Made by a program: the position numbers and the translations under genes. The notes under the pieces are model-generated. The model saw only the letters and a program-made list of their open reading frames with translations. It was not told where the DNA came from and did not search any database. Shown in pieces: positions 1-64,000 of a DNA stretch of 64,000 bases. Within the stretch, counting starts at the first letter, position 1. Every line of letters starts with the position of its first letter. The DNA comes from Pontibacillus halophilus JSM 076056 = DSM 19796 (GTDB lineage Bacteria; Bacillota; Bacilli; Bacillales; BH030062): the NCBI RefSeq assembly GCF_000425205.1, contig NZ_AULI01000014.1, positions 1 through 64,000 on the forward strand, given 5' to 3'.

Positions 1-8
1 TGTGTTCA

Positions 9-86
<78 letters not shown>

Positions 87-96
87 AATGATAATA

Positions 97-170
97 TGGA
101 GCGGGTGATGGGAATCGAACCCACATCATCAGCTTGGAAGGCTGAGGTTTTACCACTAAACTACACCCGC
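97..170 (-). tRNA. tRNA-Gly (TCC)
   Basis: Cloverleaf beginning GCGGGTGTAGTTT, anticodon TCC in loop CTTCCAA, T-loop GGTTCGATTCC, discriminator T followed by encoded CCA. Confidence 0.95.
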
Positions 171-188
171 ATAATATGAAACTTTCGA

Positions 189-265
189 TGGTCGGGAAGA
201 CAGGATTCGAACCTGCGACCCCATGGTCCCAAACCATGTGCTCTACCAAGCTGAGCTACTTCCCG
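189..265 (-). tRNA. tRNA-Pro (TGG)
   Basis: Cloverleaf beginning CGGGAAGTAGC, anticodon TGG in loop TTTGGGA, T-loop GGTTCGAATCC, encoded CCA. Confidence 0.95.
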
Positions 266-272
266 TTATAAA

Positions 273-349
<77 letters not shown>

Positions 350-400
350 ATTATAACAAGTTTTACTTTCTTGAATTCACTCAGTGATGCTGAACACTTT

Positions 401-488
<88 letters not shown>

Positions 489-580
489 TCAATGATTTAA
501 TATTGAGCTATTTGCACTGCCGTGTAAAACGACTTGTCAATCGACTTCATGAACTGAGCTGTTCATCATGTTGTTTTAAA

Positions 581-665
581 TGGTGCGGGTGGAGGGACTT
601 GAACCCCCACGTCCGGAGACACTAGATCCTAAGTCTAGCGCGTCTGCCAATTCCGCCACACCCGC
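581..665 (-). tRNA. tRNA-Leu (TAG)
   Basis: Class II tRNA with a long variable arm, beginning GCGGGTGTGGCGG; anticodon TAG in loop CTTAGGA; encoded CCA. A 92-base AT-rich spacer separates it from tRNA-Leu(GAG); I see no terminator there, so one transcript is likely. Confidence 0.94.
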
Positions 666-746
666 ATGGTGTTTTTTGTTGCGACAGTTATTAATGTTAA
701 CATCTTATCGATGTTTTGTCAACAACTTTTTTAAAGAAAGTTGAAA

Positions 747-822
747 TGGTGAGCCATGAAGGATTCGAACCTTCGACCCTCTGATTAAAAGTCAGATGCT
801 CTACCAACTGAGCTAATGGCTC
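747..822 (-). tRNA. tRNA-Lys (TTT)
   Basis: Cloverleaf beginning GAGCCATTAGC, anticodon TTT in loop CTTTTAA, T-loop GGTTCGAATCC, encoded CCA. Confidence 0.95.
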
Positions 823-829
823 TTATAAA

Positions 830-904
830 TGGCTGGGCCAGCTGGATTCGAACCAGCGATACACGGTACCAAAAACCGATGCCTTACCACTTGGCTATGG
901 CCCA
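830..904 (-). tRNA. tRNA-Gln (TTG)
   Basis: Cloverleaf beginning TGGGCCATAGCC, anticodon TTG in loop TTTTGGT, encoded CCA. U1-A72 closing pair is typical of bacterial tRNA-Gln. Confidence 0.93.
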
Positions 905-912
905 AAACTAAG

Positions 913-989
913 TGGCGGTCCGGACGGGACTCGAACCCGCGACCTCCTGCGTGACAGGCAGGCATTCTAACCAACTGAACTACCGGACC
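913..989 (-). tRNA. tRNA-Asp (GTC)
   Basis: Cloverleaf beginning GGTCCGGTAGTTC, anticodon GTC in loop CTGTCAC, discriminator G, encoded CCA. Confidence 0.95.
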
Positions 990-1011
990 TTCTTAATAAT
1001 GGTCTAAAAAA

Positions 1012-1086
1012 TGGTGACCCGTACGGGACTCGAACCCGTGTTACCGCCGTGAAAGGGCGGTGTCTTAACCGCTTGACCAACGGGCC
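1012..1086 (-). tRNA. tRNA-Glu (TTC)
   Basis: Cloverleaf beginning GGCCCGTTGGTC, anticodon TTC in loop CTTTCAC, T-loop GGTTCGAGTCC, encoded CCA. Confidence 0.95.
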
Positions 1087-1089
1087 ATC

Positions 1090-1180
1090 TGGCGGAGAAG
1101 GAGGGATTTGAACCCTCGCGCCGCTTGCGCGACCTACACCCTTAGCAGGGGCGCCTCTTCAGCCACTTGAGTACTTCTCC
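1090..1180 (-). tRNA. tRNA-Ser (GCT)
   Basis: Class II tRNA with a long variable arm, beginning GGAGAAGTACTC; anticodon GCT in loop CTGCTAA; discriminator G and encoded CCA. Only 3 bases separate it from tRNA-Glu. Confidence 0.94.
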
Positions 1181-1182
1181 AT

Positions 1183-1257
1183 TGGCTCCAACGGCAGGAT
1201 TCGAACCTGCGACCTATCGGTTAACAGCCGATTGCTCTACCACTGAGCTACGTTGGA
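1183..1257 (-). tRNA. tRNA-Asn (GTT)
   Basis: Cloverleaf beginning TCCAACGTAGC, anticodon GTT in loop CTGTTAA, encoded CCA. It is the promoter-proximal gene of the array (transcribed order Asn, Ser, Glu, Asp, Gln, Lys, Leu, Leu, Arg, Pro, Gly, Ile). Confidence 0.95.
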
Positions 1258-1376
1258 ATGTGATGTGAACAGCGTCACGTTTAAACATTTTACTAGCTCG
1301 TCTTTAGTAAGTCAAGAAGTTTTTTGCCTTTTATTAAAAAGTGAATAACAACTTGTCTTTCAAAGCGACAAAATTT

Positions 1377-1405
1377 ATTATAACCGTTATCCAACAAGAA
1401 GTCAA
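1377..1405 (-). promoter_or_regulatory. sigma-A promoter of the tRNA array
   Basis: On the minus strand, TTGACT (1405-1400) and a perfect TATAAT (1382-1377) are separated by 17 bp. This near-consensus promoter lies about 110 bases upstream of tRNA-Asn, and no gene lies between. The rest of 1258-1488 is AT-rich and holds nothing else I recognise. Confidence 0.85.
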
Positions 1406-1488
1406 CAATCGATTTAACATTTTCAAATGATTCGTTTTAGCTGATATCCGCTTCGTTGACGGCAATAACTAATTTATCACGCATGGCT

Positions 1489-1947
1489 CTAATCGTCAAT
1501 ACGTTTTGTCACTTTTTTTAAACTCCCTTTACAACTTCCACATCGATACCGCTTCAGATCAATCTGTCGTTGTCTAGCATATTGTTGCTCGCACGACATA
1601 CACTGATAGACGTACTTCTTTTGTCTTTGTGCAGATGGCAACGGCTTGCAGTGGCGAGGAGACCCAGTCGCTTTCATCAAGGCACGAAACTCAGGATCAC
1701 GATGCTGGTACCCTTTCCCTTCTATATGAAGGTGGTAATGACAGAGCTCATGTTTCATAATCCCCTCAAACTCTTCTAAGCCTAATTCCTCTAGGTACTT
1801 CGGATTCAATTCAATTGTTCTCTTACTCGGGATATACCTTCCTCCTGTTGTGCGGAGACGATGGTTCATTATGACTTTGTCTGTAAAAGGTTTAGAGAAC
1901 CATTGCCTAGACAGTTCATTCATCCACTCGTGTAACGACCGTTCCAT
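1489..1947 (-). CDS. sprT: SprT-like zinc metalloprotease family protein (YdcK)
   Basis: 152 aa. The HELCHYH zinc-binding motif (about residues 66-72) with the surrounding EGIMK segment marks the SprT fold. The C-terminal third has two CxxC-type pairs (CMSC near residue 116, CGSC near 136) forming a zinc ribbon. The family is related to eukaryotic Spartan, but the cellular role in Firmicutes is not established. It sits beside cmpA and tex exactly as ydcK does in B. subtilis. The ATG is preceded by GAGGAG. Family assignment is firm; protease activity is inferred. Confidence 0.9.
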   Translation of the reverse strand: MERSLHEWMNELSRQWFSKPFTDKVIMNHRLRTTGGRYIPSKRTIELNPKYLEELGLEEFEGIMKHELCHYHLHIEGKGYQHRDPEFRALMKATGSPRHCKPLPSAQRQKKYVYQCMSCEQQYARQRQIDLKRYRCGSCKGSLKKVTKRIDD

Positions 1948-2050
1948 TTAACTCCTCCTCTCACCTTTGGGCAGTAGGCTGCATACAATAAACTAACGCT
2001 AAACACCCGAGAGTTCAACCTATTTTCAGCTAAGAAAGGCGGGATACAGA

Positions 2051-2167
2051 ATGCCTGGTTGGTTGCAAAGGCAGTTAATGCGAGCGTATAGCGAAAAGGA
2101 TACCTATCAGATTCGCATCTTAAATCAGTGTTGGTTCTTCTACAGAAAAAAACACTGCTCATCGTAA
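2051..2167 (+). CDS. cmpA: Cortex morphogenetic protein CmpA
   Basis: 38 aa, shorter than usual gene-calling cut-offs. It begins MPGWLQRQLMRAY and ends FYRKKHCSS, closely matching B. subtilis CmpA (37 aa, from memory), a small adaptor that with ClpXP removes SpoIVA from sporulating cells that assemble the envelope wrongly. RBS AAAGGCGGG precedes the ATG. The gene is convergent with tex and divergent from sprT, the same location as in B. subtilis. Its last codons form one arm and the loop of a transcription terminator. Confidence 0.9.
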   Translation: MPGWLQRQLMRAYSEKDTYQIRILNQCWFFYRKKHCSS

Positions 2168-2181
2168 GCAGTGTCTTTTTG
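2150..2181. terminator. Bidirectional terminator inside the 3' end of cmpA
   Basis: ACACTGCT (2152-2159) pairs with AGCAGTGT (2167-2174). A T-run follows on the plus strand (CTTTTTG), and a seven-base A-run precedes it (T-run for the minus strand), so it can stop both cmpA and tex. The cmpA stop codon (2165-2167) is at the hairpin's loop/stem junction, and the A-run encodes the KK of the protein. Confidence 0.8.
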
Positions 2182-2195
2182 TGTTCAATGAAAGA

Positions 2196-4346
2196 TTAAA
2201 TCATCGTAAGCGCAATTCGCCCCTTCTTCGTATCAACTTGTTCCACCCATACCGTGACAACGTCTCCTACTGCGACAACATCTAATGGATGCTTTACAAA
2301 CGAGTTGGATAACTTCGAGATGTGTACAAGTCCGTCTTGTTTAACTCCAATGTCAACAAATGCACCGAAATCGACGACATTTCGTACTGTTCCTTGCAAC
2401 TCCATCCCTTGAGTTAGATCTTCAAGAGATAGTACATCTTTCTTAAGCAACGGCTTAGGTAAGTCATCCCTTGGATCACGGCCTGGTTGTTTCAACGCAT
2501 TTAATATATCCTGTAATGTCGGCGCTCCAATTCCAAGGTTCTCAGCCGTTGTATGGACATCCATTCCGTGTAACGCATCTTCTACTTTCGGCGTACCTAG
2601 GTCAGACGGTGTGAGCCCATACATCGACAGCAATTCCTTTGTCACCTCATAACTCTCTGGGTGGATGGGTGTTCGGTCGAGGGGTTGCTTTCCTTCTAGT
2701 ATTCTTAAGAAACCAATACTCTGTTCATAGGTCTTGGCTCCGAGTCTAGGTATTTTCTTCAGCTCAGTACGTGCTGTGAACTTCCCATTCTCTTCACGCG
2801 CCTTAATAATATTGTTGGCAACCGCCTTGCTTAGGCCCGATACGTATTGGAGTAAAGAGGCCGACGCTGTATTTACGTTCACACCAACTTGGTTTACCGC
2901 TGTCTCTACGACAAATGTTAACGATTCATTCAATCGTTTTTGAGCTACGTCATGTTGGTACTGACCGACACCGATTGATTTCGGATCAATCTTGACAAGC
3001 TCCGCCAATGGATCTTGAACACGACGTGCGATGGAAATGGCACTTCTCTCTTCTACTTTCAGATCCGGAAACTCCTCACGTGCTAATGGAGACGCGGAAT
3101 ACACACTCGCTCCCGCTTCATTCACAATCATATACGCCAAATCAAGACCGTTGTTCTTAATGGAATCAGCAATAAATTGCTCCGTTTCTCTTGATGCCGT
3201 TCCGTTCCCTATAGCTACAAGCTCGATTGGATACTTGTTAAGCAATTCTAGAATCGTCTTCTCCGCCCCTTTGACATCATTACGGGGAGCAGTTGGATAA
3301 ATGACTTGAATATCGTGCGCTTTCCCTGTTTCATCTATAATAGCCAACTTACAACCTGTCCGATAAGCAGGATCCACCCCTAGAATGGTCTTCCCTTTCA
3401 ATGGAGGCTGTAGCAATAGATTCTTCAAGTTCTTAGAGAATACTTCAATGGCTTGTTCTTCTGCCTTCTCCGTTAGACCGCTACGAATTTCTCGTTCAAT
3501 GGAAGGTTGAATGAGACGCTTGTAGCTGTCCTCAATAACCTCCATCATCCATTCCTTCGTTTCAGGACGTTTCGTAAGACGAAGTTCCTTGGCGATATAA
3601 TTGAGGACCCACTCCTTAGGAGGTTGGACATTGACCTTAAGAATACCTTCCTTCTCACCCCGGTTAAGCGCCAAGATACGGTGGGATACAATGGCACGAA
3701 TCGGCTCCTCGTACTCATAGTACATCTCGAAGACACCCTTTTCATCTGCTTCTGTATCTTTACCTTCAGATTGAAGCGTCCCCTTGTTGTACGTTTCTTT
3801 TCGAATGCGCTCTCGGTAGTGAGGCTCGTCAGAAATCCATTCAGCAATAATATCTTGAACTCCTGTTCGTACGTCGTCTACTGAATGAACTTCCTTTTCT
3901 TCATTTATGTATGCTGCTGCTTCACCGGGAAAATCCGATACGTGCTGGTCATACACTCGCTTCGCCAACGGCTCAAGACCTTTCTCCTTCGCCACTGTAG
4001 CTCGAGTACGACGCTTCTGTTTGTAAGGGCGATACAGATCCTCTACTTTTTGAAGCTGCGTTGCTGACTCAATCTGTTGCTTAAGTTCATCTGTCAGCTT
4101 CCCTTGTTCATCAATTAGACGAACAACTTCCTCTTTACGCTTCTGTACGTTTTGAGCATATGTCCATTTCTCTTGTATATCGTTAATCTGAACTTCATCA
4201 AGCCCACCAGTCTGCTCCTTCCGATAACGAGCAATAAACGGGACGGTATTCCCTTCATCTAACAGGGCAATCACTTGGTCGACCAGTTGTTCTTTAATTT
4301 GTAGTTGTGTAGAAACTTGCTTGGTCAGTGTAGCTATTTCACTCAT
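2196..4346 (-). CDS. tex: Tex family RNA-binding transcription accessory protein (YdcI)
   Basis: 716 aa from the ATG at 4346; a longer reading frame exists, but GGAGGAGGAAAGAGT places the start at MSEIATLTK. Domains in order: N-terminal helical region with FIARYRKEQTGGL, a YqgF-like RNase H fold in the middle (ILGVDPAYRTGCKLA), a helix-hairpin-helix region (QYVSGLSKAVANNII) and a C-terminal S1 domain (GTVRNVVDFGAFVDIGVK) near residues 640-710. Full length for Tex. Tex is a nucleic-acid-binding protein associated with transcription and ribosomal RNA. It follows rsbX across a terminator. Confidence 0.95.
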   Translation of the reverse strand: MSEIATLTKQVSTQLQIKEQLVDQVIALLDEGNTVPFIARYRKEQTGGLDEVQINDIQEKWTYAQNVQKRKEEVVRLIDEQGKLTDELKQQIESATQLQKVEDLYRPYKQKRRTRATVAKEKGLEPLAKRVYDQHVSDFPGEAAAYINEEKEVHSVDDVRTGVQDIIAEWISDEPHYRERIRKETYNKGTLQSEGKDTEADEKGVFEMYYEYEEPIRAIVSHRILALNRGEKEGILKVNVQPPKEWVLNYIAKELRLTKRPETKEWMMEVIEDSYKRLIQPSIEREIRSGLTEKAEEQAIEVFSKNLKNLLLQPPLKGKTILGVDPAYRTGCKLAIIDETGKAHDIQVIYPTAPRNDVKGAEKTILELLNKYPIELVAIGNGTASRETEQFIADSIKNNGLDLAYMIVNEAGASVYSASPLAREEFPDLKVEERSAISIARRVQDPLAELVKIDPKSIGVGQYQHDVAQKRLNESLTFVVETAVNQVGVNVNTASASLLQYVSGLSKAVANNIIKAREENGKFTARTELKKIPRLGAKTYEQSIGFLRILEGKQPLDRTPIHPESYEVTKELLSMYGLTPSDLGTPKVEDALHGMDVHTTAENLGIGAPTLQDILNALKQPGRDPRDDLPKPLLKKDVLSLEDLTQGMELQGTVRNVVDFGAFVDIGVKQDGLVHISKLSNSFVKHPLDVVAVGDVVTVWVEQVDTKKGRIALTMI

Positions 4347-4429
4347 ACTCTTTCCTCCTCCATTCACACATACTCTCTCCATTTTATCAAATGCGATTTT
4401 AAAAACCTAATGAGATTCAGTTAGCTGTA

Positions 4430-4467
4430 ACAAAAAAAAGACCTTGCCACATTGGCAAAGGCCTTCT
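4430..4467 (-). terminator. Terminator of the sigB operon
   Basis: On the minus strand, a hairpin with arms around TTTGCCA and TGGCAAGG is followed by a run of eight T (4432-4439). It begins at the rsbX stop codon. Confidence 0.8.
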
Positions 4468-5059
4468 ACCCGTTGTATCTAATTGCGATGAATGTGGAAT
4501 CATCGTGTAAGTCTTGTTCTTGCTTCACTTTAACCGTGTCTACGATATGATCTAGGTTATTGGATACGAGGGATTTCGTTAATCCTCTCTCGCTCACTCC
4601 ATCTGAGAACATAAAGAATTTCGTGCCTGGAATCAATACATTATGAAGTACCTTGTACGGTCGTGGATAGCCAGATAAATAGCCGGCAGAAGGGATATTC
4701 CGCTTCTTCTCCCCATCAGGGGTTACCATTATGATGCCAATATTCCCAATTGACGTATAGGAATAACTCTCATTGGCAAAGTCGATACGGAGAACTCCAA
4801 GAACTGCTCCCCTTTTCTTCATCAAGACTTCATTTGACCTTCGTACAAGCGCATCAATAGAAAGGTCTTCTTCCTCTTCAATTAAATCCATAATGGCTTG
4901 AGAGGATTCTCGGGCATATTCCCCGCTTCCTAATCCATCAGCTAGCGCGCAAATGAACGAGTCATCTGATTCCTTGTAAATGAAGCTATCGCCACAGTAG
5001 TAATTTCCCTTTTTAGGCTTTTGAAAGACAGAAATGTCCATTTTGGCTGTTTGGCTCAA
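4466..5059 (-). CDS. rsbX: Serine phosphatase RsbX, feedback of the stressosome
   Basis: 197 aa PP2C-type phosphatase. Metal-binding signatures are ALADGLGSGEYA (residues 36-47) and FMFSDGVSERG near residue 150. RsbX dephosphorylates RsbS and RsbR of the stressosome, resetting the environmental stress branch. It is the last gene of the sigma-B operon and overlaps the sigB stop by 4 bases, which suggests translational coupling. Confidence 0.95.
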   Translation of the reverse strand: MSQTAKMDISVFQKPKKGNYYCGDSFIYKESDDSFICALADGLGSGEYARESSQAIMDLIEEEEDLSIDALVRRSNEVLMKKRGAVLGVLRIDFANESYSYTSIGNIGIIMVTPDGEKKRNIPSAGYLSGYPRPYKVLHNVLIPGTKFFMFSDGVSERGLTKSLVSNNLDHIVDTVKVKQEQDLHDDSTFIAIRYNG

Positions 5060-5847
5060 TAGTACTCCTCCACAGCATCAGACTGCAGGGCTTCCCGTAG
5101 CTTTCTCAATGCACGTCGTTGCAGACGCGATACATGCATTTGAGAAATCCCAAGATGCTCCCCAGTATCTTTCTGGCTCATGTTTTGGAAGTATGTACAC
5201 TTCAAGATTTCTTGCTCACGCTCTGAAAGAATTGGAAGTACCTTCTCCAACAGCATTTGCTGATCCACGTGTTCATACCCATTCTCGGAGTTACCGATTA
5301 AGTCTAAGATTGTAACCGTACTACCATCGGAATCTGCTTCAATCTTGCGGTCAACAGAAAGAGCTTTGTAACTCTTGCCCATTTCCATCGTCTCAAGTAC
5401 ATCCTCTTCTGAGACTTCAAGATATTCTGCGATTTCAAGTACAGAAGGAGAGCGTTGAAGGTCTGTTGTTAACTCTTCATTCGCTTTCTTGATCTTAGGA
5501 CCAAGCTCTTTAATTCGACGGGGTACGTGCACGCTCCACGTCTTATCTCGAATAAATCGTTTAATCTCACCAATGATGGTTGGGATTGCAAACGATTCGA
5601 AAGACTTTCCGTATTCAGGGTCGTAGCGTCGGATTGCCGCCAACAACCCTAGCATGCCTACCTGTACAAGATCTTCATGTATTGAGCTCTTCTTCGAGTA
5701 TTTCTTCGCAATAGACTCCACTAAGTCCTTATACTCCAACACGACTTTCTCCTGGATTTCATCGTCCTCAGGATGTTGCTGCAAGTGTTGAATCCACTCG
5801 TAAACCTCACCCTCACGTCTATTGTGTGGTTGAGATTTGGTCGTCAT
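5056..5847 (-). CDS. sigB: General stress sigma factor SigB
   Basis: 263 aa sigma-70 family, group 3. Region 2 includes EDLVQVGMLGLLAAIRRYDP (about residues 59-78) and the -10 recognition segment FAIPTIIGEIKRFIRD. Region 4 helix-turn-helix is near residues 218-250 (SQKDTGEHLGISQMHVSRLQ). SigB directs transcription of general stress genes at GTTTAA/GGGTAT promoters. The start overlaps rsbW by 29 bases, so the two products are probably made in balanced amounts. Confidence 0.97.
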   Translation of the reverse strand: MTTKSQPHNRREGEVYEWIQHLQQHPEDDEIQEKVVLEYKDLVESIAKKYSKKSSIHEDLVQVGMLGLLAAIRRYDPEYGKSFESFAIPTIIGEIKRFIRDKTWSVHVPRRIKELGPKIKKANEELTTDLQRSPSVLEIAEYLEVSEEDVLETMEMGKSYKALSVDRKIEADSDGSTVTILDLIGNSENGYEHVDQQMLLEKVLPILSEREQEILKCTYFQNMSQKDTGEHLGISQMHVSRLQRRALRKLREALQSDAVEEYY

Positions 5848-6298
5848 TTAGCCCCACCTCATTTTCTTGGAGGTATTTTGTCATGAGTACAATTACTCCA
5901 GATTTATTATTAATCTCTACCTTGTCCATAAGGGCGTCAATTAAGAAAAGGCCAAATCCTCCTTCTCTGAGGTCTTCGATGGAATCTGTTTCTTCATAAG
6001 GGCCAATATCTTCCTTCACTTGTTGCAAGTCGAAGCTTCCCCCACGATCCGCTACCATAATTTCTAACCGGTCGTCGTAAACCCCAAATCCAATGGTGAT
6101 TTCCCCTTCTTCCGTATCTTTATACGCATGTTTAACGCCGTTTGTAATTGCTTCTGAAATGGAGACCTTAAGATCTTCAATATCTTCATACGAGAAGCCC
6201 ATCCGATTAGCAATTCCAGATGTGCTTAGTCGAACAACGCCTACATATTCAGGTTTCGCCGGGACTTTAATCTCTACGAAATCAAATGTTTCTGTCAT
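5819..6298 (-). CDS. rsbW: Anti-sigma-B factor and serine kinase RsbW
   Basis: 159 aa GHKL-fold kinase. N-box SISEAITNGVKHAY (residues 48-61), G1 box VADRGGSFD near residue 82, and G2 box REGGFGLFLIDALMD near residue 112. RsbW holds SigB inactive and phosphorylates RsbV on serine. The start overlaps the rsbV stop by one base (ATGA arrangement). Confidence 0.97.
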   Translation of the reverse strand: MTETFDFVEIKVPAKPEYVGVVRLSTSGIANRMGFSYEDIEDLKVSISEAITNGVKHAYKDTEEGEITIGFGVYDDRLEIMVADRGGSFDLQQVKEDIGPYEETDSIEDLREGGFGLFLIDALMDKVEINNKSGVIVLMTKYLQENEVGLNDDQISTTQ

Positions 6299-6630
6299 TA
6301 CATTCCACCTCGAACTGATTCATCTTGAATATTAATAATCTCCGTAAGACCCGTGATTTCAAACAGACGCATGACCCGATCATTTGGGTTAATAAGCTTA
6401 AGTTCGCTATTCGTCTCTTTAGTGGATTTAAGCGCGCTAATAAACACACCAAGACCAGTACTGTCCATGTAATTCACTTCTGCCAAATCAACGGTAACAA
6501 CCGTGTTTTCCCCTTTAGTTAGTGGAAGGAGAGTTTCCTTTAACTTTGGTGCCGTATATGCATCAATCTCACCGGAAAGCGAAACAATATTTTCATTTTC
6601 TTTATTTGCTACATCAATTGTTAAGTTCAT
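6298..6630 (-). CDS. rsbV: Anti-anti-sigma factor RsbV
   Basis: 110 aa single STAS domain. The phosphorylatable serine is in VNYMDSTGLGVFI (Ser near residue 57). Unphosphorylated RsbV binds RsbW and frees SigB. It is the first gene behind the internal sigma-B promoter. RBS TTAGGAGG. Confidence 0.97.
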   Translation of the reverse strand: MNLTIDVANKENENIVSLSGEIDAYTAPKLKETLLPLTKGENTVVTVDLAEVNYMDSTGLGVFISALKSTKETNSELKLINPNDRVMRLFEITGLTEIINIQDESVRGGM

Positions 6631-6686
6631 ACCGTTTAACCTCCTAATGTCTACAGTTTTACCGAACTAACGTCTACTTATCACGT

Positions 6687-6712
6687 TTACCCCGTAGTAA
6701 AAAGATTTAAAC
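6687..6712 (-). promoter_or_regulatory. Autoregulatory sigma-B promoter for rsbV-rsbW-sigB-rsbX
   Basis: Minus-strand GTTTAA (6712-6707), a 14-bp spacer, then GGGTAA (6692-6687): 11 of 12 matches to the sigma-B consensus GTTTAA/GGGTAT. The -35 element includes the rsbU stop codon. The same position is occupied by the autocatalytic promoter in B. subtilis. Confidence 0.85.
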
Positions 6713-7717
6713 TTCACGCTTAATAATAATCATCGTAAAATCGTCTTTCATCTCAAAATCCTGCAGGCGTTCGAAGTAATGGTACACTTGCTCTGTTATT
6801 TCTTGAGCAGGCAAATGTTTGTATTCTCGTATTACATCCACAATTTCGTCGCGTTCAATAAATCGTTCACCTACACGACATTCCGTTACACCATCTGTTA
6901 GAAGAATAATCATATCTCCTTCATGAATGGGTTGGCTATATTCTTTGTAAGTTGAGCTGCGATCAACACCGAGTAAAAGCCCTTTGGCTTCAATGTCGTA
7001 AAACGTATCTTCTTGAGCATAGTAGTAAAACCCAGGTTCGTGTCCGGCAGAAGCATATTGGAAGTGATGTGTTTCTGGATTATAAAGTCCATAGAACATC
7101 GTAATGAACATGCTTGGGTCCACGTTTCGTTCCACTACTCGATTCATCCCTTCAAGCACAATGCTCGGATGCATCTTATTCTCTGGAAAACTATCCATTG
7201 AGTATTTAATCATAGACATTGACAGGGCAGCTGGCACCCCTTTACCAATGACATCTGCAATCGCAATACCAAGAGAGCCTTGCTGGTCTTGGACAAAGTG
7301 ATAGTAATCCCCGTTCATCTGCTTGGCAGGATAACTTGTCGCCCCTATATCTAACCCATCAATCGATGGCTTCGTTGTGGACAGCAACGTTTGTTGCATA
7401 TTGGCTGCTACTGAGATTTCAGACTTCAACTCAAGCTGCTTCTCTCGTAACGCCTGATACTCCTGATAGGCAAGTCCATACGAAATCATCGTCTCCAATA
7501 AGAAGTTCATCGAATTTCCGATTTCCTCAGATAGATCAGGATACAGTTCATGTAGCGCTTCCACATGAACATGAATAATCTCTTCAGGAGAAATGTTCTG
7601 CTGAATGGAGTGCTTACTAAATTGTTCAGCACGATAAAGGGACTGCTCGTTCTTCGTTTCTATATATTGCTTTAGTAAGTCCTTGTACATATTTACGTCA
7701 AGTTTCAAGGTACTCAT
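6707..7717 (-). CDS. rsbU: RsbT-activated phosphatase RsbU
   Basis: 336 aa. The N-terminal 80-90 residues form the RsbT-binding helical domain. The PP2C/SpoIIE-type catalytic domain runs from about residue 120, with metal ligands in MNGDYYHF and IADVIGKGVPAAL, and LLTDGVTECR near residue 275. RsbU dephosphorylates RsbV-P when bound by RsbT, turning environmental stress into SigB release. Confidence 0.96.
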   Translation of the reverse strand: MSTLKLDVNMYKDLLKQYIETKNEQSLYRAEQFSKHSIQQNISPEEIIHVHVEALHELYPDLSEEIGNSMNFLLETMISYGLAYQEYQALREKQLELKSEISVAANMQQTLLSTTKPSIDGLDIGATSYPAKQMNGDYYHFVQDQQGSLGIAIADVIGKGVPAALSMSMIKYSMDSFPENKMHPSIVLEGMNRVVERNVDPSMFITMFYGLYNPETHHFQYASAGHEPGFYYYAQEDTFYDIEAKGLLLGVDRSSTYKEYSQPIHEGDMIILLTDGVTECRVGERFIERDEIVDVIREYKHLPAQEITEQVYHYFERLQDFEMKDDFTMIIIKREV

Positions 7718-7735
7718 TAAATAAATACCTCCTTC

Positions 7736-8137
7736 TTATCGGAGCCATTTCACCGCCCGAATCTCCGTCCCATCACTTGGGTTTGATACAATATCAAAGT
7801 CGTCCATTAATCGTTTCACACCTGGGAGACCAGCTCCTAATCCTCCAGAGGTTGAAAAGCCATCTTCCATAACTTGACTCACATCATGGATACCAGGTCC
7901 GCTGTCCACCGCAATAATGCGAATGCCTTTGCCGTTCACTTCTTCAAGCACTTCAAAACACACTTGTCCGGTTCCAGCGTATAAATAGATGTTCCTAGCA
8001 AGTTCTGAGATCGCAGTCGCTATACGTGCCTGATCAACAGAGCCAAACCCCGTCTTTCTCGCAATGTCTCGCCCAAGCTGACGCGCCCCTACGATATCCC
8101 ATTCTTTTTTAATCGTTACGCAGGATTGAAGGTCCAT
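7736..8137 (-). CDS. rsbT: Switch kinase RsbT
   Basis: 133 aa GHKL kinase of the RsbW superfamily. N-box SELARNIYLYAG near residue 45, DSGPGI near residue 78 and GLGAGLPGVKRLMDDF near residue 100. RsbT phosphorylates RsbS and RsbR in the stressosome, is released, and then activates RsbU. It begins 2 bases after rsbS. Confidence 0.97.
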   Translation of the reverse strand: MDLQSCVTIKKEWDIVGARQLGRDIARKTGFGSVDQARIATAISELARNIYLYAGTGQVCFEVLEEVNGKGIRIIAVDSGPGIHDVSQVMEDGFSTSGGLGAGLPGVKRLMDDFDIVSNPSDGTEIRAVKWLR

Positions 8138-8139
8138 AC

Positions 8140-8496
8140 CTACTCCTCCAGTTCCTGACGTAATTTAAGCAACCCCTGTTCGAGATCTAATGCAGTTGGA
8201 ACATCTTGAAGATGGATACCTAAGTCAATGAGCGTCATAGCGACAGCTGGCTGGATTCCTGTTAGAACCACTTTAGCCCCCATTAAGTCAGACATAGACA
8301 CAACATCCCCTAAGACCTTCGCAATAAATGAGTCAATAATATCAACGGACGTTAAATCAATGACGACTCCAGTCGCACCACTTTCGTGGATTTTATTTAA
8401 TAGATCTTCCTGGAACTGAATGGCGGTTTGGTCATCCAGGTCAATTTGTATAGAAATAAGCAAATAATTATGAAGCTTTAGAATAGGGATTCTCAC
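8140..8496 (-). CDS. rsbS: Stressosome core STAS protein RsbS
   Basis: 118 aa, essentially one STAS domain. The serine in [14 protein letters not shown] (near residue 58) corresponds to the residue phosphorylated by RsbT. It forms the stressosome core with RsbR and sequesters RsbT. Confidence 0.97.
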
Positions 8497-8503
8497 GTTA
8501 TCT

Positions 8504-9373
8504 TCACTCCTTACCTAAAGAGTCAATGATTGATTCGACCTCATCTTGCTTCTCTGTTAGGTTTACGATTTGTCGTTCAGTTAGTTCCAATGCAGATTCA
8601 AAGCCTTTACGTAAAGAGCTCTTTGTCGGGAACTTACTTAAGTCAATGCCGAGATTTACAATTGTCTGGGCAATTTCAGGGCGAATCCCTACTAGAATGC
8701 AAGTTGAGCCAATTAAACGCACAGCTTCGGCTGCTTGAATAATGTGGTGAGCAACCATAGTGTCCACGACCGGAACACCTGTAATATCAATTAACACCAC
8801 TTCAGAATGATGTTTAATGACACCGTCCAGCAAGTTCTCCATGATTAATTTCGCGCGCTCTGTGTCGATTGTCCCGATAAGCGGCATAATGGTGATATTC
8901 TCCATGACAGGAATAAGAGGCGCAGACAACTCTTGTAACGCCACTTTCTGTAATGAGACAATATTCTCCCAGCTACCAGAGTACTCGTCCACGAGCTGGT
9001 TGATAATTGGGTCCACCCATTCATCTACCTTCGCTAGCACTTCAGAGAAATAATCTGTATCTACCTTTGTCGATTGACTTAAAATGTAGTTAATCGTCAC
9101 TCGACGGAATGATTGCATCCCATCTGTTAAATAACTTAACGGCCATCCTAAATGAATTAACCGTTCTGCAAATTCTTCTATGTCGTTCATTCCTCCGCGT
9201 TTTTCCAAGCTAGAGAAAATTACATTAACAAACTCACGATTTGTGTTCTCAAATAACTCTTCTGATATAGCAGAAGTGTACTCTTTCGTTTTGGTATTCT
9301 GTATTTCTTCGAGCCACATTCGTACAATTTCATCACTGTTCTCAAGCACTATTTGTTCCAAATTCGTCTCCAT
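8504..9373 (-). CDS. rsbR: Stressosome sensor RsbR (RsbRA type)
   Basis: 289 aa from the ATG at 9373, chosen because CTGGAGG lies 8 bases upstream (a longer upstream frame lacks an RBS). The N-terminal half (about residues 1-150) is the non-haem globin-like turret. The C-terminal STAS domain has both conserved threonine sites, in [11 protein letters not shown] and in VVDTMVAHH. First gene of the rsbRST-UVW-sigB-rsbX operon. A weak sigma-A-like box pair (GTGAAA, 17 bp, CATAAT) lies just upstream on the minus strand, but I do not call it firmly. Confidence 0.96.
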
Positions 9374-9575
9374 GTTCAACCTCCAGAGTTTCACCACAAA
9401 CTCATTATGGTATGTAATAAGAATATTTTCACATCTGAAATTATTATTAGCAAATAATAATCGGCTATAGTAGGAAAGTTTTGTCCAAAGCAGAAAAGAC
9501 AAACGTCTCCCTCTATTTTATCATCTCTTTACTGTTTTCGGCTAACGATAGGTGTATTCCTTGTTTTACCGATTT

Positions 9576-9613
9576 AAATAAAAAAATAAAGCCACCGCAC
9601 AGCGAGTAGCTTT
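9576..9613 (-). terminator. Terminator of ndoAI-ndoA
   Basis: Minus-strand hairpin AAAGCTACTCG / CGGTGGCTTT (with G-T pairs) followed by ATTTTTTTATTT, starting right after the ndoA stop codon. It separates the toxin module from rsbR. Confidence 0.75.
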
Positions 9614-9616
9614 ACT

Positions 9617-9967
9617 TTAGAAATCAATGAGCCCTAAACTTATTTGTACTGCTTCTTCGACCTTAGACATCATCGCGTCGTCTAAGTGCGTAATCTTATC
9701 AGTCAACCGTTGCTTGTCGATTGTTCGAATTTGTTCGAGTAAGATTACGGAGTCTCTTTCAAAACCGTAGCGTTCTGCATCGATTTCTACATGGGTAGGA
9801 AGTTTCGCTTTTTGTATTTGCGCAGTTATGGCAGCCACAATGACTGTCGGACTAAAACGATTTCCGATATTGTTCTGTAAGATAAGTACTGGGCGGACGC
9901 CCCCTTGCTCTGACCCAACTACCGGAGAAAGATCGGCAAAGTATACGTCGCCACGTTTAACGATCAA
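9617..9967 (-). CDS. ndoA: MazF-type endoribonuclease toxin NdoA (EndoA)
   Basis: 116 aa PemK/MazF family. It starts [23 protein letters not shown], the family hallmark, and contains RPVLILQN and TVIVAAIT. The enzyme cuts mRNA at a UACAU-type pentamer in B. subtilis. It follows its antitoxin by 4 bases. The pair sits between alr and rsbR as in B. subtilis, a chromosomal core position rather than a plasmid-maintenance setting. Confidence 0.96.
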
Positions 9968-9971
9968 ATCG

Positions 9972-10253
9972 TTACACCCCGCTCACTAAGCGTTCGCAGG
10001 TCGTTTCTGCCTCCTCTTCAGCTTGGAAAGCCTCTGAAGCAAGGTTTAGGTTGATTTTAGCCATCTCCATATAACCTTGACGCATAGATTCACGAATTTG
10101 ACGTTTTTTGCGTTCACGCAAATACAATTTTGTAGCTTCATGGATAAATTCACTGCGACTTCCATCTTCGAGTTGAATGACATGGTCCAACTCATTAAGA
10201 AGATGTTGTGGTAACTTGATCACGATTTCTTGTGAACCATCGGACACGAACAT
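9972..10253 (-). CDS. ndoAI: Ribbon-helix-helix antitoxin NdoAI (EndoAI)
   Basis: 93 aa. N-terminal ribbon-helix-helix: strand [11 protein letters not shown] followed by helices around [24 protein letters not shown]. The acidic C-terminal tail ([14 protein letters not shown]) would block the NdoA active site. The start is set by GGTGGAGGTGC. It neutralises NdoA and probably represses their shared promoter. Confidence 0.93.
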
Positions 10254-10305
10254 GCACCTCCACCATCTACTTCAAAAAAACCAGTCTCTTTTTTATTCCA
10301 GTCTA

Positions 10306-10334
10306 ATGATAACACCCTTCTCCCCCCAATGCAA
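10306..10334 (-). promoter_or_regulatory. sigma-A promoter of ndoAI-ndoA
   Basis: Minus-strand TTGCAT (10334-10329), a 17-bp spacer with a G-rich stretch, then TATCAT (10311-10306). It is about 50 bases upstream of the ndoAI start. Confidence 0.7.
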
Positions 10335-10429
10335 AGCTATATTGGGCATTTTTTATCCAAAATACGCTTTATAATGACAAAAACAGGGGATATAAATGTA
10401 ATAATGGCATTTCTTAGAGTCTAGGATGT

Positions 10430-11590
10430 CTACCTTGCCCCATTTTGCGACCCGATTGTCTTTCCGTCCTGGACGAATACCCTTGGGACCCGGTAGCTGA
10501 TCATACAAGTCACTTCATAATTAATCGTGTCCAAGTGTGCTGCAATTTCATCCGAGGTAATTTCTTCCTCTTCTTGCCTTCCTATGAACGTGACGTGTGT
10601 CCCAATTGGATATTGCTGGTCTAAACGAATCATAATTTGATCCATACACACCTTTCCAACAATCGGACAGCGTTTCCCATTTACAAGCACATCCGTACCT
10701 TGTAGACTTCGTTTCCACCCATCTGCATAGCCGAGCGGAACCGTACCAATCCATTCCTCATCACTGGTCACATAGGTCGCACCGTAGCTAATGGCTTCTC
10801 CTTTAGGTAGTTGCTTCACATGAATGAGCTTGCTGTGCAGCGATAGCGCTGGTTCTAGGGGCATAATGTCCATCGCCTTCACATCAGGAGAAGGATACAA
10901 CCCATACATACCTATGCCGAAACGAACGTAATGATTCATCGTTTCCGGAAAGCGCATGGCTGTAGCACTATTCCCCGTATGAATCTCTACATCGCCACTC
11001 CATCGCTCTTGGAACGCGGATAGCAATAAATCGAAGCGTTCTTGCTGTTCGTGAAAGTAGGTCGCGTCTTCCTCATCCGCTGTCGCAAAATGAGTAAATA
11101 CGCCGTCCAGTGTATACAAGGAAGTGTCTAAAGCAGTTAACAGCTCGTCCATTTCCTTTACTGTCCGAATGCCAATCCGCCCCATCCCTGTATCCCATTT
11201 CATATGAATTGATAATGGACACGTAGGCGAGAGACTTTGACCCGCTTCTTCAATCCACTCCGGCTGAAAAGCAGTCAGCGAAATCTTCTCACGAGCTGCA
11301 ATAGCGGCATCTTCAGGACGAACCCAACCCATGACTAAGATTGGAGCCTTTATCCCTTCCTCACGGAGACGAATTGCTTCATCCAATAAGGCGACTGCAA
11401 ATCCCTTTACTCCAGCAGCTTCTGCTGCCTTAGCAACTTGTATATCCCCATGTCCATAGGCGTTTGCTTTGACTACTGCGTAGATTCCTGTTTGTTCAGG
11501 AAGTGTTTGCTTTAATTCGTATATATTGTGTTGGATACGAGACAAATCAATCTCTGCCCAACTATCTCTATAATAAGTTTCAACAGACAA
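10430..11590 (-). CDS. alr: Alanine racemase
   Basis: 386 aa, fold type III PLP enzyme. The lysine binding PLP is in AVVKANAYGHG (near residue 42). RFGIGMYGLYPS and the catalytic tyrosine region ISYGATYV follow, with VGKVCMDQ near residue 305. It interconverts L- and D-alanine for peptidoglycan and spore germination control. RBS AGAGGAGAACTGGCTT. Own promoter and flanking terminators indicate a monocistronic or ndo-linked unit. Confidence 0.96.
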   Translation of the reverse strand: MSVETYYRDSWAEIDLSRIQHNIYELKQTLPEQTGIYAVVKANAYGHGDIQVAKAAEAAGVKGFAVALLDEAIRLREEGIKAPILVMGWVRPEDAAIAAREKISLTAFQPEWIEEAGQSLSPTCPLSIHMKWDTGMGRIGIRTVKEMDELLTALDTSLYTLDGVFTHFATADEEDATYFHEQQERFDLLLSAFQERWSGDVEIHTGNSATAMRFPETMNHYVRFGIGMYGLYPSPDVKAMDIMPLEPALSLHSKLIHVKQLPKGEAISYGATYVTSDEEWIGTVPLGYADGWKRSLQGTDVLVNGKRCPIVGKVCMDQIMIRLDQQYPIGTHVTFIGRQEEEEITSDEIAAHLDTINYEVTCMISYRVPRVFVQDGKTIGSQNGAR

Positions 11591-11626
11591 GCCAGTTCTC
11601 CTCTCTTAAATTACCCCTTACTTTAC

Positions 11627-11655
11627 ATTATTAATGGATGAAGAACGGGTGTCAA
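11627..11655 (-). promoter_or_regulatory. Probable sigma-A promoter of alr
   Basis: Minus-strand TTGACA (11655-11650, consensus), a 17-bp spacer, then AATAAT (11632-11627), about 37 bases upstream of the alr start codon. Confidence 0.65.
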
Positions 11656-11663
11656 CTTCAATA

Positions 11664-11710
11664 GAAAAGCAGACTCGACCTGTACTGAATCACGGAATCG
11701 AGTCTGCTTC
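11664..11710 (-). terminator. Terminator downstream of the ydcC-type lipoprotein gene
   Basis: Arms AAGCAGACTCGA and TCGAGTCTGCTT form a 12-bp stem on the minus strand followed by TTCTATT. The same stem precedes the alr promoter. Confidence 0.7.
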
Positions 11711-11721
11711 AACCTACTCTA

Positions 11722-12741
11722 TTACTTAATCGCTGTACCTTGGACAGATTGTGCCACTTCAATCATTTCTTCCTTCGTTAAATCCTCACTCGCCAAATAG
11801 AAGTTCATCCCGTTGTAGTTCCACTCTAGAGAAGTTTCAGTCCACGCGCCGACTGTAAACCCTAAATCAACTGGGTCCCCATTGACTTGTACTGGAACTG
11901 TTGCACTAGCTGGATAAGCTCCAACAGATTCCTCAATTAACGTGTAGGATTTCTCCCCTTCGAAGGATAGAATGACACGTTGTCCATTTTCCATTTCTAC
12001 TTGTGTCTCATCAACAAGCTGAGCATCTCCTACGTTCTGGACTGGGTAGAGAATGCTGAACGAGTTCGTCTGCTCTTCCCCTGCCATCACAGGAATGCCT
12101 AAGGCACCACTCGTCATGTTCTTCTCTGTCGTAAAGGCATCATCACTGAATTGTGCATCAAGCTCAAATGAATCAAACTTCACTTCAACAAGCGGGTTCA
12201 TGTCCTTGTCTAACACTTTAACCATGAGAGGCGTTAAACTCTTCTTATCGAAATAGATTTCTTGGTACGGAAGGTTTTTGCTATTTTGATAGTTTGTCTT
12301 CGTTTGGAAGACATAGTATTCTTCATCTGACTTAAATTTCGCTTCTGAATCCGCTAGAATGTCGTTCACAAGTGATTCATAAAGGTAAGGTTGGCTGCTG
12401 TTCTTTGGCCAATCGCTTTGGAACTTGTAGCTCTTATTTAATGCAGGCGTCAGAACAAAGACTCCTTCTTCATTCTTGAGAATGATTTGGCTCCCTTTCT
12501 CGTCACTTTCGTTCTTAAGCGCGACTCGGTAGTAATCTTTCTTTTTATGCCAAATTTCAATGTCATACGTCTGTGCTTCTTGGCCCGTATTCAGTGTCAT
12601 TGAAGCCTCTGTTTTATACGAGCTCATGTCTTCTAGCTTCTTCTCCAGATTCTTAACGACGTCTTCTTTCGACTTCTCTCCACAGGCTGCTAGAAGCAAA
12701 AGCAAGGCTGCCATGAACATAAAAAGCCATTTTTTATTCAT
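11722..12741 (-). CDS. ydcC: Outer-membrane-lipoprotein-carrier-like lipoprotein (YdcC/LolA fold)
   Basis: 339 aa lipoprotein. The start is the ATG at 12741 (GGAG 8 bases upstream); a GTG two codons earlier is too close to the RBS. Signal peptide with lipobox LLAAC (Cys near residue 19-20). The mature part resembles LolA/LppX-type lipid-binding domains (DUF4367-like C-terminus) and fits B. subtilis YdcC, also located next to alr and acpS. Function is not established; anchoring on the outer face of the membrane is inferred from the lipobox. Confidence 0.85.
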   Translation of the reverse strand: MNKKWLFMFMAALLLLLAACGEKSKEDVVKNLEKKLEDMSSYKTEASMTLNTGQEAQTYDIEIWHKKKDYYRVALKNESDEKGSQIILKNEEGVFVLTPALNKSYKFQSDWPKNSSQPYLYESLVNDILADSEAKFKSDEEYYVFQTKTNYQNSKNLPYQEIYFDKKSLTPLMVKVLDKDMNPLVEVKFDSFELDAQFSDDAFTTEKNMTSGALGIPVMAGEEQTNSFSILYPVQNVGDAQLVDETQVEMENGQRVILSFEGEKSYTLIEESVGAYPASATVPVQVNGDPVDLGFTVGAWTETSLEWNYNGMNFYLASEDLTKEEMIEVAQSVQGTAIK

Positions 12742-12796
12742 TCTCACAACTCCTTTGTCTCATTTCAAAGGACAAAGGGAACGAATACCAAGCCAA

Positions 12797-14308
12797 TTAA
12801 GAACGTGTACGAATGACGCGACCTATACCTTCAATTAAATCTGTTGCAAGAAGATCATAATGGGAATGCTTTTCTTCGACGAGGAGATCAGCCGCTCGCC
12901 CATGAATAAAGCATGCATTGTTCAATGCAGCGTATAACGGCTGGTCTTGCATGAGCATCGTGAGCACAATGCCTGTGAGCACATCCCCACTCCCACCTTT
13001 CGCAAGTGCTTGATTACCAGTGGTTGTTACCCATTGCTGCCCACTCTGGTCTGTCACAATCGTAAAAGCCCCTTTCAAGATGACAGAAACGCCATTCTCT
13101 ACAGCAAATTGCCTTACATAACGGAAAGGTTGTTTAAGTAGGTCTGCTACGGATACATCGAGTAGCCGTGCCATTTCTCCGGGATGAGGAGTCAGGATAG
13201 TTGGTGCGCTTCGCTCCTTAAGTTCGTGGAGCACATTCACAAGCGCCGTTAATCCGTCTGCATCAATGACGAGTGGACCTTCTGTCGACCGAAGCGCACG
13301 AGTAAGCAATTGTTGTGCTTCTTCATGCGTCCCAAGCCCCATTCCAAATGCCACTCCGTCATAAGAGTCAAAGTCTAGGTCTTTCAACTCGTTTATAAAG
13401 CCATCCTTTTGTTCTAATGGAACAAACGTTGCTTCAGTAACGAGTGGTGAAATCGCTGGAATGCTCTCTTTCGTAGTGGCAACGGTGAGTAAGCCCGCTC
13501 CTGACCTTAGCGCCGCCCTTGCTGTCATCGCAACGGAACCAGGCATTGGAACCGAGCCTCCAACGACGAGCCCCTTTCCAAACGTCCCCTTATGTGCGAA
13601 GGGTGATCGCTCTGGAAGAGTCTGACGGACTTCTTTCTCTCCCCATAGATTTCGAACTGGCATGTCCGGCTTCTGGAATAACCCGATATCAACTTCGACC
13701 CTCTCTCCATAATAAGGAGCTGTCTGCTGTAAGAAGGCAGAGACTTTCGGAAAGTGAATGGTGTACGTCCTTGTAGCCTTAATAGCTAAATCAACGTCGA
13801 CCCCTTCGTCAGCTGGTAAACCACTCGGTACATCAACGGCAAGTATCGATTGGTTCCAATCATTTAGGAGTGTGATGATTGTGCGATAGGGCTCTCTCAC
13901 TTCCCCCTTGATCCCAAGACCAAGCATGGCATCAATGAAGATCGGCTGACCCTTGCTAAGCTCAATTAGCGTCTCTTTACTCTCCCATTCGTGTATGCTC
14001 ACGTCGAGCGCTTGTAGCAATGAAAGGTGATAAGCGGCGTCACCACTGATTCTCTCAGGGCTTTGACAAAGAAGGACAGAAACTTGGAACCCCCGTTGTG
14101 CGAGCACCCGAGCAATCACAAAGCCATCTCCTCCATTGTTTCCTTTCCCCGCTAGAACGAGCATAGGTTGAGTGGTCGGGTATGAGGACGAGATGTGATT
14201 AGCCATTGCTCTCCCTGCATTCTCCATTAATACTCGACCTTCTAGCCCGCAGTCATTCATCGTATAGGCGTCTAATTCGTACATTTCTTTGGCGGTAACG
14301 ATGTTCAA
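12797..14308 (-). CDS. nnrD: Bifunctional NAD(P)HX epimerase / ADP-dependent NAD(P)HX dehydratase
   Basis: 503 aa. The N-terminal YjeF_N epimerase domain (residues 1-215) has GNNGGDGFVIAR. The C-terminal ribokinase-like dehydratase domain has LTPHPGEMARLL and the catalytic GGSGDVLTGI near residue 440. Together they repair hydrated NADH and NADPH. It lies between acpS and ydcC, a common Bacillaceae arrangement. Confidence 0.94.
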   Translation of the reverse strand: MNIVTAKEMYELDAYTMNDCGLEGRVLMENAGRAMANHISSSYPTTQPMLVLAGKGNNGGDGFVIARVLAQRGFQVSVLLCQSPERISGDAAYHLSLLQALDVSIHEWESKETLIELSKGQPIFIDAMLGLGIKGEVREPYRTIITLLNDWNQSILAVDVPSGLPADEGVDVDLAIKATRTYTIHFPKVSAFLQQTAPYYGERVEVDIGLFQKPDMPVRNLWGEKEVRQTLPERSPFAHKGTFGKGLVVGGSVPMPGSVAMTARAALRSGAGLLTVATTKESIPAISPLVTEATFVPLEQKDGFINELKDLDFDSYDGVAFGMGLGTHEEAQQLLTRALRSTEGPLVIDADGLTALVNVLHELKERSAPTILTPHPGEMARLLDVSVADLLKQPFRYVRQFAVENGVSVILKGAFTIVTDQSGQQWVTTTGNQALAKGGSGDVLTGIVLTMLMQDQPLYAALNNACFIHGRAADLLVEEKHSHYDLLATDLIEGIGRVIRTRS

Positions 14309-14377
14309 TTTGTTCCCTCCTACCCGCAGTAAACTATATGAGACAAACTGGTCGTTTATGCAGACTAGCCTGACAAG

Positions 14378-14743
14378 CTAGTCGCGACTCTCGATGATTA
14401 CTTGAGCCAAGGCGTGCCCTTCGCTATGTGCAATCGACACCCAAATTTGATGCTCTACCCCACGCACAGACATATAGGGAGCACCCTCTTCTCCAGTTAA
14501 TACTTCAATATCTTGGAACGAATATGCTTTACCAATTCCAGTACCAGCAGCTTTCACAAATGCTTCCTTCGCAGCAAATCTACCCGATAGATATTCGAGC
14601 TTCCGCTTATCAGACTGAAACGCTTGGTAACGCTCACGCTCTCTTTCCGTCAATGTCCGCTGAACAAATTTCTCTGGATGACGGACCCATTTTTCTTTCA
14701 CTCGTTCTAGTTCAATTAAATCAATGCCCATCCCTTTAATCAT
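14378..14743 (-). CDS. acpS: Holo-[acyl-carrier-protein] synthase AcpS
   Basis: 121 aa. Magnesium-binding GMGIDLIELERV at the N-terminus and the signature SGRFAAKEAFVKA near residue 55 identify AcpS. It transfers 4'-phosphopantetheine from CoA to apo-ACP for fatty acid synthesis. First gene of the acpS-nnrD-ydcC minus-strand group and divergent from the rhomboid gene. Confidence 0.96.
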   Translation of the reverse strand: MIKGMGIDLIELERVKEKWVRHPEKFVQRTLTERERERYQAFQSDKRKLEYLSGRFAAKEAFVKAAGTGIGKAYSFQDIEVLTGEEGAPYMSVRGVEHQIWVSIAHSEGHALAQVIIESRD

Positions 14744-14851
14744 TCAATACCACCAACCCTTTCGTTTTATGCGTTGGAATGTTTACGTGACATGTTGTAT
14801 GGCAAAACCATGTATAATGGAAATAGACCTATAACAAAGGAGATTCTCTCT

Positions 14852-15616
14852 ATGTTCTTTCGTACAGAATCTTTCAAAGATTTCATAACTTTTTATCCTG
14901 TTGTGACGGTCATTGTTGCAGTTAATTTGCTTCTTTGGCTGTTCAGTGGATTTTTAGAGATTCCACTTTTTGTCCGTTTCGTCGATTTCGGTGTAGGGTT
15001 CAACCTAAAGATATCAAATGGAGAATGGTGGCGTCTCTTTACACCCATCTTCCTTCATGACCAAAGTTCAGTCGGACACGTACTATTTAACAGTTTCTCT
15101 CTTGTGTTGTTCGGGCCGGCACTTGAACAAATGCTCGGTAAAGTTAAGTTTATGATTGGATATGTAGGTGCAGGGGTTATTGGCAACATTGGGACCTATT
15201 TGTTTGCACCAGATATTTATTTACACCTAGGAGCATCAGGCTCCATTTACGGTCTCTTTGGATTCTACCTCTTCATGATTTTGTTCCGACAACGATTAAT
15301 TGATGAATCCAGTAAGCAAATCGTAACTGTCATCTTAGTAATTGGCATAATTATGACGTTTCTCCGTTCTGGTATCAACATTTACGGCCACTTATTTGGA
15401 TTTCTTGGGGGACTTCTGTTAGCGCCTCTTCTACTTATCAACGCCAAACCTTTCTCTCCTTGGAGGAATGAGCGGAGGAGACGTGATGATCATGAGTATG
15501 GCTTTGACCCGAACCGGTGGTCGAAGCGAAATCAACTGAAGCGTAAGTATACGCGTTATGCCATCTGGGCGGTCATCCTTATTATTCTGCTCCTTGGATT
15601 GATTAAGCCATTCTAA
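14852..15616 (+). CDS. Rhomboid family intramembrane serine protease (YdcA)
   Basis: 254 aa from the ATG at 14852 (RBS AAAGGAG). Six or so membrane segments. The catalytic serine is in LGASGSIYGLFG and the histidine in NIYGHLFGFLGG, so the catalytic dyad is intact. C-terminus is basic and ends with a last transmembrane helix. Position next to acpS matches B. subtilis ydcA. Substrate unknown. Confidence 0.92.
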   Translation: MFFRTESFKDFITFYPVVTVIVAVNLLLWLFSGFLEIPLFVRFVDFGVGFNLKISNGEWWRLFTPIFLHDQSSVGHVLFNSFSLVLFGPALEQMLGKVKFMIGYVGAGVIGNIGTYLFAPDIYLHLGASGSIYGLFGFYLFMILFRQRLIDESSKQIVTVILVIGIIMTFLRSGINIYGHLFGFLGGLLLAPLLLINAKPFSPWRNERRRRDDHEYGFDPNRWSKRNQLKRKYTRYAIWAVILIILLLGLIKPF

Positions 15617-15622
15617 TTAAAC

Positions 15623-15660
15623 AAAAAGACCGCCCTGTTAGCAGGACGGTCTTCTTTATT
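15623..15660. terminator. Bidirectional terminator between rhomboid gene and cshA
   Basis: AAGACCGCCCTG and CAGGACGGTCTT form an interrupted stem with loop TTAG, flanked by A-rich sequence on the left and T-rich on the right, between two convergent genes. Confidence 0.8.
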
Positions 15661-15662
15661 CT

Positions 15663-17192
15663 TTAGCGATTATTTGAGTTTGATGGGCGTTTGTTGCCTT
15701 GGAATTTGCGGTTACGAGAGCCGCCACTTCCACCTTTGCCACTACGGTTACGATCGCCGCCACCGCGGTAAGATTTATCACCGTATTTCTTAGGACCATA
15801 GTTACCTTTCTTGCGGTCAAAGTTACGTCCGCCATTACGGCCTCCGCCTTTACCACCACGAGGTCCTTTGACACTGATTGGCGCGATAGAAGTTAGCTCA
15901 ACAGGTACATTGCGGCGTTTCTTCGTTAGCATCTTCAATGCTGCAGAAACAACCGTTGCAGGATCATACTGCTCAAGCAGTTCGTCTGCTGTACCACGGT
16001 AAGAGTCAAGATTCTCATCTTCAACAGCTTTCACAAGCTTATCTTTCGCAATTTGCTGTTGGCCTTGAAGCGCCTCATCAAGTGTAGGCATCTGTAGGCG
16101 TGTCATCTTCTTCTGAGTTGTCTTCTCAATGATACCTAGGTGTCCAGTTTCTCTTGGTGTTACGAAGGAAACTGCATACCCTTCTTTACCCGCACGACCT
16201 GTACGTCCAATACGGTGTACATAGCTTTCTGGGTCTTGAGGGATATCAAAGTTGTATACGTGCGTTACGCCAGAAATATCAAGACCACGTGCTGCAACGT
16301 CTGTTGCTACTAGTACTTCGACACCACCGCGCTTAAATTTCTTCAGTACCGACATACGTTTTCCTTGGGATAGGTCACCGTGAATTCCTTCAGCGCGGAA
16401 GCCACGAGCACCAAGGCCATCTGTAATTTCGTCTACACGTTTCTTCGTGCGACCGAATACGATGGCAAGCTCTGGTGTATGAACATCAAGCAAGCGCGTT
16501 AGCGTATCGAATTTCTCGCTGTCTTTTACTTCAACGAAGTATTGGTCAATCTTATCAACTGTAAGCTGTTTTGCTTTCAGTTTTACCGTTTCTGGCTTCT
16601 TCATCATGTTTTGTGCAATATCGTGGATTGCCTTAGGCATCGTGGCAGAGAACAATAGTGTTTGTCGTTGCATCGGAATCGCCTTAAGGATGTCCTTGAT
16701 ATCATCAATGAAGCCCATGTTAAGCATTTCATCCGCCTCATCCAATACAGTTGTATGAATGTTTGAGAGTTGGATTGTGCCGCGACGAATATGGTCAAGT
16801 AGACGTCCTGGTGTAGCTACAACCACTTGTGGTCCAGCTTTCAGTTCGCGAATTTGGCGACCCATATCTGTACCGCCGTAAACAGGAAGGATCTTAACCC
16901 CTTTATATTTACCATATTTATGAAGTTCAGTTCCAACCTGCATAGCAAGCTCACGAGTTGGTGCAATGACAAGTCCTTGAACCTTCTTCATGTCTTGGTT
17001 GATCTTCTCGATCATCGGAATACCAAACGCCGCTGTTTTCCCGGTACCTGTCTGTGCTTGACCGATTACGTCTCTTCCGTCCATTGCTAGCGGTATGGTT
17101 TGTTCTTGTATAGGTGTTGCCTCTTCAAAACCAAGCTCTAAAACAGCCTTAAGAACCGGCTTTGAAAGTCCTAATGAATTAAATGTTGTCAC
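15663..17192 (-). CDS. cshA: DEAD-box ATP-dependent RNA helicase CshA
   Basis: 509 aa. Q motif [14 protein letters not shown], Walker [28 protein letters not shown] and [13 protein letters not shown] are all present. The C-terminal 80 residues are rich in Gly, Arg, Asn and Lys, as expected for the RNA-binding tail of CshA, which works with the RNA degradosome and at low temperature. It has its own promoter and a long leader with a terminator-like hairpin. Confidence 0.95.
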
Positions 17193-17243
17193 TTATATTT
17201 CTACTCCTTTATTGTCTTCTTTGTATCCCAAAGAAAAACACGT

Positions 17244-17283
17244 AAAAAAAGCCGTCCCCATACATATCAAGGAAGAGGCTTTC
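17244..17283 (-). promoter_or_regulatory. Terminator-like hairpin in the cshA leader
   Basis: On the minus strand AAAGCC pairs with GGCTTT, an inner TTCC pairs with GGGA, and seven T follow directly. The hairpin lies between the cshA promoter and start codon, where a plain terminator would abolish expression, so an attenuator or protein-controlled leader is a reasonable inference. Confidence 0.5.
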
Positions 17284-17303
17284 GGTACGATTGCTTTTTT
17301 TCC

Positions 17304-17332
17304 ATTCTATCACACTCGACGCTCGTCGGCAA
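17304..17332 (-). promoter_or_regulatory. sigma-A promoter of cshA
   Basis: Minus-strand TTGCCG (17332-17327), a 17-bp spacer, then TAGAAT (17309-17304). Transcription would start near 17297, giving a leader of about 105 bases. Confidence 0.7.
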
Positions 17333-17410
17333 TTGAACTTGTTAAAGATGGAAATGCTTTTCCCTCTAAACCGTGGTAAAATAAGTATATCTTGTATCAG
17401 GAGTGGTAAG

Positions 17411-18337
17411 TTGGATAAACCTTCCTTCAGCCCGTATTTCGCTATTGGTATTGGTGTTCTGTCTGTTTCGAGTGCAGCCATCTTCGTAAAGCTTGCGAAC
17501 GGCACGCCTCCATCTATAATCGCAATGTATCGATTGGTGATTGCCGTCTTACTTATGCTTCCTTATGTAGTATTTTCTAAACGCCACGAATTTAAACACA
17601 TATCTAAAAAAGACTGGATTTACTCTGGACTAGCCGGCGTTTTTCTAGCATTTCACTTTATTCTTTGGTTCGAGTCATTGAGGTATACGTCTGTAGCAAG
17701 TTCGGTCGTTCTCGTAACGCTTCAGCCTATCTTCGCCTTTATTGGAACCTACATTTTCTTTAAAGAAAGGTTTACAATTGGGGCGTTAGTTAGTATGCTC
17801 ATAGCCATTACAGGTAGCGTTCTGATTAGTTGGGGCGACTTTCAAATTAGCGGCTGGGCATTGTTTGGGGATATCCTCGCTTTAGCCGGAGCAATTATGG
17901 TTACAGGGTATTTCCTTCTTGGTCAAGGAATTCGAAAGCGACTTTCTCTTATGACCTATACCTTTATCGTGTATGGAGCGAGTTCTCTTACATTAATCGG
18001 ATACAACTTGCTCCTTAACCAACCTTTTACTGGGTTTCCAGCTGATCATTGGCTCCTATTCCTAGCCCTTGCCATCATCCCGACTTTCTTCGGTCACACG
18101 CTGTTTAACTGGGCCTTAAAATGGGTAAGCACATCTACGATATCAGCAAGCATTTTGTTTGAGCCAGTTGGTGCGTCTATTTTGGCTTATTTCATACTCG
18201 GAGAACAAGTGACCCTAACACAATGGCTTGGTGGGACGATTATTCTTCTAGGGCTTGGCTTATTTATCTCTTCCACCTCTCGGAAGCGACGAGCAACACC
18301 CCCTTCTCCTTCACATGAGGGCGAGGGATTTCATTGA
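17411..18337 (+). CDS. EamA/DMT family transporter
   Basis: 308 aa from a TTG at 17411, selected because AGGAG lies 7 bases upstream and the first membrane helix follows at once. Ten predicted hydrophobic segments arranged as two EamA repeats (for example AAIFVKLANGTPPSIIAMYR in the first and FGHTLFNWALKWVS in the second). Members export small metabolites or amino acids; substrate cannot be read from sequence. A degV-family gene follows 22 bases later. Confidence 0.88.
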   Translation: MDKPSFSPYFAIGIGVLSVSSAAIFVKLANGTPPSIIAMYRLVIAVLLMLPYVVFSKRHEFKHISKKDWIYSGLAGVFLAFHFILWFESLRYTSVASSVVLVTLQPIFAFIGTYIFFKERFTIGALVSMLIAITGSVLISWGDFQISGWALFGDILALAGAIMVTGYFLLGQGIRKRLSLMTYTFIVYGASSLTLIGYNLLLNQPFTGFPADHWLLFLALAIIPTFFGHTLFNWALKWVSTSTISASILFEPVGASILAYFILGEQVTLTQWLGGTIILLGLGLFISSTSRKRRATPPSPSHEGEGFH

Positions 18338-18359
18338 TATTTATAAAGCAGGTGAGTAC

Positions 18360-19214
18360 ATGCATATTCAACTAATGACTGACAGCGGTGTAGATTTACC
18401 TCAACATTTGATTGAGAAATTCGAGCTCCACATCGTTCCATTAAACGTCATCTTTGGTGATGACAGCTATCGAGCTGGTGTAGACCTTGATCTTGAAACG
18501 TTCTTCGAAAAGATGAAAGCATCCTCCGAGCTGCCTAAATCATCAGCGCCAGCGCCTCATACGTTCTATGAAGCGTACAAAGCGGTAGACCCATCAAAGC
18601 CGATTTTGATGCTCTCCCTTTCTGAAGGATTGAGCAGCGCCTATCAGAACGCCCTCATGGGGAAAGACATGCTCTTAGAGGAAGAACCTGACCGACAAAT
18701 TGAGGTTATTAACACAAAGACCGCTACATGCGGAATGGCGTTAATGGTTCAAGAAGCTTATACGAGAATCCAAGAAGGATACACGTTTGAAGATTTAACG
18801 ATCCACATGGAACAACGAAGTGAAAAGGTCGCTACTCTAATCGTGCTTAAGACGCTTGAGAACCTAATTAAAGGCGGACGATTAGACCGTGTGAAAGGAG
18901 CTCTTGCACGAACGCTTAACATTAAACTCCTTATGCACGGAAGTGAGGAAGGAAAGATTGAGTTGACTGAGAAAGTACGAGGGAACAAGAAGGCAATGCG
19001 TCGATTTGTCGACCAAGTTTCTGAGTACTCAAAGAACTTTGAGGATAAGGTGATTGCACTTTCCCACGGAAACAATGAAGAAAGGGCTAAATCCCTTCTT
19101 CAGGAATTCAAAGACCGTTATCACTTTAAAGACACCATTCTTTCTGACATGGGTCCTTTGATTGCCACTTACGCAGGTGAAGGCGGATTCGTCATTTCCT
19201 TCTTTAAAGATTAA
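18360..19214 (+). CDS. DegV family fatty-acid-binding protein
   Basis: 284 aa from the ATG at 18360. N-terminal TDSGVDLP motif, APAPHTFYEAY near residue 65, and LIKGGRLDRVKGALA near residue 175 are characteristic. DegV/FakB proteins hold a fatty acid so that FakA kinase can phosphorylate it. No fakA-like gene is in the window. Which lipid it binds is unknown. Confidence 0.9.
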   Translation: MHIQLMTDSGVDLPQHLIEKFELHIVPLNVIFGDDSYRAGVDLDLETFFEKMKASSELPKSSAPAPHTFYEAYKAVDPSKPILMLSLSEGLSSAYQNALMGKDMLLEEEPDRQIEVINTKTATCGMALMVQEAYTRIQEGYTFEDLTIHMEQRSEKVATLIVLKTLENLIKGGRLDRVKGALARTLNIKLLMHGSEEGKIELTEKVRGNKKAMRRFVDQVSEYSKNFEDKVIALSHGNNEERAKSLLQEFKDRYHFKDTILSDMGPLIATYAGEGGFVISFFKD

Positions 19215-19229
19215 ACCTTAACGATGAAG

Positions 19230-19294
19230 AGCCCCATTCAGCTGAATGGGGCTCAGCTTGTAGAGAAACCCTGTGTTTTTCTGCAAGCTTTTTT
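19230..19294 (+). terminator. Tandem hairpins ending the degV transcript
   Basis: First hairpin AGCCCCATTC/GAATGGGGCT (19230-19253) has no T-run. The second, AGCTTGTAGA...TCTGCAAGCT (19255-19290), is followed by TTTTTT and should be the effective terminator. Confidence 0.75.
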
Positions 19295-19301
19295 GTGCCT
19301 C

Positions 19302-19419
19302 TAGGAGCGCGAGACCATTCCCTTTCCTCGGACGAACGCCCAATTCTCCTCGGGGAGACCGCCCTGCGGGGCCTCGGTCGCCCGTTTTTCCGCAGGAGTT
19401 GAATGGTCTCGCGCTCCTT
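19302..19419. repeat. 118-bp structured inverted-repeat element
   Basis: Outer arms GGAGCGCGAGACCATTC (19304-19320) and GAATGGTCTCGCGCTCC (19401-19417) are exact 17-base complements. Inside, GC-rich blocks resemble the CTCCTGCGG / CCCCGCAG / GAGGAG pattern of dispersed intergenic repeats I know from Bacillaceae. No protein-coding logic. Only one copy is in this window. It lies between the degV terminator and the MFS gene terminator; the remainder of 19215-19579 holds only terminators and a short palindrome (19556-19571). Confidence 0.75.
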
Positions 19420-19518
19420 ACTGAAAAAGGGCTCTCTTTCATCAATCATCCAGCCTCTAAGGCCAGGTGAAGAGCAATCTTACACGAATACTATTGTTCT
19501 CAGACTGCTGTTCAAAAA

Positions 19519-19549
19519 ATAAGGCTGTCGAGAACTCCCTCGATAGCCT
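19519..19549 (-). terminator. Terminator of the MFS transporter gene
   Basis: Minus-strand hairpin AGGCTATCGAG / CTCGACAGCCT followed by TATTTTTTG, 30 bases past the stop codon. Confidence 0.8.
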
Positions 19550-19579
19550 GAATCCCTTTCAATTGAAAGGACGCTTTTC

Positions 19580-21061
19580 TTATAACGTTTCATATGCAGG
19601 CTTCTTAGCCAACAAGGACAAGAGCGCTGCAATCGCAGGAAACAAGAGCATTACAAGAAGAATCTCTTGATACCCTCCATACCAATCGAAGAAAGCACCA
19701 AAAGGCAATGGCCCAAACGCAGAACCAAGCACCATCACCGTTTGGGCCACACCTTTAATACTTCCAAGGTGTTCCCGACCGAAGTAGTTGGGCCAGACGA
19801 TGGAAAGCACGATCCGTTCGAACCCATTTACAATCCCCCACACGACCCCATACACAATAGCTCCAGTTGTCGTGCTTACACCGAGTAGAAGAACTAGAGC
19901 CAAGACATGGCCGGTAAATGTGAGCGCAAGTACATAGCGTACTTCAATCCGATCAACAAGATAACCAACGAAAAAGGTCACCGGAAAGCCAACAATGGCC
20001 ATTAGCGACAAGATCAACGCCGCCAAGCCATCACCTAATTCCTTCTCGCCCATCAAGGATACCAAGTGAAACGTGACTCCTGTATTGACCAAGGCAGGTA
20101 AACTCACACAGAAAAGGATAAACCAAAACGCCTTCGTCCGTATCGCTTCGTTTAATCGCCAGCTTGTTTCATTGATTTCGACCTGCTGTTCTTCTTCACC
20201 TCTGTCCACTTCATGAGAAGAGACCATTCCTTTAATCACGTATAGGAATGAGACGACAGTGAAGGCTGTAAAACCAAGCCTGACGCTTACAATCCACACT
20301 TGATCAAACGTTTGATCAAGAGGAAATGTAAAGGCAACAACAGTAGTGAGCAACGAAACAACGAACGTCCACGCCATTCTGGGTCGATACAAGAAGGGGT
20401 TCTGTATACTTAACCGCTTCGCACTCCCACCATCCGGCCGCTCCCCTATTTGAAGAGGCTGATTACGCACAAGCCAAACTGTTAATGGAACAAAGATTAC
20501 AGCAAGTGCCGCTCCCCACACAAACCATGTAACACGCCAACCATATGCATCAATGAGCCAGTTGTTCAGTGGCGGTAACAGCGCGGAGCTTAGGAATCCT
20601 CCTATCGCCATCACACTTAAAGCTCTCCCCCTCTTCTGTATAAACCATTGCGGAACGAGTGTATTTGGAATTAATGTGAGAGATCCCTGTCCAAATAGGC
20701 GCAACATATAAAATCCAAGAAACATCATAAAAGGTCCAAGGATGAATCCATTCCAGAAGCAAGCCAACGCAAGTAACGTTCCCGCTATCGCCATCATCAC
20801 ACGTTGCCCAAATCGATCGACGAGGCGTCCAACAAGGAAGAGCGTTAAGCCAGCACCGAGAGTAGCCGTTGAGTACAACCCAGAAACATACGTCCGACTA
20901 TAATTAAATTCACTTATGTAAGAATCAATAAAAATAGAGACCGAATAGGTTTGACCCGGTCCCGAGAAGAATACCCCTAGCCCTGCAATCATTACAATCA
21001 CCCATCCGTAAAAGAATGGGGGTTGAACTGGGGGATAATGTGTCGTTTCTTTATTGTTCAA
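19580..21061 (-). CDS. MFS transporter, oxalate/formate-antiporter-like group
   Basis: 493 aa from a TTG at 21061, preceded by AGGAGGGAGCGCG. About twelve membrane helices with the first-loop motif LVGRLVDRFGQRVMM and a similar motif GYLVDRIEVRY in the second half. The PFFYGWVIVMIAGLGVFFSGPGQ opening is typical of the OFA-type subfamily. The start lies inside the 3' end of the upstream esterase gene (11-base overlap), so the two are cotranslated. A perfect 22-bp palindrome lies within the coding region (20299-20320). Confidence 0.88.
   Translation of the reverse strand: MNNKETTHYPPVQPPFFYGWVIVMIAGLGVFFSGPGQTYSVSIFIDSYISEFNYSRTYVSGLYSTATLGAGLTLFLVGRLVDRFGQRVMMAIAGTLLALACFWNGFILGPFMMFLGFYMLRLFGQGSLTLIPNTLVPQWFIQKRGRALSVMAIGGFLSSALLPPLNNWLIDAYGWRVTWFVWGAALAVIFVPLTVWLVRNQPLQIGERPDGGSAKRLSIQNPFLYRPRMAWTFVVSLLTTVVAFTFPLDQTFDQVWIVSVRLGFTAFTVVSFLYVIKGMVSSHEVDRGEEEQQVEINETSWRLNEAIRTKAFWFILFCVSLPALVNTGVTFHLVSLMGEKELGDGLAALILSLMAIVGFPVTFFVGYLVDRIEVRYVLALTFTGHVLALVLLLGVSTTTGAIVYGVVWGIVNGFERIVLSIVWPNYFGREHLGSIKGVAQTVMVLGSAFGPLPFGAFFDWYGGYQEILLVMLLFPAIAALLSLLAKKPAYETL
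20299..20320. repeat. Perfect 22-bp palindrome, copy 1 of 3
   Basis: Half-site CTTGATCAAAC followed by its exact reverse complement. Lies inside the MFS coding region where it encodes LDQTFDQ. Related copies are at 33955-33974 and 36650-36667. Confidence 0.7.
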
Positions 21062-21764
21062 CGCGCTCCCTCCTGACCGGTGACAGTTGCAGAAAGTTGT
21101 GTACGACCTGAAACGCAATTTCTCGATCTTCATCTAGGCAGACGAGATGCTTTGAGTTTGCTAGGAAGGTGATCCCTATTACAGCGTCTCCGATGCATTC
21201 ACTTAAGTAATAAGCCGTCTGTTTCGGCACAAGAGCATCTTGTTCTCCTTGTACGATGTACGTTGGACATTCAATCTCACTTAGACAAGGTGCGGTCGCC
21301 TGTACACATTTCCTAAACTCGAAAACGGACCGAATCGGTGTCTTTCCTACCTTGTGTCGGTATCGTTTGTACAGGACATCCTGTTCCCACTCCCCTCGAA
21401 AGCCATTTCTCGCCATCGAGGCAATGTCTGTAATGAATTGGACGGGTTCGATGTATTTGGCCGATGCGGATAAAAGGACGAGCTTGTCAACTTTATGATT
21501 AGCAGCAAGGTAAGCCGCAATCATCCCTCCCATCGAGAATCCAACTACGTAGACAGTGGAACATTCTTCATAAAGTTCCATAAGCGCCTTTTCTGCTGCC
21601 TCTATCCATTGTGTATACGGTACATGGTCCATCTGCTCAATCCCGTGCCCCGGCAAGGTTGGAATGGAAACATACCAGTCTTCCCTTTCCTGTAAATATT
21701 GGGCTAATGGCTCCACTTCGTAAGGTGCTCCTGTATATCCGTGGAGAAGTAAGCAACCAATCAA
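21051..21764 (-). CDS. Alpha/beta hydrolase, carboxylesterase-like
   Basis: 237 aa from the TTG at 21764, which has AAAGGAG 9 bases upstream; a TTG seven codons earlier lacks an RBS. Oxyanion motif LLLHGYTGAP, nucleophile elbow GFSMGG, acid in GEQDALVP, and histidine in NSKHLVCLD form a complete triad. Similar to thermophile Est30-type monoacyl esterases. Operon with the downstream MFS transporter suggests uptake or export of an ester or its product. Confidence 0.88.
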   Translation of the reverse strand: MIGCLLLHGYTGAPYEVEPLAQYLQEREDWYVSIPTLPGHGIEQMDHVPYTQWIEAAEKALMELYEECSTVYVVGFSMGGMIAAYLAANHKVDKLVLLSASAKYIEPVQFITDIASMARNGFRGEWEQDVLYKRYRHKVGKTPIRSVFEFRKCVQATAPCLSEIECPTYIVQGEQDALVPKQTAYYLSECIGDAVIGITFLANSKHLVCLDEDREIAFQVVHNFLQLSPVRRERVEQ

Positions 21765-21805
21765 TTGTACCCTCTCCTTTCCCAATCCTATCTACAAATA
21801 AGAAA

Positions 21806-21834
21806 TTCAACCTTGCAGACGGGGCAAGGTTGAA
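21806..21834 (-). terminator. Terminator after the YppG-like gene
   Basis: TTCAACCTTGC and GCAAGGTTGAA form an 11-bp stem, followed on the minus strand by TTTCTTATTT. Confidence 0.75.
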
Positions 21835-21859
21835 CGTTTCATGCTTAGTAGGTACACTG

Positions 21860-22306
21860 CTAAATTTTAAATCCTTTCACGAACGAGCTTAACCCTTTCA
21901 CAATAGGACTGAATTGATTAGCCGTGTTCGCCATCTGCCCCATCGTCGATAGCATCTTGTCTAAGTCAAGCTGCCCGTTCTTATCTTGAAAGTATTGAAC
22001 AAATCCTTTCTGTTGCGGCTGCCCTTGGTTCTTTCCTTGGCCTTGCTGAGGGTACTGTTGCAATGAATAGTATGGGTCCCACTGTGATGGCTGAGGCGGC
22101 TTCTGGAACTGTTCGAAAGGCGTTTTAAAGACTGGTGGCTGAGGTTGTTGGGATTGCTGAACGGGCTGATAACCTGGAGCTTGAATTTGAACAGGGGGTT
22201 GTTGAGGCATATATCCTCCCTGATATGGCGGATAGTACCCTTGCCCCCCTTGCATATATGGCGGGAACGGCTGTTGAGGGTAGGGATACTGAGGTGACGG
22301 ATTCAT
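21860..22306 (-). CDS. Pro/Gln/Tyr-rich YppG-like (possible spore coat) protein
   Basis: 148 aa from the ATG at 22306 (AGGAGGGG upstream). The first 90 residues are low-complexity, rich in Pro, Gln, Gly and Tyr with repeated YP, QQP and PPY units. The C-terminal 50 residues (FVQYFQDKNGQLDLDKMLSTM and a hydrophobic tail ending VKGFKI) resemble the conserved end of YppG/YqfQ-type proteins. A sigma-K-like promoter upstream supports late mother-cell expression. The exact family is uncertain. Confidence 0.6.
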   Translation of the reverse strand: MNPSPQYPYPQQPFPPYMQGGQGYYPPYQGGYMPQQPPVQIQAPGYQPVQQSQQPQPPVFKTPFEQFQKPPQPSQWDPYYSLQQYPQQGQGKNQGQPQQKGFVQYFQDKNGQLDLDKMLSTMGQMANTANQFSPIVKGLSSFVKGFKI

Positions 22307-22343
22307 GGAACACCCCTCCTTCACTACAAATCGATTTCACCTA

Positions 22344-22371
22344 TAGCCTATGTTTGAAGAAGGGAATGTGT
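22344..22371 (-). promoter_or_regulatory. sigma-K-like promoter of the YppG-like gene
   Basis: Minus-strand AC (22371-22370), a 17-bp spacer, then CATAGGCTA (22352-22344), matching the sigma-K -10 pattern CATANNNTA. About 38 bases upstream of the start codon. Confidence 0.45.
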
Positions 22372-22405
22372 TATGCCTAGCGTCACTTTTTCTCCTCTAC
22401 CGTGT

Positions 22406-22672
22406 CTATCCGTACATTTTAATTCCCGTACTAGACTGTTCCTTCAATAGTTCTTTCATCCTTCTCTTCTGTACGCCGAGTACGAGCTTGTTGCCAATGT
22501 AAGTAGCAGGTGTACCGTACACCCCATAAGACCTCATTTCCTTGGCATAAGCTTCGTCTTCGGATATATTCTTCTCAACGTATTGAACCCCCCATTCATT
22601 GAGCTGGGCCAATACCGCTTCGCAATGTATGCATCCTGTGCTCGTGAAGATGGTGACTTGTGGGTGACGCAT
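22406..22672 (-). CDS. Glutaredoxin-like thiol-disulfide protein
   Basis: 88 aa thioredoxin fold. Redox pair CIHC near residues 14-17 follows TIFTSTG; the cis-proline is in YGTPATYIGNKLVLG. Resembles NrdH/glutaredoxin family members of Firmicutes. RBS AGAGGAGG. Likely cytosolic dithiol carrier; partner unknown. Confidence 0.88.
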   Translation of the reverse strand: MRHPQVTIFTSTGCIHCEAVLAQLNEWGVQYVEKNISEDEAYAKEMRSYGVYGTPATYIGNKLVLGVQKRRMKELLKEQSSTGIKMYG

Positions 22673-22828
22673 CGATAAACCTCCTCTTATTGTTCACATA
22701 TCAAGTATCTATATCATTTCAAATAAAATCCAATTAGTTCTTAGACCAACTTCCCCTTATAACCGGACATTAAACTTCCCACACTGGTCTAAAGACCTAA
22801 GAATAAGGGTTCGAATAAAACGAGCATA

Positions 22829-22859
22829 TAAAAACAGCCAGCAGTGTCTGCCGACTGTT
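22829..22859 (-). terminator. Terminator of the SDR gene at 22926
   Basis: Minus-strand AACAGTCGGCAG pairs with CTGCTGGCTGTT (12 bp including two G-T pairs), loop ACA, then TTTTTAT. The remaining sequence between 22673 and 22828 holds nothing I recognise. Confidence 0.75.
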
Positions 22860-22925
22860 CTTAACTCGGTTGTAAGAATCGTTTCCTTATATAGAAAGGC
22901 TTAAAACTTTAACAGCTCATTTAAG

Positions 22926-23561
22926 TTAAGACTTCACAAGTTCAGAGATGGGCGTGTTCCCACTGATGAGATCATAGGACTTTCTTACGGCAGAATTGTT
23001 CCTTAGTAACTGAACCATAACTGAAGCAACGTCTTCACGCGGAATGTTACCAAATTCCACACCATTTTCTGAGATTTCCACTTCGTTTATACCAGGTTCG
23101 TTTGTCAGACCACCAGGACGCACAATTGTGTAATCGAGATTGGTTTGATTTCGTAAGTAGTCGTCCGCACGTCCTTTCGCATATAAATAATGCTTCAAGT
23201 CATCCGGACCTTTCTCAGGTGTGTTAGCGGCAATGGAACTAAGCATTACGAAGCGCTTCACCCCGTATTGTTGGGCGTGCTCCATGGCTTTAATTGCACC
23301 TTCCTGGTCTATGAGGATCGTCTTGTCCGCACCAGTATTCGGACCAGACCCTGCAGCAAATACAACCGCTTCGGCTCCGTGATACGCTTGCTCGAATTCA
23401 TTCTCCAAGTCACCTAGCACTGTCTTTACCCCTTTATCTTTAAAGCGCGACACTTGCTCGCGGTTACGTACCATCGCGATTGGTTCGTGTCCTGCTTCTT
23501 TCAGCTTGTCAACGACGTGTGTACCTACTTGGCCATTCGCTCCGATTACGAGTACATTCAT
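22926..23561 (-). CDS. NAD(P)-binding SDR protein (YhfK/YwnB type)
   Basis: 211 aa from the ATG at 23561 (GGAGG 8 bases upstream). Atypical SDR: nucleotide-binding VIGANGQVGTHVV, VVFAAGSG and an RFVMLSSIAANTPE segment; YLYAKGRADDYLR has the YxxxK-like pair. B. subtilis relatives are uncharacterised NAD(P)H-binding proteins linked to oxidative stress. It lies just downstream of the MarR regulator gene but is separated by a strong terminator. Confidence 0.88.
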   Translation of the reverse strand: MNVLVIGANGQVGTHVVDKLKEAGHEPIAMVRNREQVSRFKDKGVKTVLGDLENEFEQAYHGAEAVVFAAGSGPNTGADKTILIDQEGAIKAMEHAQQYGVKRFVMLSSIAANTPEKGPDDLKHYLYAKGRADDYLRNQTNLDYTIVRPGGLTNEPGINEVEISENGVEFGNIPREDVASVMVQLLRNNSAVRKSYDLISGNTPISELVKS

Positions 23562-23629
23562 CTTCAACGCCTCCTTCTACTAATCTTCCATAGCGGTTCC
23601 CTGTACAGCTGCCTTCTAAACAGCACAAC

Positions 23630-23666
23630 AAAAGCGGAGACCCTTTCAGTGGGGTCTCCGCTTTAT
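23630..23666. terminator. Strong terminator after the MarR gene
   Basis: AAAGCGGAGACCC and GGGTCTCCGCTTT form a 13-bp stem with an 8-base loop, between the MarR-family gene and the SDR gene. Confidence 0.85.
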
Positions 23667-23673
23667 TTACGAT

Positions 23674-24138
23674 CTATCCTTCTAATTGGTCGGCATATTT
23701 CCCGAGTCTCTTCAAGAGCTTTGCAGCCGTTTCTTTCTCTTCCTGACTCAGTCCATCCGTGATTTCCTCGATTTGCTGCCAATGAGTAGGGAAGATTTGA
23801 TTCAATAGGCTAATCCCTTCTTCGGAAATGGATGCATACGTAATGCGTCTATCTTTCGGGCACGCTTTACGATTTAAATAGCCTTTCTTCTCAAGCTTGT
23901 CTACGACGTACGTAATGCTTCCGCTCGCAAGTAGAATTTTCTCTCCGATTTTCTGTAAAGGCTGGTCTCCTTGATGGTATAAAAGTTCCAATACCCCAAA
24001 TTCAGTCGGGTTCAAGCCATGCGTTTGTATATCATCTTTCACTCTATCCGATATAGACCGATAAGCTTTCGAAAGGACGACAAATAATTTAAGGGACGGG
24101 TCCTCTTTCTTCTCTTGATAGTTTACTTCTTGGTCCAT
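23674..24138 (-). CDS. MarR family regulator, MhqR-like
   Basis: 154 aa. Winged helix with LNPTEFGVLELLYHQGDQPLQKIGEKILLASGSITYVVDKLEKKGY (quoted in parts: recognition helix around LASGSITYVVDKLE) and the wing KACPKDRRITYA. This resembles B. subtilis MhqR, a repressor of quinone- and azo-compound detoxification genes, but that match is from memory. The promoter -10 box lies in a dyad, so autorepression is likely. A related motif precedes the flavodoxin-like gene at 58581. Confidence 0.85.
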   Translation of the reverse strand: MDQEVNYQEKKEDPSLKLFVVLSKAYRSISDRVKDDIQTHGLNPTEFGVLELLYHQGDQPLQKIGEKILLASGSITYVVDKLEKKGYLNRKACPKDRRITYASISEEGISLLNQIFPTHWQQIEEITDGLSQEEKETAAKLLKRLGKYADQLEG

Positions 24139-24157
24139 AAGCTCAGCCTCTCCTCTA

Positions 24158-24183
24158 GTCTATGAATTAAAATCAGTATAGAC
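24158..24183 (-). promoter_or_regulatory. Probable MarR operator
   Basis: GTCTAT (24158-24163) and ATAGAC (24178-24183) form a 26-bp dyad that covers the -10 box of the regulator's own promoter. Confidence 0.55.
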
Positions 24184-24204
24184 GCATCTAGAATATATTG
24201 TCAA
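24175..24204 (-). promoter_or_regulatory. sigma-A promoter of the MarR gene
   Basis: Minus-strand TTGACA (24204-24199, consensus), an 18-bp spacer, TATACT (24180-24175). A second dyad TGTCA-AACC-TGACA (24199-24212) overlaps the -35. Confidence 0.75.
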
Positions 24205-24299
24205 ACCTGACACAACAGTGTTTGAACGGTTTTAGGAGGTTCATGACTTGTGGCATAATAGAGCGTACAACCCTTTGACCAGAGAAAGAAGTGACCATC

Positions 24300-24932
24300 A
24301 TGCTAGAAGATAACGGGGAGCGGGTAATCCCTCAATATATGAAGCCTTCAAATAATATGCTGCTTGAGCATATGGCTCGGTACCAATTCGCCCTTCCTTT
24401 CTTAGAAGGTAGAGTCTTAGACTTATCCTGTGGTGCAGGCTATGGAACACATATGATTGCCAAACAACGAAAAAATGAAGTACATGAGGTTATTGGCGTA
24501 GACATTGACCCCGATGTTGTTCACTATGCTAAAGGGGAGTACCGTCATCCACACGCCTCCTATCAAGTTGCCGATGCAACCGATGCAGAATTAGCCAAGC
24601 AGCTCGGAACGTTTGATGCAATTGTTAGCTTTGAAACGTATGAGCATATTGTGGATGAGAAAGCCCTCTTAGATAATTATGACCGCTTACTAAAGCCCGG
24701 TGGCACCTTAATTGTTTCAACGCCTTTTGGACAGGGACGAGGAAAGGAATGCCAATCCCCGTTTCATGTTCATCAAATTACAGAGCATGAATTTCATCAT
24801 TTGTTTGACGAGTATCCGTTCGATCATAAGGAATTCTATTATCAGAAAGGGGTGCTCGTTGCACAGGAACCGCGGGAGGACGTTCGATACCCACTTGGAA
24901 TTGTCGTATGTAGAAAAGCGAGGAACGTTTGA
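24300..24932 (+). CDS. Class I SAM-dependent methyltransferase
   Basis: 210 aa from the ATG at 24300; a GTG three codons earlier is an alternative. Motif I VLDLSCGAGYGTHM near residue 37, acidic loop GVDIDPDVV, motif II DAIVSFETYEHI and LKPGGTLIVSTPF. Substrate unknown; the small size and UbiE-like motifs fit a small-molecule methyltransferase. Divergent from the MarR gene. Confidence 0.88.
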   Translation: MLEDNGERVIPQYMKPSNNMLLEHMARYQFALPFLEGRVLDLSCGAGYGTHMIAKQRKNEVHEVIGVDIDPDVVHYAKGEYRHPHASYQVADATDAELAKQLGTFDAIVSFETYEHIVDEKALLDNYDRLLKPGGTLIVSTPFGQGRGKECQSPFHVHQITEHEFHHLFDEYPFDHKEFYYQKGVLVAQEPREDVRYPLGIVVCRKARNV

Positions 24933-24958
24933 TAAGTCACGTTCCTCGCTCCTCTTTA
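24917..24958 (+). terminator. Terminator of the methyltransferase gene
   Basis: AGCGAGGAACGT and ACGTTCCTCGCT form a 12-bp stem that encloses the stop codon, followed by CCTCTTTAT. It may also serve the convergent VOC gene. Confidence 0.75.
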
Positions 24959-25342
24959 TGCAGCCTCTAAATTCCCACAAATCATCAATCGATTACGATC
25001 AGGATCTTCAATAATAAACCATCCGAAATTCTCGTGATGTTCAATTTCTCGCACAATCTGAATCTCCTTCTCCTTCACCCACTCATAACTTTGATAAAGA
25101 GAGTGAGCGAAAAGGTTAAACGTAGGTTGATTCGTTGGCACAAGCTCTGCCGTATCATCAAAGGCATGATCATCAAGCGTCAAGAACACACCCTCCCGAA
25201 CTGGCACATTAAATATAGGAGAATGAACCGCCGTTTCATCATAAGGAAGTTCTAACAGTTCACAATACCACTTAGCAGAAACTCTCAAATCGGAACAATG
25301 TACAAATACCGCATGGACACCTGGGACGATTGTCGATTCCAT
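24956..25342 (-). CDS. VOC/glyoxalase superfamily protein
   Basis: 128 aa, one VOC module with AVFVHCSDLRVSAKWYCELLELPYD at the N-terminal repeat (metal-ligand candidate His) and FIIEDPDRNRLMICGN at the C-terminus. RBS AAGGAGGAG. Could be a dioxygenase, lyase or binding protein such as an antibiotic-binding relative; no partner gene narrows it down. Confidence 0.82.
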   Translation of the reverse strand: MESTIVPGVHAVFVHCSDLRVSAKWYCELLELPYDETAVHSPIFNVPVREGVFLTLDDHAFDDTAELVPTNQPTFNLFAHSLYQSYEWVKEKEIQIVREIEHHENFGWFIIEDPDRNRLMICGNLEAA

Positions 25343-25359
25343 TTCAACTCCTCCTTTTC

Positions 25360-26808
25360 TTACACATTTCTCGATTGCGCCTGAAATTCCTTTTTCTCCG
25401 TTAAGCGAAGTAGCCTACTCACAGCGGAAAGGACGAGGCCGAGGAGAGAAATCCAAAGCGGTTGCCACGGAACGAAAACAACGAGTACAATTTGACAAAC
25501 CATCAGTACCACGGTAGGCCAACGCTCTTGGCTACCACCCTTATTAAGGACACCTCTTGTCTGCTTGTATGACAACTGCGCTAGTTGTTGAAAGACTACA
25601 AAATAGAACAAGAGAACAGCTGCGACTACACCATAGGATTGAAACGTCATGTTGGCAAGGTAGATAACGGGAATCGCCACGATTGCCAATCCGCTGTACA
25701 CCCATTTCGAGAACGCTTTGACCCACTGATTTATGTTCGTCGGCATCGTTCTAAGAATTGGCTTTGACAGTACGCTGTAAAGAAAGCTTCCGAGCATTGT
25801 AGTATAGATAAGAAGAAGTAGCATAATGGAAAGGCTAAAACCGAATTTCCCAAGAGGTGCAACGCCATAAAGAAGGATTGCTGTCACAAAGGCGAGGGAG
25901 CCAATGGCACTTAGCTGCTCATAAAAGTAAAGACCCAAAATCCTATGGTACATCGCATTCGACTTGTACTTGAACGGCTTCTTCCACCAATTGAATCGGA
26001 GCAACCGGAAGGCTCCCCGATTCTGAGAAGGTGTGTCTAAGCCCACAGGTTTCAAGACAACGTTGACGACCCACATGTTCCATATTTGACGATCACTATC
26101 TCGAATGACCCGCTCCCAATCAACATTCACGAACTTGGTGCGAGCCGAGTAGATGAAGAGTGAGCCCCACACTACAAGAGATGGGACCCACGCGTATGAC
26201 AAGGATTCAAATACGACATACGATAATCCGTTAATAAGAGCCAATAGAATCGCGAAAGAGACAAATAATCCAAGCCTCAACAGGAAAGGAAATTGATAGA
26301 ATCTCCATTGAATAAGTAAAGATCCCCCGTAAAGCACAATCACCACAATTCCAAAGGTAAGTAGAAAGCTAGTGGATAAAGGGGTGATCAGCGCAACTGC
26401 CGCACAGAGGAATACGACAACCAATGCCGTTAGACAAACGTGAGATAGTAAACTTAGAACCCAGATTCGCTCCCGTCTCATAGGCAATAGGCTCATCACA
26501 TGTTCTCCTCGCGAGAAGAGTATCCCATTCCCACGAAAGCTTGCCCCCACACTTCGCATGATGGCAAGTGCCATGACAGAAGTAAGCGCCGTAAACAGTT
26601 CAGCTTCCAAACGAGTGAAAAAGCTTCCGTACGGTTTAAGCTGGTCGTAGGCGATAATCCCTCCTAGCACAAGGAAGAAGAGAAGATAGGTGCCTGTTAC
26701 ACGATCAATAGTTAAGTCGAAGACCATCTTATACATTCGACGCTTCTTCTTCCATCTATTCGACCGCATCCATTTATACGTCTCCCACTCCCGTTTAAAG
26801 GGGTTCAT
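25360..26808 (-). CDS. ABC-2 type transporter permease
   Basis: 482 aa from the ATG at 26808 (AAAGGAG upstream). About ten to twelve hydrophobic segments after a basic N-terminus (KREWETYKWMRSNRWKKKRR). It overlaps the ATPase gene by 14 bases and forms an exporter with it. It resembles EcsB-like permeases in being the sole permease partner but is longer than B. subtilis EcsB; I do not assign a named family. Confidence 0.78.
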   Translation of the reverse strand: MNPFKREWETYKWMRSNRWKKKRRMYKMVFDLTIDRVTGTYLLFFLVLGGIIAYDQLKPYGSFFTRLEAELFTALTSVMALAIMRSVGASFRGNGILFSRGEHVMSLLPMRRERIWVLSLLSHVCLTALVVVFLCAAVALITPLSTSFLLTFGIVVIVLYGGSLLIQWRFYQFPFLLRLGLFVSFAILLALINGLSYVVFESLSYAWVPSLVVWGSLFIYSARTKFVNVDWERVIRDSDRQIWNMWVVNVVLKPVGLDTPSQNRGAFRLLRFNWWKKPFKYKSNAMYHRILGLYFYEQLSAIGSLAFVTAILLYGVAPLGKFGFSLSIMLLLLIYTTMLGSFLYSVLSKPILRTMPTNINQWVKAFSKWVYSGLAIVAIPVIYLANMTFQSYGVVAAVLLFYFVVFQQLAQLSYKQTRGVLNKGGSQERWPTVVLMVCQIVLVVFVPWQPLWISLLGLVLSAVSRLLRLTEKKEFQAQSRNV

Positions 26809-27499
26809 GTGGCGTTCTCCTTTGGATTCCCTTAAATTCATTCATTGTTCCACTTTGAACGAGGCGACCATTCTGTAAGAGAAGGTATGCGTCACACAAG
26901 TCTTCTACAATCTTCATCTGATGGGAGGTAAGCAAGACCGTAAGCCCTTCTCTTACTCGTTCTTGCAACTCTTCCATTAATGTCTTGGCAGCATATAAAT
27001 CAAGTCCCATGAAGGGCTCGTCAATGAGTAACAAAGCAACATCCGGAAGCAAGGCGCATATCGTTTGCACCTTCTGCCGCATCCCCTTCGACAGCTCCTC
27101 TGGATATACATGCAGCTTATCTTCAATCTCAAATTTCTTCACATATGTATGCACTCGCTCACCTAGCGTGGACTGAGACAATCCATGACTCTTGCCGAAC
27201 AATTGAAAATGTTGATAAACCGTCAACTCCGACAAGAGCATGGGTTCTTCAGGTATGTAAGAGAATCGCTGCTTGTACGCTAGGTAATCCCCATCCAACT
27301 GAACACCATCAAGCTTAATCTCTCCGTCTTTCCTGTCCTGTACACCCATAAGCGTACGAAAGAGCGTTGTCTTTCCTGCCCCGTTATGACCTACAAGTGC
27401 CGTAATCTTCCCTCGCTCAAGCTCGAGGTTAATGTCATCTAACAATAGATTCTGACCAATTGTGACGGTAATTCCTGTTCCAGTTAGTAAACTCTCCAT
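26795..27499 (-). CDS. ABC transporter ATP-binding protein
   Basis: 234 aa from the ATG at 27499. Walker A GHNGAGKTTL near residue 37, signature EELSKGMRQKVQTICAL (LSKGM variant), Walker B VALLLIDEPFMGLD, and switch histidine in TSHQM. The LSKGMRQK form is typical of CcmA/EcsA-type exporters. Substrate unknown. Confidence 0.9.
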   Translation of the reverse strand: MESLLTGTGITVTIGQNLLLDDINLELERGKITALVGHNGAGKTTLFRTLMGVQDRKDGEIKLDGVQLDGDYLAYKQRFSYIPEEPMLLSELTVYQHFQLFGKSHGLSQSTLGERVHTYVKKFEIEDKLHVYPEELSKGMRQKVQTICALLPDVALLLIDEPFMGLDLYAAKTLMEELQERVREGLTVLLTSHQMKIVEDLCDAYLLLQNGRLVQSGTMNEFKGIQRRTPHEPL

Positions 27500-27545
27500 A
27501 GAGTCACCCCCTCCCCCATCCATTATATTCCACGTCACACAATCT

Positions 27546-27580
27546 AAAAAGCCCTGCCGGAGCAATTTCCAGCAGGGCTC
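27546..27580 (-). terminator. Terminator of the acidic lipoprotein gene
   Basis: Minus-strand AGCCCTGC and GCAGGGCT with an inner TGG/CCG extension, followed by TTTTTAGATT. Confidence 0.7.
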
Positions 27581-27614
27581 TATTCTTTACGTATAGGATG
27601 TACTCAGGAGGAGT

Positions 27615-27800
27615 TTACTCCTCATCAGAAGAAGAATCTTCGCCAGAACCGTCCTCAGAGGATTCCTCGCCGCTATCTTCCATTTCAGTTTCAGATTCTT
27701 CTGTGTTGCCTTCCTCAGAATCCTCGCCGCCATCTTCGCCACAAGCACCTAATACGAGAGCAGAACTTAGTAAAACAGTCGATAATAACTTCTTCTTCAT
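27615..27800 (-). CDS. Small, extremely acidic lipoprotein
   Basis: 61 aa. Signal peptide MKKKLLSTVLLSSALVLGAC with lipobox LGAC; the cysteine would be residue 20. The mature 42 residues are almost entirely Glu, Asp, Ser and Gly, with no basic residue. RBS GGAGG 8 bases upstream. I do not recognise a family. A membrane-tethered polyanion could bind cations or tune surface charge; this is inference. It is divergent from the two-component system at 27967. Confidence 0.75.
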   Translation of the reverse strand: MKKKLLSTVLLSSALVLGACGEDGGEDSEEGNTEESETEMEDSGEESSEDGSGEDSSSDEE

Positions 27801-27966
27801 CGTTTCCTACCTCCTTGAGATTCAATAGAATACACAGCGATTATATCCCATATCCATTTTTTGAAAACCTTTCCTGTGACGTATTTAGAATTTATTTACA
27901 TATTATTTACCTGAAATACACGTTATCATAGAAACGTAATCTTACGTAGGAAAGGGGGCCTATACT

Positions 27967-28812
27967 TTGAGTAACCAACAAATCAAATGGCTCATTCTAC
28001 TGCTACCAAGCTTTGTAATTGGACTATGGGAATATTGCCGCCATGAATTCCTACTTTCCGTTGTTTCGATGACGATGGGGAACTGGCTTTCTCCCTTTAT
28101 CGTTTTTATCGTGACGTTCATTGTCGGTCGACGATTATTTCGAATTATGGAGAACAATGAAGAAGCTCTAAAAGAAACCAAGGCAAAGGAAGCCGTATTA
28201 GAAGAGCGTCAGAAGATTTCTCAGGAGTTACACGATTCAATCTCACAATCCTTATTCCTACTATCCGTACAGGTCAAGCAGTTAGAAGGAAGCGCAGAAC
28301 AGAAGAAAAAAATTGATCAAACGATTGAGTGCATTCAACAAGAAGTTCGATATTCCATACGCACATTACGTACCCCTCCTCCCCAAACCATTGATTTGAA
28401 AGAGGCGTTACATTCATTCGCTAAACAAATTGAAGAAGAATCTGCTACGATACAAGTAAACGTACAGTGGGAGATAGCACCGACTGAGCTTAGCGAAGAG
28501 GAGCAACTTCATCTCTACACGATGATTCGGGAAGGAATGGTCAACTGCCAAAAGCATGCCATCTCTCCTACGTCTATGAAAGTCTTCGGAAAGTCTACCT
28601 TCGATGGTTGGGAAGTCTTTGTCACAGACAACGGAGAAGCACCCAATACGTTAGGAACGACACCGGATAACCATTTTGGACTTCGATTTATACACGAACA
28701 AGCCGCTCGCCACGGGTGGGATGTCTCTCTTTCAAGACTCTATGAAGAGACAGTATTACGCATTACAAAGGATGAAAGCTATGACAGAGCGAACGCGCGT
28801 CTTAATCGCTGA
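27967..28812 (+). CDS. Sensor histidine kinase, HisKA_3 (NarL/DesK) type
   Basis: 281 aa, TTG start with AAAGGGGGCC upstream. Two membrane helices within the first 55 residues and almost no extracellular loop, which suggests membrane-state or intramembrane sensing. Phospho-acceptor His in RQKISQELHDSISQSLFLL (near residue 97), then a GHKL ATPase domain with EGMVNCQKHA and VTDNGE. It overlaps the response regulator gene by 32 bases. Confidence 0.9.
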   Translation: MSNQQIKWLILLLPSFVIGLWEYCRHEFLLSVVSMTMGNWLSPFIVFIVTFIVGRRLFRIMENNEEALKETKAKEAVLEERQKISQELHDSISQSLFLLSVQVKQLEGSAEQKKKIDQTIECIQQEVRYSIRTLRTPPPQTIDLKEALHSFAKQIEEESATIQVNVQWEIAPTELSEEEQLHLYTMIREGMVNCQKHAISPTSMKVFGKSTFDGWEVFVTDNGEAPNTLGTTPDNHFGLRFIHEQAARHGWDVSLSRLYEETVLRITKDESYDRANARLNR

Positions 28813-29419
28813 CGATCATGTTCATGCCAGAGAGGCAATTCGAGAAATACTATCCGCATACGGCACCTATGACATTGTGTCAGAGGCTAGCAACGGGGAA
28901 GAAGCAGTAGCCGCTACGATTGCACTTCAACCAGAACTCGTGCTCATGGACATTAACATGCCTAGCGTGGACGGATTCGAGGCGACTCGTCAAATAAAAC
29001 GACAATCCCCTGAAACAAAAATCATTATGTTGACAGTCTCAGAGGATAGCACCCATTTATTCCAGGCTTTGAAAGAAGGAGCGCAAGGCTATTTGCTAAA
29101 GAATATCGGCTTAACAGAATGGGATCGTTACATACAGGCTGTACTCGATGATGATACCCCTTTCTCCAAACAATTGATTCAAGAAACTCTTCAATCTCTT
29201 GTAAGTTCGAAAGAAACGAAGCCAAATCCACTCTCTACTAGGGAACAACAAGTGCTAGAGTTGGTTGTGGCTGGCGCATCAAATCGAGTGATTTCGGAGC
29301 AGTTGTATATTTCTGAACACACCGTGAAGAATCACATCAAAAGCTTGTTACGGAAATTAAATGTGCATAATCGTGTTGAGTTGGTACGGGTTGCCTATAA
29401 GAATGGGTGGATTACGTAG
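28781..29419 (+). CDS. NarL/FixJ family response regulator
   Basis: 212 aa from the ATG at 28781. Receiver domain with VLIADDHVHARE, phospho-acceptor Asp in PELVLMDINMPSVDGFE, and conserved Lys near KEGAQGYLLKN. C-terminal LuxR-type helix-turn-helix LSTREQQVLELVVAGASNRVISEQLYISEHTVKNHI (recognition part SEHTVKNHI). Partner of the upstream kinase. Targets are unknown; the divergent acidic lipoprotein is a natural candidate. Confidence 0.93.
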   Translation: MTERTRVLIADDHVHAREAIREILSAYGTYDIVSEASNGEEAVAATIALQPELVLMDINMPSVDGFEATRQIKRQSPETKIIMLTVSEDSTHLFQALKEGAQGYLLKNIGLTEWDRYIQAVLDDDTPFSKQLIQETLQSLVSSKETKPNPLSTREQQVLELVVAGASNRVISEQLYISEHTVKNHIKSLLRKLNVHNRVELVRVAYKNGWIT

Positions 29420-29472
29420 ACATCGAACTAAAGAATACCTCAGATAGAAGGAAATAGTTTCGATTCCACACT

Positions 29473-29515
29473 AAAAAACAGAGCGATTGAATGTCTCCAT
29501 CCAACCGCTCTGTTC
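29473..29515. terminator. Bidirectional terminator between response regulator and YtkA-like gene
   Basis: AACAGAGCG and CGCTCTGTT arms, extended by G-T pairing towards the loop, with A6 on the left (T-run for the minus strand) and TTCTTTAG on the right. Confidence 0.8.
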
Positions 29516-29516
29516 T

Positions 29517-30311
29517 TTAGTTTACTTCAATTTCTTGTTCAGTGTGGCCGTGTACCTCATCGTTCTCGTAGTGTAGTTTAAAGACATACGTCCCGCTTTC
29601 ATCAAGCTGAACGTCAGCCACATATTCGCCAGCATTAGCTTCAGTCGTATCAATGTACATGTGTCGCTCAGCGCCAACTTTCCAAATTTCGTAGCGAACC
29701 ATCATATCTGTAACAGGTTCGTCACCTTTTTGGAGCTGTGTCTTAACCTCAGTTGCTGAGCCGGCCGTTAGCTCTTTGATACCTGTTAAAGTAGGCTCTA
29801 TTTCATCTCCATGCCCGTGTCCGTGGCTATGATGATCATGACCGCCTTCGTCACTCGCATCTCCAACATCTGAGTGTGCGTGACTCTCCTCTTCTGTCCC
29901 TTCTACTGTCACTTCTGTAGAAGGCATCGTATGAATTTCTTTCGCATTGGTATGAGGGATGATGGTATAGGTTCCAGCTTCCTCAAATGTATAAGGTAGT
30001 GTATACATTCCTTCTCCTTCAGAGGATGCCTTCTCTTTCACAACCGTGTTCTCACCTTGTAGAACTTCGAATTCTACATCCGCATCTTCAACTGCATCAT
30101 AGCCAGACTCTTCGTTTCCGTATGTAACTTCGGCTTGAAGCACGGTTTCTTCTCCAGCTTGAATCGTTTCAGCAGCAGTCGTAAATTCCACCACTACTTC
30201 TTTAATCGCTTCTTCTTCTGTATTTTGATTTGTTTCTTCGCCTTCGCTTTCTCCACATGCTGCAAGCACAAGCACGCTCAGTAAAGACATCGAAAGGATG
30301 AACTTTCTCAT
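29517..30311 (-). CDS. YtkA-like domain lipoprotein with His-rich linker
   Basis: 264 aa from the ATG at 30311 (AAGGAGG). Lipobox VLAAC near residue 18. Two YtkA/FixH-like beta-sandwich modules (about residues 35-135 and 165-264) are joined by a linker with alternating His (DHHSHGHGHGDE) plus HAHSD. YtkA-type domains occur near copper and cytochrome oxidase assembly genes; the His cluster suggests metal binding outside the cell. No metal-homeostasis genes adjoin it. Confidence 0.82.
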   Translation of the reverse strand: MRKFILSMSLLSVLVLAACGESEGEETNQNTEEEAIKEVVVEFTTAAETIQAGEETVLQAEVTYGNEESGYDAVEDADVEFEVLQGENTVVKEKASSEGEGMYTLPYTFEEAGTYTIIPHTNAKEIHTMPSTEVTVEGTEEESHAHSDVGDASDEGGHDHHSHGHGHGDEIEPTLTGIKELTAGSATEVKTQLQKGDEPVTDMMVRYEIWKVGAERHMYIDTTEANAGEYVADVQLDESGTYVFKLHYENDEVHGHTEQEIEVN

Positions 30312-30401
30312 ATGAATCCTCCTTATTGTCATGCTCACCCCATTGTACACCCGTTAAGGTCTTCCCCCCTATGACCCGAACGGGCTATTATTATGTCCAA
30401 T

Positions 30402-31307
30402 TTATGACGGTTCATCCGCGAATATAAATGACATGTGGTTGCGCAACATAACCATCTCACTTGGCGTGGAAGTATGAATTTCACCATCTGTATCGACTTG
30501 CATTTCATCTTTCGTCTCAATGGTAACGGAATCTGCCTGCATGTAGAAGATGTCTTGAAGTTCTTCTTCTCGCTTCCACGGTCTGTTCAACGAAAGAAGC
30601 TCCTGAAAGGACTTAAGGGTTGAATTCTTAACAATAAGAACATCTAGCTTCCCGTCGTTAACATAATTGTGTGGTAGTGGGATTTGCCTTGTTCCGATGT
30701 ATCGACCGTTCAATACAAGTACAAGCACAGCCTCTTCATCCAACACTTGTTCTCCGTCATTAAGCACCATACGAAATGAAAACGGCGTTGCTTGCTGAAT
30801 GGTTTTGAAAGCGCTAATAAAATAACTCAATGGGCCAAAGCGCTTCTTCTGACGTTGGTCAATGTTCTCCGATGCTTCTGTAATCATCCCAATCCCCCAG
30901 AAATTCACGAAATATCGCTCATTCGCTTGGGCCACATCAACAGGTGCTTGTCTTCCATTCAGAATGGAACGAGCTGCGTCCTCAAGGTTCTGAGGCATGC
31001 CGAGCATCCGACTAAAATCGTTACACGTTCCTCCAGGGAGAATGGCGACTACCGGGCGTTTCTCAAGCGGAGCTAATGCGTTGACTGCATCGTGAATCGT
31101 TCCGTCTCCACCAAGGAGGTACACAATGTCGACCTCTTGCCCTCTTGATTTCAGCTCATCTATAAATTCTTCTTTACTGCTAGTGTGAATCGTGACTAAC
31201 TCTTTCACATGCTGAACGAGTATTGGCAATGTCGACGTAAGCTTCTGTTCGACTTCACCCTCTCCAGACGCACCATTATAAAGAAATAGTCCTTTTTCAT
31301 ATTCCAT
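30402..31307 (-). CDS. Diacylglycerol kinase family lipid kinase
   Basis: 301 aa DAGK_cat/YegS family. GGDGTIHDAVNAL (near residue 67) is the nucleotide-binding signature and LPGGTCNDFSRML follows. The C-terminal beta-sandwich contains DGKLDVLIV and DGE. Close to B. subtilis BmrU/YerQ-type proteins; whether it is the housekeeping DgkB is unclear. Confidence 0.88.
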   Translation of the reverse strand: MEYEKGLFLYNGASGEGEVEQKLTSTLPILVQHVKELVTIHTSSKEEFIDELKSRGQEVDIVYLLGGDGTIHDAVNALAPLEKRPVVAILPGGTCNDFSRMLGMPQNLEDAARSILNGRQAPVDVAQANERYFVNFWGIGMITEASENIDQRQKKRFGPLSYFISAFKTIQQATPFSFRMVLNDGEQVLDEEAVLVLVLNGRYIGTRQIPLPHNYVNDGKLDVLIVKNSTLKSFQELLSLNRPWKREEELQDIFYMQADSVTIETKDEMQVDTDGEIHTSTPSEMVMLRNHMSFIFADEPS

Positions 31308-31530
31308 ATCCGCTCTCCCTCCAACTCTTAATTCCTAGTATGTATAGTTGCCCCATAGCCCGTAACCGAAACCTAACCACAAAGAAGTTCGTATGGGAAT
31401 TATTCCTAACAAGGATAGAACAAATCCACTAACACCAGATGAAAGGGATTCAAAAGACCCTTATTTCTCCCTTCTTCAACGAGGGTTCATGTTACAATAG
31501 ATGGGAAATGACAAGGAGAGGTGATACGAG

Positions 31531-32145
31531 ATGTTCAAGAAGATTGCTTCCGACGCGCTAGGGTTGAGTGATGTAGGTACGGTTGTAAAGCCAGAAGATT
31601 ACGATAAAGTGGACGCCGACGATTATGTGATGCATGAAGACAACGAGAAAATTTACTTTGTGATTAAATCGAAAGCGGATGAGTATTGCTTTACGAATCG
31701 CGCCTTAATCCACTTGGATGGGGAAAGTGCTATGAGCAGTAAACGAGTGCTGAAACGCTACGATTATTACAAGAATAAAATCTCTAATGTCTTTCTTGAA
31801 ACAGCGGGAACAGTCGATATGGATGTAGAAATTAAATTCCATCTCGGGAATGCCCAGTTCGACATCGACGTACACAAGAAGCAGATTGAGGACCTGAAAG
31901 ACCTCTACAAATCTCTCATCAAGATTGCCGAGCTAATAGATGAGAAAGAAGAGTATCACAACTTCTCAAAGAAGAGCCTTGAGCTTGCTTCTTCAACCAT
32001 TAATAGAAGTGACAACCGAGAAAGTCAGCTTCACGAGGAATTTAAGCAAATTAACCAGATTGCTTTCTCCTGGATGAAGAATGCTAAAGAGCAATACATT
32101 GTCAAAGACTTTGGCCATGTATTCGAAAAATATATAAACAATTAA
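31531..32145 (+). CDS. PH-domain protein with YvbH-like oligomerisation region
   Basis: 204 aa. Residues 1-125 fit a bacterial PH domain (YFVIKSKADEYCFTNRALIHLDGESAMSSKR quoted in part: CFTNRALIHLDGES). Residues 140-204 match the YvbH-type C-terminal helical region (EEYHNFSKKSLELA, then FEKYI). RBS AGGAGAGG. An extended -10 (TGTTACAAT, 31490-31498) lies upstream. Cellular role unknown. Confidence 0.82.
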   Translation: MFKKIASDALGLSDVGTVVKPEDYDKVDADDYVMHEDNEKIYFVIKSKADEYCFTNRALIHLDGESAMSSKRVLKRYDYYKNKISNVFLETAGTVDMDVEIKFHLGNAQFDIDVHKKQIEDLKDLYKSLIKIAELIDEKEEYHNFSKKSLELASSTINRSDNRESQLHEEFKQINQIAFSWMKNAKEQYIVKDFGHVFEKYINN

Positions 32146-32151
32146 TACGAC

Positions 32152-32180
32152 GGCCTCGAGTCACTCCTCGAGGCCTTTTC
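32152..32180 (+). terminator. Terminator of the YvbH-like gene
   Basis: GGCCTCGAG / CTCGAGGCC, 9-bp perfect stem, followed by TTTTC. Confidence 0.85.
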
Positions 32181-32273
32181 TACACATAAAGGTTTACTTT
32201 ATATCGCTAGCTGAACCCCTAGAGTAATCGATCAACGATACTCTAACAATGATTTACGAAATGAGGTGTACAT

Positions 32274-33017
32274 ATGGATGAAATTGCAATCATTTCTGAT
32301 ATTCACGGGAATATGACCGCGCTCGAAGCGGTCTTAGGTGACATTCAGTCAAGAGGAATAGGGCAAATCTATTGCCTTGGTGACTTAATCGGGAAAGGAC
32401 CCCATGGAGAAGAGGCCATCAAGCGAATTCGAGAAACGTGTGAGGTAGTCGTGATGGGAAACTGGGACGATGCAATTGTGCAGGAGCACGACAACCCTTA
32501 TATGAAGTGGCACCAACAACAGCTATCCGACACTTCCATGAATTATCTACGGTCCCTTCCTTTCCACCACGACTTCTACATGAGTGGATACTATATGCGC
32601 TTGTATCACGCTTCTGCTAAAAGCGTGCACCACCGTGTCGTTCCTTGGGTGCATTCGAAGGAAGAGAGAGAAGCTATGTTTGAAGATTCACCATATATCG
32701 AACCGCTTGTTCCTGGACAAATGCCTGATTTAATCTTCTACGGAGATATTCACGCAGCTTGCACACTCCCAGTATTAGAGAAACGGTCGATTATTAATGT
32801 TGGTAGTGTAGGAAATTCGCTTGATTTGCCGAAGGCCACCTACACGATTATTCGAGGAAAGCTTGGTACGGAAACAGCTCCATTCTCCACCGAACTTGTC
32901 CGTCTCCCCTATGATGTTGAACATGAAATCCAACTTGCAAAGGCGGCCCACATGCCTGGCTTAGAAGAGTATGCATTGGAACTTCGCGAAGGCATCTACC
33001 GAAATGCTAAAAAATAG
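32274..33017 (+). CDS. Metallophosphoesterase family protein
   Basis: 247 aa calcineurin-like fold. Metal-ligand motifs in order: SDIHGNMTAL (residues 8-17), GDLIGKGP near 37, GNWDD near 63, and FYGDIHAA near 156. The family includes PrpE-type and MJ0936-type phosphatases/phosphodiesterases. Substrate unknown. Confidence 0.88.
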   Translation: MDEIAIISDIHGNMTALEAVLGDIQSRGIGQIYCLGDLIGKGPHGEEAIKRIRETCEVVVMGNWDDAIVQEHDNPYMKWHQQQLSDTSMNYLRSLPFHHDFYMSGYYMRLYHASAKSVHHRVVPWVHSKEEREAMFEDSPYIEPLVPGQMPDLIFYGDIHAACTLPVLEKRSIINVGSVGNSLDLPKATYTIIRGKLGTETAPFSTELVRLPYDVEHEIQLAKAAHMPGLEEYALELREGIYRNAKK

Positions 33018-33042
33018 CTGCGTGTGTGCAGCTATTTTTTTA
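33009..33042. terminator. Terminator of the metallophosphoesterase gene
   Basis: AAAATAGCTGC and GCAGCTATTTT with a six-base loop, then TTT. It lies between convergent genes. Confidence 0.85.
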
Positions 33043-34137
33043 GGTGAGCGTCACTTGCTTTCGCTCATCTTTCTGGTGCTTCTCATAATAGCGGATCATG
33101 GTAGGCACGATATCCTTAAAATCAGGGCAACGTATGGAAGTGTTCGCAAGAAGCGAGCTTAATTCTGACGTATCGTAGTGACCGTCATGCTTAAAATATG
33201 GCAGACTTTCTTTCGGGACATGGAGCCATTTCTGAGCCATCTTGAAATTCAAGCCTTTCTCGCATAGCTGGAATGATAGATGTGAAGTTGGTGTTCGTTG
33301 CAACAGTCCTTCACTTAGCATTCGATAGACTTCTTTCACTTTATAAGGGCAAGGGTCTGTGACATGAAGTGTTTTCCCAATTGCTCTTCTGTCATGACTC
33401 ACATAAAGAAGCGTGTCAATCACGTAATCATAAGGAACAAAGTTCCCTTCCCCCTCACCTTCCCCTATGTACGGTATGGTGCGGAAGTGTCTCATACGCC
33501 CCAACAAGTTTAAGATAAAGTACGGTCCGTCGAACTTAGCCGTTTCTCCTGTCTCAGAGTGCCCAACTACAATTCCTGGACGAACAATGGTTGTTGGAAT
33601 CCTAGATTGATTCCGCTGCACGTAAATCTCAGCCTCGTATTTCGTCTCTTCGTAGAAGTTGTGAAAGCCACGATTGTGAGACAATTCTCCTTCATAGATA
33701 GGACCAGAACGTCTTCCTGAGACATAAGCCGTGCTCACATACGTATACTGTTCAAGATTTGGAGCTTGGCTAACCCAGTCTGTTACTTGCTTTGTTCCAA
33801 TGACATTCACTTCATAAGCAGGCTGGAATGGGGTAGCTAAGTCATAAATGGCAGCCAAATGATAGACATGGGTGACTTCTTGAAGAATTCTTCTGTTCGT
33901 GGACGCCTGAATGCCTAAGTCAGGCAATGTAATATCCCCTTCAACAATTTCTAATTGATCAAACGTTTGACCAACTCGTTCTCTTATCTCGAGTAGCTGC
34001 TCTTCTGCTTGGTTCCGAAAGGAAGGCAGCACTAGGAGATAGCATCGGTCTACGTCCTCTCGCCGCGTTAACAGCGCCTCCACCAATCGACTTGTCAGAA
34101 AGCCTGGATATCCTGTGAACAAATAAGAGTTTCCCAT
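33040..34137 (-). CDS. Extended SDR, thioester-reductase (NAD_binding_4) type
   Basis: 365 aa. Starts FTGYPGFLTSRLVEALL (GxxGFL nucleotide-binding motif as in fatty acyl-CoA/carrier reductases). VEGDITLPDLG, VYHLAAIYDLA and catalytic YEETKYEAE (YxxxK near residue 160) follow. These domains reduce or handle acyl thioesters or act as epimerases. It follows the FabG-like gene by 27 bases, so the pair probably acts on a common acyl substrate. Confidence 0.82.
   Translation of the reverse strand: MGNSYLFTGYPGFLTSRLVEALLTRREDVDRCYLLVLPSFRNQAEEQLLEIRERVGQTFDQLEIVEGDITLPDLGIQASTNRRILQEVTHVYHLAAIYDLATPFQPAYEVNVIGTKQVTDWVSQAPNLEQYTYVSTAYVSGRRSGPIYEGELSHNRGFHNFYEETKYEAEIYVQRNQSRIPTTIVRPGIVVGHSETGETAKFDGPYFILNLLGRMRHFRTIPYIGEGEGEGNFVPYDYVIDTLLYVSHDRRAIGKTLHVTDPCPYKVKEVYRMLSEGLLQRTPTSHLSFQLCEKGLNFKMAQKWLHVPKESLPYFKHDGHYDTSELSSLLANTSIRCPDFKDIVPTMIRYYEKHQKDERKQVTLT
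33955..33974. repeat. 20-bp palindrome, copy 2 of 3 (one mismatched pair)
   Basis: TTGATCAAAC followed by GTTTGACCAA, one mismatch from a perfect dyad. Inside the SDR coding region, encoding GQTFDQL. Confidence 0.6.
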
Positions 34138-34164
34138 CCTTCTTCTCCCCCTCGTAACGAGTTG

Positions 34165-34905
34165 TTACATGACGATTCCGCCATCAACGTGTAACACGTG
34201 ACCGTGAACATAGTCAGATTCCCTTGAACATAAGAACAGATAGGCATATGCAACGTCTTTTGGCTTTCCAAGTCTTTGTAGTGGGATTTGAGATTTCAGT
34301 TGTTGTACAAGCTCTTTCGGGACAGATTCAACCATGGCTGTCTCGGTAAAGCCAGGCGCAACGGCGTTCACGTTAATGCCTTTTCTCCCTAATTCTTTCG
34401 CCCATGTCTTTGTCATCCCAATCACGCCAGCTTTTGCTGCGGCGTAGTTAGTTTGTCCAATATTTCCATAAGCTCCAGAAACGGATGCTGTATTCACAAT
34501 TTTCCCTTTGCCGGCTTCAGTCATTGTAGGCAGTACAGCCTGTGTACAATTGAAAACTCCGATTAAATTGACATCAATGACTCGGCGAAATTGCTCTGTC
34601 GTCATCTTCTTAAGCATTGCATCATCTGTTATTCCAGCATTATTGATTAGACTATCAACTTTCCCATAAATGGATACGGCTTTAGCAACCATTTGAGCTG
34701 CACTCTCATGACTCGACACATCCACTACGATAAACGTAACTTCCAATCCCTCTTCACGCAGGGAAGCCACACGTTCTGCACCCACTTCTTCGTTGTAATC
34801 CGCAATGACAACAGAAGCCCCTTCCTCCGCAAATGTGCGTGCGGCCTCAAATCCAATCCCGTTCGCACCACCTGTAATGATGGACACATGGTTTGACAGT
34901 CTCAC
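34165..34905 (-). CDS. FabG/PhaB-like short-chain dehydrogenase
   Basis: 246 aa from the GTG at 34905 (GGGGGAG upstream), the typical FabG length. ITGGANGIGFEAAR cofactor motif, NNAGIT, catalytic Ser in NTASVSGAYG and YAAAKAG (YxxxK), and C-terminal YVHGHVLHVDGGIVM. It reduces 3-oxoacyl groups or similar. It is not in a fatty acid synthesis cluster, so a role in polyhydroxyalkanoate or side-chain metabolism is possible. Confidence 0.88.
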   Translation of the reverse strand: MRLSNHVSIITGGANGIGFEAARTFAEEGASVVIADYNEEVGAERVASLREEGLEVTFIVVDVSSHESAAQMVAKAVSIYGKVDSLINNAGITDDAMLKKMTTEQFRRVIDVNLIGVFNCTQAVLPTMTEAGKGKIVNTASVSGAYGNIGQTNYAAAKAGVIGMTKTWAKELGRKGINVNAVAPGFTETAMVESVPKELVQQLKSQIPLQRLGKPKDVAYAYLFLCSRESDYVHGHVLHVDGGIVM

Positions 34906-35070
34906 CTGATCATCTCCCCCATCTGTACGTTCCACTCTTCACCCTTATTTTCTTTTCCTAATTTTAACATACAACATAAGGAAGCACTCCGCTAATTAAA
35001 GCATTTTCTTTGCATTCTCCCTTGGTGTCTCGAAATAATAGACAGTACACTATGACATAAAGGATGAACC

Positions 35071-36075
35071 ATGTTGACCATTAAACTAAGCGTGCTAGAC
35101 CAGTCGCCCATTATGACGGGTCTAGATGCAAAGGAAGCATTTCGACAATCTACTGAGTTAGCAAAGCGAACTGATGAGCTTGGTTACTACCGGTATTGGG
35201 TCTCTGAACATCACAGCTCTCATAGCCTAGCTGGTTCTGCACCAGAAATACTCGTTGCCCACCTCGCTGCAAATACAAATCGTATTCGAGTGGGTACAGG
35301 TGGAATCTTGCTCCCTCACTACAGCGCCTACAAGATAGCTGAATCATTTCGTGTACTTGAAAGTCTGTACCCGAACCGGATTGACCTTGGGATTGGCCGT
35401 GCACCAGGCGGAATGCCAAATGTTAATTTAGCCTTAAACAATGGCCGGCATCCGAACGTAGAGCATTATCCAAATCAAATTCGCGAATTGATGGCTTATT
35501 TGCACGGAGAAGATCCACATGGTTTAAATGTGTACGCAACTCCAACAGGAGATACCGTCCCTCCCATTTGGATGCTTGGGTCAAGTGGAACAAGCGCTCG
35601 ACTTGCAGCAGACATTGGCGCTTCCTATTCCTTCGCCCATTTCATTAATGGATATGGAGGCACCCGTGCAATGGACCGCTACTTACAGGCCTTTCAACCA
35701 TCTATTCAACAGAAAGAGCCAAATGGTCTCGTCTCCATTTTCGCTGTATGTGCAGACACCGAAGAACGAGCGGAAGAGCTTGCTTCCACTTTAGACTTGG
35801 CTATTCTACGCATCGAATCTGGAAGAGGGAACGAAGGATTTCCAACAGTAGAAGAAGCCAAACAACAGCAGTATTCCGTATTTGAGAAAGAACGTATTCA
35901 AGAGAACCGTAGCCGTATGATTGTCGGCTCACAACAGCAAGTAAAACAGCAGATTGAAGCGTTAGCGAGCAGTTATTCCGTTGATGAAGTCATGGTGAAC
36001 ACCATTGTTCACCCACTTGAAGACCGAATCCGTTCTTATGAATTGCTCGCTGAAGCGTTTCAGCTTGAGTCTTAA
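35071..36075 (+). CDS. LLM class flavin-dependent oxidoreductase
   Basis: 334 aa luciferase-like monooxygenase fold. Opening LSVLDQSPI, YWVSEHHSSHSLAGSAPEIL (quoted in full at 20), GTGGILLPHYSAYKIAE and LGIGRAPGG are typical of the MsnO8/YvbT-type bacterial family. It would use FMNH2 supplied by a separate reductase. Divergent from the FabG-like gene. Confidence 0.92.
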   Translation: MLTIKLSVLDQSPIMTGLDAKEAFRQSTELAKRTDELGYYRYWVSEHHSSHSLAGSAPEILVAHLAANTNRIRVGTGGILLPHYSAYKIAESFRVLESLYPNRIDLGIGRAPGGMPNVNLALNNGRHPNVEHYPNQIRELMAYLHGEDPHGLNVYATPTGDTVPPIWMLGSSGTSARLAADIGASYSFAHFINGYGGTRAMDRYLQAFQPSIQQKEPNGLVSIFAVCADTEERAEELASTLDLAILRIESGRGNEGFPTVEEAKQQQYSVFEKERIQENRSRMIVGSQQQVKQQIEALASSYSVDEVMVNTIVHPLEDRIRSYELLAEAFQLES

Positions 36076-36077
36076 GT

Positions 36078-36108
36078 AGAGCGGCTAGAGCCGCTCTACT
36101 TTTTTTTA
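36078..36108 (+). terminator. Terminator of the LLM oxidoreductase gene
   Basis: AGAGCGGCT / AGCCGCTCT, 9-bp stem with two-base loop, then ACTTTTTTTT. Confidence 0.85.
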
Positions 36109-36146
36109 GATAAAGGGATTACAAAGATGAACAAGGAGTGAAGGAT

Positions 36147-36791
36147 ATGAAGATTGATCATGTTGTACGGTTTCACCCAGCTCCAGAACGTGCAAACTTA
36201 GACCATCCTACCTTACAAATTGCGAATGGTGGTCATCACCCTTCATGGGGGACGTACAATTCACTTGCCCATTTTCAGAATGATGCCTATATGGAGTGGC
36301 TCGGAATTAACGACCCAGAACTTGCGAAAGAGTGTAAGAATCCTCTAATTCAAGAAACATACGAGGCTTCTAAAAGAAAAGAAGCGTACACGTTCCAACT
36401 TGCCCTTCAAACATCTTCCATCACAGATCACATCCACCATTGGAACGTAGCTGGCATTCCATTTAAGGGCCCATTTGACGGGAGCCGCAAGACCACAAAC
36501 GGGGAAATCATTCAATGGTCGATGGCATTTCCTTGTAGCGAAGAGGTATTTCTTCCCTTCTTCATAGAGTGGAAACATACGACTGCTCCTGATCCTACAC
36601 ATGTAAACAAACGCCCGCTCTCCCCTATTCAAATTGTACTTCCAAATCTTGATCAAACGTTTGATCAGTGGTCTAAACTCTCTCCATATATGAGTTTGAC
36701 CCGCTCACATGACTCCTTTCATTGCACCCTTCTGAATGGAAGCTTGCATGTTTCTAGAAGAAATGAATTCGCTATCCACGTCCCTTTCTAA
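36147..36791 (+). CDS. VOC family protein, glyoxalase_3-like
   Basis: 214 aa from the ATG at 36147 (AAGGAG 8 bases upstream). IDHVVRFHPAP opening, GGHHPSWGTYNSLAHF and YMEWLGI early in the sequence fit the glyoxalase-like domain 3 group. Contains the third palindrome (36650-36667), encoding LDQTFDQ. Function unknown. Confidence 0.8.
   Translation: MKIDHVVRFHPAPERANLDHPTLQIANGGHHPSWGTYNSLAHFQNDAYMEWLGINDPELAKECKNPLIQETYEASKRKEAYTFQLALQTSSITDHIHHWNVAGIPFKGPFDGSRKTTNGEIIQWSMAFPCSEEVFLPFFIEWKHTTAPDPTHVNKRPLSPIQIVLPNLDQTFDQWSKLSPYMSLTRSHDSFHCTLLNGSLHVSRRNEFAIHVPF
36650..36667. repeat. Perfect 18-bp palindrome, copy 3 of 3
   Basis: TGATCAAAC followed by GTTTGATCA, inside the glyoxalase_3-like gene. 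Confidence 0.65.
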
Positions 36792-36822
36792 ATAAATCCT
36801 TTATATAGAGTCATCTTCCTCT

Positions 36823-36849
36823 TAATCCTCTTTCCCCTTTATCCGATAT
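36823..36849 (+). promoter_or_regulatory. sigma-D (flagellar/chemotaxis) promoter
   Basis: TAAT (36823-36826), a 15-bp spacer, TCCGATAT (36842-36849), matching the sigma-D consensus TAAA-N15-GCCGATAT in 10 of 12 positions. It lies about 45 bases upstream of the start of the lipoprotein-chemoreceptor operon. Confidence 0.8.
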
Positions 36850-36900
36850 AAAGAAGGGTACGTACATAGATGACAACACTTAAGACAAAGGGGATTTAAG

Positions 36901-37851
36901 ATGATGAAGCACGTATTACGCATCAGTTTCATGATGTTGCTCCTGTTCATCTCTGCTTGTTCAGCCAATGCTACAGATGAAAGCTCTGTGCCAAGCGTTG
37001 GACTGCTGACGACGGAGTCTGGACTAGGAGATGGATCATTTAGTGATTCTGCTCTACAGGGGTTGGAACGAGCAAGAGAGGAACTCGAGGTGACATTTGA
37101 TTACCGCGAACCACTAGATGGAGACTATGAAGCGAGTCTACGAGAATTAATTGAACGTGACCACGCGTTAATTATAGGCCTTGCCTATCAAACACAGCCG
37201 GCCATCGAGAAACTGGCCGAAGAATATCCTGACCAGCAATTTGCCATTATTGATAGTGTATCTGAACTTCCAAATGTATCCTCCATCACATTCAAAGAAA
37301 ACGAAGGAAGCTATTTAATAGGACTGATTGCAGGAATGCGTACGGAAACGAATGAGGTTGGCTTTATCGGTGGAGAAGACACCGAGGTGATTCAACGCTT
37401 TGAAACTGGATTTGTTAATGGCGTGAAAGACGCCAATAAAGAGGCAACCATTCAAACGACGTACACAGGATCCTTCGATGATGACCAACTGGGAGCTGAA
37501 GCAGCAAGAAAGATGATTGAGCAAGATGCTGACTTTCTGTTCCCTGTTGCTGGCTATACCGGACTAGGTGTACTCGAAGAAGCCCAGAAAAGCAATATCT
37601 ATGCATTTGGTGTGGATTCGGACCAATTCTTCCTCGCTGAGAAAGCCGTTGTTACGTCCATGTTGAAACGAATTGATAACGCAGTCTATGACTTGGCTAA
37701 ATCCGTTGCGGATAAAGAAAGCCTGACTGGAGACCATACAGTACTTGGATTGAAAGAGGATGGAGTTGGACTGGCTCCCATCCGTTTAATACAATTAACG
37801 AACGAAGAACAAGAGACGCTTGATGCCGCATTGAAAGAAGGGGAGGAATAA
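36901..37851 (+). CDS. BMP family substrate-binding lipoprotein
   Basis: 316 aa. Lipobox FISAC near residue 20. The mature part is a periplasmic-binding-protein fold of the basic membrane protein/PnrA group: VGLLTTESGLGDGSFSDSALQG (key GDGSFSDSA), IIGLAYQT, AIIDSV, GFIGGEDTEVIQRFETGF and FGVDSDQ. PnrA-type relatives bind purine nucleosides. No transporter subunits follow; instead the gene is 3 bases from a chemoreceptor gene and shares its sigma-D promoter, which points to a sensing role. Confidence 0.9.
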   Translation: MMKHVLRISFMMLLLFISACSANATDESSVPSVGLLTTESGLGDGSFSDSALQGLERAREELEVTFDYREPLDGDYEASLRELIERDHALIIGLAYQTQPAIEKLAEEYPDQQFAIIDSVSELPNVSSITFKENEGSYLIGLIAGMRTETNEVGFIGGEDTEVIQRFETGFVNGVKDANKEATIQTTYTGSFDDDQLGAEAARKMIEQDADFLFPVAGYTGLGVLEEAQKSNIYAFGVDSDQFFLAEKAVVTSMLKRIDNAVYDLAKSVADKESLTGDHTVLGLKEDGVGLAPIRLIQLTNEEQETLDAALKEGEE

Positions 37852-37854
37852 GCG

Positions 37855-39510
37855 ATGACAATTAGAAAACGAATTATTCTCTTATCCTCCATCCCACTCG
37901 TACTAAGTTTGGCGCTCATTGGTGTTATTGTCTTTCAGATGGTTGGCGTACAGCAAAGCAATACGAACAATGCCCAAATTCTAATGGATGTTGAAAGTCT
38001 AGAAGGGGACATGGTTTCCTCAAGGCAAGCGTTGATGAACTACGCTGTAAATCCTTCAGAAGCCAATCGCAGAGAAGCATCTAGTCTTCTTGAGAGTTTG
38101 TCAGAGGAAATGACTGCTGTAGGAGATAGCATCGTAACGAGCGATCAATTGTATTGGCATGAACGAATGTCTACGAAATTCGAGGAACTGAAGACGATTA
38201 CAAAGAACGCATTAAGCGCTGGACAGAACAACGAGGTGAAACGTCAAGCTGCCCGGACATCTGGACTCATGAATGACGTCATTATGCTGAAGGTTGCTTC
38301 ACAACAATGGTTTGACGGGAAGCAGAACGAGGCAAAGCAAGCAATTGGAGGTTTATTGGTCTTTACAGGGATTGCAAGTGTTGTCTTAATCGTGATCTCC
38401 ATCCTTGCATCTTGGAGGCTGAGTACGTCTATTGGCAGCCCATTGAAGCAGCTCTCGCACTATGCTGAAACGATCGCGAATGGAGATTTAACCGTTCAAG
38501 TTGATGTTAAGACTTCAACAAAGAACGAAATTGGGCAGCTAAGCGAAGCCTTCCGCATGATGGTGGATAACTTAAGAACAACGGTTATGGCCATCGAGAA
38601 GGTTGGAACGCAAGTACGCCAATTTAGCACAGATGTAACGAATGAGATGAACACATTAACAGAAAGTACGTCCCAAGTGGCTGTATCAACCGATGAGCTT
38701 GCTCAAGGTAGCCAATCGATTGCAAGTGACATTCAAGATGCGACTCAGCTCGTAAGTCAAATGAATGACCAGTTCACATCAAACCTCGACCGCTCTCAAC
38801 ACTCAAGGGAATCGAGTGAACATGCCCTTCAAAGTGTTCAATCGGGGCAGGTGCAAATACAAAAGCAGCGACAGCTAATGGAAGACAGCGTCGAGGCCAC
38901 AAGTGAGATTACTCATTCTGTTCAATCGTTTGTTCACTATACAGAAGACATCGTAAAGACTGCGCAAGTGGTGAATGACATTGCAAGTCAGACGAACTTG
39001 CTAGCATTAAACGCAGCGATTGAAGCCGCCCGCGCTGGTGAACAAGGAAAAGGGTTCGCGGTTGTAGCGGACGAAATTCGAAAGCTAGCCGACCAATCTA
39101 CATCGGCTACGAATCAAATCTTTACGATGGTCGATCAAATTAAATCAGGTATATTATCTATACAATCCATTTCGGAACAATCATCCGCACTCGTGTCTGA
39201 ACAGAACGAGACCTTAACGGATACAGAAGCCGTGTTTACAGAGATTAACGATAACGTTCACAACATCTTCTCCCATTTAAGTGACTTAGCCACTGGAATG
39301 GATGAATCAAGTACGATGAACAGTCAAGTTGCTTCTGCAATGGAGAATGTCAGCGCCGTCACAGAAGAAACCGCAGCTGGAACAGAAGAGATCTCCGCAT
39401 CAGCAGAAGAACAACAACGCTCGTTCCACCAAGTACAAGGACAGGTACAAGACCTTCAATCTATGATTCAAGATTTAGAGAAACAGCTCAACCAATTTAA
39501 ATTAACCTAA
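37855..39510 (+). CDS. Methyl-accepting chemotaxis protein
   Basis: 551 aa. TM1 about residues 7-30, extracellular four-helix-type domain to about 160, TM2 about 165-188, then HAMP (residues 190-242), methylation helices and the hairpin tip [37 protein letters not shown] (core [16 protein letters not shown]). The extracellular domain lacks an obvious Cache fold and is short enough to dock a binding lipoprotein. Cotranscribed with the BMP lipoprotein gene. Confidence 0.93.
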
Positions 39511-39538
39511 CAACAAAGCCAGAGCTATGCTCTGGCTT

Positions 39539-39799
39539 TTACTTTATACGCGGACGTCTAGGGGGGAGAATCTCCAAGGCGCTGATATCTTCATCCACAC
39601 CCATCATCTTCTCTTCAATAAGTCGCTTCGCATCTACGAGTCCTTTATTGTAATAATAACGCCCAATCTCTTCATCAATCATAGCAAAGAACTGTTCTGT
39701 CCCGATTATTCCCAACTCTTCCCCGCGCTCTTGTTCGAAAAAACGCTGAATGATTGATTGAATATCGTTCTTCTCATCCATAGTCAGCTTTACAGTCAT
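39539..39799 (-). CDS. DUF2164 family protein
   Basis: 86 aa. The YYYNKGLVDAKRLIEEKM segment with following DEDISALE matches DUF2164. It overlaps the acetyltransferase gene by 26 bases. Function unknown. Confidence 0.75.
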   Translation of the reverse strand: MTVKLTMDEKNDIQSIIQRFFEQERGEELGIIGTEQFFAMIDEEIGRYYYNKGLVDAKRLIEEKMMGVDEDISALEILPPRRPRIK

Positions 39800-40262
39800 C
39801 TTCCTTCTCTCCTCGTAACTCTTTGCGCATCATAATGGAACCTTCTTTCATGAGACCTGATGCGTTCTCTTCTGTTTCATCGATACGTGTGAAGCCAAGT
39901 TTCTCGTGATACTGAATCGAGCCTTCATTCGATGCAAGTGTTGTGCAGTGTACTTCCTTGCACCCTTTCTCATACACGGCTTGAAAGAAACGTTTGTAGA
40001 GACTTGAGGCAAGTCCTTGCCTACGATAGCGTGGGTCGATTCCGATTAAGTAGAGGTAAGCATAAGTTGGGGTAGACCTGGAAGGGAAACCTATAAGAAA
40101 CCCGATTACTTCGTGGTTGTCCTGAATAACGTAACTGCTATCCCGAAATTGGTAGAAGAAAAATCGCGGTAAAACAGAATGCATCTCTTCACCGCCCCAC
40201 CACTCATTCATCTTGTCCACTACAATCTCATAGTCTTCACTTTGTACATTTCTAGTAAACAT
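39774..40262 (-). CDS. GNAT family N-acetyltransferase
   Basis: 162 aa from the ATG at 40262 (GGAGGG upstream). Acetyl-CoA-binding motif A: IGIDPRYRRQGLASSLYKRF, followed by CTTLASNEGSIQYHEKLGF (motif B). Substrate unknown. Confidence 0.88.
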   Translation of the reverse strand: MFTRNVQSEDYEIVVDKMNEWWGGEEMHSVLPRFFFYQFRDSSYVIQDNHEVIGFLIGFPSRSTPTYAYLYLIGIDPRYRRQGLASSLYKRFFQAVYEKGCKEVHCTTLASNEGSIQYHEKLGFTRIDETEENASGLMKEGSIMMRKELRGEKEDDCKADYG

Positions 40263-40320
40263 TCCCAACCCTCCCTTTTGTATACTGTAGCATACATTAA
40301 GGGTCTTGTTGCATATCTGT

Positions 40321-40929
40321 CTATGCTTTCTCTCCACGAGATGCTACCACGCACGTCACATTTGTCGGCTCGTCATCCTTCAGATAAATGGAAATCCCGT
40401 TGTAACCCGCTTGAGTTAAGAGTGAATGAATTTGTTCCCCTAAATTGTGCGACGTCTCATCTGTTGCGCCCTTTTCATGGGGTTGAACGGTAATGGCAAT
40501 TCTTCCATTAGGCGCTAGACGCTGCCGTATTTGTGTTAGCGTCTTCACAGGATTCTTCCAATACGTAATATTATTAATGGCAAGCACCTTATCAAAGGTG
40601 CCCTCCAGCTGACAGACAAGTCCCGCCTCTCCTTCGTAGAGCTCAACTCGCCCTTCGTGCAAGTATTGACGGTTACGCTTTGAGGCTTGGTCAACCATAT
40701 CTCCTGATGGGTCAATTCCCGTGACATTTACCTCACGCTGCTGTTCACATAAATGTTGGATACAATAACCAGGTCCGAAGCCAATCTCCAGTACACGATC
40801 ATCTTCTTTAATATCTAGAAACGAAGACGTCCATTCATTAATGGCTGCATTCTCTTTATACATAAAGGTCCCAGCTAGTTTACCGATTAACCCTTTAGGC
40901 TTTGAAAACTGGGAAAATAGGAATCCCAT
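40321..40929 (-). CDS. Class I SAM-dependent methyltransferase
   Basis: 202 aa from the ATG at 40929 (AAAAAGGAG). Motif I VLEIGFGPGYCIQHL near residue 47, GIDPSGDMVDQA, and KVLAINNITYW. UbiE/Coq5-like small-molecule methyltransferase; substrate not deducible. Confidence 0.87.
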   Translation of the reverse strand: MGFLFSQFSKPKGLIGKLAGTFMYKENAAINEWTSSFLDIKEDDRVLEIGFGPGYCIQHLCEQQREVNVTGIDPSGDMVDQASKRNRQYLHEGRVELYEGEAGLVCQLEGTFDKVLAINNITYWKNPVKTLTQIRQRLAPNGRIAITVQPHEKGATDETSHNLGEQIHSLLTQAGYNGISIYLKDDEPTNVTCVVASRGEKA

Positions 40930-41056
40930 CGATGACACTCCTTTTTTACTTTTTGTATACCCTCTTGGTTTCAATTTATACACGTGAACTTTCGGTCATA
41001 AAGTACATTTGTGTAACATGTATTGAAGTAACTAGCCATTTCTGGAGGTGGAGAAG

Positions 41057-41725
41057 ATGTATAGAGGTTCCATTCCTCAAGCTTCAATGCGCGCTACATC
41101 CGACCGGACTTTATTTGTTAGTGGATCAGGTATCGTACAAGCTGAGCCCGACCTCGCTAACATTCAACTTGGTGTGGTTACACAAGACCAAGAGCTCACA
41201 ACCGCCCAACAGCAAAACGGGCAACGAATGAACGACGTCATGGCTGCCCTCACCAAGCTTGGTATTGATGCGGAGGATATTCAAACGGTAGATTATACGA
41301 TTTACCCTCAATACGATTATATTGATGGGAAGCAGGAATTCAGCGGCTATCAAGTGACTCACACTATATCCGTTACGATTAAACAACTGGACCAGACTGG
41401 ACTTGTGATTGATACAGGGGTGGCCAATGGCGCGAATCGAGTTTCCAACATCCAATTTACCCTACAGGACCCCGAACTCTATTATGAACAAGCCTTAACT
41501 GCGGCTTTGAAGGACGCTATTCAAAAGGCTAACCTGATTAGTAGTGAGCTTCAGCTCCAGCTGGACCCTGTCCCAACAAAGATTGTGGAACGAACTCAAT
41601 CCACTCCCGCTCCCTACCAAACCCTTACGAAAGCAGAAGCAGCCGCACCACCAAGTACATCGATTGAACCAGGTCAACTTCAAATCACCGCGAATGTGGA
41701 TACCACATTTCAGTATTTGGCTTAG
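41057..41725 (+). CDS. SIMPL domain (DUF541) protein
   Basis: 222 aa from the ATG at 41057 (GGAGG 8 bases upstream). VSGSGIVQAEPDLANIQLGV opening and DIQTVDYTIYPQYDY are hallmark features of DUF541/BP26-type proteins. No signal peptide is visible, so it is probably cytosolic. BP26-like proteins form ring oligomers and are linked to oxidative stress resistance in some bacteria. Confidence 0.88.
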   Translation: MYRGSIPQASMRATSDRTLFVSGSGIVQAEPDLANIQLGVVTQDQELTTAQQQNGQRMNDVMAALTKLGIDAEDIQTVDYTIYPQYDYIDGKQEFSGYQVTHTISVTIKQLDQTGLVIDTGVANGANRVSNIQFTLQDPELYYEQALTAALKDAIQKANLISSELQLQLDPVPTKIVERTQSTPAPYQTLTKAEAAAPPSTSIEPGQLQITANVDTTFQYLA

Positions 41726-41728
41726 CGA

Positions 41729-41757
41729 TGAAACCTTCTCATGTTATCAGCCGTATA
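41729..41757 (+). promoter_or_regulatory. sigma-W-type (ECF) promoter of the BI-1 gene
   Basis: TGAAAC (41729-41734), a 17-bp spacer, CGTATA (41752-41757), both consensus for sigma-W. Start codon is 42 bases downstream. Confidence 0.7.
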
Positions 41758-41798
41758 CAGGAGGACATCTAGATAGATTGATTAAAGGAGATTGAATC

Positions 41799-42431
41799 AT
41801 GAACAACACGAACCAACAATTACTCGGAAAAGTACTCAGTACCTTCACGCTTTCCCTCGCATTTGCGTGTATCGGTTTATGGGTTGGACAATACGTGCCA
41901 CCAGCACTCTTCCTTCCACTTGTCATACTTGAATTTGCGATGCTGCTTTTTGCTTTCTTTCTAAGAAAGGCTAAGAAAGTCGGCTACTTCTTCCTCTATT
42001 TGTTCACGAGTATATCTGGGATGACCATGTATCCTGCTATCTCGTTCTACATTAGTTCCATAGGTGCAACTACCGTGCTCATCATACTTGGTGTAACGAC
42101 ATTGATTTTTATCGCACTGTCCTTGTATGCATGGACAACAAAACGCGATCTAAGCTTTCTTGGAGGCATCTTGTTTAGCGCCTTACTTGCCCTGTTGTTG
42201 GTATGGCTTCTCCACGTTATCTTTGACTTTGGAAGTAGTGCGGTATTAGTCATCACCATCATTAGTATTATTCTGTTCTCTGGCTTTATCATTTATGACA
42301 TTAACCAGATCAAACACCGTTCATTTACGAAAGAAGACGTACCGTTACTAGCCCTGAATCTTTATATCAACTTCATTAATCTGTTCTTAGACTTGCTTCG
42401 CCTTGTGAATATCTTTAAGAATAATGACTAA
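41799..42431 (+). CDS. Bax inhibitor-1 (BI-1/YccA/YetJ) family membrane protein
   Basis: 210 aa, seven predicted transmembrane helices. The C-terminal FIIYDINQI and LALNLYINFINLFLDLLRL are the family signature, with the pH-sensing aspartate region conserved. B. subtilis YetJ is a pH-regulated calcium leak channel. RBS AAAGGAG. The sigma-W-type promoter upstream suggests envelope-stress expression. Confidence 0.9.
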   Translation: MNNTNQQLLGKVLSTFTLSLAFACIGLWVGQYVPPALFLPLVILEFAMLLFAFFLRKAKKVGYFFLYLFTSISGMTMYPAISFYISSIGATTVLIILGVTTLIFIALSLYAWTTKRDLSFLGGILFSALLALLLVWLLHVIFDFGSSAVLVITIISIILFSGFIIYDINQIKHRSFTKEDVPLLALNLYINFINLFLDLLRLVNIFKNND

Positions 42432-42491
42432 TTGCAAGTAAGGACTAGGGGTTAGTTGTAGAACAGCAGCCTAGATTACTATACCTACGAC

Positions 42492-42524
42492 AAAAAAAGC
42501 TACCTTATAGGTAGCTTTTTCTTT
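42492..42524 (+). terminator. Terminator of the BI-1 gene
   Basis: AAAAGCTACC / GGTAGCTTTTT with loop TTATA, followed by CTTT. Confidence 0.85.
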
Positions 42525-42567
42525 AGGTCGAAAAGACTGTGTGCTTAAACAGCTCAGAGTTCGGTTT

Positions 42568-43329
42568 TCATAAGTTATGAGATGCGTATTCCTTCATGGC
42601 TTGTCGCAAGTATTCAGCCAAGTGCGGGTGAACGCGGTCATAGTTTCTCTTGAAGTCTGGGTGGGTGACGTATAACTCTCCTAACCCTTCATAAACTTCC
42701 TTCGTTGGGGTGTAGAAGGCATTAATCCAGTTGTAGTGCTCTACTACAAGCTGTTGGGCTCTCTTCCCCTCTGGCGCTTCCCCTTCTTCAATAAGCTCGG
42801 CGAAGCGTCGATTTAATTCTTTATTCTTTTCCTTCATTTCATCAAACTCTTCTTTCTTCCAAGACTTGATGTTATTCCAAGATTCCTTAATCAATCCTTC
42901 TGCATCCGGGCCATATTCCTTGATTAGTTCACGTTCATACTCCTGTTGTTGTTCCTTTTGGAAACCGTCGAACATTTCTTTCGGGTTCATCATCCATTCT
43001 CCCTTCTTCGCTTCAATCGTTCGGTCGATTGTATCAACCAGTTGCTGAAGACGTTCTGCTTTCTGAACGAGGTGCTTGCGATGGGTTTTCAATGCTTGAA
43101 TGACATGGAAATCCTGCTCTTGGAGCAGCTCACGAATTGTCTCAAGGTTCATGCCTAATTCCCGAAAGAATAAGACCTGCTGCAACAACTCCAGCTCCCG
43201 CTCCTCATAATAACGGTATCCATTTTCTCCCTTGTACGCAGGCATTAGCAATCCAATCTCGTCGTAATAATGCAACGTTCTAACGCTCACCCCAGATAAC
43301 CCTGCAACTTCTTTCACGGTATATGCCAT
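42568..43329 (-). CDS. MerR family regulator with TipAS drug-binding domain (Mta/TipA type)
   Basis: 253 aa from the ATG at 43329 (TAGGAGG). Residues 1-70: MerR helix-turn-helix (YTVKEVAGLSGVSVRTLHYYDEIGLL). A long coiled coil follows (about 75-120), then a TipAS domain (residues 130-253, PDAEGLIKESWNNIKSW and YNWINAFYTPTKEVYEGL). Such regulators bind hydrophobic or thiopeptide drugs and activate efflux and their own genes. The promoter has the long spacer typical of MerR control. Confidence 0.92.
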   Translation of the reverse strand: MAYTVKEVAGLSGVSVRTLHYYDEIGLLMPAYKGENGYRYYEERELELLQQVLFFRELGMNLETIRELLQEQDFHVIQALKTHRKHLVQKAERLQQLVDTIDRTIEAKKGEWMMNPKEMFDGFQKEQQQEYERELIKEYGPDAEGLIKESWNNIKSWKKEEFDEMKEKNKELNRRFAELIEEGEAPEGKRAQQLVVEHYNWINAFYTPTKEVYEGLGELYVTHPDFKRNYDRVHPHLAEYLRQAMKEYASHNL

Positions 43330-43349
43330 CGAATCACCTCCTATAAATG

Positions 43350-43380
43350 AATGTAAGGGATAACGGAACGTGAGGGTCAA
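43350..43380 (-). promoter_or_regulatory. MerR-type 19-bp-spacer promoter of the TipAS regulator
   Basis: Minus-strand TTGACC (43380-43375), a 19-bp spacer with the dyad core CACG-TTC-CGTT, and TACATT (43355-43350). The over-long spacer and CTCACGT sequence resemble known mta/tipA promoters, implying autoactivation. Confidence 0.7.
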
Positions 43381-43459
43381 TTACCTTTTTAGGAATGGTT
43401 TCGTAAACGATTCATAAGTTCTTTCAAAAACCGTTAATGTTACACTAAATATACAGCTG

Positions 43460-43475
43460 TGTAACGTAGCTTACA
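43460..43475. promoter_or_regulatory. Crp/Fnr-type operator, site 1 (ynjB operon)
   Basis: Perfect dyad TGTAA-CGTAGC-TTACA. Its centre (43467.5) is 30.5 bp upstream of the first base of TATAAT (43498-43503), giving a centre near -42.5, the class II activator position. The -35 hexamer at 17 bp spacing is AGTAAA, so the promoter should need an activator. GTTACAC/GTGTAAC (43439-43465) adds a wider overlapping dyad. Confidence 0.7.
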
Positions 43476-43497
43476 GTAAATAGGTATAGAATATTTA

Positions 43498-43503
43498 TAT
43501 AAT
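43498..43503 (+). promoter_or_regulatory. -10 box of the YnjBCD-type operon
   Basis: Consensus TATAAT, 26 bases upstream of the start codon of the substrate-binding protein gene, without a recognisable -35. Confidence 0.55.
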
Positions 43504-43529
43504 GAGACTATCATGTTGGAGGTCAAGAA

Positions 43530-44762
43530 ATGAAAAAGAGTTGGGTATGGATATTCATTGTTCTTATCCTTGCAGCCTGTGGTTCAGGTAATGAAAATGA
43601 GGGAAACTTGGACCTTTCAGAAACAAACTTTGAAGACATATCAGCACAAGCAGCTGGTACGACCGTAGATCTCCATATGTGGGGTGGAGATGAAGGGATT
43701 AACCAGTATATCGATGAATGGGTAGCTCCTAAGCTAGAAGAAGAACACAATATAACGTTGAAACGAACACCAGTAGATACGAAGGACATCCTGTCAAAGT
43801 TGTACAATGAGAAACTTGCCAACAAAGAGGATGGAACCGTTGATGTCATTTGGCTCAACGGAGAGAACTTTAAAAATGCAAAAGAAAATGAATTGCTCTA
43901 TGGACCCTTTACAGACCATCTTCCAGCATACCAATCCTATTATGATACGGATTCTCTTTCGTATAACAATGACTTTGGAACAAGCGTTGATGGGCTTGAA
44001 GCCCCTTGGGGCAAAGTTCAATTCACCTTTCTGTACGACACAGAGAAAGTTGACAGCCCTCCGCAATCCTTTGAGGAGTTAAAACAATGGATTCATGAGA
44101 ATCCGGGTAAATTCACTTACCCAAACCCAGATGATTTCTCGGGTAATGCCTTTGTTCGTCATCTTCTTTATCAAGCAAGTGACTCAACCGAGTCCCTCGT
44201 TCAAGAACCTTACTCTGACGAAAAAGCAGATGCACTAGGCAAAGAAGTGTGGACTTATTTAAAGGAGATTAAATCAGACTTATGGCGTAATGGGGAGCAC
44301 TATCCCTCTTCCTTAACCGAACTCGACCGCTTGTATAGTCAAGGCGATGTGTGGATGACCATGGGGTATAACGAAGCGCGCTCTGAACACCTCATTGACC
44401 AAGGTGTCTTCCCAGAGAGTACGAAATCTTTCATTATGGAACCGGGTTCACTTGGGAACACTCATTTCCTTGCAATTCCGTTTAATAGCGGGAACAAAGC
44501 CGGAGCAATTACGTCGATTAACTATTTACTTAGTCCTGAAGCGCAATATGTGAAGCTTCAACCGAAATACTGGGGAGACAATACCCCAATCAGTACTGAT
44601 AACTTACCTAAAGAACAACGTGAGAAATTTGAATCCTTAGACCGCGGAGCTAGTGTATTACCTGCAAGGGAACTTGAGGATCGCTTTCTACCAGAGGTCG
44701 ATTCTCAGTATGTAGATTGGATAAAGGAGAACTGGCAGAATGAGATTTTCAAGACAGATTAA
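43530..44762 (+). CDS. YnjB-type ABC transporter substrate-binding lipoprotein
   Basis: 410 aa. Lipobox ILAAC near residue 15. Family 1 extracellular solute-binding fold: VDLHMWGGDEGINQYIDEWVA, DVIWLNGENF, LEAPWGKVQFTFLYDTEKV and INYLLSPEAQ. This fits E. coli YnjB, of unknown substrate, related to binders of thiamine, spermidine and iron. First gene of a seven-gene operon; RBS TTGGAGG. Confidence 0.85.
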   Translation: MKKSWVWIFIVLILAACGSGNENEGNLDLSETNFEDISAQAAGTTVDLHMWGGDEGINQYIDEWVAPKLEEEHNITLKRTPVDTKDILSKLYNEKLANKEDGTVDVIWLNGENFKNAKENELLYGPFTDHLPAYQSYYDTDSLSYNNDFGTSVDGLEAPWGKVQFTFLYDTEKVDSPPQSFEELKQWIHENPGKFTYPNPDDFSGNAFVRHLLYQASDSTESLVQEPYSDEKADALGKEVWTYLKEIKSDLWRNGEHYPSSLTELDRLYSQGDVWMTMGYNEARSEHLIDQGVFPESTKSFIMEPGSLGNTHFLAIPFNSGNKAGAITSINYLLSPEAQYVKLQPKYWGDNTPISTDNLPKEQREKFESLDRGASVLPARELEDRFLPEVDSQYVDWIKENWQNEIFKTD

Positions 44763-45600
44763 AGTGTGGGGCATGCTCGCCCCTACTCTCCTCTTTCTCA
44801 TCATCCCTCTTTACGGGCTCTACTCAGGCATCAAACGTAGTTTGATTCATGAAGGCTTATTTAGCTTTCACTATTATTCAGAGTTATTTCAGAGATCGGT
44901 GTTTTGGGAGTCACTATTATACAGTATTGGAATCGCACTCGTCTCAACTACGTTATCCCTTCTTATTGGGCTTTCTTTTACACGGTGGTTCTATCCATAC
45001 GTGAATCGCTTGTCAGGTAAGCTAAGTGTCTGGGTGTCCATGCTCTTCCCCCATTTCGTCTGGGGCTATGTGGTACTCATCTTGTTTCAACAGAGTGGAT
45101 TGCTTGCTCAATTGGGGATAGCCCTAGGGATATGGGAAGCCACCAATGAAGTGCCTGTTGTCACAAATGATGCGCTTGGAATTGGGATCTTGCTGACTTA
45201 CATCGGGAAAGAAGTTCCCTTTGTCATCTTAATGCTACTTCCGGTTTATATCGGAATGAATACACGGTATGACGATATGGTGCGAACGCTCGGTGGAGGG
45301 AAATGGAGACGATTTAAAGATGCAGAGTGGCCTTGGATTTATCCAATCCTAATGGAAACTGGCATCATCTTATTTGCCTTTATCATGAGTGCGTTTGAAG
45401 TTCCATTCCTACTTGGGTCAACCTTCAAAGAGATGGTCTCTATCGTAACTTATGACTGGTTCTACTCTGGAGACTTTAGTGAACGTCCGCTCGCTCTAGC
45501 GGCGATGATTGTGACGAGTGTAGTAATTGGATTGGTGGCCTTTGTCATGTTTAGACTAACTAGCAAGACACGCTGGCTCTTATCGAAAGGAGCGCGATAA
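44740..45600 (+). CDS. YnjC-type ABC permease, first half
   Basis: 286 aa, six transmembrane helices. The EAA-type loop that docks the ATPase is around MVRTLGGGKWRRFKDAEWPWIYP. The gene overlaps the binding protein gene by 23 bases. E. coli YnjC is one long fused permease; here two separate genes cover it. Confidence 0.85.
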   Translation: MRFSRQIKVWGMLAPTLLFLIIPLYGLYSGIKRSLIHEGLFSFHYYSELFQRSVFWESLLYSIGIALVSTTLSLLIGLSFTRWFYPYVNRLSGKLSVWVSMLFPHFVWGYVVLILFQQSGLLAQLGIALGIWEATNEVPVVTNDALGIGILLTYIGKEVPFVILMLLPVYIGMNTRYDDMVRTLGGGKWRRFKDAEWPWIYPILMETGIILFAFIMSAFEVPFLLGSTFKEMVSIVTYDWFYSGDFSERPLALAAMIVTSVVIGLVAFVMFRLTSKTRWLLSKGAR

Positions 45601-45601
45601 G

Positions 45602-46399
45602 ATGAAGCGAAACAAATGGGTATTCTTTATTCTCACGTTTACATTCTCTATTTTCCCAGTACTGTTCCTGCTAGTGAAAAGCGTAACAGAGAACTTTCAG
45701 TTGAGTGATGGGACAAAGCTCCGCTTTACACTGGATGGATGGGGAGTCCTTCTTTCAGAGAACCAGTTAGCTGAAGCGACATGGACGTCTATTGGGATTG
45801 GTTTCGTCGTTGTTCTTCTTAATTTATGGGTAGGGATTACAGGTGGGCGCGTACTCGCGTTCGAGAGCTTTCGAGGGAAGAGCGCAGTCGAAACCGCAAT
45901 ACTATTCCCGCTAATCATCCCCGTACTTGCTATCACACTAGGCATCCATCTCGTATTTATACGAATTGGATTGGCAGATACCTGGTATGGAGTTGTGCTC
46001 ATTCATCTAGTCCCGACCATCCCCTATACGATACGAATAATGAGAAATAGTTATGTGACAATCGGCCACGATATGCTCGAACAAGCTAAGACACTCGGCG
46101 GCTCAGGTCTTGCACGATTTATATCTATTGAAGTGCCGTTGTTAAAGCCTGCGATTCGTAGCGCTGTCTTTCTCATTTTCGTCATTAGCTTAAGTCAATA
46201 TGTCGTTACCACCATTATTGGTGGAGGGAATGTTGTGACACTCGCACTCGTGTACTTCCCGTTCTTGCAATCCGCCAATAGCGCCATTATTGCAGCGTTC
46301 TCCATATGGTTCGCCGTAATACCGCTACTCTTTTATCTAGTATTTGAACTGCTACTAACCTTGCTACCTTACCAAAAACGATGGAGGACGCACGAATGA
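45602..46399 (+). CDS. YnjC-type ABC permease, second half
   Basis: 265 aa, six transmembrane helices. EAA loop HDMLEQAKTLGGSGLARFISIEVPLL matches the family pattern. It follows the first permease by one base, so the two form a heterodimeric channel. Confidence 0.87.
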   Translation: MKRNKWVFFILTFTFSIFPVLFLLVKSVTENFQLSDGTKLRFTLDGWGVLLSENQLAEATWTSIGIGFVVVLLNLWVGITGGRVLAFESFRGKSAVETAILFPLIIPVLAITLGIHLVFIRIGLADTWYGVVLIHLVPTIPYTIRIMRNSYVTIGHDMLEQAKTLGGSGLARFISIEVPLLKPAIRSAVFLIFVISLSQYVVTTIIGGGNVVTLALVYFPFLQSANSAIIAAFSIWFAVIPLLFYLVFELLLTLLPYQKRWRTHE

Positions 46400-47394
46400 C
46401 GAAACCTTATCTATCCTTGCAACAAGCTTCCAAAGCGTTCCATCACCGCACGGTACTGGAACACATCCACTTTAGTATGGAGAAAGGGGAAATCCTAAGC
46501 ATTGTAGGGCCATCCGGCAGTGGGAAATCTACATTGCTTCGCTGTCTTGCTGGACTAGAGACGTTCTCAACGGGGAAGCTATACATTAACGGACAGGATG
46601 TTACGGATGTGGAAGCGAATAAGCGGTCCGTCAGCTATGTCTTTCAACAGCCGTTGCTCTTTCCACATATGAATATCCTTCAAAATATCGGATATGGACT
46701 ACAATTCAAGAAGGTATCAAAGCAAAAGCGTAAAGAGCTCTCTTCTGAACTCTTACAACAAATTGGACTACGTGATTATGCTACAGCCTATCCACACGAA
46801 CTTTCCGGAGGACAACAACAGCGCGTATCCTTAGCACGCTCCTTGGCTGTTTCCCCTGATTTGTTGCTGCTTGATGAGCCCTTCTCAAGCTTAGATCAGC
46901 AACTCCGGATTGAGATGCGCGCGTGGGTTCGCCAGTTTCTGAAGGCAGAAGGAACAACAGCTATTTTCATTACGCACGACCGTGAAGAAGCCATGATGAT
47001 GGGAGACCGGGTGGCGGTCTTCCAGGACGGGCGCTTTCAACAAGTGGGCGAACCACAAGCCGTCTATCGAAAGCCAGCCACCCCATTTGTCGCGAAGTTC
47101 TACAGCGATACTTTATTGCTCGATGACACGCGCTACATCCCTGTTCACTGTCTAAAGCTTCAGAAGAGCAATCAGGCTGATGCATTCAAGGCTACAGTGC
47201 AACACCCTGTATTCGTACACGGGAAGACGCTGTATACGGTCTTTGTACAAGCACTCGACCAAAGGGTCACACTTGAAGGCGACCTAACACTTGAAGTAAA
47301 CGAAACCGTCTATCTCTCTTATCACGCACGCGATATACAAACATTTCACAACGACCAGGAGGTGCACGATGAAACAGAAAAAGAATTGGATTAA
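46396..47394 (+). CDS. YnjD-type ABC transporter ATP-binding protein
   Basis: 332 aa from the ATG at 46396 (GGAGG 8 bases upstream). Walker A GPSGSGKST, Q-loop FQQPLLFPH, signature LSGGQQQRVSLARSL, Walker B LLLLDEPFSSLD and ITHDREEA. A C-terminal extension of about 110 residues resembles the regulatory TOBE-like part of importers, longer than E. coli YnjD. Overlaps both neighbours. Confidence 0.9.
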   Translation: MTKPYLSLQQASKAFHHRTVLEHIHFSMEKGEILSIVGPSGSGKSTLLRCLAGLETFSTGKLYINGQDVTDVEANKRSVSYVFQQPLLFPHMNILQNIGYGLQFKKVSKQKRKELSSELLQQIGLRDYATAYPHELSGGQQQRVSLARSLAVSPDLLLLDEPFSSLDQQLRIEMRAWVRQFLKAEGTTAIFITHDREEAMMMGDRVAVFQDGRFQQVGEPQAVYRKPATPFVAKFYSDTLLLDDTRYIPVHCLKLQKSNQADAFKATVQHPVFVHGKTLYTVFVQALDQRVTLEGDLTLEVNETVYLSYHARDIQTFHNDQEVHDETEKELD

Positions 47395-48034
47395 GGCAGC
47401 ACTTGTACTTATAATCTTCCTCGGTTTGGCTTACTTTGTTCGATTTGAGCTCAACATTGGTGGCCAGGAAATTAAAGAATTTATCTTATCCTTTGGTTGG
47501 TGGGCACCATTCATCTTCTTTCTTATTTATACAATTGGACCCATTGTATTCTTCCCTACTTCCGTGTTATCCCTTGCGGCTGGATTAGCCTTTGGATTCT
47601 GGCCCGGAGTATTATACATCTGGTTCGGCGCTACAGGCGCTGCTGCAACAGGATATATTATGGCACGCTTCTTTGGGGATTCTGTCTTACGATTTCAGAA
47701 TGTATCATGGTCTCAACAAATTTATAAGCAAGTGGAGAAACGAGGTTTCCTTTATGTCTTAATCCTACGTCTCATTCCACTCGTAGGCTTTGATATCTTA
47801 AGCTACATTTCAGGCATTGCGCGTGTACGCTTTGGCCCTTTCTTATTGGCAACCTTTATTGGGATGTTACCTGGTACGATTGCCTATGCCTTCCTCGGTT
47901 CAAGCTTAGGAACCGGGAATATCACTTATATCCTTATTGCTGTCGGCATTTTCTTATTGCTGATTCTAATTACGTATTTGTTCCGGGCTCGCGTCAAGCG
48001 CTTCCTCGGAATTAGCCAGGAAGGAGGCAATTAA
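47369..48034 (+). CDS. TVP38/TMEM64 (VTT domain) membrane protein
   Basis: 221 aa, about five to six membrane segments. VTT-domain features: PTSVLSLAAGLAFGFWPG, GAAATGYIMARFFG, LRLIPLVGFDILSYISGIA and ATFIGMLPGTIAYAFLGSSLG. Family members act in lipid scrambling or membrane-lipid handling. In E. coli two such genes (ydjX, ydjZ) belong to the ydj-ynj cluster. It overlaps the ATPase gene by 26 bases. Confidence 0.88.
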   Translation: MKQKKNWIKAALVLIIFLGLAYFVRFELNIGGQEIKEFILSFGWWAPFIFFLIYTIGPIVFFPTSVLSLAAGLAFGFWPGVLYIWFGATGAAATGYIMARFFGDSVLRFQNVSWSQQIYKQVEKRGFLYVLILRLIPLVGFDILSYISGIARVRFGPFLLATFIGMLPGTIAYAFLGSSLGTGNITYILIAVGIFLLLILITYLFRARVKRFLGISQEGGN

Positions 48035-48036
48035 CG

Positions 48037-48618
48037 ATGCTTGATACGCATGCCAGGAAGTACGTCCAGCCTTCCATTGAGTACACGTCAAAGCGTCTTA
48101 CACGCTTAGGACTCTCAGCAAATCAAGTAACCGTTATTGCTTTCCTACTAGGAATCATAGCTGCAGGTGTATACGCGGTTGGCTATCCGATTCTTGGGGT
48201 GGTCTTGCTATGGGTATCTGGCTTCCTTGATGCTGTAGATGGTACGATGGCGCGACAAACGAAGCCATCTGCCTTTGGAACGGTTATGGACATTACGTTC
48301 GATCGTATCGTTGAAATTGCCATCATATTTGCAGTAGCGTACTTACATCCAGAAGCAATGTGGCCGTTACTCCTGTTAAGCGGTTCAATCATCTTCTCGA
48401 TGACGGTATTTCTAACGGTTGGAGCCATCTCTGAGAAGCAGGGAATCAAGTCCTTTTACTATCAGGCAGGTGCAGCAGAACGAACGGAAGGGTTCATCTT
48501 ATTTAGTATCATGATGTTGTTCCCATCTATAGTCGGCTGGACGACGCTTTTATTTTTCGTGATTGAGGTATATACAGCTATACAACGTTTTATGGAAGCA
48601 AAGAAAATTCTATCTTAA
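48037..48618 (+). CDS. YnjF-type CDP-alcohol phosphatidyltransferase
   Basis: 193 aa with about five helices. Catalytic motif FLDAVDGTMAR then QTKPSAF, G, TVMD, ITFD: the DG-x2-AR-x7-G-x3-D-x3-D form with all three active-site aspartates present. It makes a phosphodiester from a CDP-activated lipid and an unknown alcohol. Translation start is 2 bases after the VTT gene. Confidence 0.88.
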   Translation: MLDTHARKYVQPSIEYTSKRLTRLGLSANQVTVIAFLLGIIAAGVYAVGYPILGVVLLWVSGFLDAVDGTMARQTKPSAFGTVMDITFDRIVEIAIIFAVAYLHPEAMWPLLLLSGSIIFSMTVFLTVGAISEKQGIKSFYYQAGAAERTEGFILFSIMMLFPSIVGWTTLLFFVIEVYTAIQRFMEAKKILS

Positions 48619-48639
48619 CTTGTACAAGGAGGCTCAATT

Positions 48640-50064
48640 ATGAAGAAGTATGACATCATCGTGATTGGCGGAGGTTCAGGAGGACTAACCGTTGCTTCTG
48701 GCGCCGCTTCCCTCGGTGCAAAGACTGCTTTAATCGAGAAACGGGATACGCTTGGAGGGGACTGCCTCCACTTCGGATGTGTACCTTCCAAAGCGTTCAT
48801 TGAAGCGGCGAACGAGGTTCATGCCGCTAAACATATTCAAGACCTAGGAATTGAGACATCTGGCAAGATAAGCTTGAAAGCGGTCAATGACCGTGTCCGA
48901 CAAGCGATTGCTCACATACAAGAGCATGACAGCATTGAGCGATTTGAAGAGCTTGGTGTAGACGTGTATAACGGGAAAGCGACATTTAAGAACGACCATG
49001 AGATTGACATTGAAGGTCAAGAATCACTCTATGGGAAGCGCATTGTCATCTCTACCGGTTCCTCTCCGATGGTACCACCTATTGAAGGTCTAGATGAAGT
49101 TGATTTCATCACGAATGAATCGGTCTTTACGATGGAGCAATTGCCAGAGAAAATGACTTTCATCGGAGGAGGACCTATAGGGCTTGAGCTTGCACAGGCG
49201 ATGTCTAGACTTGGATCAGAAGTGACGGTCATCGAAGCGGGCCCTACCCTTCTTGGAAAGGAAGACCAAGACATTCAGAAGCAGGCTCAAGCAATCCTAG
49301 AAAGAGAGCTTCATGTTGTTACAGGGGCTAGCGTGCAACGCGTTAGGATGGAGAATGGAAAGAAAATGGTGTACTACAGTGTGGATGGGGAGGAGACATC
49401 AATTGCCTCTGATGAAATCTTCCTCGCTACAGGGCGTACGCCTAATTCTGGCTCACTACAGCTCGACAATGCGGGCGTTGAGACAGACAAGAAAGGCTTC
49501 ATTTCCGTCGATGCCACTTTACGAACGAACGTGGGGCATATCTTCGCAATTGGAGACATCAACGGGACGTTACCGTTCACTCATGTGGCTGGAGAAGAAG
49601 GAAAGCTTGTCGTCCAAAACGCACTATACGGCTTGAGCCGCAAAATGTCTTATGATTATATGCCTTGGAACACCTACCTCACACCAGAAGTCTTCCACGT
49701 TGGCCTAACACAGCAAGAAGCACAAGAAAAACACGAGGAAGTACTGATCTATACGAATCAACTAGAAGAGGTGGATCGATTCGTAACCGACCAATCCTAT
49801 GAAGGGTTTGTCAAGATTATTACAGATACGAAGGGGAAAATAGTAGGCGCGCATGCCATTGGTACAGGCGCAGGAGACTGGATGCAGACCGTTGTCCAAG
49901 CTATGGCAGAAGGCAATAAGATTGGCGACCTGTCTAACATGGTCTACCCTTATCCGAACCACGCAGAAGCGGTTAAGCGTACTGCAGACCAGTATTGGAG
50001 AAACAAACTTTTCTCTGGACCGGTTCAACAAGTATCAAGCCTTTTCCTTAAATGGTTCCGATAG
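48640..50064 (+). CDS. FAD-dependent pyridine nucleotide-disulfide oxidoreductase
   Basis: 474 aa class I disulfide reductase. FAD-binding GGGSGGLTVASGAA, redox pair in GGDCLHFGCVPSKA (C-x4-C near residues 46 and 51), NAD-binding GGGPIGLELAQAM, IFAIGDI, and the C-terminal YPYPNHAEAVKRTADQYW. Lacks the N-terminal metal domain and C-terminal Cys pair of mercuric reductase and does not sit with 2-oxoacid dehydrogenase genes. The same subfamily is found near or fused to VTT proteins, so its substrate is probably linked to the membrane operon. Confidence 0.88.
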   Translation: MKKYDIIVIGGGSGGLTVASGAASLGAKTALIEKRDTLGGDCLHFGCVPSKAFIEAANEVHAAKHIQDLGIETSGKISLKAVNDRVRQAIAHIQEHDSIERFEELGVDVYNGKATFKNDHEIDIEGQESLYGKRIVISTGSSPMVPPIEGLDEVDFITNESVFTMEQLPEKMTFIGGGPIGLELAQAMSRLGSEVTVIEAGPTLLGKEDQDIQKQAQAILERELHVVTGASVQRVRMENGKKMVYYSVDGEETSIASDEIFLATGRTPNSGSLQLDNAGVETDKKGFISVDATLRTNVGHIFAIGDINGTLPFTHVAGEEGKLVVQNALYGLSRKMSYDYMPWNTYLTPEVFHVGLTQQEAQEKHEEVLIYTNQLEEVDRFVTDQSYEGFVKIITDTKGKIVGAHAIGTGAGDWMQTVVQAMAEGNKIGDLSNMVYPYPNHAEAVKRTADQYWRNKLFSGPVQQVSSLFLKWFR

Positions 50065-50100
50065 AAAGAAAGCTGGTTGTGGCTATTCCACATCCAGCAA
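50064..50100. terminator. Terminator between the operon and the Crp/Fnr gene
   Basis: GCTGGTTGTGG (50072-50082) pairs with CCACATCCAGC (50088-50098), one mismatch. On the minus strand it is followed by TTTCTTTC and its loop contains the regulator's stop codon. Confidence 0.7.
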
Positions 50101-50763
50101 TTCTTTCACCCTTTGTGCATGAATGGCGAAATGAGGGTCCTTCTTCAGAAGACCTTCTTTCTTTAACTGGCTAATAACCGCACTCGTCGTTTCTCTTGTA
50201 GAGCCAATCATATTAGCCAAGTCGTTGTGGGTGAGCTTCATTTCAATCGTCTGCCAATCCTGTTGGCGTTTGCCTGTTTTCTCGCTCAACATGAGCAGCA
50301 AATAAAGCAATCGATTCTTCACATCACTTAAGGCAATCTTCTCACTTATGGAGTACACATCCTTAAGTCGAGCTGACAAGATGTTAATAAACTTCAGCGC
50401 AATCTTTGGATTGCTCTCCACATATTGCTCGAACTGTTCACGTCCTAAGATGCATACGTATGTATCTACCATCGCTTCTGCGTACATTTGGTCATCGGTT
50501 AATGACAGCGTAGACGTCTCCCCAAAGATATTTCCATCAACAAGAATATCGACAGTGAACTGGCGTCCATCTGCATTCATACGGTATAAACGAACCTGAC
50601 CTTTCTTTAACAGAAACAGGGCCGGAATAGGATTTTCAGGAGATGTAATGACAGTCCCTTTCTTAATCGGCTTCATTTCACTCATCTCATCCAATACTTC
50701 TAGTTCATCTTGCGGCAATTCATCGAATAGGCTGATTTGGGAAATCATCATTAATTTATCCAA
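50083..50763 (-). CDS. Crp/Fnr family transcriptional regulator
   Basis: 226 aa from a TTG (GAGGTG upstream). Residues 15-125 are a cyclic-nucleotide-binding-type beta-roll (KKGTVITSP, GQVRLYRM, GNIFGETSTLSL), then the dimer helix. The HTH near residues 178-205 is LTHNDLANMIGSTRETTSAVISQLKKEGLL; recognition helix STRETTSAVIS keeps the R-E pair that reads TG/CA in this family. Only one cysteine is present, so no FNR-type iron-sulfur cluster. Candidate activator of the flanking operon and osmC. Confidence 0.9.
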   Translation of the reverse strand: MDKLMMISQISLFDELPQDELEVLDEMSEMKPIKKGTVITSPENPIPALFLLKKGQVRLYRMNADGRQFTVDILVDGNIFGETSTLSLTDDQMYAEAMVDTYVCILGREQFEQYVESNPKIALKFINILSARLKDVYSISEKIALSDVKNRLLYLLLMLSEKTGKRQQDWQTIEMKLTHNDLANMIGSTRETTSAVISQLKKEGLLKKDPHFAIHAQRVKELLDVE

Positions 50764-50821
50764 AGCGCTTCACCTCATTTTATGCGTAATTTAACAACGA
50801 GAAGGAAACAGGAGGGATTAT

Positions 50822-51046
50822 ATGACCACCTTATATACGATTGATGGCTGTATCAAATGCTTCCAAGCGAAACGGTACCTACAAGAACAAGGGATCCCGT
50901 TCCAAGAGATTAATATTCTAAAGGTGCCAGAAGCCATTCCCGAGCTTAAGGAAACAGCGGGCGAAGTCGTCACACCTGTACTTCATGACGAAGCTACCGT
51001 CCTAATCGGCCTCAATATTTTAAATTATAAACAATCCATCCATTAA
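50822..51046 (+). CDS. Glutaredoxin-like protein
   Basis: 74 aa. TIDGCIKCFQAKRYLQ carries the CxxC pair (residues 10-13) and VVTPVLHDEATVLIGLN has the cis-proline. RBS CAGGAGGG. It is divergent from the Crp/Fnr gene, 58 bases apart, and lies in a run of thiol-related genes. Confidence 0.85.
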   Translation: MTTLYTIDGCIKCFQAKRYLQEQGIPFQEINILKVPEAIPELKETAGEVVTPVLHDEATVLIGLNILNYKQSIH

Positions 51047-51169
51047 ATGAAAATTTCTTACCTAACGTTTTATTCTTTTTTCATTGTGAGTGTGAAATTG
51101 GAATAAAGGGTTAGGTTTCTTTATGTTTACACTCCAACATGCTGGGAAATCGAACACTGTATGCGCATG

Positions 51170-51185
51170 TGTAAGACAGCTTACA
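51170..51185. promoter_or_regulatory. Crp/Fnr-type operator, site 2 (osmC)
   Basis: Perfect dyad TGTAA-GACAGC-TTACA. Centre 51177.5 is 30.5 bp upstream of the -10 TATACT (51208-51213), the same geometry as site 1. No -35 box at the usual distance. Confidence 0.7.
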
Positions 51186-51227
51186 TCATCACATACGACA
51201 TGTGTTCTATACTAAGGATGTAAAACA

Positions 51228-51257
51228 TGAAGCGACCGAACTCATTCATCGCTTCAC
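51228..51257 (+). promoter_or_regulatory. 5' UTR hairpin before osmC
   Basis: TGAAGCGA (51228-51235) pairs with TCGCTTCA (51249-51256), 13-base loop, ending shortly before the TTAAGGAGG ribosome site. May protect the mRNA or tune translation. Confidence 0.5.
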
Positions 51258-51277
51258 ACATTAAGGAGGAACAAAAC

Positions 51278-51718
51278 ATGGCTAACCAAACATTTCATAT
51301 TACGACAAACTCAGAAGGTATGCGCACAGACATCGTCGCACCTCACGATAACGAACTAATTGTTGATGAACCAGCCAATATGGGTGGTACGAATAAAGGT
51401 GCCGATCCTCTTTCTACACTACTTGCATCACTAGCTGGTTGCGAGAACGTCATTGCGAACATGGTTGCGAAAGAAATGGACTTCGACCTTCAGAATATTA
51501 AATTTGATATTAAAGGATCTCTAGACCCTCGTGGCCTAATGGGAGACGAAAGCGTTCGCCCATACTTCCAAACGGTAGAAGTTAACGCAACAATTGAAAC
51601 GAGCGAATCAGAAGAACGTATTAAGGAACTACAAGAGAAAACGGACGCACGTTGCCCTGTTTATACAACGCTACAAGCAGCAGGCGTTGAACTTACACCG
51701 AACTGGGTGAAAGCGTAA
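51278..51718 (+). CDS. OsmC family peroxiredoxin-like protein
   Basis: 146 aa from the ATG at 51278 (AAGGAGG). GADPLSTLLASLAGCENVIANMVAKE contains the first redox cysteine (near residue 57), and DARCPVYTTLQ the second. OsmC/Ohr-type proteins reduce organic hydroperoxides or bind persulfide-type thiols. Behind the second Crp/Fnr-type site. Confidence 0.88.
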   Translation: MANQTFHITTNSEGMRTDIVAPHDNELIVDEPANMGGTNKGADPLSTLLASLAGCENVIANMVAKEMDFDLQNIKFDIKGSLDPRGLMGDESVRPYFQTVEVNATIETSESEERIKELQEKTDARCPVYTTLQAAGVELTPNWVKA

Positions 51719-51730
51719 ATAGATGTTAAG

Positions 51731-51764
51731 AAGATGCAGACCTACTAGTCTGCATCTTTTTTCG
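51731..51764 (+). terminator. Terminator of osmC
   Basis: AGATGCAGAC / GTCTGCATCT, 10-bp stem, six-base loop, TTTTTT follows. Confidence 0.88.
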
Positions 51765-51769
51765 TATGT

Positions 51770-52090
51770 TTATAGATTTTGCTCAACTAGGAAGTCGCGA
51801 ACCTCGTCTGGAGTTTTCGCATACGCACTGTGAAGGTGAGCTAGCTTCTCGCCTTTTTGGAATACGAGTAAGCTAGGGATTCCCATTACTTCGTATTTCT
51901 GTGCTAATTCTGGTACATCATCACGGTTGATTTCGTACCATGTGACGTGGTCATACTCATCTAGAATATCTCCAATGAACATGTTCATGCGTTGGCAATC
52001 TGGGCACCATGTTCCGTAGAATTTCACAATGATTGGTGTTTCGCTTTGAATAACTTCGTTAAATTGTTCTGTCGTTTCAAGTGCTTTCAT
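51770..52090 (-). CDS. Thioredoxin family protein
   Basis: 106 aa from the second ATG (8 bases after GGAG); the first ATG one codon earlier is also possible. Active site YGTWCPDCQRM (WCxxC near residues 29-32) and cis-proline in VMGIPSLLVFQKGE. The CPDC variant is common in YtpP-like thioredoxins of Firmicutes. Convergent with osmC. Confidence 0.9.
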   Translation of the reverse strand: MKALETTEQFNEVIQSETPIIVKFYGTWCPDCQRMNMFIGDILDEYDHVTWYEINRDDVPELAQKYEVMGIPSLLVFQKGEKLAHLHSAYAKTPDEVRDFLVEQNL

Positions 52091-52224
52091 CATACATACT
52101 CCTTTATGTTGAATTAATTATAGTATAGCGTTTGTGGTTACACATGTCTGTAAGCCAGCCTACTAGACATATGCCTATTCTACAGAAAAATCCACGAATA
52201 CCCAACCCAAGCGCCCGTCCTAGG

Positions 52225-52233
52225 CATATAGTA
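52225..52233 (+). promoter_or_regulatory. sigma-K-like -10 element before the YjcZ-type gene
   Basis: CATATAGTA matches CATANNNTA exactly. An AC at 52205-52206 is 18 bp upstream, slightly further than usual, so the promoter is tentative. Confidence 0.4.
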
Positions 52234-52264
52234 TGGTTGAACACACAAAGAAGGAGGGGTTCTC

Positions 52265-52369
52265 ATGTCAGATGGTTATGGATACGGCGGTGGCTTTGCG
52301 CTTGTTGTCGTTCTTTTCATCCTTCTCATCATCGTAGGCGCCGCGGTTGTTGGTGGTTATGGCTGTTAA
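52265..52369 (+). CDS. YjcZ family sporulation peptide, copy 1
   Basis: 34 aa: a Gly/Tyr-rich start ([12 protein letters not shown]) then one hydrophobic helix ([18 protein letters not shown]) and a terminal YGC. RBS AGGAGGGG. Members are made during sporulation; precise role unknown. Confidence 0.8.
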
Positions 52370-52406
52370 TAAACCAATTCGATTCTGTTAGAAAGGAGTG
52401 TCGCAT

Positions 52407-52550
52407 ATGTACGGAGGCTACAACTATATGGGCGGGTACCAATGCTGCTACCCTACACACTGTGGAAAAGGCAACTTCAACAACTTCGTGTTAATCGTTG
52501 TTCTTTTCATTCTTCTCATTATCGTAGGCGCTACAGCATTCTACAACTAA
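52407..52550 (+). CDS. YjcZ family sporulation peptide, copy 2
   Basis: 47 aa: MYGGYNYMGGYQCCYPTHCG start with three cysteines, then the helix [18 protein letters not shown], nearly the same as copy 1. RBS GAAAGGAG. Probably a tandem duplicate with a diverged, Cys-rich head. Confidence 0.8.
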   Translation: MYGGYNYMGGYQCCYPTHCGKGNFNNFVLIVVLFILLIIVGATAFYN

Positions 52551-52553
52551 TAG

Positions 52554-52586
52554 AAAAAGGCTCAGCCATTGGCTGAGCCCTTTATT
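52554..52586. terminator. Bidirectional terminator between YjcZ genes and popT
   Basis: GGCTCAGCC / GGCTGAGCC with loop ATT, A5 on the left and TTTATT on the right. Confidence 0.85.
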
Positions 52587-53397
52587 ATGCGTGTTCAAGG
52601 CGTCCGAGTAAATAGGCTGCCAGTAAGCCAGCAGCAAACGTAAGGACGCTTACGATTAAGGTTAGATCGAACGTAAGACCTGGATAAAGCACGAATACAG
52701 AACCAAAGACAAGCCCAATGATAAAGGCGTATGTCATATGAGGGAACTGGTTGAAAATATAATGGATGGCCTTTCCGCTCACAATAGCTCCAACTGCAAC
52801 ACCTGCACCCACAACGAACACAAGGCTTAATTGAAATTCTGACAAGGCGCGAATGACAGTTGGATACACCCCAATAATTAATAACAAGAACGAACCACTT
52901 ATCCCAGGTAGAAGCATAGCCATACTAGCCAGCCAGCCTGAGAAGAATAGTCCTAGAAACTGTGCCGTCGTTAAGCTTCCTGTCCACGCTTCAGGCTCAC
53001 CCGCTTGAAGCATATTTATGGAAGCAACAATGATAACCCCTACTCCCATGAACAAATAATGTTTCCCTTTAAATGTCTCTTTGAAATCTGCTTTCTTGAA
53101 CAGATACGGGATAACCCCAATAATGAGACCAAGGAAGAAGAACATCATCGGTCCTTCATGATTGGTATAGAGGTAGTCGATTAGACGACTAAGGAGTATA
53201 AAGCTTAACCCGACTCCTATAAGTAACGGGATGAAAAAGCCAATATAGCTCTTCCACTCGCGGCTAAAGATACCACTAATTGCTTGGATTAATCGTTCAT
53301 AAATGCCTAGGACTACAGCAATCGTTCCCCCACTAATTCCCGGGACCAAGTCGCTCGTTCCCATCAGCATTCCTCTGTATATGTTTCTCCACTCCAT
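52585..53397 (-). CDS. popT: DUF368 undecaprenyl-phosphate translocase PopT
   Basis: 270 aa from the ATG at 53397 (AAAGGAG upstream). Eight or so helices, with GTSDLVPGISGGTIAVVLGIYE near the N-terminus and a related LPGISGSFLLLIIGVY in the second half, the duplicated signature of DUF368. The family has been shown to recycle undecaprenyl phosphate across the membrane, notably under alkaline conditions. It starts within the 3' end of the DUF2254 gene (65-base overlap). Confidence 0.88.
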   Translation of the reverse strand: MEWRNIYRGMLMGTSDLVPGISGGTIAVVLGIYERLIQAISGIFSREWKSYIGFFIPLLIGVGLSFILLSRLIDYLYTNHEGPMMFFFLGLIIGVIPYLFKKADFKETFKGKHYLFMGVGVIIVASINMLQAGEPEAWTGSLTTAQFLGLFFSGWLASMAMLLPGISGSFLLLIIGVYPTVIRALSEFQLSLVFVVGAGVAVGAIVSGKAIHYIFNQFPHMTYAFIIGLVFGSVFVLYPGLTFDLTLIVSVLTFAAGLLAAYLLGRLEHA

Positions 53398-54748
53398 CGT
53401 GCTGATCTCCTTTACTGCGTAAGTTTGGTGCATCCTGATTACAAACGTTCGCAAGCTGATCTACAATCGTCTGGATTAAATTTAAGTCATAAGGGTCATA
53501 TCCCTCTTCTTCAATCCCACGCAAGATGTACATGCTGAAATTCCACACGGACTCCTTCACAGCTGGTCCATTTACCTTTGCTACCTTCACCATAGACTCA
53601 AGTACCCCATTCATCACGGATACGTCGTGCTTTCCGTATAGCCGAATTTGATAAAAGCTCTTATACAAGTATTCGTGATAAGGCTTCGGGTCCACAATTA
53701 CACGTAATTGCCCTTCTTGGTCTGTATAATATTTATTATACTTATACGAGCGCCCAAGCTCTGCTAGTAGGGTTCCAATCCGATTAATACAGTTCACAGC
53801 TGTATGAGGATCGTTGATTCCAGGTGAAATAGCCCGTAATGCAATCTCCACTAATTTCTGTATAGAGAATTCAATGTCTTGCACGTTCGTTCTCTCTTTG
53901 CCCACTAAAATATAATCTTGACTGTGATTGACGTCAACCTCTTTTTCCCCGTTCTTCCAATAAGAGAAGAGTGTTTCTCCTTTCTCGACGTAATCGCCTA
54001 CTTGAAATTGAAGGTGGACGACAAAATCATTCTCCGAGGCATATTGGATGAAAGGTTGTAAATTCATATGTTGGATGTACCCCGCTTCTTGAATGGGAAC
54101 ATCGTTACGCTCTACATGTTGCAACTGACGTATTTCTTCTTCATTCCAAGATTCATGTACGCCATACTTCTTATCTGAGAAAGACTGCTTAATGACGTTT
54201 AGGGTCTCATGCTGAATTTTCCCAATAAGATTATTCACTTGTACCCATCTTGCGGAGTGGTGAATGAATAACACAAAGAATCCTAAGCTGATTACGGTCA
54301 CCACGACTGTTAAGAAGGGGGTAATCAACATCCTCTTTCCGTCTTCTGTTAATAGAATGAGGTTCAGCAACGTATAGAGAAAAGCAAACACATATACGCC
54401 TAGTACGTGTTGAGTAATTCGGTCTGTCATAAAGTCTTGAAGTGTACGCGGAGAAAATTGAGATGAATACGTCGTGAGTACGACCATAATGGAGGAGAAG
54501 CTAATCGTTGTCATCGTTAAGGTTGCGGTTATAAGTGCTCCGTATAGTGTGGAAGCAATGCTCTTATTCGTTAAGAATAAATCGGGAATAACGTTCGAGA
54601 TCATCGGCACAAACCAAAGGTCCAATGCAGTTGAGATGGCTACAGCAACTATGGCTAGAACGCTGTAGATGGAGGGCTGAAACCAAAACGTGTCACGTAT
54701 CGAGAACTTCAGTTTCTTGCTTGTGTTTGAAGTTTGCTTTGCTGCCAT
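53333..54748 (-). CDS. DUF2254 membrane protein, copy A
   Basis: 471 aa. Four membrane helices in the first 180 residues, with TISFSSIMVVLTTYSSQFSPRTLQDFM the family hallmark, then a soluble C-terminal region containing LRAISPGINDPHTAVNCINRI. Function unknown. A paralogue is encoded at 61334. The terminal 22 codons are shared out of frame with popT. Confidence 0.88.
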   Translation of the reverse strand: MAAKQTSNTSKKLKFSIRDTFWFQPSIYSVLAIVAVAISTALDLWFVPMISNVIPDLFLTNKSIASTLYGALITATLTMTTISFSSIMVVLTTYSSQFSPRTLQDFMTDRITQHVLGVYVFAFLYTLLNLILLTEDGKRMLITPFLTVVVTVISLGFFVLFIHHSARWVQVNNLIGKIQHETLNVIKQSFSDKKYGVHESWNEEEIRQLQHVERNDVPIQEAGYIQHMNLQPFIQYASENDFVVHLQFQVGDYVEKGETLFSYWKNGEKEVDVNHSQDYILVGKERTNVQDIEFSIQKLVEIALRAISPGINDPHTAVNCINRIGTLLAELGRSYKYNKYYTDQEGQLRVIVDPKPYHEYLYKSFYQIRLYGKHDVSVMNGVLESMVKVAKVNGPAVKESVWNFSMYILRGIEEEGYDPYDLNLIQTIVDQLANVCNQDAPNLRSKGDQHDGVEKHIQRNADGNERLGPGN

Positions 54749-54778
54749 CGTCTTGCCTTCTTTCTGTAATGAGAGTAT

Positions 54779-54832
54779 AAAAAAAGTTTACCCCTGAACT
54801 GCACTCTTAAACCAAGAGTCATTCAGAGGTAA
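54779..54832 (-). terminator. Terminator of the ZIP transporter gene
   Basis: Minus-strand ACCTCTGAA..ACTCTT and AAGAGT..TTCAGGGGT form a long interrupted stem, then AAACTTTTTTTATA. Confidence 0.7.
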
Positions 54833-54845
54833 AACGTCTTTTCTC

Positions 54846-55655
54846 TTATCCTAAAGCCACATCCAATGTCATCATAACAGCAAATCCGATCATCAGGCTA
54901 ATCGATGCAAGCTCCACGTTCCCCTTCTCCTGTGAGCCGGGGATAATTTCCTTCGCAACAACAAAGATCATCGCACCAGCCGCAAAGCTAAGCGCATAAG
55001 GGAGGATCGGTTGAATGAAGATAACGGCTAACGCACCGATGACCGCTGAGATCGGTTCCACCATCCCAGAGAACTGTCCGTAGAAGAAACTCTTCTTCTT
55101 AGACATCCCATCACGGTGAAGCGGCATCGATACAGCTAGACCTTCAGGGAAGTTCTGGATTCCAATTCCGATTGCCAACGCAACAGCACCTGCAAGAGCA
55201 CTTTCAGTGAAGCCGTTCGCAAGGGCACCGAACGCAACACCAATGGCGAGGCCTTCAGGAATGTTATGAAGGGTAACAGAGAATACCAATAACGTCGTCC
55301 GTTTCCGAGCATCGCTACTTCCGATTCCGTACATATATTGTTTGTTTTCAAGTCTTGGAATTAATTTATCTACTACTAACAATAACGCCCCGCCAAGTAG
55401 AAAGCCGACTACAGCAGGAATATAGGCTGGAACCCCTTGCTCTTCTGCCATCTCAATTCCTGGTGCAAGCAAGGACCAGTAGCTGGCTGCAATCATAACT
55501 CCTCCTGCAAAGGCGAGCATGCTATCTAGAAACTTCTGATTCGTACCTTTAACGAAGAAAACGAGCGCAGCACCCGCAGCTGTCATCCCCCATGTAAACA
55601 ATGTTCCGATGAATGCTTGCATTACTGGATTTAGTTCTCTAAAGAAATCAATCAT
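54846..55655 (-). CDS. ZIP family divalent metal transporter
   Basis: 269 aa, eight helices. Metal-binding TM4 FSVTLHNIPEGLAIG (HNxPEG) and TM5 GIGIQNFPEGLAVS (NxPEG) are intact. The usual His-rich cytoplasmic loop is absent. Takes up zinc or a similar divalent ion. RBS GAGGTG. Confidence 0.93.
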   Translation of the reverse strand: MIDFFRELNPVMQAFIGTLFTWGMTAAGAALVFFVKGTNQKFLDSMLAFAGGVMIAASYWSLLAPGIEMAEEQGVPAYIPAVVGFLLGGALLLVVDKLIPRLENKQYMYGIGSSDARKRTTLLVFSVTLHNIPEGLAIGVAFGALANGFTESALAGAVALAIGIGIQNFPEGLAVSMPLHRDGMSKKKSFFYGQFSGMVEPISAVIGALAVIFIQPILPYALSFAAGAMIFVVAKEIIPGSQEKGNVELASISLMIGFAVMMTLDVALG

Positions 55656-55789
55656 ATGTGTTCACCTCGTTTTTTGTCGAATAAAATGATGTTTACCTAA
55701 TGCAACTTTTATTTTAAAGGGCAAAAATGAAATCCGTCAAACTTCTCGCTTTCTCGTTTCGTTTCGGGTGAATTCTTCGTGCCCAACAA

Positions 55790-55823
55790 TAAAAAAGCAA
55801 ACCCTAGTATTAGGATTTGCTTA
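55790..55823 (-). terminator. Terminator of the epimerase-like gene
   Basis: Minus-strand AGCAAATCCTA and TAGGGTTTGCT, then TTTTTATT. Confidence 0.85.
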
Positions 55824-55834
55824 AACTTGAACAC

Positions 55835-56827
55835 TTATGAATGATTCGAGAATCGCTGAATGAGATCCGCTTCCTTGCCTGGTTCTAAACCAACTTTAAC
55901 CATGGTGCGTTCCGACTGTGACTCAAACCATTCACGTGTAGCTTCTACCGTGTTCTCAACAGAACGGAACGTTAACCCTTTTTCACGCGCACGCTTATTC
56001 TCTACTAGTATAAAGCCATAAGGATAATCCTCTGATTTCGGGAGCCATAGTGGCAAGTCCTTGAAAGGTTGCACATTGTGCTCAAGCAAGAATTCATCTT
56101 GAATCCAATTTTCTTGAGCATTTGGATTCAGTTCTTTCAAAGTCTCAACGAACTTCTCCATCGTCAACTCTTGTTCAAATCCTGCCGCATTGTACGTCCC
56201 ATTCTCTTTGGATTCTGTCATTCTAACGGTCCACTCAGCCAAATCACGTACATCAATCCATTGCAAAGGACGTGAACGTTCACCAGGGATGAGGACCTGG
56301 CCGCCTCTTTGGAACCTCATGACCCAGTACGTAAATCGGTCCGTTGGATCATCTGGCCCCACTACAATCCCTGGACGAATAATGAGATGGTTCGTTTTAA
56401 AATATTCTTTCACCTTTTCCTCTGCCTTTGCTTTTAAAGGACCATATGTCTCACTGTTCACTTCTGCCCTATCCTCTTTTAATTTCGCAAGGGGAGCATC
56501 TTCCTCTACATGTTTCTTTCTAAAGTTCTCATACACGGATATAGTGGAGATGAACACATATTGCTTCACTTGCTGTTGGAGCAACTTAGCTGTCCGCTCT
56601 ACTGCATCAGGTGTATAACCTGTAGCATCAATAACCACATCCCAATCGCGATTCTTCAAACTTTCTACATCCGAATCGCGGTCACCTACTAATTTCTCTG
56701 CTTGCGGGAACAACTCTTGATTGGTTCTTCCTCTGTTAAATAACGTAACTTTGTGACCCCGTTCAATCGCTGCCTCGACTATGTGGCGCCCAACAAATAC
56801 AGTGCCACCTAATACAAGTATATTCAC
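55835..56827 (-). CDS. Extended SDR, NAD-dependent epimerase/reductase family
   Basis: 330 aa. LVLGGTVFVGRHIV (nucleotide binding), LFNRGRTNQELFP, VGDRDSD, VIDATGYTPD and FISTISVYENF. A tyrosine-lysine pair is not in the classical YxxxK form (the region reads ETYGPLKAKAEEKV, YxxLK). Resembles plant CSP41/isoflavone-reductase-like bacterial proteins. Function unknown. Confidence 0.83.
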   Translation of the reverse strand: MNILVLGGTVFVGRHIVEAAIERGHKVTLFNRGRTNQELFPQAEKLVGDRDSDVESLKNRDWDVVIDATGYTPDAVERTAKLLQQQVKQYVFISTISVYENFRKKHVEEDAPLAKLKEDRAEVNSETYGPLKAKAEEKVKEYFKTNHLIIRPGIVVGPDDPTDRFTYWVMRFQRGGQVLIPGERSRPLQWIDVRDLAEWTVRMTESKENGTYNAAGFEQELTMEKFVETLKELNPNAQENWIQDEFLLEHNVQPFKDLPLWLPKSEDYPYGFILVENKRAREKGLTFRSVENTVEATREWFESQSERTMVKVGLEPGKEADLIQRFSNHS

Positions 56828-56907
56828 TCTATAGACCTCCCTATCTCATATAGCGCTTAGAGAATATTTATCTAATTTCGACTAGCCTCAAACTTCTGGA
56901 TAGGTGG

Positions 56908-57828
56908 TTATCCAAACCATTTGGGTTGCATCCTTGTGAAACCATCATGGTCTTCTAGTATGCGGAGCAATCGGTTTCGGCTCTCTTCCATATGGGTGTC
57001 CCCCATCTGGTACGACCAATATAAATCAGCTTTAAACACCATCGCCGCATAAAGGGAATAACGCGTCCAGAATTCAGGTAAAGGGTCGTCTTCAAAGTAA
57101 CCGTGAATCTGACCTGTTGAGAAAGACGGGCTTTGCTGACTAGAAAACAGCGCTAATTTGTAGAATTCATGATGTGGGTCTCCCCACTCGTAGCGATCAA
57201 AATCAACGATGGCCGCAAGGTGTTCATCTTTCACAAGTAGGTTTGATAAATGATAATCATCGTGCATAAATACAACGGGACGATGGGTCATCAAATAAGC
57301 TTTCTTCTTTATAAAGTTCTCTAACCCCTCTACTGGAATCCCAGCATAAACATGGTCTGGAACTTCCTTGAAACGCTTCTGATATCGTTTGTATTTGTCC
57401 ATCCGATAATCAAACCACGTTTCTTTTGGATCTCTCTTTCTTAGACGGTGTATAGCCTTTAGCTGCTTACCCGCTTCAACCCCAAGATCATATTGGTTCT
57501 CTTTGGAAAGCTCCGTAATCTGTCGTTCAGCTTCCGTCCCCTCAATCCATTCAAATAGCTGCACACACACTTGTTGTTCTTCATCTGAAATAAAGTTGAT
57601 CGGTTTAGGCAGTTGTACCCCTTGGTGATACAACTCCTCCAACAACTCAAACATCTCTTTCTTTTCATTCATTTCTTTTATTGAGCTTGCTTTCGCAAAG
57701 TAGCTCTTCCCCTGTTCGTCCGTGACGTGCCACTTATAATCATGTGAGTAACCTCGTGAGATTTCCTCTATGTTCTTTACTTCATCCCCTAAACATTTTT
57801 CAATTGGGCGATTCATGATATTTGGCAT
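56908..57828 (-). CDS. Aminoglycoside phosphotransferase (APH) family kinase
   Basis: 306 aa from the ATG at 57828 (GGGGAGG 8 bases upstream). Catalytic loop VFMHDDYHLSNLL (HxDxxxxN form, near residue 198) and metal-binding VDFDRYEWGDP. The family includes antibiotic kinases but also sugar and choline kinases; a resistance role should not be assumed. A cre-like sequence is upstream. Confidence 0.85.
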   Translation of the reverse strand: MPNIMNRPIEKCLGDEVKNIEEISRGYSHDYKWHVTDEQGKSYFAKASSIKEMNEKKEMFELLEELYHQGVQLPKPINFISDEEQQVCVQLFEWIEGTEAERQITELSKENQYDLGVEAGKQLKAIHRLRKRDPKETWFDYRMDKYKRYQKRFKEVPDHVYAGIPVEGLENFIKKKAYLMTHRPVVFMHDDYHLSNLLVKDEHLAAIVDFDRYEWGDPHHEFYKLALFSSQQSPSFSTGQIHGYFEDDPLPEFWTRYSLYAAMVFKADLYWSYQMGDTHMEESRNRLLRILEDHDGFTRMQPKWFG

Positions 57829-57865
57829 GTTAGCATCCTCCCCTCTCCCACCTTTTAAAATTAAA

Positions 57866-57880
57866 TACAAACGCTTTCAT
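57866..57880 (-). promoter_or_regulatory. Possible CcpA (cre) site
   Basis: Minus-strand ATGAAAGCGTTTGTA matches the cre pattern WTGNAANCGNWNNCW at all but one fixed position, 38 bases upstream of the APH-family gene. Confidence 0.35.
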
Positions 57881-57926
57881 TTCCTTCTAGAAAAACAAAG
57901 AAAGTTAAAAATTTAACACAATTAAT

Positions 57927-57954
57927 AAAGGGACTGCATGTACAGTCCCTTTTC
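57927..57954. terminator. Terminator of the flavodoxin-like gene
   Basis: AAGGGACTG / CAGTCCCTT with six-base loop; TTTATTAATT follows on the minus strand. Confidence 0.8.
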
Positions 57955-57960
57955 CCGTTT

Positions 57961-58581
57961 TTATACGTTTCCATCAGCTGGAATCGGATTTTCTTTTAGA
58001 ATTCTCGCCATATGCGTCATATTGTACGCAAGCATCTTCGCGTGTCCTGTCGTAAACTCATTTTGACGTCCCCCTGCTTCGATGAAGGATGCTCCAGGTC
58101 CAGCTTCTCCTACCCAGTACGTATCGACATTAGGAGGAATAGTAAAGCCAATATGGGACATTCCATATAGAATCGATCGAGCAGCTTGCTTTGCCCCGTC
58201 TTCATTACCTGTAATAATTGTTCCAGCAACTTTATTGTAGTAAACCGGCTGCCCTTCTTCGTTCGTGACGCCGGTACTGCCATAAAGACGTTCCATTAAT
58301 AATGAGGCTACACTGCTTTTCTCACCAAGCCATAACGGCGTTCCCACAATGACTATATCTGCTACTTTAACTCGTTCAAATAACTGTGGCCATTGATCTC
58401 CTTCTCCAAGATCATAATCCACACCGTACGCTAACCGATAATCGGCTATACGGATGGTTTCCACTTCAACATTTAACTCTCGGAAATGATTAAACACTTC
58501 TTCTGCTAATGCCTGTGTATTAGATTGGTGATCGCTCCCCTTTAAAGAAGCGTTCAGGAATAGTGCTTTCATATTCGACAT
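57961..58581 (-). CDS. Flavodoxin-like NAD(P)H-dependent FMN reductase family
   Basis: 206 aa. FMN phosphate-loop region LFLNASLKGSDHQSNT, VIVGTPLWLGEKSSV and ITGNEDGAKQ are typical of NADPH-dependent FMN reductase/flavodoxin-fold oxidoreductases. RBS AGGAGG. The -10 region shares a 14-base motif (13 matches) with the MarR gene promoter, so quinone or electrophile response is possible. Confidence 0.87.
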   Translation of the reverse strand: MSNMKALFLNASLKGSDHQSNTQALAEEVFNHFRELNVEVETIRIADYRLAYGVDYDLGEGDQWPQLFERVKVADIVIVGTPLWLGEKSSVASLLMERLYGSTGVTNEEGQPVYYNKVAGTIITGNEDGAKQAARSILYGMSHIGFTIPPNVDTYWVGEAGPGASFIEAGGRQNEFTTGHAKMLAYNMTHMARILKENPIPADGNV

Positions 58582-58601
58582 GAACGACGCCTCCTATATA
58601 T

Positions 58602-58615
58602 TCAATATAGACGCA
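58602..58615 (-). promoter_or_regulatory. Shared MarR-type motif at the flavodoxin promoter
   Basis: TCAATATAGACGCA (plus strand) versus TCAGTATAGACGCA at 24173-24186. In both, the minus strand gives TGCGTC then a -10 box (TATATT or TATACT). Here the motif lies in a CTATAT/ATATAG dyad (58594-58610). Confidence 0.5.
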
Positions 58616-58716
58616 GTTCCCCTAATTTCCACGTCTTACACGCTTATGAACCGATTGGTAGCCGTTCTCGTCATTTCCTTCACTATTTCCCCGGAAATTG
58701 TTGAATAGGAAGCTGA

Positions 58717-58989
58717 TTATTCGACATCATGCTTCTCTTTCAACTGTTGAGGAGCCATCTTTACGATTTGTTGTAGAATAAAGGTGAAGATAGCCACATC
58801 ATCTAAGATTCCAAAGAAAGCAATTACATCTGGAATCAAATCAAGCGGAAGTAGGAAATACCCAATGATGAGGCCAACAGAAATGACTTTATTGACGTTC
58901 TTTACTTCTTTAGATAGGAAGAAATCTTTCAAAAAGGGAATGGATTTATGAAAACGAAACAAGAATCGGATTCTTCGAAAAAACCTCAT
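58717..58989 (-). CDS. YkvA/DUF1232 family small membrane protein
   Basis: 90 aa from the ATG at 58989 (AAAGGAGG). GYFLLPLDLIPDVIAFFGILDDVAI is the DUF1232 signature (PxDLIPD). Basic N-terminus and hydrophobic centre. Function unknown. Confidence 0.88.
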   Translation of the reverse strand: MRFFRRIRFLFRFHKSIPFLKDFFLSKEVKNVNKVISVGLIIGYFLLPLDLIPDVIAFFGILDDVAIFTFILQQIVKMAPQQLKEKHDVE

Positions 58990-59040
58990 CAACTACCCTC
59001 CTTTATCGTTACACATTCTATATTCCCTAGGTACAGAGAT

Positions 59041-59080
59041 TGAAAAACGCTCAGAGTTCATTTGATGAACTCTGAGCGTA
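59041..59080 (-). terminator. Terminator of the aldehyde dehydrogenase gene
   Basis: ACGCTCAGAGTTCAT / ATGAACTCTGAGCGT, 15-bp perfect stem, then TTTTTC on the minus strand. Confidence 0.85.
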
Positions 59081-59142
59081 ATCTATACGGGGTCTATATC
59101 TCTTCTTCAGACTACTGACACGTGTTGTGGCAATTAAACCTA

Positions 59143-60597
59143 TTAAAACGGATATTGGCGGTATTCGCTTTGAACACTAATCCACTTCACTGTAGTGAAT
59201 TTATCAAGTGCCCACTCTCCGTTGAAGCGTCCAATGCCGGACTGTTTCTCTCCACCAAAGGCTACATGGCTTTCATCGTTAACAGACTGGTCGTTAATGT
59301 GAATCATACCCGTCTCGATTCGTTTCGCCACTTCCATACCTCTGAATCGGTCTTCTGTAAATACAGAGCCGCTTAAGCCGTAGATTGAATTGTTCGCTTC
59401 CTCAATTGCTTCTTCTTCACTTCCAACTTTCATCAACGCAGCAACTGGTCCGAAGATTTCATTCTTAGCAATCGGCATATCACCTGTAACATTGCCAAGT
59501 ACAGTTGGAGCCATTAGATTGCCCTTCGTCTCGCCACTTACGAGCTTTTCTGCACCTTGTTGGATACTTTCTTCAACATCCTTTTCAATGCGTTCAACTG
59601 CATCACGGTTAATAACCGGACCGACTACCGTATCTTGTTCAGATGGATCGCCAAATTTTAAGCCTTGTATTTTCTTCGTGAATTTATCTACAAATTCGTC
59701 GTAAACGTTCTCGTGAATGATCATTCTGTTCAACGACATACAAATCTGACCTTGGTGAAGGAACTTACCGAAGGCAGCTGCTTCGACAGCTTGGTCAATA
59801 TTAGCATCTTCTAGCACAAGCATAGCGTTATTCCCACCTAGCTCGAGCGCTGTTTCTTTAATGTGCTTCCCAGCTAATTCACCAATATGGCTGCCAACTT
59901 CTGTAGAGCCGGTGAATGAGATTACTTTCGGTGTTTCATGTGTAACAAATTCATCACCAATTTCAGAACCGCGCCCTACCACGACATTCACGACACCTTT
60001 AGGGAAGCCTGCTTGTTCAAATAATTCAGCGATTAAGAGTCCTGATGTAATCGGTGTATCAGACGCAGGCTTTACAACAACCGTATTCCCTGTTGCAATT
60101 GCTGGTGCAATGGAGCGAAGTGCTAAGTGGAATGGGAAATTCCATGGTCCAATTACCCCTACAACGCCTTTAGGACCGCGGTGAACAAAGTTGTTCTTAC
60201 CAGGTACGTTTGAGGGAATAATGGTTCCTTCCATACGCGTTGGGAAGGACATGGATTCCTTCACTACAGCAAAGGCCGCATTGAATTCAACTTGAGATTT
60301 AATCCTTGTACTTCCAGATTCTTTAACAAGCCAATCAATAATCTCTTCTTTATTCTCTCGCATGACTTTAAGTAACGATTCAAAGTAAGCTTGTTGCTTT
60401 GCAGGGAGCAAGGATTGCCATTCTTTTTGTGCGACCTCCGCACTCTTATATGCATGGTCTAAATCTTCCTTGTTTGCTGATTGAATCACATTAATTGTTT
60501 CTTCAGAATATGGATTGACGTTCTCAATCGTTTTCTCACTGGAGCCGTTCATCCACTCTCCATTTATATATTGCTTCGTGAATTTATCCGCGTTCAT
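59143..60597 (-). CDS. NAD(P)-dependent aldehyde dehydrogenase
   Basis: 484 aa. Active-site glutamate in TALELGGNNAML, catalytic cysteine in HQGQICMSLNR, and cofactor motif SFTGSTEVG; IGPWNFPFHLAL near residue 150. Closest in character to YfmT/benzaldehyde dehydrogenase-type enzymes of Bacillus. RBS GGAGGG. A sigma-B-like promoter lies 43 bases upstream, similar in concept to stress-induced aldehyde dehydrogenases of Bacillus. Confidence 0.92.
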   Translation of the reverse strand: MNADKFTKQYINGEWMNGSSEKTIENVNPYSEETINVIQSANKEDLDHAYKSAEVAQKEWQSLLPAKQQAYFESLLKVMRENKEEIIDWLVKESGSTRIKSQVEFNAAFAVVKESMSFPTRMEGTIIPSNVPGKNNFVHRGPKGVVGVIGPWNFPFHLALRSIAPAIATGNTVVVKPASDTPITSGLLIAELFEQAGFPKGVVNVVVGRGSEIGDEFVTHETPKVISFTGSTEVGSHIGELAGKHIKETALELGGNNAMLVLEDANIDQAVEAAAFGKFLHQGQICMSLNRMIIHENVYDEFVDKFTKKIQGLKFGDPSEQDTVVGPVINRDAVERIEKDVEESIQQGAEKLVSGETKGNLMAPTVLGNVTGDMPIAKNEIFGPVAALMKVGSEEEAIEEANNSIYGLSGSVFTEDRFRGMEVAKRIETGMIHINDQSVNDESHVAFGGEKQSGIGRFNGEWALDKFTTVKWISVQSEYRQYPF

Positions 60598-60639
60598 GTC
60601 TTTCCCTCCTACTCAAAATTAAGTCTTACATCCTTAGGT

Positions 60640-60664
60640 ATACCACCTGTATAAGTTCTGAAAC
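60640..60664 (-). promoter_or_regulatory. Probable sigma-B promoter of the aldehyde dehydrogenase
   Basis: Minus-strand GTTTCA (60664-60659), a 13-bp spacer, TGGTAT (60645-60640): 10 of 12 matches to GTTTAA/GGGTAT. Confidence 0.5.
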
Positions 60665-60776
60665 AGTCTCCTGCTCACGGGCATGCTCTACTTCATTAAC
60701 GTTCCTCGCAGTCACGTGCATTATGTAGAGATTCTAAAAGAACGAGTTTGGGTACTCTTCTCTCACCTTCTCTATG

Positions 60777-61217
60777 CTAGTTGATGACCATATCTATGTG
60801 TGGGATACCATCATCTAAATACGTCTCACTAATTGCCTGAAAACCGAATGACTCATAAAAAGATTTTAAGTATGCTTGTGCTTGTATTTGAATACAACGT
60901 TCTCCAAATAGATTCTTAATTTGATTTATTCCTTCTTGAAACACAAGTCGGCCGTATCCTCTTCCCCGATAGCCTTGTGTCACCAACGTCCTCCCTATTG
61001 AGGCTTTGTCATAACGTACCCCGCCTCTGAAGATTCTACAATAAGCAGCTAATTGTCCTTCGTCTTCCATCCATATATGAATAGCCTCAGGGTCGGCTCC
61101 ATCTACTTCTGGATACGGACATTGCTGCTCAACGACGAAGACATTGACCCGCTCTTTGATAATCATATGTAGTTCCTCTACAGTTAGTTGGCTATAGCTT
61201 CTAATGTGCCAATTCAC
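60777..61217 (-). CDS. ElaA-like GNAT acetyltransferase
   Basis: 146 aa from the GTG at 61217, which suits both the RBS spacing and the usual ElaA N-terminus (NWHIRSYSQLTVEEL). FVVEQQCPYPEVDGAD is the ElaA hallmark, and IGRTLVTQGYRGRGYGRLVF the acetyl-CoA-binding motif. Substrate unknown. Confidence 0.88.
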   Translation of the reverse strand: MNWHIRSYSQLTVEELHMIIKERVNVFVVEQQCPYPEVDGADPEAIHIWMEDEGQLAAYCRIFRGGVRYDKASIGRTLVTQGYRGRGYGRLVFQEGINQIKNLFGERCIQIQAQAYLKSFYESFGFQAISETYLDDGIPHIDMVIN

Positions 61218-61333
61218 ACCCATCACTCCCTATCATTCATTCCTTATACGTTATCACAGTTTCTGGTTTCTGGAATAGCTCAGTTGGGAATACCTTAGGA
61301 GAAAAAAGAATCTGGTTAAAGGAGGACAAAATC

Positions 61334-62713
61334 ATGCTTCGCCGTATCTTACCGAGCCCTATTTATGAATACTTAAACATGTCTAAACGCAGACGAAAGC
61401 ATGAACTTCAAATGAACATATGGTTCATGCCTGCCATCTACATAGCTATTTCAACGTTACTCGTAGTCGCTACACTACTCCTTGACCTTTATGTGGATAT
61501 CTCTCAATACACGCCTAACCTGTTCCAGTCACAAGCATCTCTTACCCGCGTGTTGGTCAGTAGTTTAATTGGAGCGATCCTTACACTAAGCGCATACACC
61601 CTGAACTCAATATTAATCGTGTTAACCACATTCAGCGGCCAATTTTCCCCGCGTCTTCTGCTGAACTTTATATCCGACCGGAAAACACAACATATATTAG
61701 GTATTTTCAATGGTAGCTTCGTCTATGTGTTATTTGTGTTTCTATTCATTAGTAACCAAGCAGATGAAACGTTCGTAGCCGTTCCAGTCAGCACCGTACT
61801 ACTTGCTTTCGTCTGTGCTGTGACGTTTATTTACTTTATCAATCATGCTACAACGTGGATGCAGGTTCATAACATCACATTAAATATGAGAAATGTCTCT
61901 GAGCGTATGCTCAAGAATTCGTTAGAGAAGGAGATGGCACCTCTACGAACAAACGATTCACTCGGCCAAGAAGAACAACTCCATAATCACAATTGGACAA
62001 CTCTTTATACACATAAGACGGGTTATGTTCAGTTGGTCGACTTTAAACAGATGGTCGAAGAAGCGAAGAAAGATGATCTTATCATTCGATTGGAAGCGCC
62101 AATCGGCAAATGGCTATTACGAGGGAATCCACTCCTCTCGTATCAGTGGAATACCTCCTCTGAAATTGACGAACGGAAATACCAGTCGCTGATTGATATT
62201 GGGCATAAGCAAACGGAAATTCAAGACATTGAGCACGGCTTAAACAAACTATCGGAAGTCGGAATTAAAGCATTAGGAAATGACGACCCGAAGACAGCCG
62301 CTAACGTGATTAACCAATTGTCCGATTTGCTACTGACAATCTCAACGCTTATGTCGAAGAATCCTTACTTAGTGGATGAGAACGAACAACTCCGTGTCAT
62401 CGTCCCAGAGAGTTCATTTGAATATTACTTGTATAAAGGATTTGGTTATATTCGCCATTATGCAACTGGCAATGTCCCAATCATTACAGACATCATATCG
62501 TCCCTCACATGTCTAGCTAAATCTATTCATCCAAGCTTCCACCAATGCATTTGGGAACTCGCTTGTAATACAACAAGTGGATTCACGAACATGCACATCT
62601 ATGAACTGGATGAACGTTATTTATTGCGTAGCTTAGAGGAATTGGCTGAAGTGACAAATAATCTCGACCACTTCTATCAAGTAAAGAACAGCATTCAGTC
62701 TACACCAGCATAA
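61334..62713 (+). CDS. DUF2254 membrane protein, copy B
   Basis: 459 aa. Four helices in the first 170 residues, LNSILIVLTTFSGQFSPRLLLNFI matching copy A at 53333, and a C-terminal soluble part with GIKALGNDDPKTAANVINQL. The key NDP...A segment is shared with copy A. RBS AAAGGAGG. Function unknown. Confidence 0.87.
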   Translation: MLRRILPSPIYEYLNMSKRRRKHELQMNIWFMPAIYIAISTLLVVATLLLDLYVDISQYTPNLFQSQASLTRVLVSSLIGAILTLSAYTLNSILIVLTTFSGQFSPRLLLNFISDRKTQHILGIFNGSFVYVLFVFLFISNQADETFVAVPVSTVLLAFVCAVTFIYFINHATTWMQVHNITLNMRNVSERMLKNSLEKEMAPLRTNDSLGQEEQLHNHNWTTLYTHKTGYVQLVDFKQMVEEAKKDDLIIRLEAPIGKWLLRGNPLLSYQWNTSSEIDERKYQSLIDIGHKQTEIQDIEHGLNKLSEVGIKALGNDDPKTAANVINQLSDLLLTISTLMSKNPYLVDENEQLRVIVPESSFEYYLYKGFGYIRHYATGNVPIITDIISSLTCLAKSIHPSFHQCIWELACNTTSGFTNMHIYELDERYLLRSLEELAEVTNNLDHFYQVKNSIQSTPA

Positions 62714-62715
62714 TA

Positions 62716-62747
62716 AAAGGGGGCGTTTCATTACGCCCCCCTTTTTA
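62716..62747 (+). terminator. Terminator of DUF2254 copy B
   Basis: GGGGGCG / CGCCCCC with an eight-base loop, then CTTTTTAATG. Confidence 0.88.
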
Positions 62748-62906
62748 ATGATTTCCCTTCTTAAGGGTCTGTCGAGATAGTTGGATCATTTCTTTAATCA
62801 TAACCCCAATCCGCCCACCCACTTTCAAAGCATCCCTAGACAAGAGGTTTCCATTGTATCCGTTTTGTATCGGAGCCCCTTTCGTCCCTTGCGGATTGAA
62901 AGCACC
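62745..62906 (-). pseudogene. Remnant of a small acid-soluble spore protein gene
   Basis: A 53-codon open stretch on the minus strand encodes APIQNGYNGNLLSRDALKVG and then GRIGVMIKEMIQ before TAA. This resembles the C-terminal half of alpha/beta-type SASPs (GYNG-L-SRDAG--GG---KEMI). In-frame TAA (62907-62909) cuts it from any N-terminal half, and I find no start codon, RBS or GPR protease site. Probably decayed; a frameshifted intact gene is less likely. The rest of 62747-63036 shows nothing else. Confidence 0.5.
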
Positions 62907-63036
62907 TTATATCCTTAACTACATAAATCAAATCACAACATCTCTCCCCGTTTCGTATAGAAAGCTATCCAAATTGTTCTTCTCATTGAAAAGAATATAA
63001 ACTAGATAAAAAGACGATACATAAAGGAGTTTGCAT

Positions 63037-64000
63037 ATGGACAAGATGGCATCCGCCCTTATTAAATCAAACAAATGGCTACTATCAATATGGGTCATCA
63101 TTTTCGTGGCGTTCGGATATTATGCATTAGACCTCCCTTCAAAACTTGAAGGAGATGGATTTCGCACTACGGGGGAATATGAGGAAGTTGAAGACACCTT
63201 AAACGACAAATTCGACTTTCCGACCTCTACAATCTTACTGCTCTTTGAAGACCAGAACATCGATGATTGGGAGGAAGACATTCAGAACGTTCTTACAGAG
63301 ATGAAAGAAGTTCAATCCATTGAAACTGTGTTATCTCCATTAGAAGACGACACGATGATGGACGGGAAAGTCGCTTATGCCGCCCTTCATTTAGAAGAAG
63401 AGGCTACAGATAAGAAGAGAATCATTGAAGACGTCCGTTCTATTGCAGATTCATACAAAGGCGTAGCTGTTACAGGCGAACCCGTAATTTCAGAAGACAT
63501 TAATAAGGCTAGTCAAGATGACTTGAAAACGGCTGAACTTATTGGCTTACCTGTTGCTTTACTTATGTTGCTGTTCGCCTTTGGAAGTGTCGTTGCTTCA
63601 CTTGTGCCGATTTTAGTTGGGGGCATAACGGTCGTGACTGCCTTGGGTGTGCTGACACTCATAGGAGAGCAAATGAATTTATCCGTGTTCTTGCTGAATG
63701 TCGTTCCTATGATTGGACTTGCATTAAGCATTGATTTCGCGCTTCTCTTTATCAACCGTTACCGTGAGGAGCTTGCTAATCACAATTCGACTGCTGCCAT
63801 TCGTACGACCATTGTCACGGCGGGACGCTCAATCTTATTCTCAGCTATGTGTGTATTCATCGGATTAGGGGCGATGATGGTCATTCAAGTGGATATCTTC
63901 CAGACGATCGCTTTAGGGGGCATGGTGGTTGTCTTTATCGCTGTATTAAGCGCGTTAACACTTCTCCCGTCTATCCTGTACTTACTCGGTGGGAACATTA
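63037..64000 (+). CDS. MMPL/RND family transporter, N-terminal part (cut by window end)
   Basis: 321 codons are visible from the ATG at 63037 (AAAGGAG), open to the window edge. TM1 near residues 16-35, a long extracellular domain (about 36-160), then helices including LPVALLMLLFAFGSVVASLVP, GLALSIDFALLFINRYREEL (the GLxxxxDF-NRYREE signature) and more. MMPL proteins export lipids or hydrophobic compounds. The second half lies beyond the window. Confidence 0.88.
   Translation, partial: MDKMASALIKSNKWLLSIWVIIFVAFGYYALDLPSKLEGDGFRTTGEYEEVEDTLNDKFDFPTSTILLLFEDQNIDDWEEDIQNVLTEMKEVQSIETVLSPLEDDTMMDGKVAYAALHLEEEATDKKRIIEDVRSIADSYKGVAVTGEPVISEDINKASQDDLKTAELIGLPVALLMLLFAFGSVVASLVPILVGGITVVTALGVLTLIGEQMNLSVFLLNVVPMIGLALSIDFALLFINRYREELANHNSTAAIRTTIVTAGRSILFSAMCVFIGLGAMMVIQVDIFQTIALGGMVVVFIAVLSALTLLPSILYLLGGNI

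Follow-up and report, generated by a model that had tools for sequence, protein, structure and literature searches.

The locus lies in a 64,000-nucleotide stretch of Pontibacillus halophilus DNA (contig NZ_AULI01000014.1, positions 1 to 64,000), hereafter the window. It combines a transporter operon headed by a substrate-binding protein (SBP) gene with a Crp/Fnr-family regulator gene and several genes for proteins of thiol chemistry (Table 1).

Table 1. Genes and promoter elements of the locus, with positions in the window
Feature	Position	Strand	Basis or remark
MerR/TipAS regulator	42568-43332	divergent from SBP gene	MerR and TipAS domains
TGTAACGTAGCTTACA, predicted Crp/Fnr site upstream of SBP (YnjB-type) operon	43460..43475	+	
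-10 box TATAAT	43498..43503	+	first base 30.5 bp from dyad centre; no -35 box
ABC transporter SBP, NF008633/PRK11622 family (YnjB-type)	43530..44762	+	456.6 bits vs cut-off of 203
ABC permease	44740..45600	+	matches permease models of NCBIfam below cut-off only; nothing in Pfam
Second ABC permease	45602..46399	+	ORF; putative, from its place in the operon and its sequence character
ABC ATPase	46381..47394	+	PF00005
VTT-domain membrane protein	47369..48034	+	PF09335
CDP-alcohol phosphatidyltransferase family protein	48037..48618	+	PF01066
FAD/pyridine nucleotide-disulphide oxidoreductase	48640..50064	+	PF07992, PF02852
Crp/Fnr-family regulator, 226 aa, single Cys104	50083..50763	-	predicted binder of both sites
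Glutaredoxin-like protein, 74 aa, divergent from regulator	50822..51046	+	PF00462
TGTAAGACAGCTTACA, predicted Crp/Fnr site upstream of osmC	51170..51185	+	
-10 box TATACT	51208..51213	+	first base 30.5 bp from dyad centre; no -35 box
OsmC-family protein	51278..51718	+	passes PF02566; falls short of the cut-off for the OsmC_like_Se domain model
Thioredoxin-like protein	51770..52093	-	ORF; one relative scanned is PF00085

The preliminary description of this DNA had reported a TGTAA-N6-TTACA dyad before the SBP operon (N6 CGTAGC) and another before osmC (N6 GACAGC), each followed at 30.5 bp by a -10 box and lacking a -35 box. Positions, N6 sequences and distances all proved exact, and a search for a -35 box at spacers of 15-19 gave at best 3/6 matching bases at both window promoters. 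These two are the only exact copies of the dyad in the 64 kb. Tolerating one mismatch raises the count to 8, against a mean of 2.23, and 0/100 shuffles gave as many. The start of osmC is more likely the ATG at 51278, which has AGGAGG upstream, than position 51227. Related loci carry further sites: relatives of the VTT-domain gene have their own TGTAA site in some genomes, and in some Pontibacillus loci a relative of the thioredoxin-like gene and the SBP gene diverge around a shared one. The gap between the regulator and glutaredoxin-like genes holds a TGTAA site in many relatives; it is absent in the window's genome, where the gap has no site of fewer than 4 mismatches.

We sampled 61 regulator loci, including relatives down to 45% identity. 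In these, TGTAA-N6-TTACA ranks first of all 5-base dyads with spacers of 0-12, with 89 copies against 2.14 expected, in 48/61 loci; the N5, N7 and N8 forms occur in 1, 2 and 5 copies. Such neighbourhood counts take in near-duplicate genomes (e.g., L049/L092 and L045/L046), so that the p-values overstate independence. The GlnR/TnrA-type box is TGTNA-N7-TNACA, and a reading of this type was rejected, the N7 form of TGTAA being no commoner than background (2 vs 2.1). TGTGA-N6-TCACA was also rejected, since it is much less frequent around the regulator (6 vs 0.8 expected, in 4 loci). Measured from the dyad centre, the -10 box begins at 29.5 bp in 46/91 cases and at 30.5 bp in 10/91, against a background rate of 2.1%. 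The 30.5-bp spacing thus holds for both window sites but not as a rule, being a minor class beside the mode of 29.5 bp in relatives. With this mode and poor -35 elements, the layout is that of class II promoters, as judged from the distance to the -10 box.

The distribution of the sites follows that of the regulator. We read the 400 nt upstream of the SBP gene in the best 30 of the 38 genomes that have one; exact sites occur there in 11/17 regulator-bearing and 0/13 regulator-free genomes (p=2e-4). The corresponding figures for osmC, among the best 30 of 59 osmC-bearing genomes, are 8/14 and 0/16 (p=5e-4), many of the osmC matches in regulator-free genomes being ~45-60% identical and possibly paralogs. 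Both sets include the window's genome; leaving it out gives p=4e-4 (SBP) and 1e-3 (osmC). G063, in which a frame change interrupts the regulator gene, was placed with the regulator-bearing genomes, and G076 (46% identity) and G054 (39%) with the regulator-free ones. The association has exceptions in both directions. Exact sites within 400 nt are missing before SBP in 6/17 regulator-bearing genomes and before osmC in 6/14; in the regulator-bearing G003 the SBP site stands ~700 nt upstream, and one of the 8 osmC hits (G026, at -372) actually precedes a glutaredoxin-like gene. G007, of the genus Pontibacillus, has the same gene order minus the regulator gene; its osmC site is gone, and the site between SBP and thioredoxin-like genes is kept though the regulator is absent. 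If the more distant sites in G003 and G007 are included, the SBP figures become 12/17 vs 1/13 (p=7e-4). G096, without an ortholog, has a one-mismatch site at 29.5-bp spacing (spacing by eye). Because relatives that keep the regulator keep the sites more often than not, the regulon proposed in the preliminary description gains support from this comparison.

A composite of site and -10 box separates the two groups of genomes further. It occurs 76 times in 19 regulator-bearing genomes (reversed control 14; 4.0 per genome) and 63 times in 82 genomes without the regulator (reversed control 97; 0.77 per genome). The bare dyad is barely enriched in the former (286 vs 233 reversed) and gives 774 vs 817 in the latter; for its K..M form the counts are 93 vs 49 and 144 vs 141. 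Counted over whole genomes, the bare dyad carries little weight as evidence, and the composite is much sharper; the K..M and composite patterns were picked after the sites had been seen, with the reversed pattern and the regulator-free genomes as controls. Placement is promoter-like for 46/76 composites with the regulator and 12/63 without it (p=9e-7); of the other 30 in the former group, 15 are intragenic and 15 lack a gene start at 15-150 nt. Of the 46 promoter-like composites, 43 stand before members of thiol-redox, transporter-operon or regulator families, as drawn from the regulator-bearing loci, and 3 before other genes; inspection by eye found no nitrogen genes among the targets of these exact-site composites in the 19 genomes. 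The Spx targets number 6, not 7, as the "Spx" of L240 is really glutaredoxin-like. In the regulator-free genomes, 4 of the 12 promoter-like composites fall in target families (3 OsmC, all of a second Crp/Fnr clade considered below, and 1 peroxiredoxin-like).

Across the window's whole genome, the composite occurs 6 times vs 0 for the reversed pattern. Outside the locus, sites stand before doxX, where the -10 box (TACCTT) is poor, before a peroxiredoxin-like gene and before a second spx. The "local redox regulon" of the preliminary description therefore needs amending: "redox" fits the target families, but "local" is too narrow because sites are also found elsewhere in the genome. Two kinds of candidate were set aside, namely the site at G000:C5:195975, which to the eye resembles a palindrome of another, cre-like type ahead of an ABC ATPase gene, and the G000 sites on C2 and C18, which lie inside genes. 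A composite match at G000:C25:15566 has no clear target gene.

The Crp/Fnr gene noted between the two sites is real: PF00027, PF13545 and PF00325 all score over cut-off, giving the cNMP-binding domain and Crp-type HTH of the superfamily. Within that superfamily, the protein falls below the FNR, CRP and NtcA family cut-offs. Its predicted fold matches those of GlxR and mycobacterial CRP best (TM 0.88), with NtcA at TM 0.79. The CRP box TGTGA-N6-TCACA has the same geometry as TGTAA-N6-TTACA; however, the regulator reaches 60.6 vs 266 bits for the CRP equivalog, and the fourth half-site position is A, not G. The recognition helix reads RETTSA, and Glu191 is kept, which counts against the regulon reading; in CRP the corresponding residue recognises the G:C of TGTGA, and the equivalent of Arg185 (CRP numbering) is Ala195. 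FNR combines a 16-bp type dyad with class II activation, and both it and Bacillus Fnr share the Crp/Fnr fold, but the regulator is without the [4Fe-4S] cysteine set (Cys104 only), scores 62.1 vs 228 bits with PRK11161 and has a different box. For the 16-bp geometry, which the preliminary description had likened to TGTGA-N6-TCACA, NtcA offers the closer comparison: excerpts of PMC3898017 describe a GTA-N8-TAC box centred ~41.5 before the start, with a -10 box TAN3T and class II activation. TGTAA-N6-TTACA contains this box, the layout agrees with NtcA's as given in those excerpts, and NtcA is what the regulator matches best by sequence in both NCBIfam and the PDB. Nevertheless, the regulator scores 80.2 bits vs the 244.95 cut-off of the equivalog TIGR03697, and its promoter-like composites in the 19 genomes show, by eye, none of the nitrogen-assimilation content of NtcA's regulon; the recognition helix and the taxon also differ. 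No description of the regulator's Crp/Fnr group was found in the open-licence literature, where phrases with a slash, such as "Crp/Fnr", are not searchable.

We infer, with a probability of roughly 85%, that the regulator at 50083-50763 binds the dyads as a class II activator of thiol/sulphur genes. As a Crp/Fnr-family dimer, it would bind aaTGTAA-K-N-Y-R-N-M-TTACA, cover the place of the missing -35 box and recruit RNA polymerase to promoters whose -10 box follows the site at 21-22 nt. The predicted targets in the window's genome are the SBP/ABC/VTT/FAD-oxidoreductase operon, osmC, the second spx and the peroxiredoxin-like gene, and probably doxX; relatives would add the regulator itself, the glutaredoxin-like gene and the thioredoxin-like gene. 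What it senses is probably the redox state of thiols or sulphur, and the widely shared Cys104 is the candidate sensor.

It is unlikely that the sites are bound by a different paralog, for instance the 231-aa Crp/Fnr protein at G000:C6:114461, and that the 50083 regulator is just a neighbour. The genome does have a second strong HTH_Crp_2 protein, and a separate Crp/Fnr clade (24-27% identity, three aligned) has this kind of site beside an OsmC gene of its own and, at two loci, close to a TusA-like gene. However, the sites track the 50083 ortholog and not the paralogs: G001 and G007, with distant paralogs only (best E 2e-22 and 1e-20), are without exact sites within 400 nt of SBP or osmC, and in 13 loci a site stands 15-185 nt before the 50083-type regulator's own start. 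Somewhat less probable again is that the site is a repressor operator. Crp/Fnr proteins can repress, as NtcA does from a box downstream of -35 according to excerpts of PMC3898017. Yet a site 29.5-30.5 bp before a -10 box without a -35 box is an activator layout, the best -35 match being ≤3/6 in 60/62 promoters whose -10 box falls in this zone, and repression would leave the loss of -35 boxes without reason. Control of the SBP operon by the adjoining, divergent MerR/TipAS regulator, with the dyad as its operator, would suit that gene's position and domains but is very improbable, as the relatives L210 and L150 keep the site beside a thioredoxin-like divergent neighbour in place of MerR, and the identical dyad also precedes osmC, glutaredoxin, spx and Crp/Fnr genes. 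Chance palindromes in A+T-rich intergenic DNA are hardly credible: the bare dyad is only mildly over-represented in the genome (9 vs 5 reversed), but the comparative tests of neighbourhood, spacing and regulator presence speak against chance.

Returning to activation by the 50083 regulator, its one cysteine, Cys104, lies in the last strand of the beta-roll and is common to 47/54 aligned relatives; several alignment rows are the matched stretch alone, so that "only cysteine" is valid just for the aligned stretches. We tentatively suggest that the regulator might be a single-cysteine Crp/Fnr thiol sensor (of disulphide, persulphide or electrophile), with modification of Cys104 switching DNA binding. 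If it also stands above the second Spx, the redox cascade would have two steps, from a Crp/Fnr sensor to an Spx paralog; we regard this reading as a whole as rather doubtful. In Bacillota, thiol and sulphur stress regulation of the Spx, PerR, OhrR and CstR types involves Spx, OsmC, thioredoxin and peroxiredoxin-type genes. The physiology overlaps with that suggested here, but those regulators belong to other families, whereas here a Crp/Fnr-type site stands before the second spx.

Thus, a small DNA-binding protein of Bacillus relatives very probably switches on thiol/sulphur-handling genes through TGTAA-N6-TTACA beside their promoters. A Crp/Fnr group of many Bacillaceae and their relatives thereby gains a candidate binding site, a promoter layout and a target list. 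The YnjB-type transporter operon, for whose role the literature search listings held no statement, is linked to thiol-redox genes, and a second spx gene is assigned a Crp/Fnr-type site upstream. Since just one cysteine is widely shared, the question of sensing is easily tested.

The two TGTAA-N6-TTACA dyads of the preliminary description, with their N6 spacers, -10 boxes and 30.5-bp spacing, were all confirmed in the sequence, one lying before the SBP operon of a YnjB-type ABC transporter (43460-43475) and the other before osmC (51170-51185); the exact dyad is found twice in the 64-kb window. The absence of a -35 box was likewise borne out, the best -35 hexamer matching at most 3/6 bases at spacers of 15-19. 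A MerR-type regulator with a TipAS domain (42568-43332, minus strand) is encoded divergently from the SBP operon. Across the 3.67-Mb genome there are nine dyads versus five reversed-pattern controls, and six versus none when a -10 box (TANNNT) is required 21-22 nt downstream (hereafter, the composite).

Orthologs of the 226-aa Crp/Fnr protein (at least 59% identity) were recovered from 18 of the 101 genomes searched, including the window's own, and a further genome (G063) carries a split gene. A scan of a genome collection yielded 79 regulator loci, of which the first 61 (L040-L100; 1.13 Mb) were used to count dyads for all 1024 five-base half-sites at spacers of 0-12. In this comparison with relatives, TGTAA-N6-TTACA ranks first, with 89 copies versus 2.14 expected, distributed over 48 of the 61 loci. 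The same half-sites occur once at N5, twice at N7 and five times at N8, and TGTGA-N6-TCACA is seen six times in these loci versus 0.83 expected. The consensus of 85 aligned sites is aaTGTAA-K-N-Y-R-N-M-TTACA. Promoter layout was read from 94 site-gene pairs with a gene start 15-130 nt from the site, taking as the -10 box TA...T with at least 4/6 matches. The distance from the dyad centre to the start of this box is 29.5 bp in 46/91 and 30.5 bp in 10/91, the latter being the minor class that includes both promoters of the window, against a background -10 rate of 2.1% elsewhere in the same DNA. A -10 box falls in this zone in 62 promoters, and in 60 of them no -35 hexamer matches at more than 3/6 bases. 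These peaks, together with the poor -35 matches, constitute a class II layout.

The sites also track the regulator. Of the best 30 genomes with SBP, 11/17 that have the regulator and 0/13 that lack it carry an exact site in the 400 nt upstream of SBP (p=2.3e-4); for the best 30 osmC-bearing genomes, the corresponding values are 8/14 and 0/16 (p=5e-4). With the window's own genome excluded, the p values are 4e-4 (SBP) and 1e-3 (osmC). One osmC match comes from G026, where the site, at a distance of 372 nt, is in front of a glutaredoxin-like gene; removing this match gives p=4e-3. Composites number 76 versus 14 reversed controls in the 19 genomes with the regulator, and 63 versus 97 in the 82 without it (per-genome comparison over the 101 genomes, p=1.3e-10). 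Much of this signal is carried by the -10 box, because the bare dyad differs only weakly (286 versus 233 reversed with the regulator; 774 versus 817 without). When the surroundings of all 139 composites were inspected, those of genomes with the regulator comprised 46/76 in intergenic DNA followed by a gene start at 15-150 nt, 15 in genes and 15 lacking such a start, versus 12/63, 29 and 22, respectively, in genomes without it (p=9e-7 for 46/76 versus 12/63). The operon's ABC ATPase gene itself contains an exact site and -10 box in G004 and G002 (L227:1481, L233:1516), possibly an internal promoter. A site and -10 box also stand upstream of a protein that by eye resembles a rhodanese (L195:1528) in G087, a genome without the regulator.

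A natural case of absence is offered by G007, which shares its genus label with G003 and G004 and has a matching gene order except for the regulator: the FAD oxidoreductase end and osmC start lie at 8308 and 8473 in its locus L209 versus 8400 and 9364 in L210. No exact or one-mismatch site was found in the 400 nt upstream of its osmC, and the shared SBP/thioredoxin site is intact. The pattern fits a recent loss of the regulator; the retained site is evidence against a strict rule tying site to regulator.

As to the targets, 43 of the 46 promoter-like composites in genomes with the regulator precede one of the families tabulated below (one assignment was corrected by hand), a descriptive figure rather than an independent test, as the families were drawn from regulator-bearing loci. 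The other spx copy of the window's genome (C5:80070), 64% identical to the second spx and near a gene that by eye is MecA-like, has no exact site in the whole-genome dyad search.

Predicted target families, with positions (contig:coordinate) of targets outside the window in its own genome
Family	Promoter-like composites, genomes with regulator	Loci with site 15-185 nt upstream, 61 neighbourhoods	Target outside window
OsmC	7	17	
SBP	7	9	
Glutaredoxin-like	7	14	
Spx	6 (six genomes)		second spx, C6:73964 (= L217:3965-4360)
VTT	4		
AhpC/TSA-type peroxiredoxin-like	4		C12:70192
DoxX	3		C8, weak -10
Thioredoxin-like	2	6	
Regulator itself	1	13	
CDP-alcohol phosphatidyltransferase	1		
Pyridine nucleotide oxidoreductase	1		
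Small membrane protein, weak below-cut-off DUF1440 match		14	

The regulator carries Crp/Fnr domains in profile searches, and its predicted structure has the CRP fold (mean pLDDT 79.8), with GlxR and mycobacterial CRP (TM 0.88), then NtcA (TM 0.79), as the best PDB matches. Its single cysteine, Cys104, lies within strand 101-107 and is present in 47/54 alignment rows, being the sole cysteine of the aligned stretch in 39 of the 47; the seven rows lacking it all lie to one side of a branch with weak support (80/57). Judged from the alignment, this conservation suggests a candidate thiol-sensing function. The recognition helix, RETTSA, keeps Arg180 and Glu181 of CRP and has Ala in place of Arg185 (CRP numbering), a loss that may explain why the half-site has A rather than G.

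Canonical NtcA promoters have GTA-N8-TAC about 41.5 nt from the start and a TAN3T -10 box (PMC3898017). The GTA-N8-TAC box is contained in TGTAA-N6-TTACA, and because both box and promoter layout match, the regulator reads as an NtcA-type class II activator, although it falls far below the NtcA equivalog cut-off, and by that measure is not NtcA, as it does those of the FNR and CRP models. Our literature search found no description of TGTAA-N6-TTACA in Bacillota; the two papers matching the box spelling were, judged by title and abstract, on cyanobacteria. The kind of system is already known, and the regulon, its target set and its single-cysteine regulator appear undescribed within the literature searched. 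The pair of sites first noticed is real, and its reading as part of a Crp/Fnr-controlled regulon, with binding predicted, is well supported by the comparative evidence.

A second, distant Crp/Fnr group is found beside a different OsmC gene in G055, G095 and G047 (24-27% identity, three aligned), in the first two also near a gene that by eye is TusA-like, and G009 has a Crp/Fnr relative, matched over residues 31-210, beside an OsmC gene. TGTAA-N6-TTACA-type sites, exact or with one mismatch, occur at these genes (L211, L212, L213, L214). The association of Crp/Fnr proteins with OsmC and sulphur-carrier genes may therefore predate, and extend beyond, the regulon of the window's regulator.
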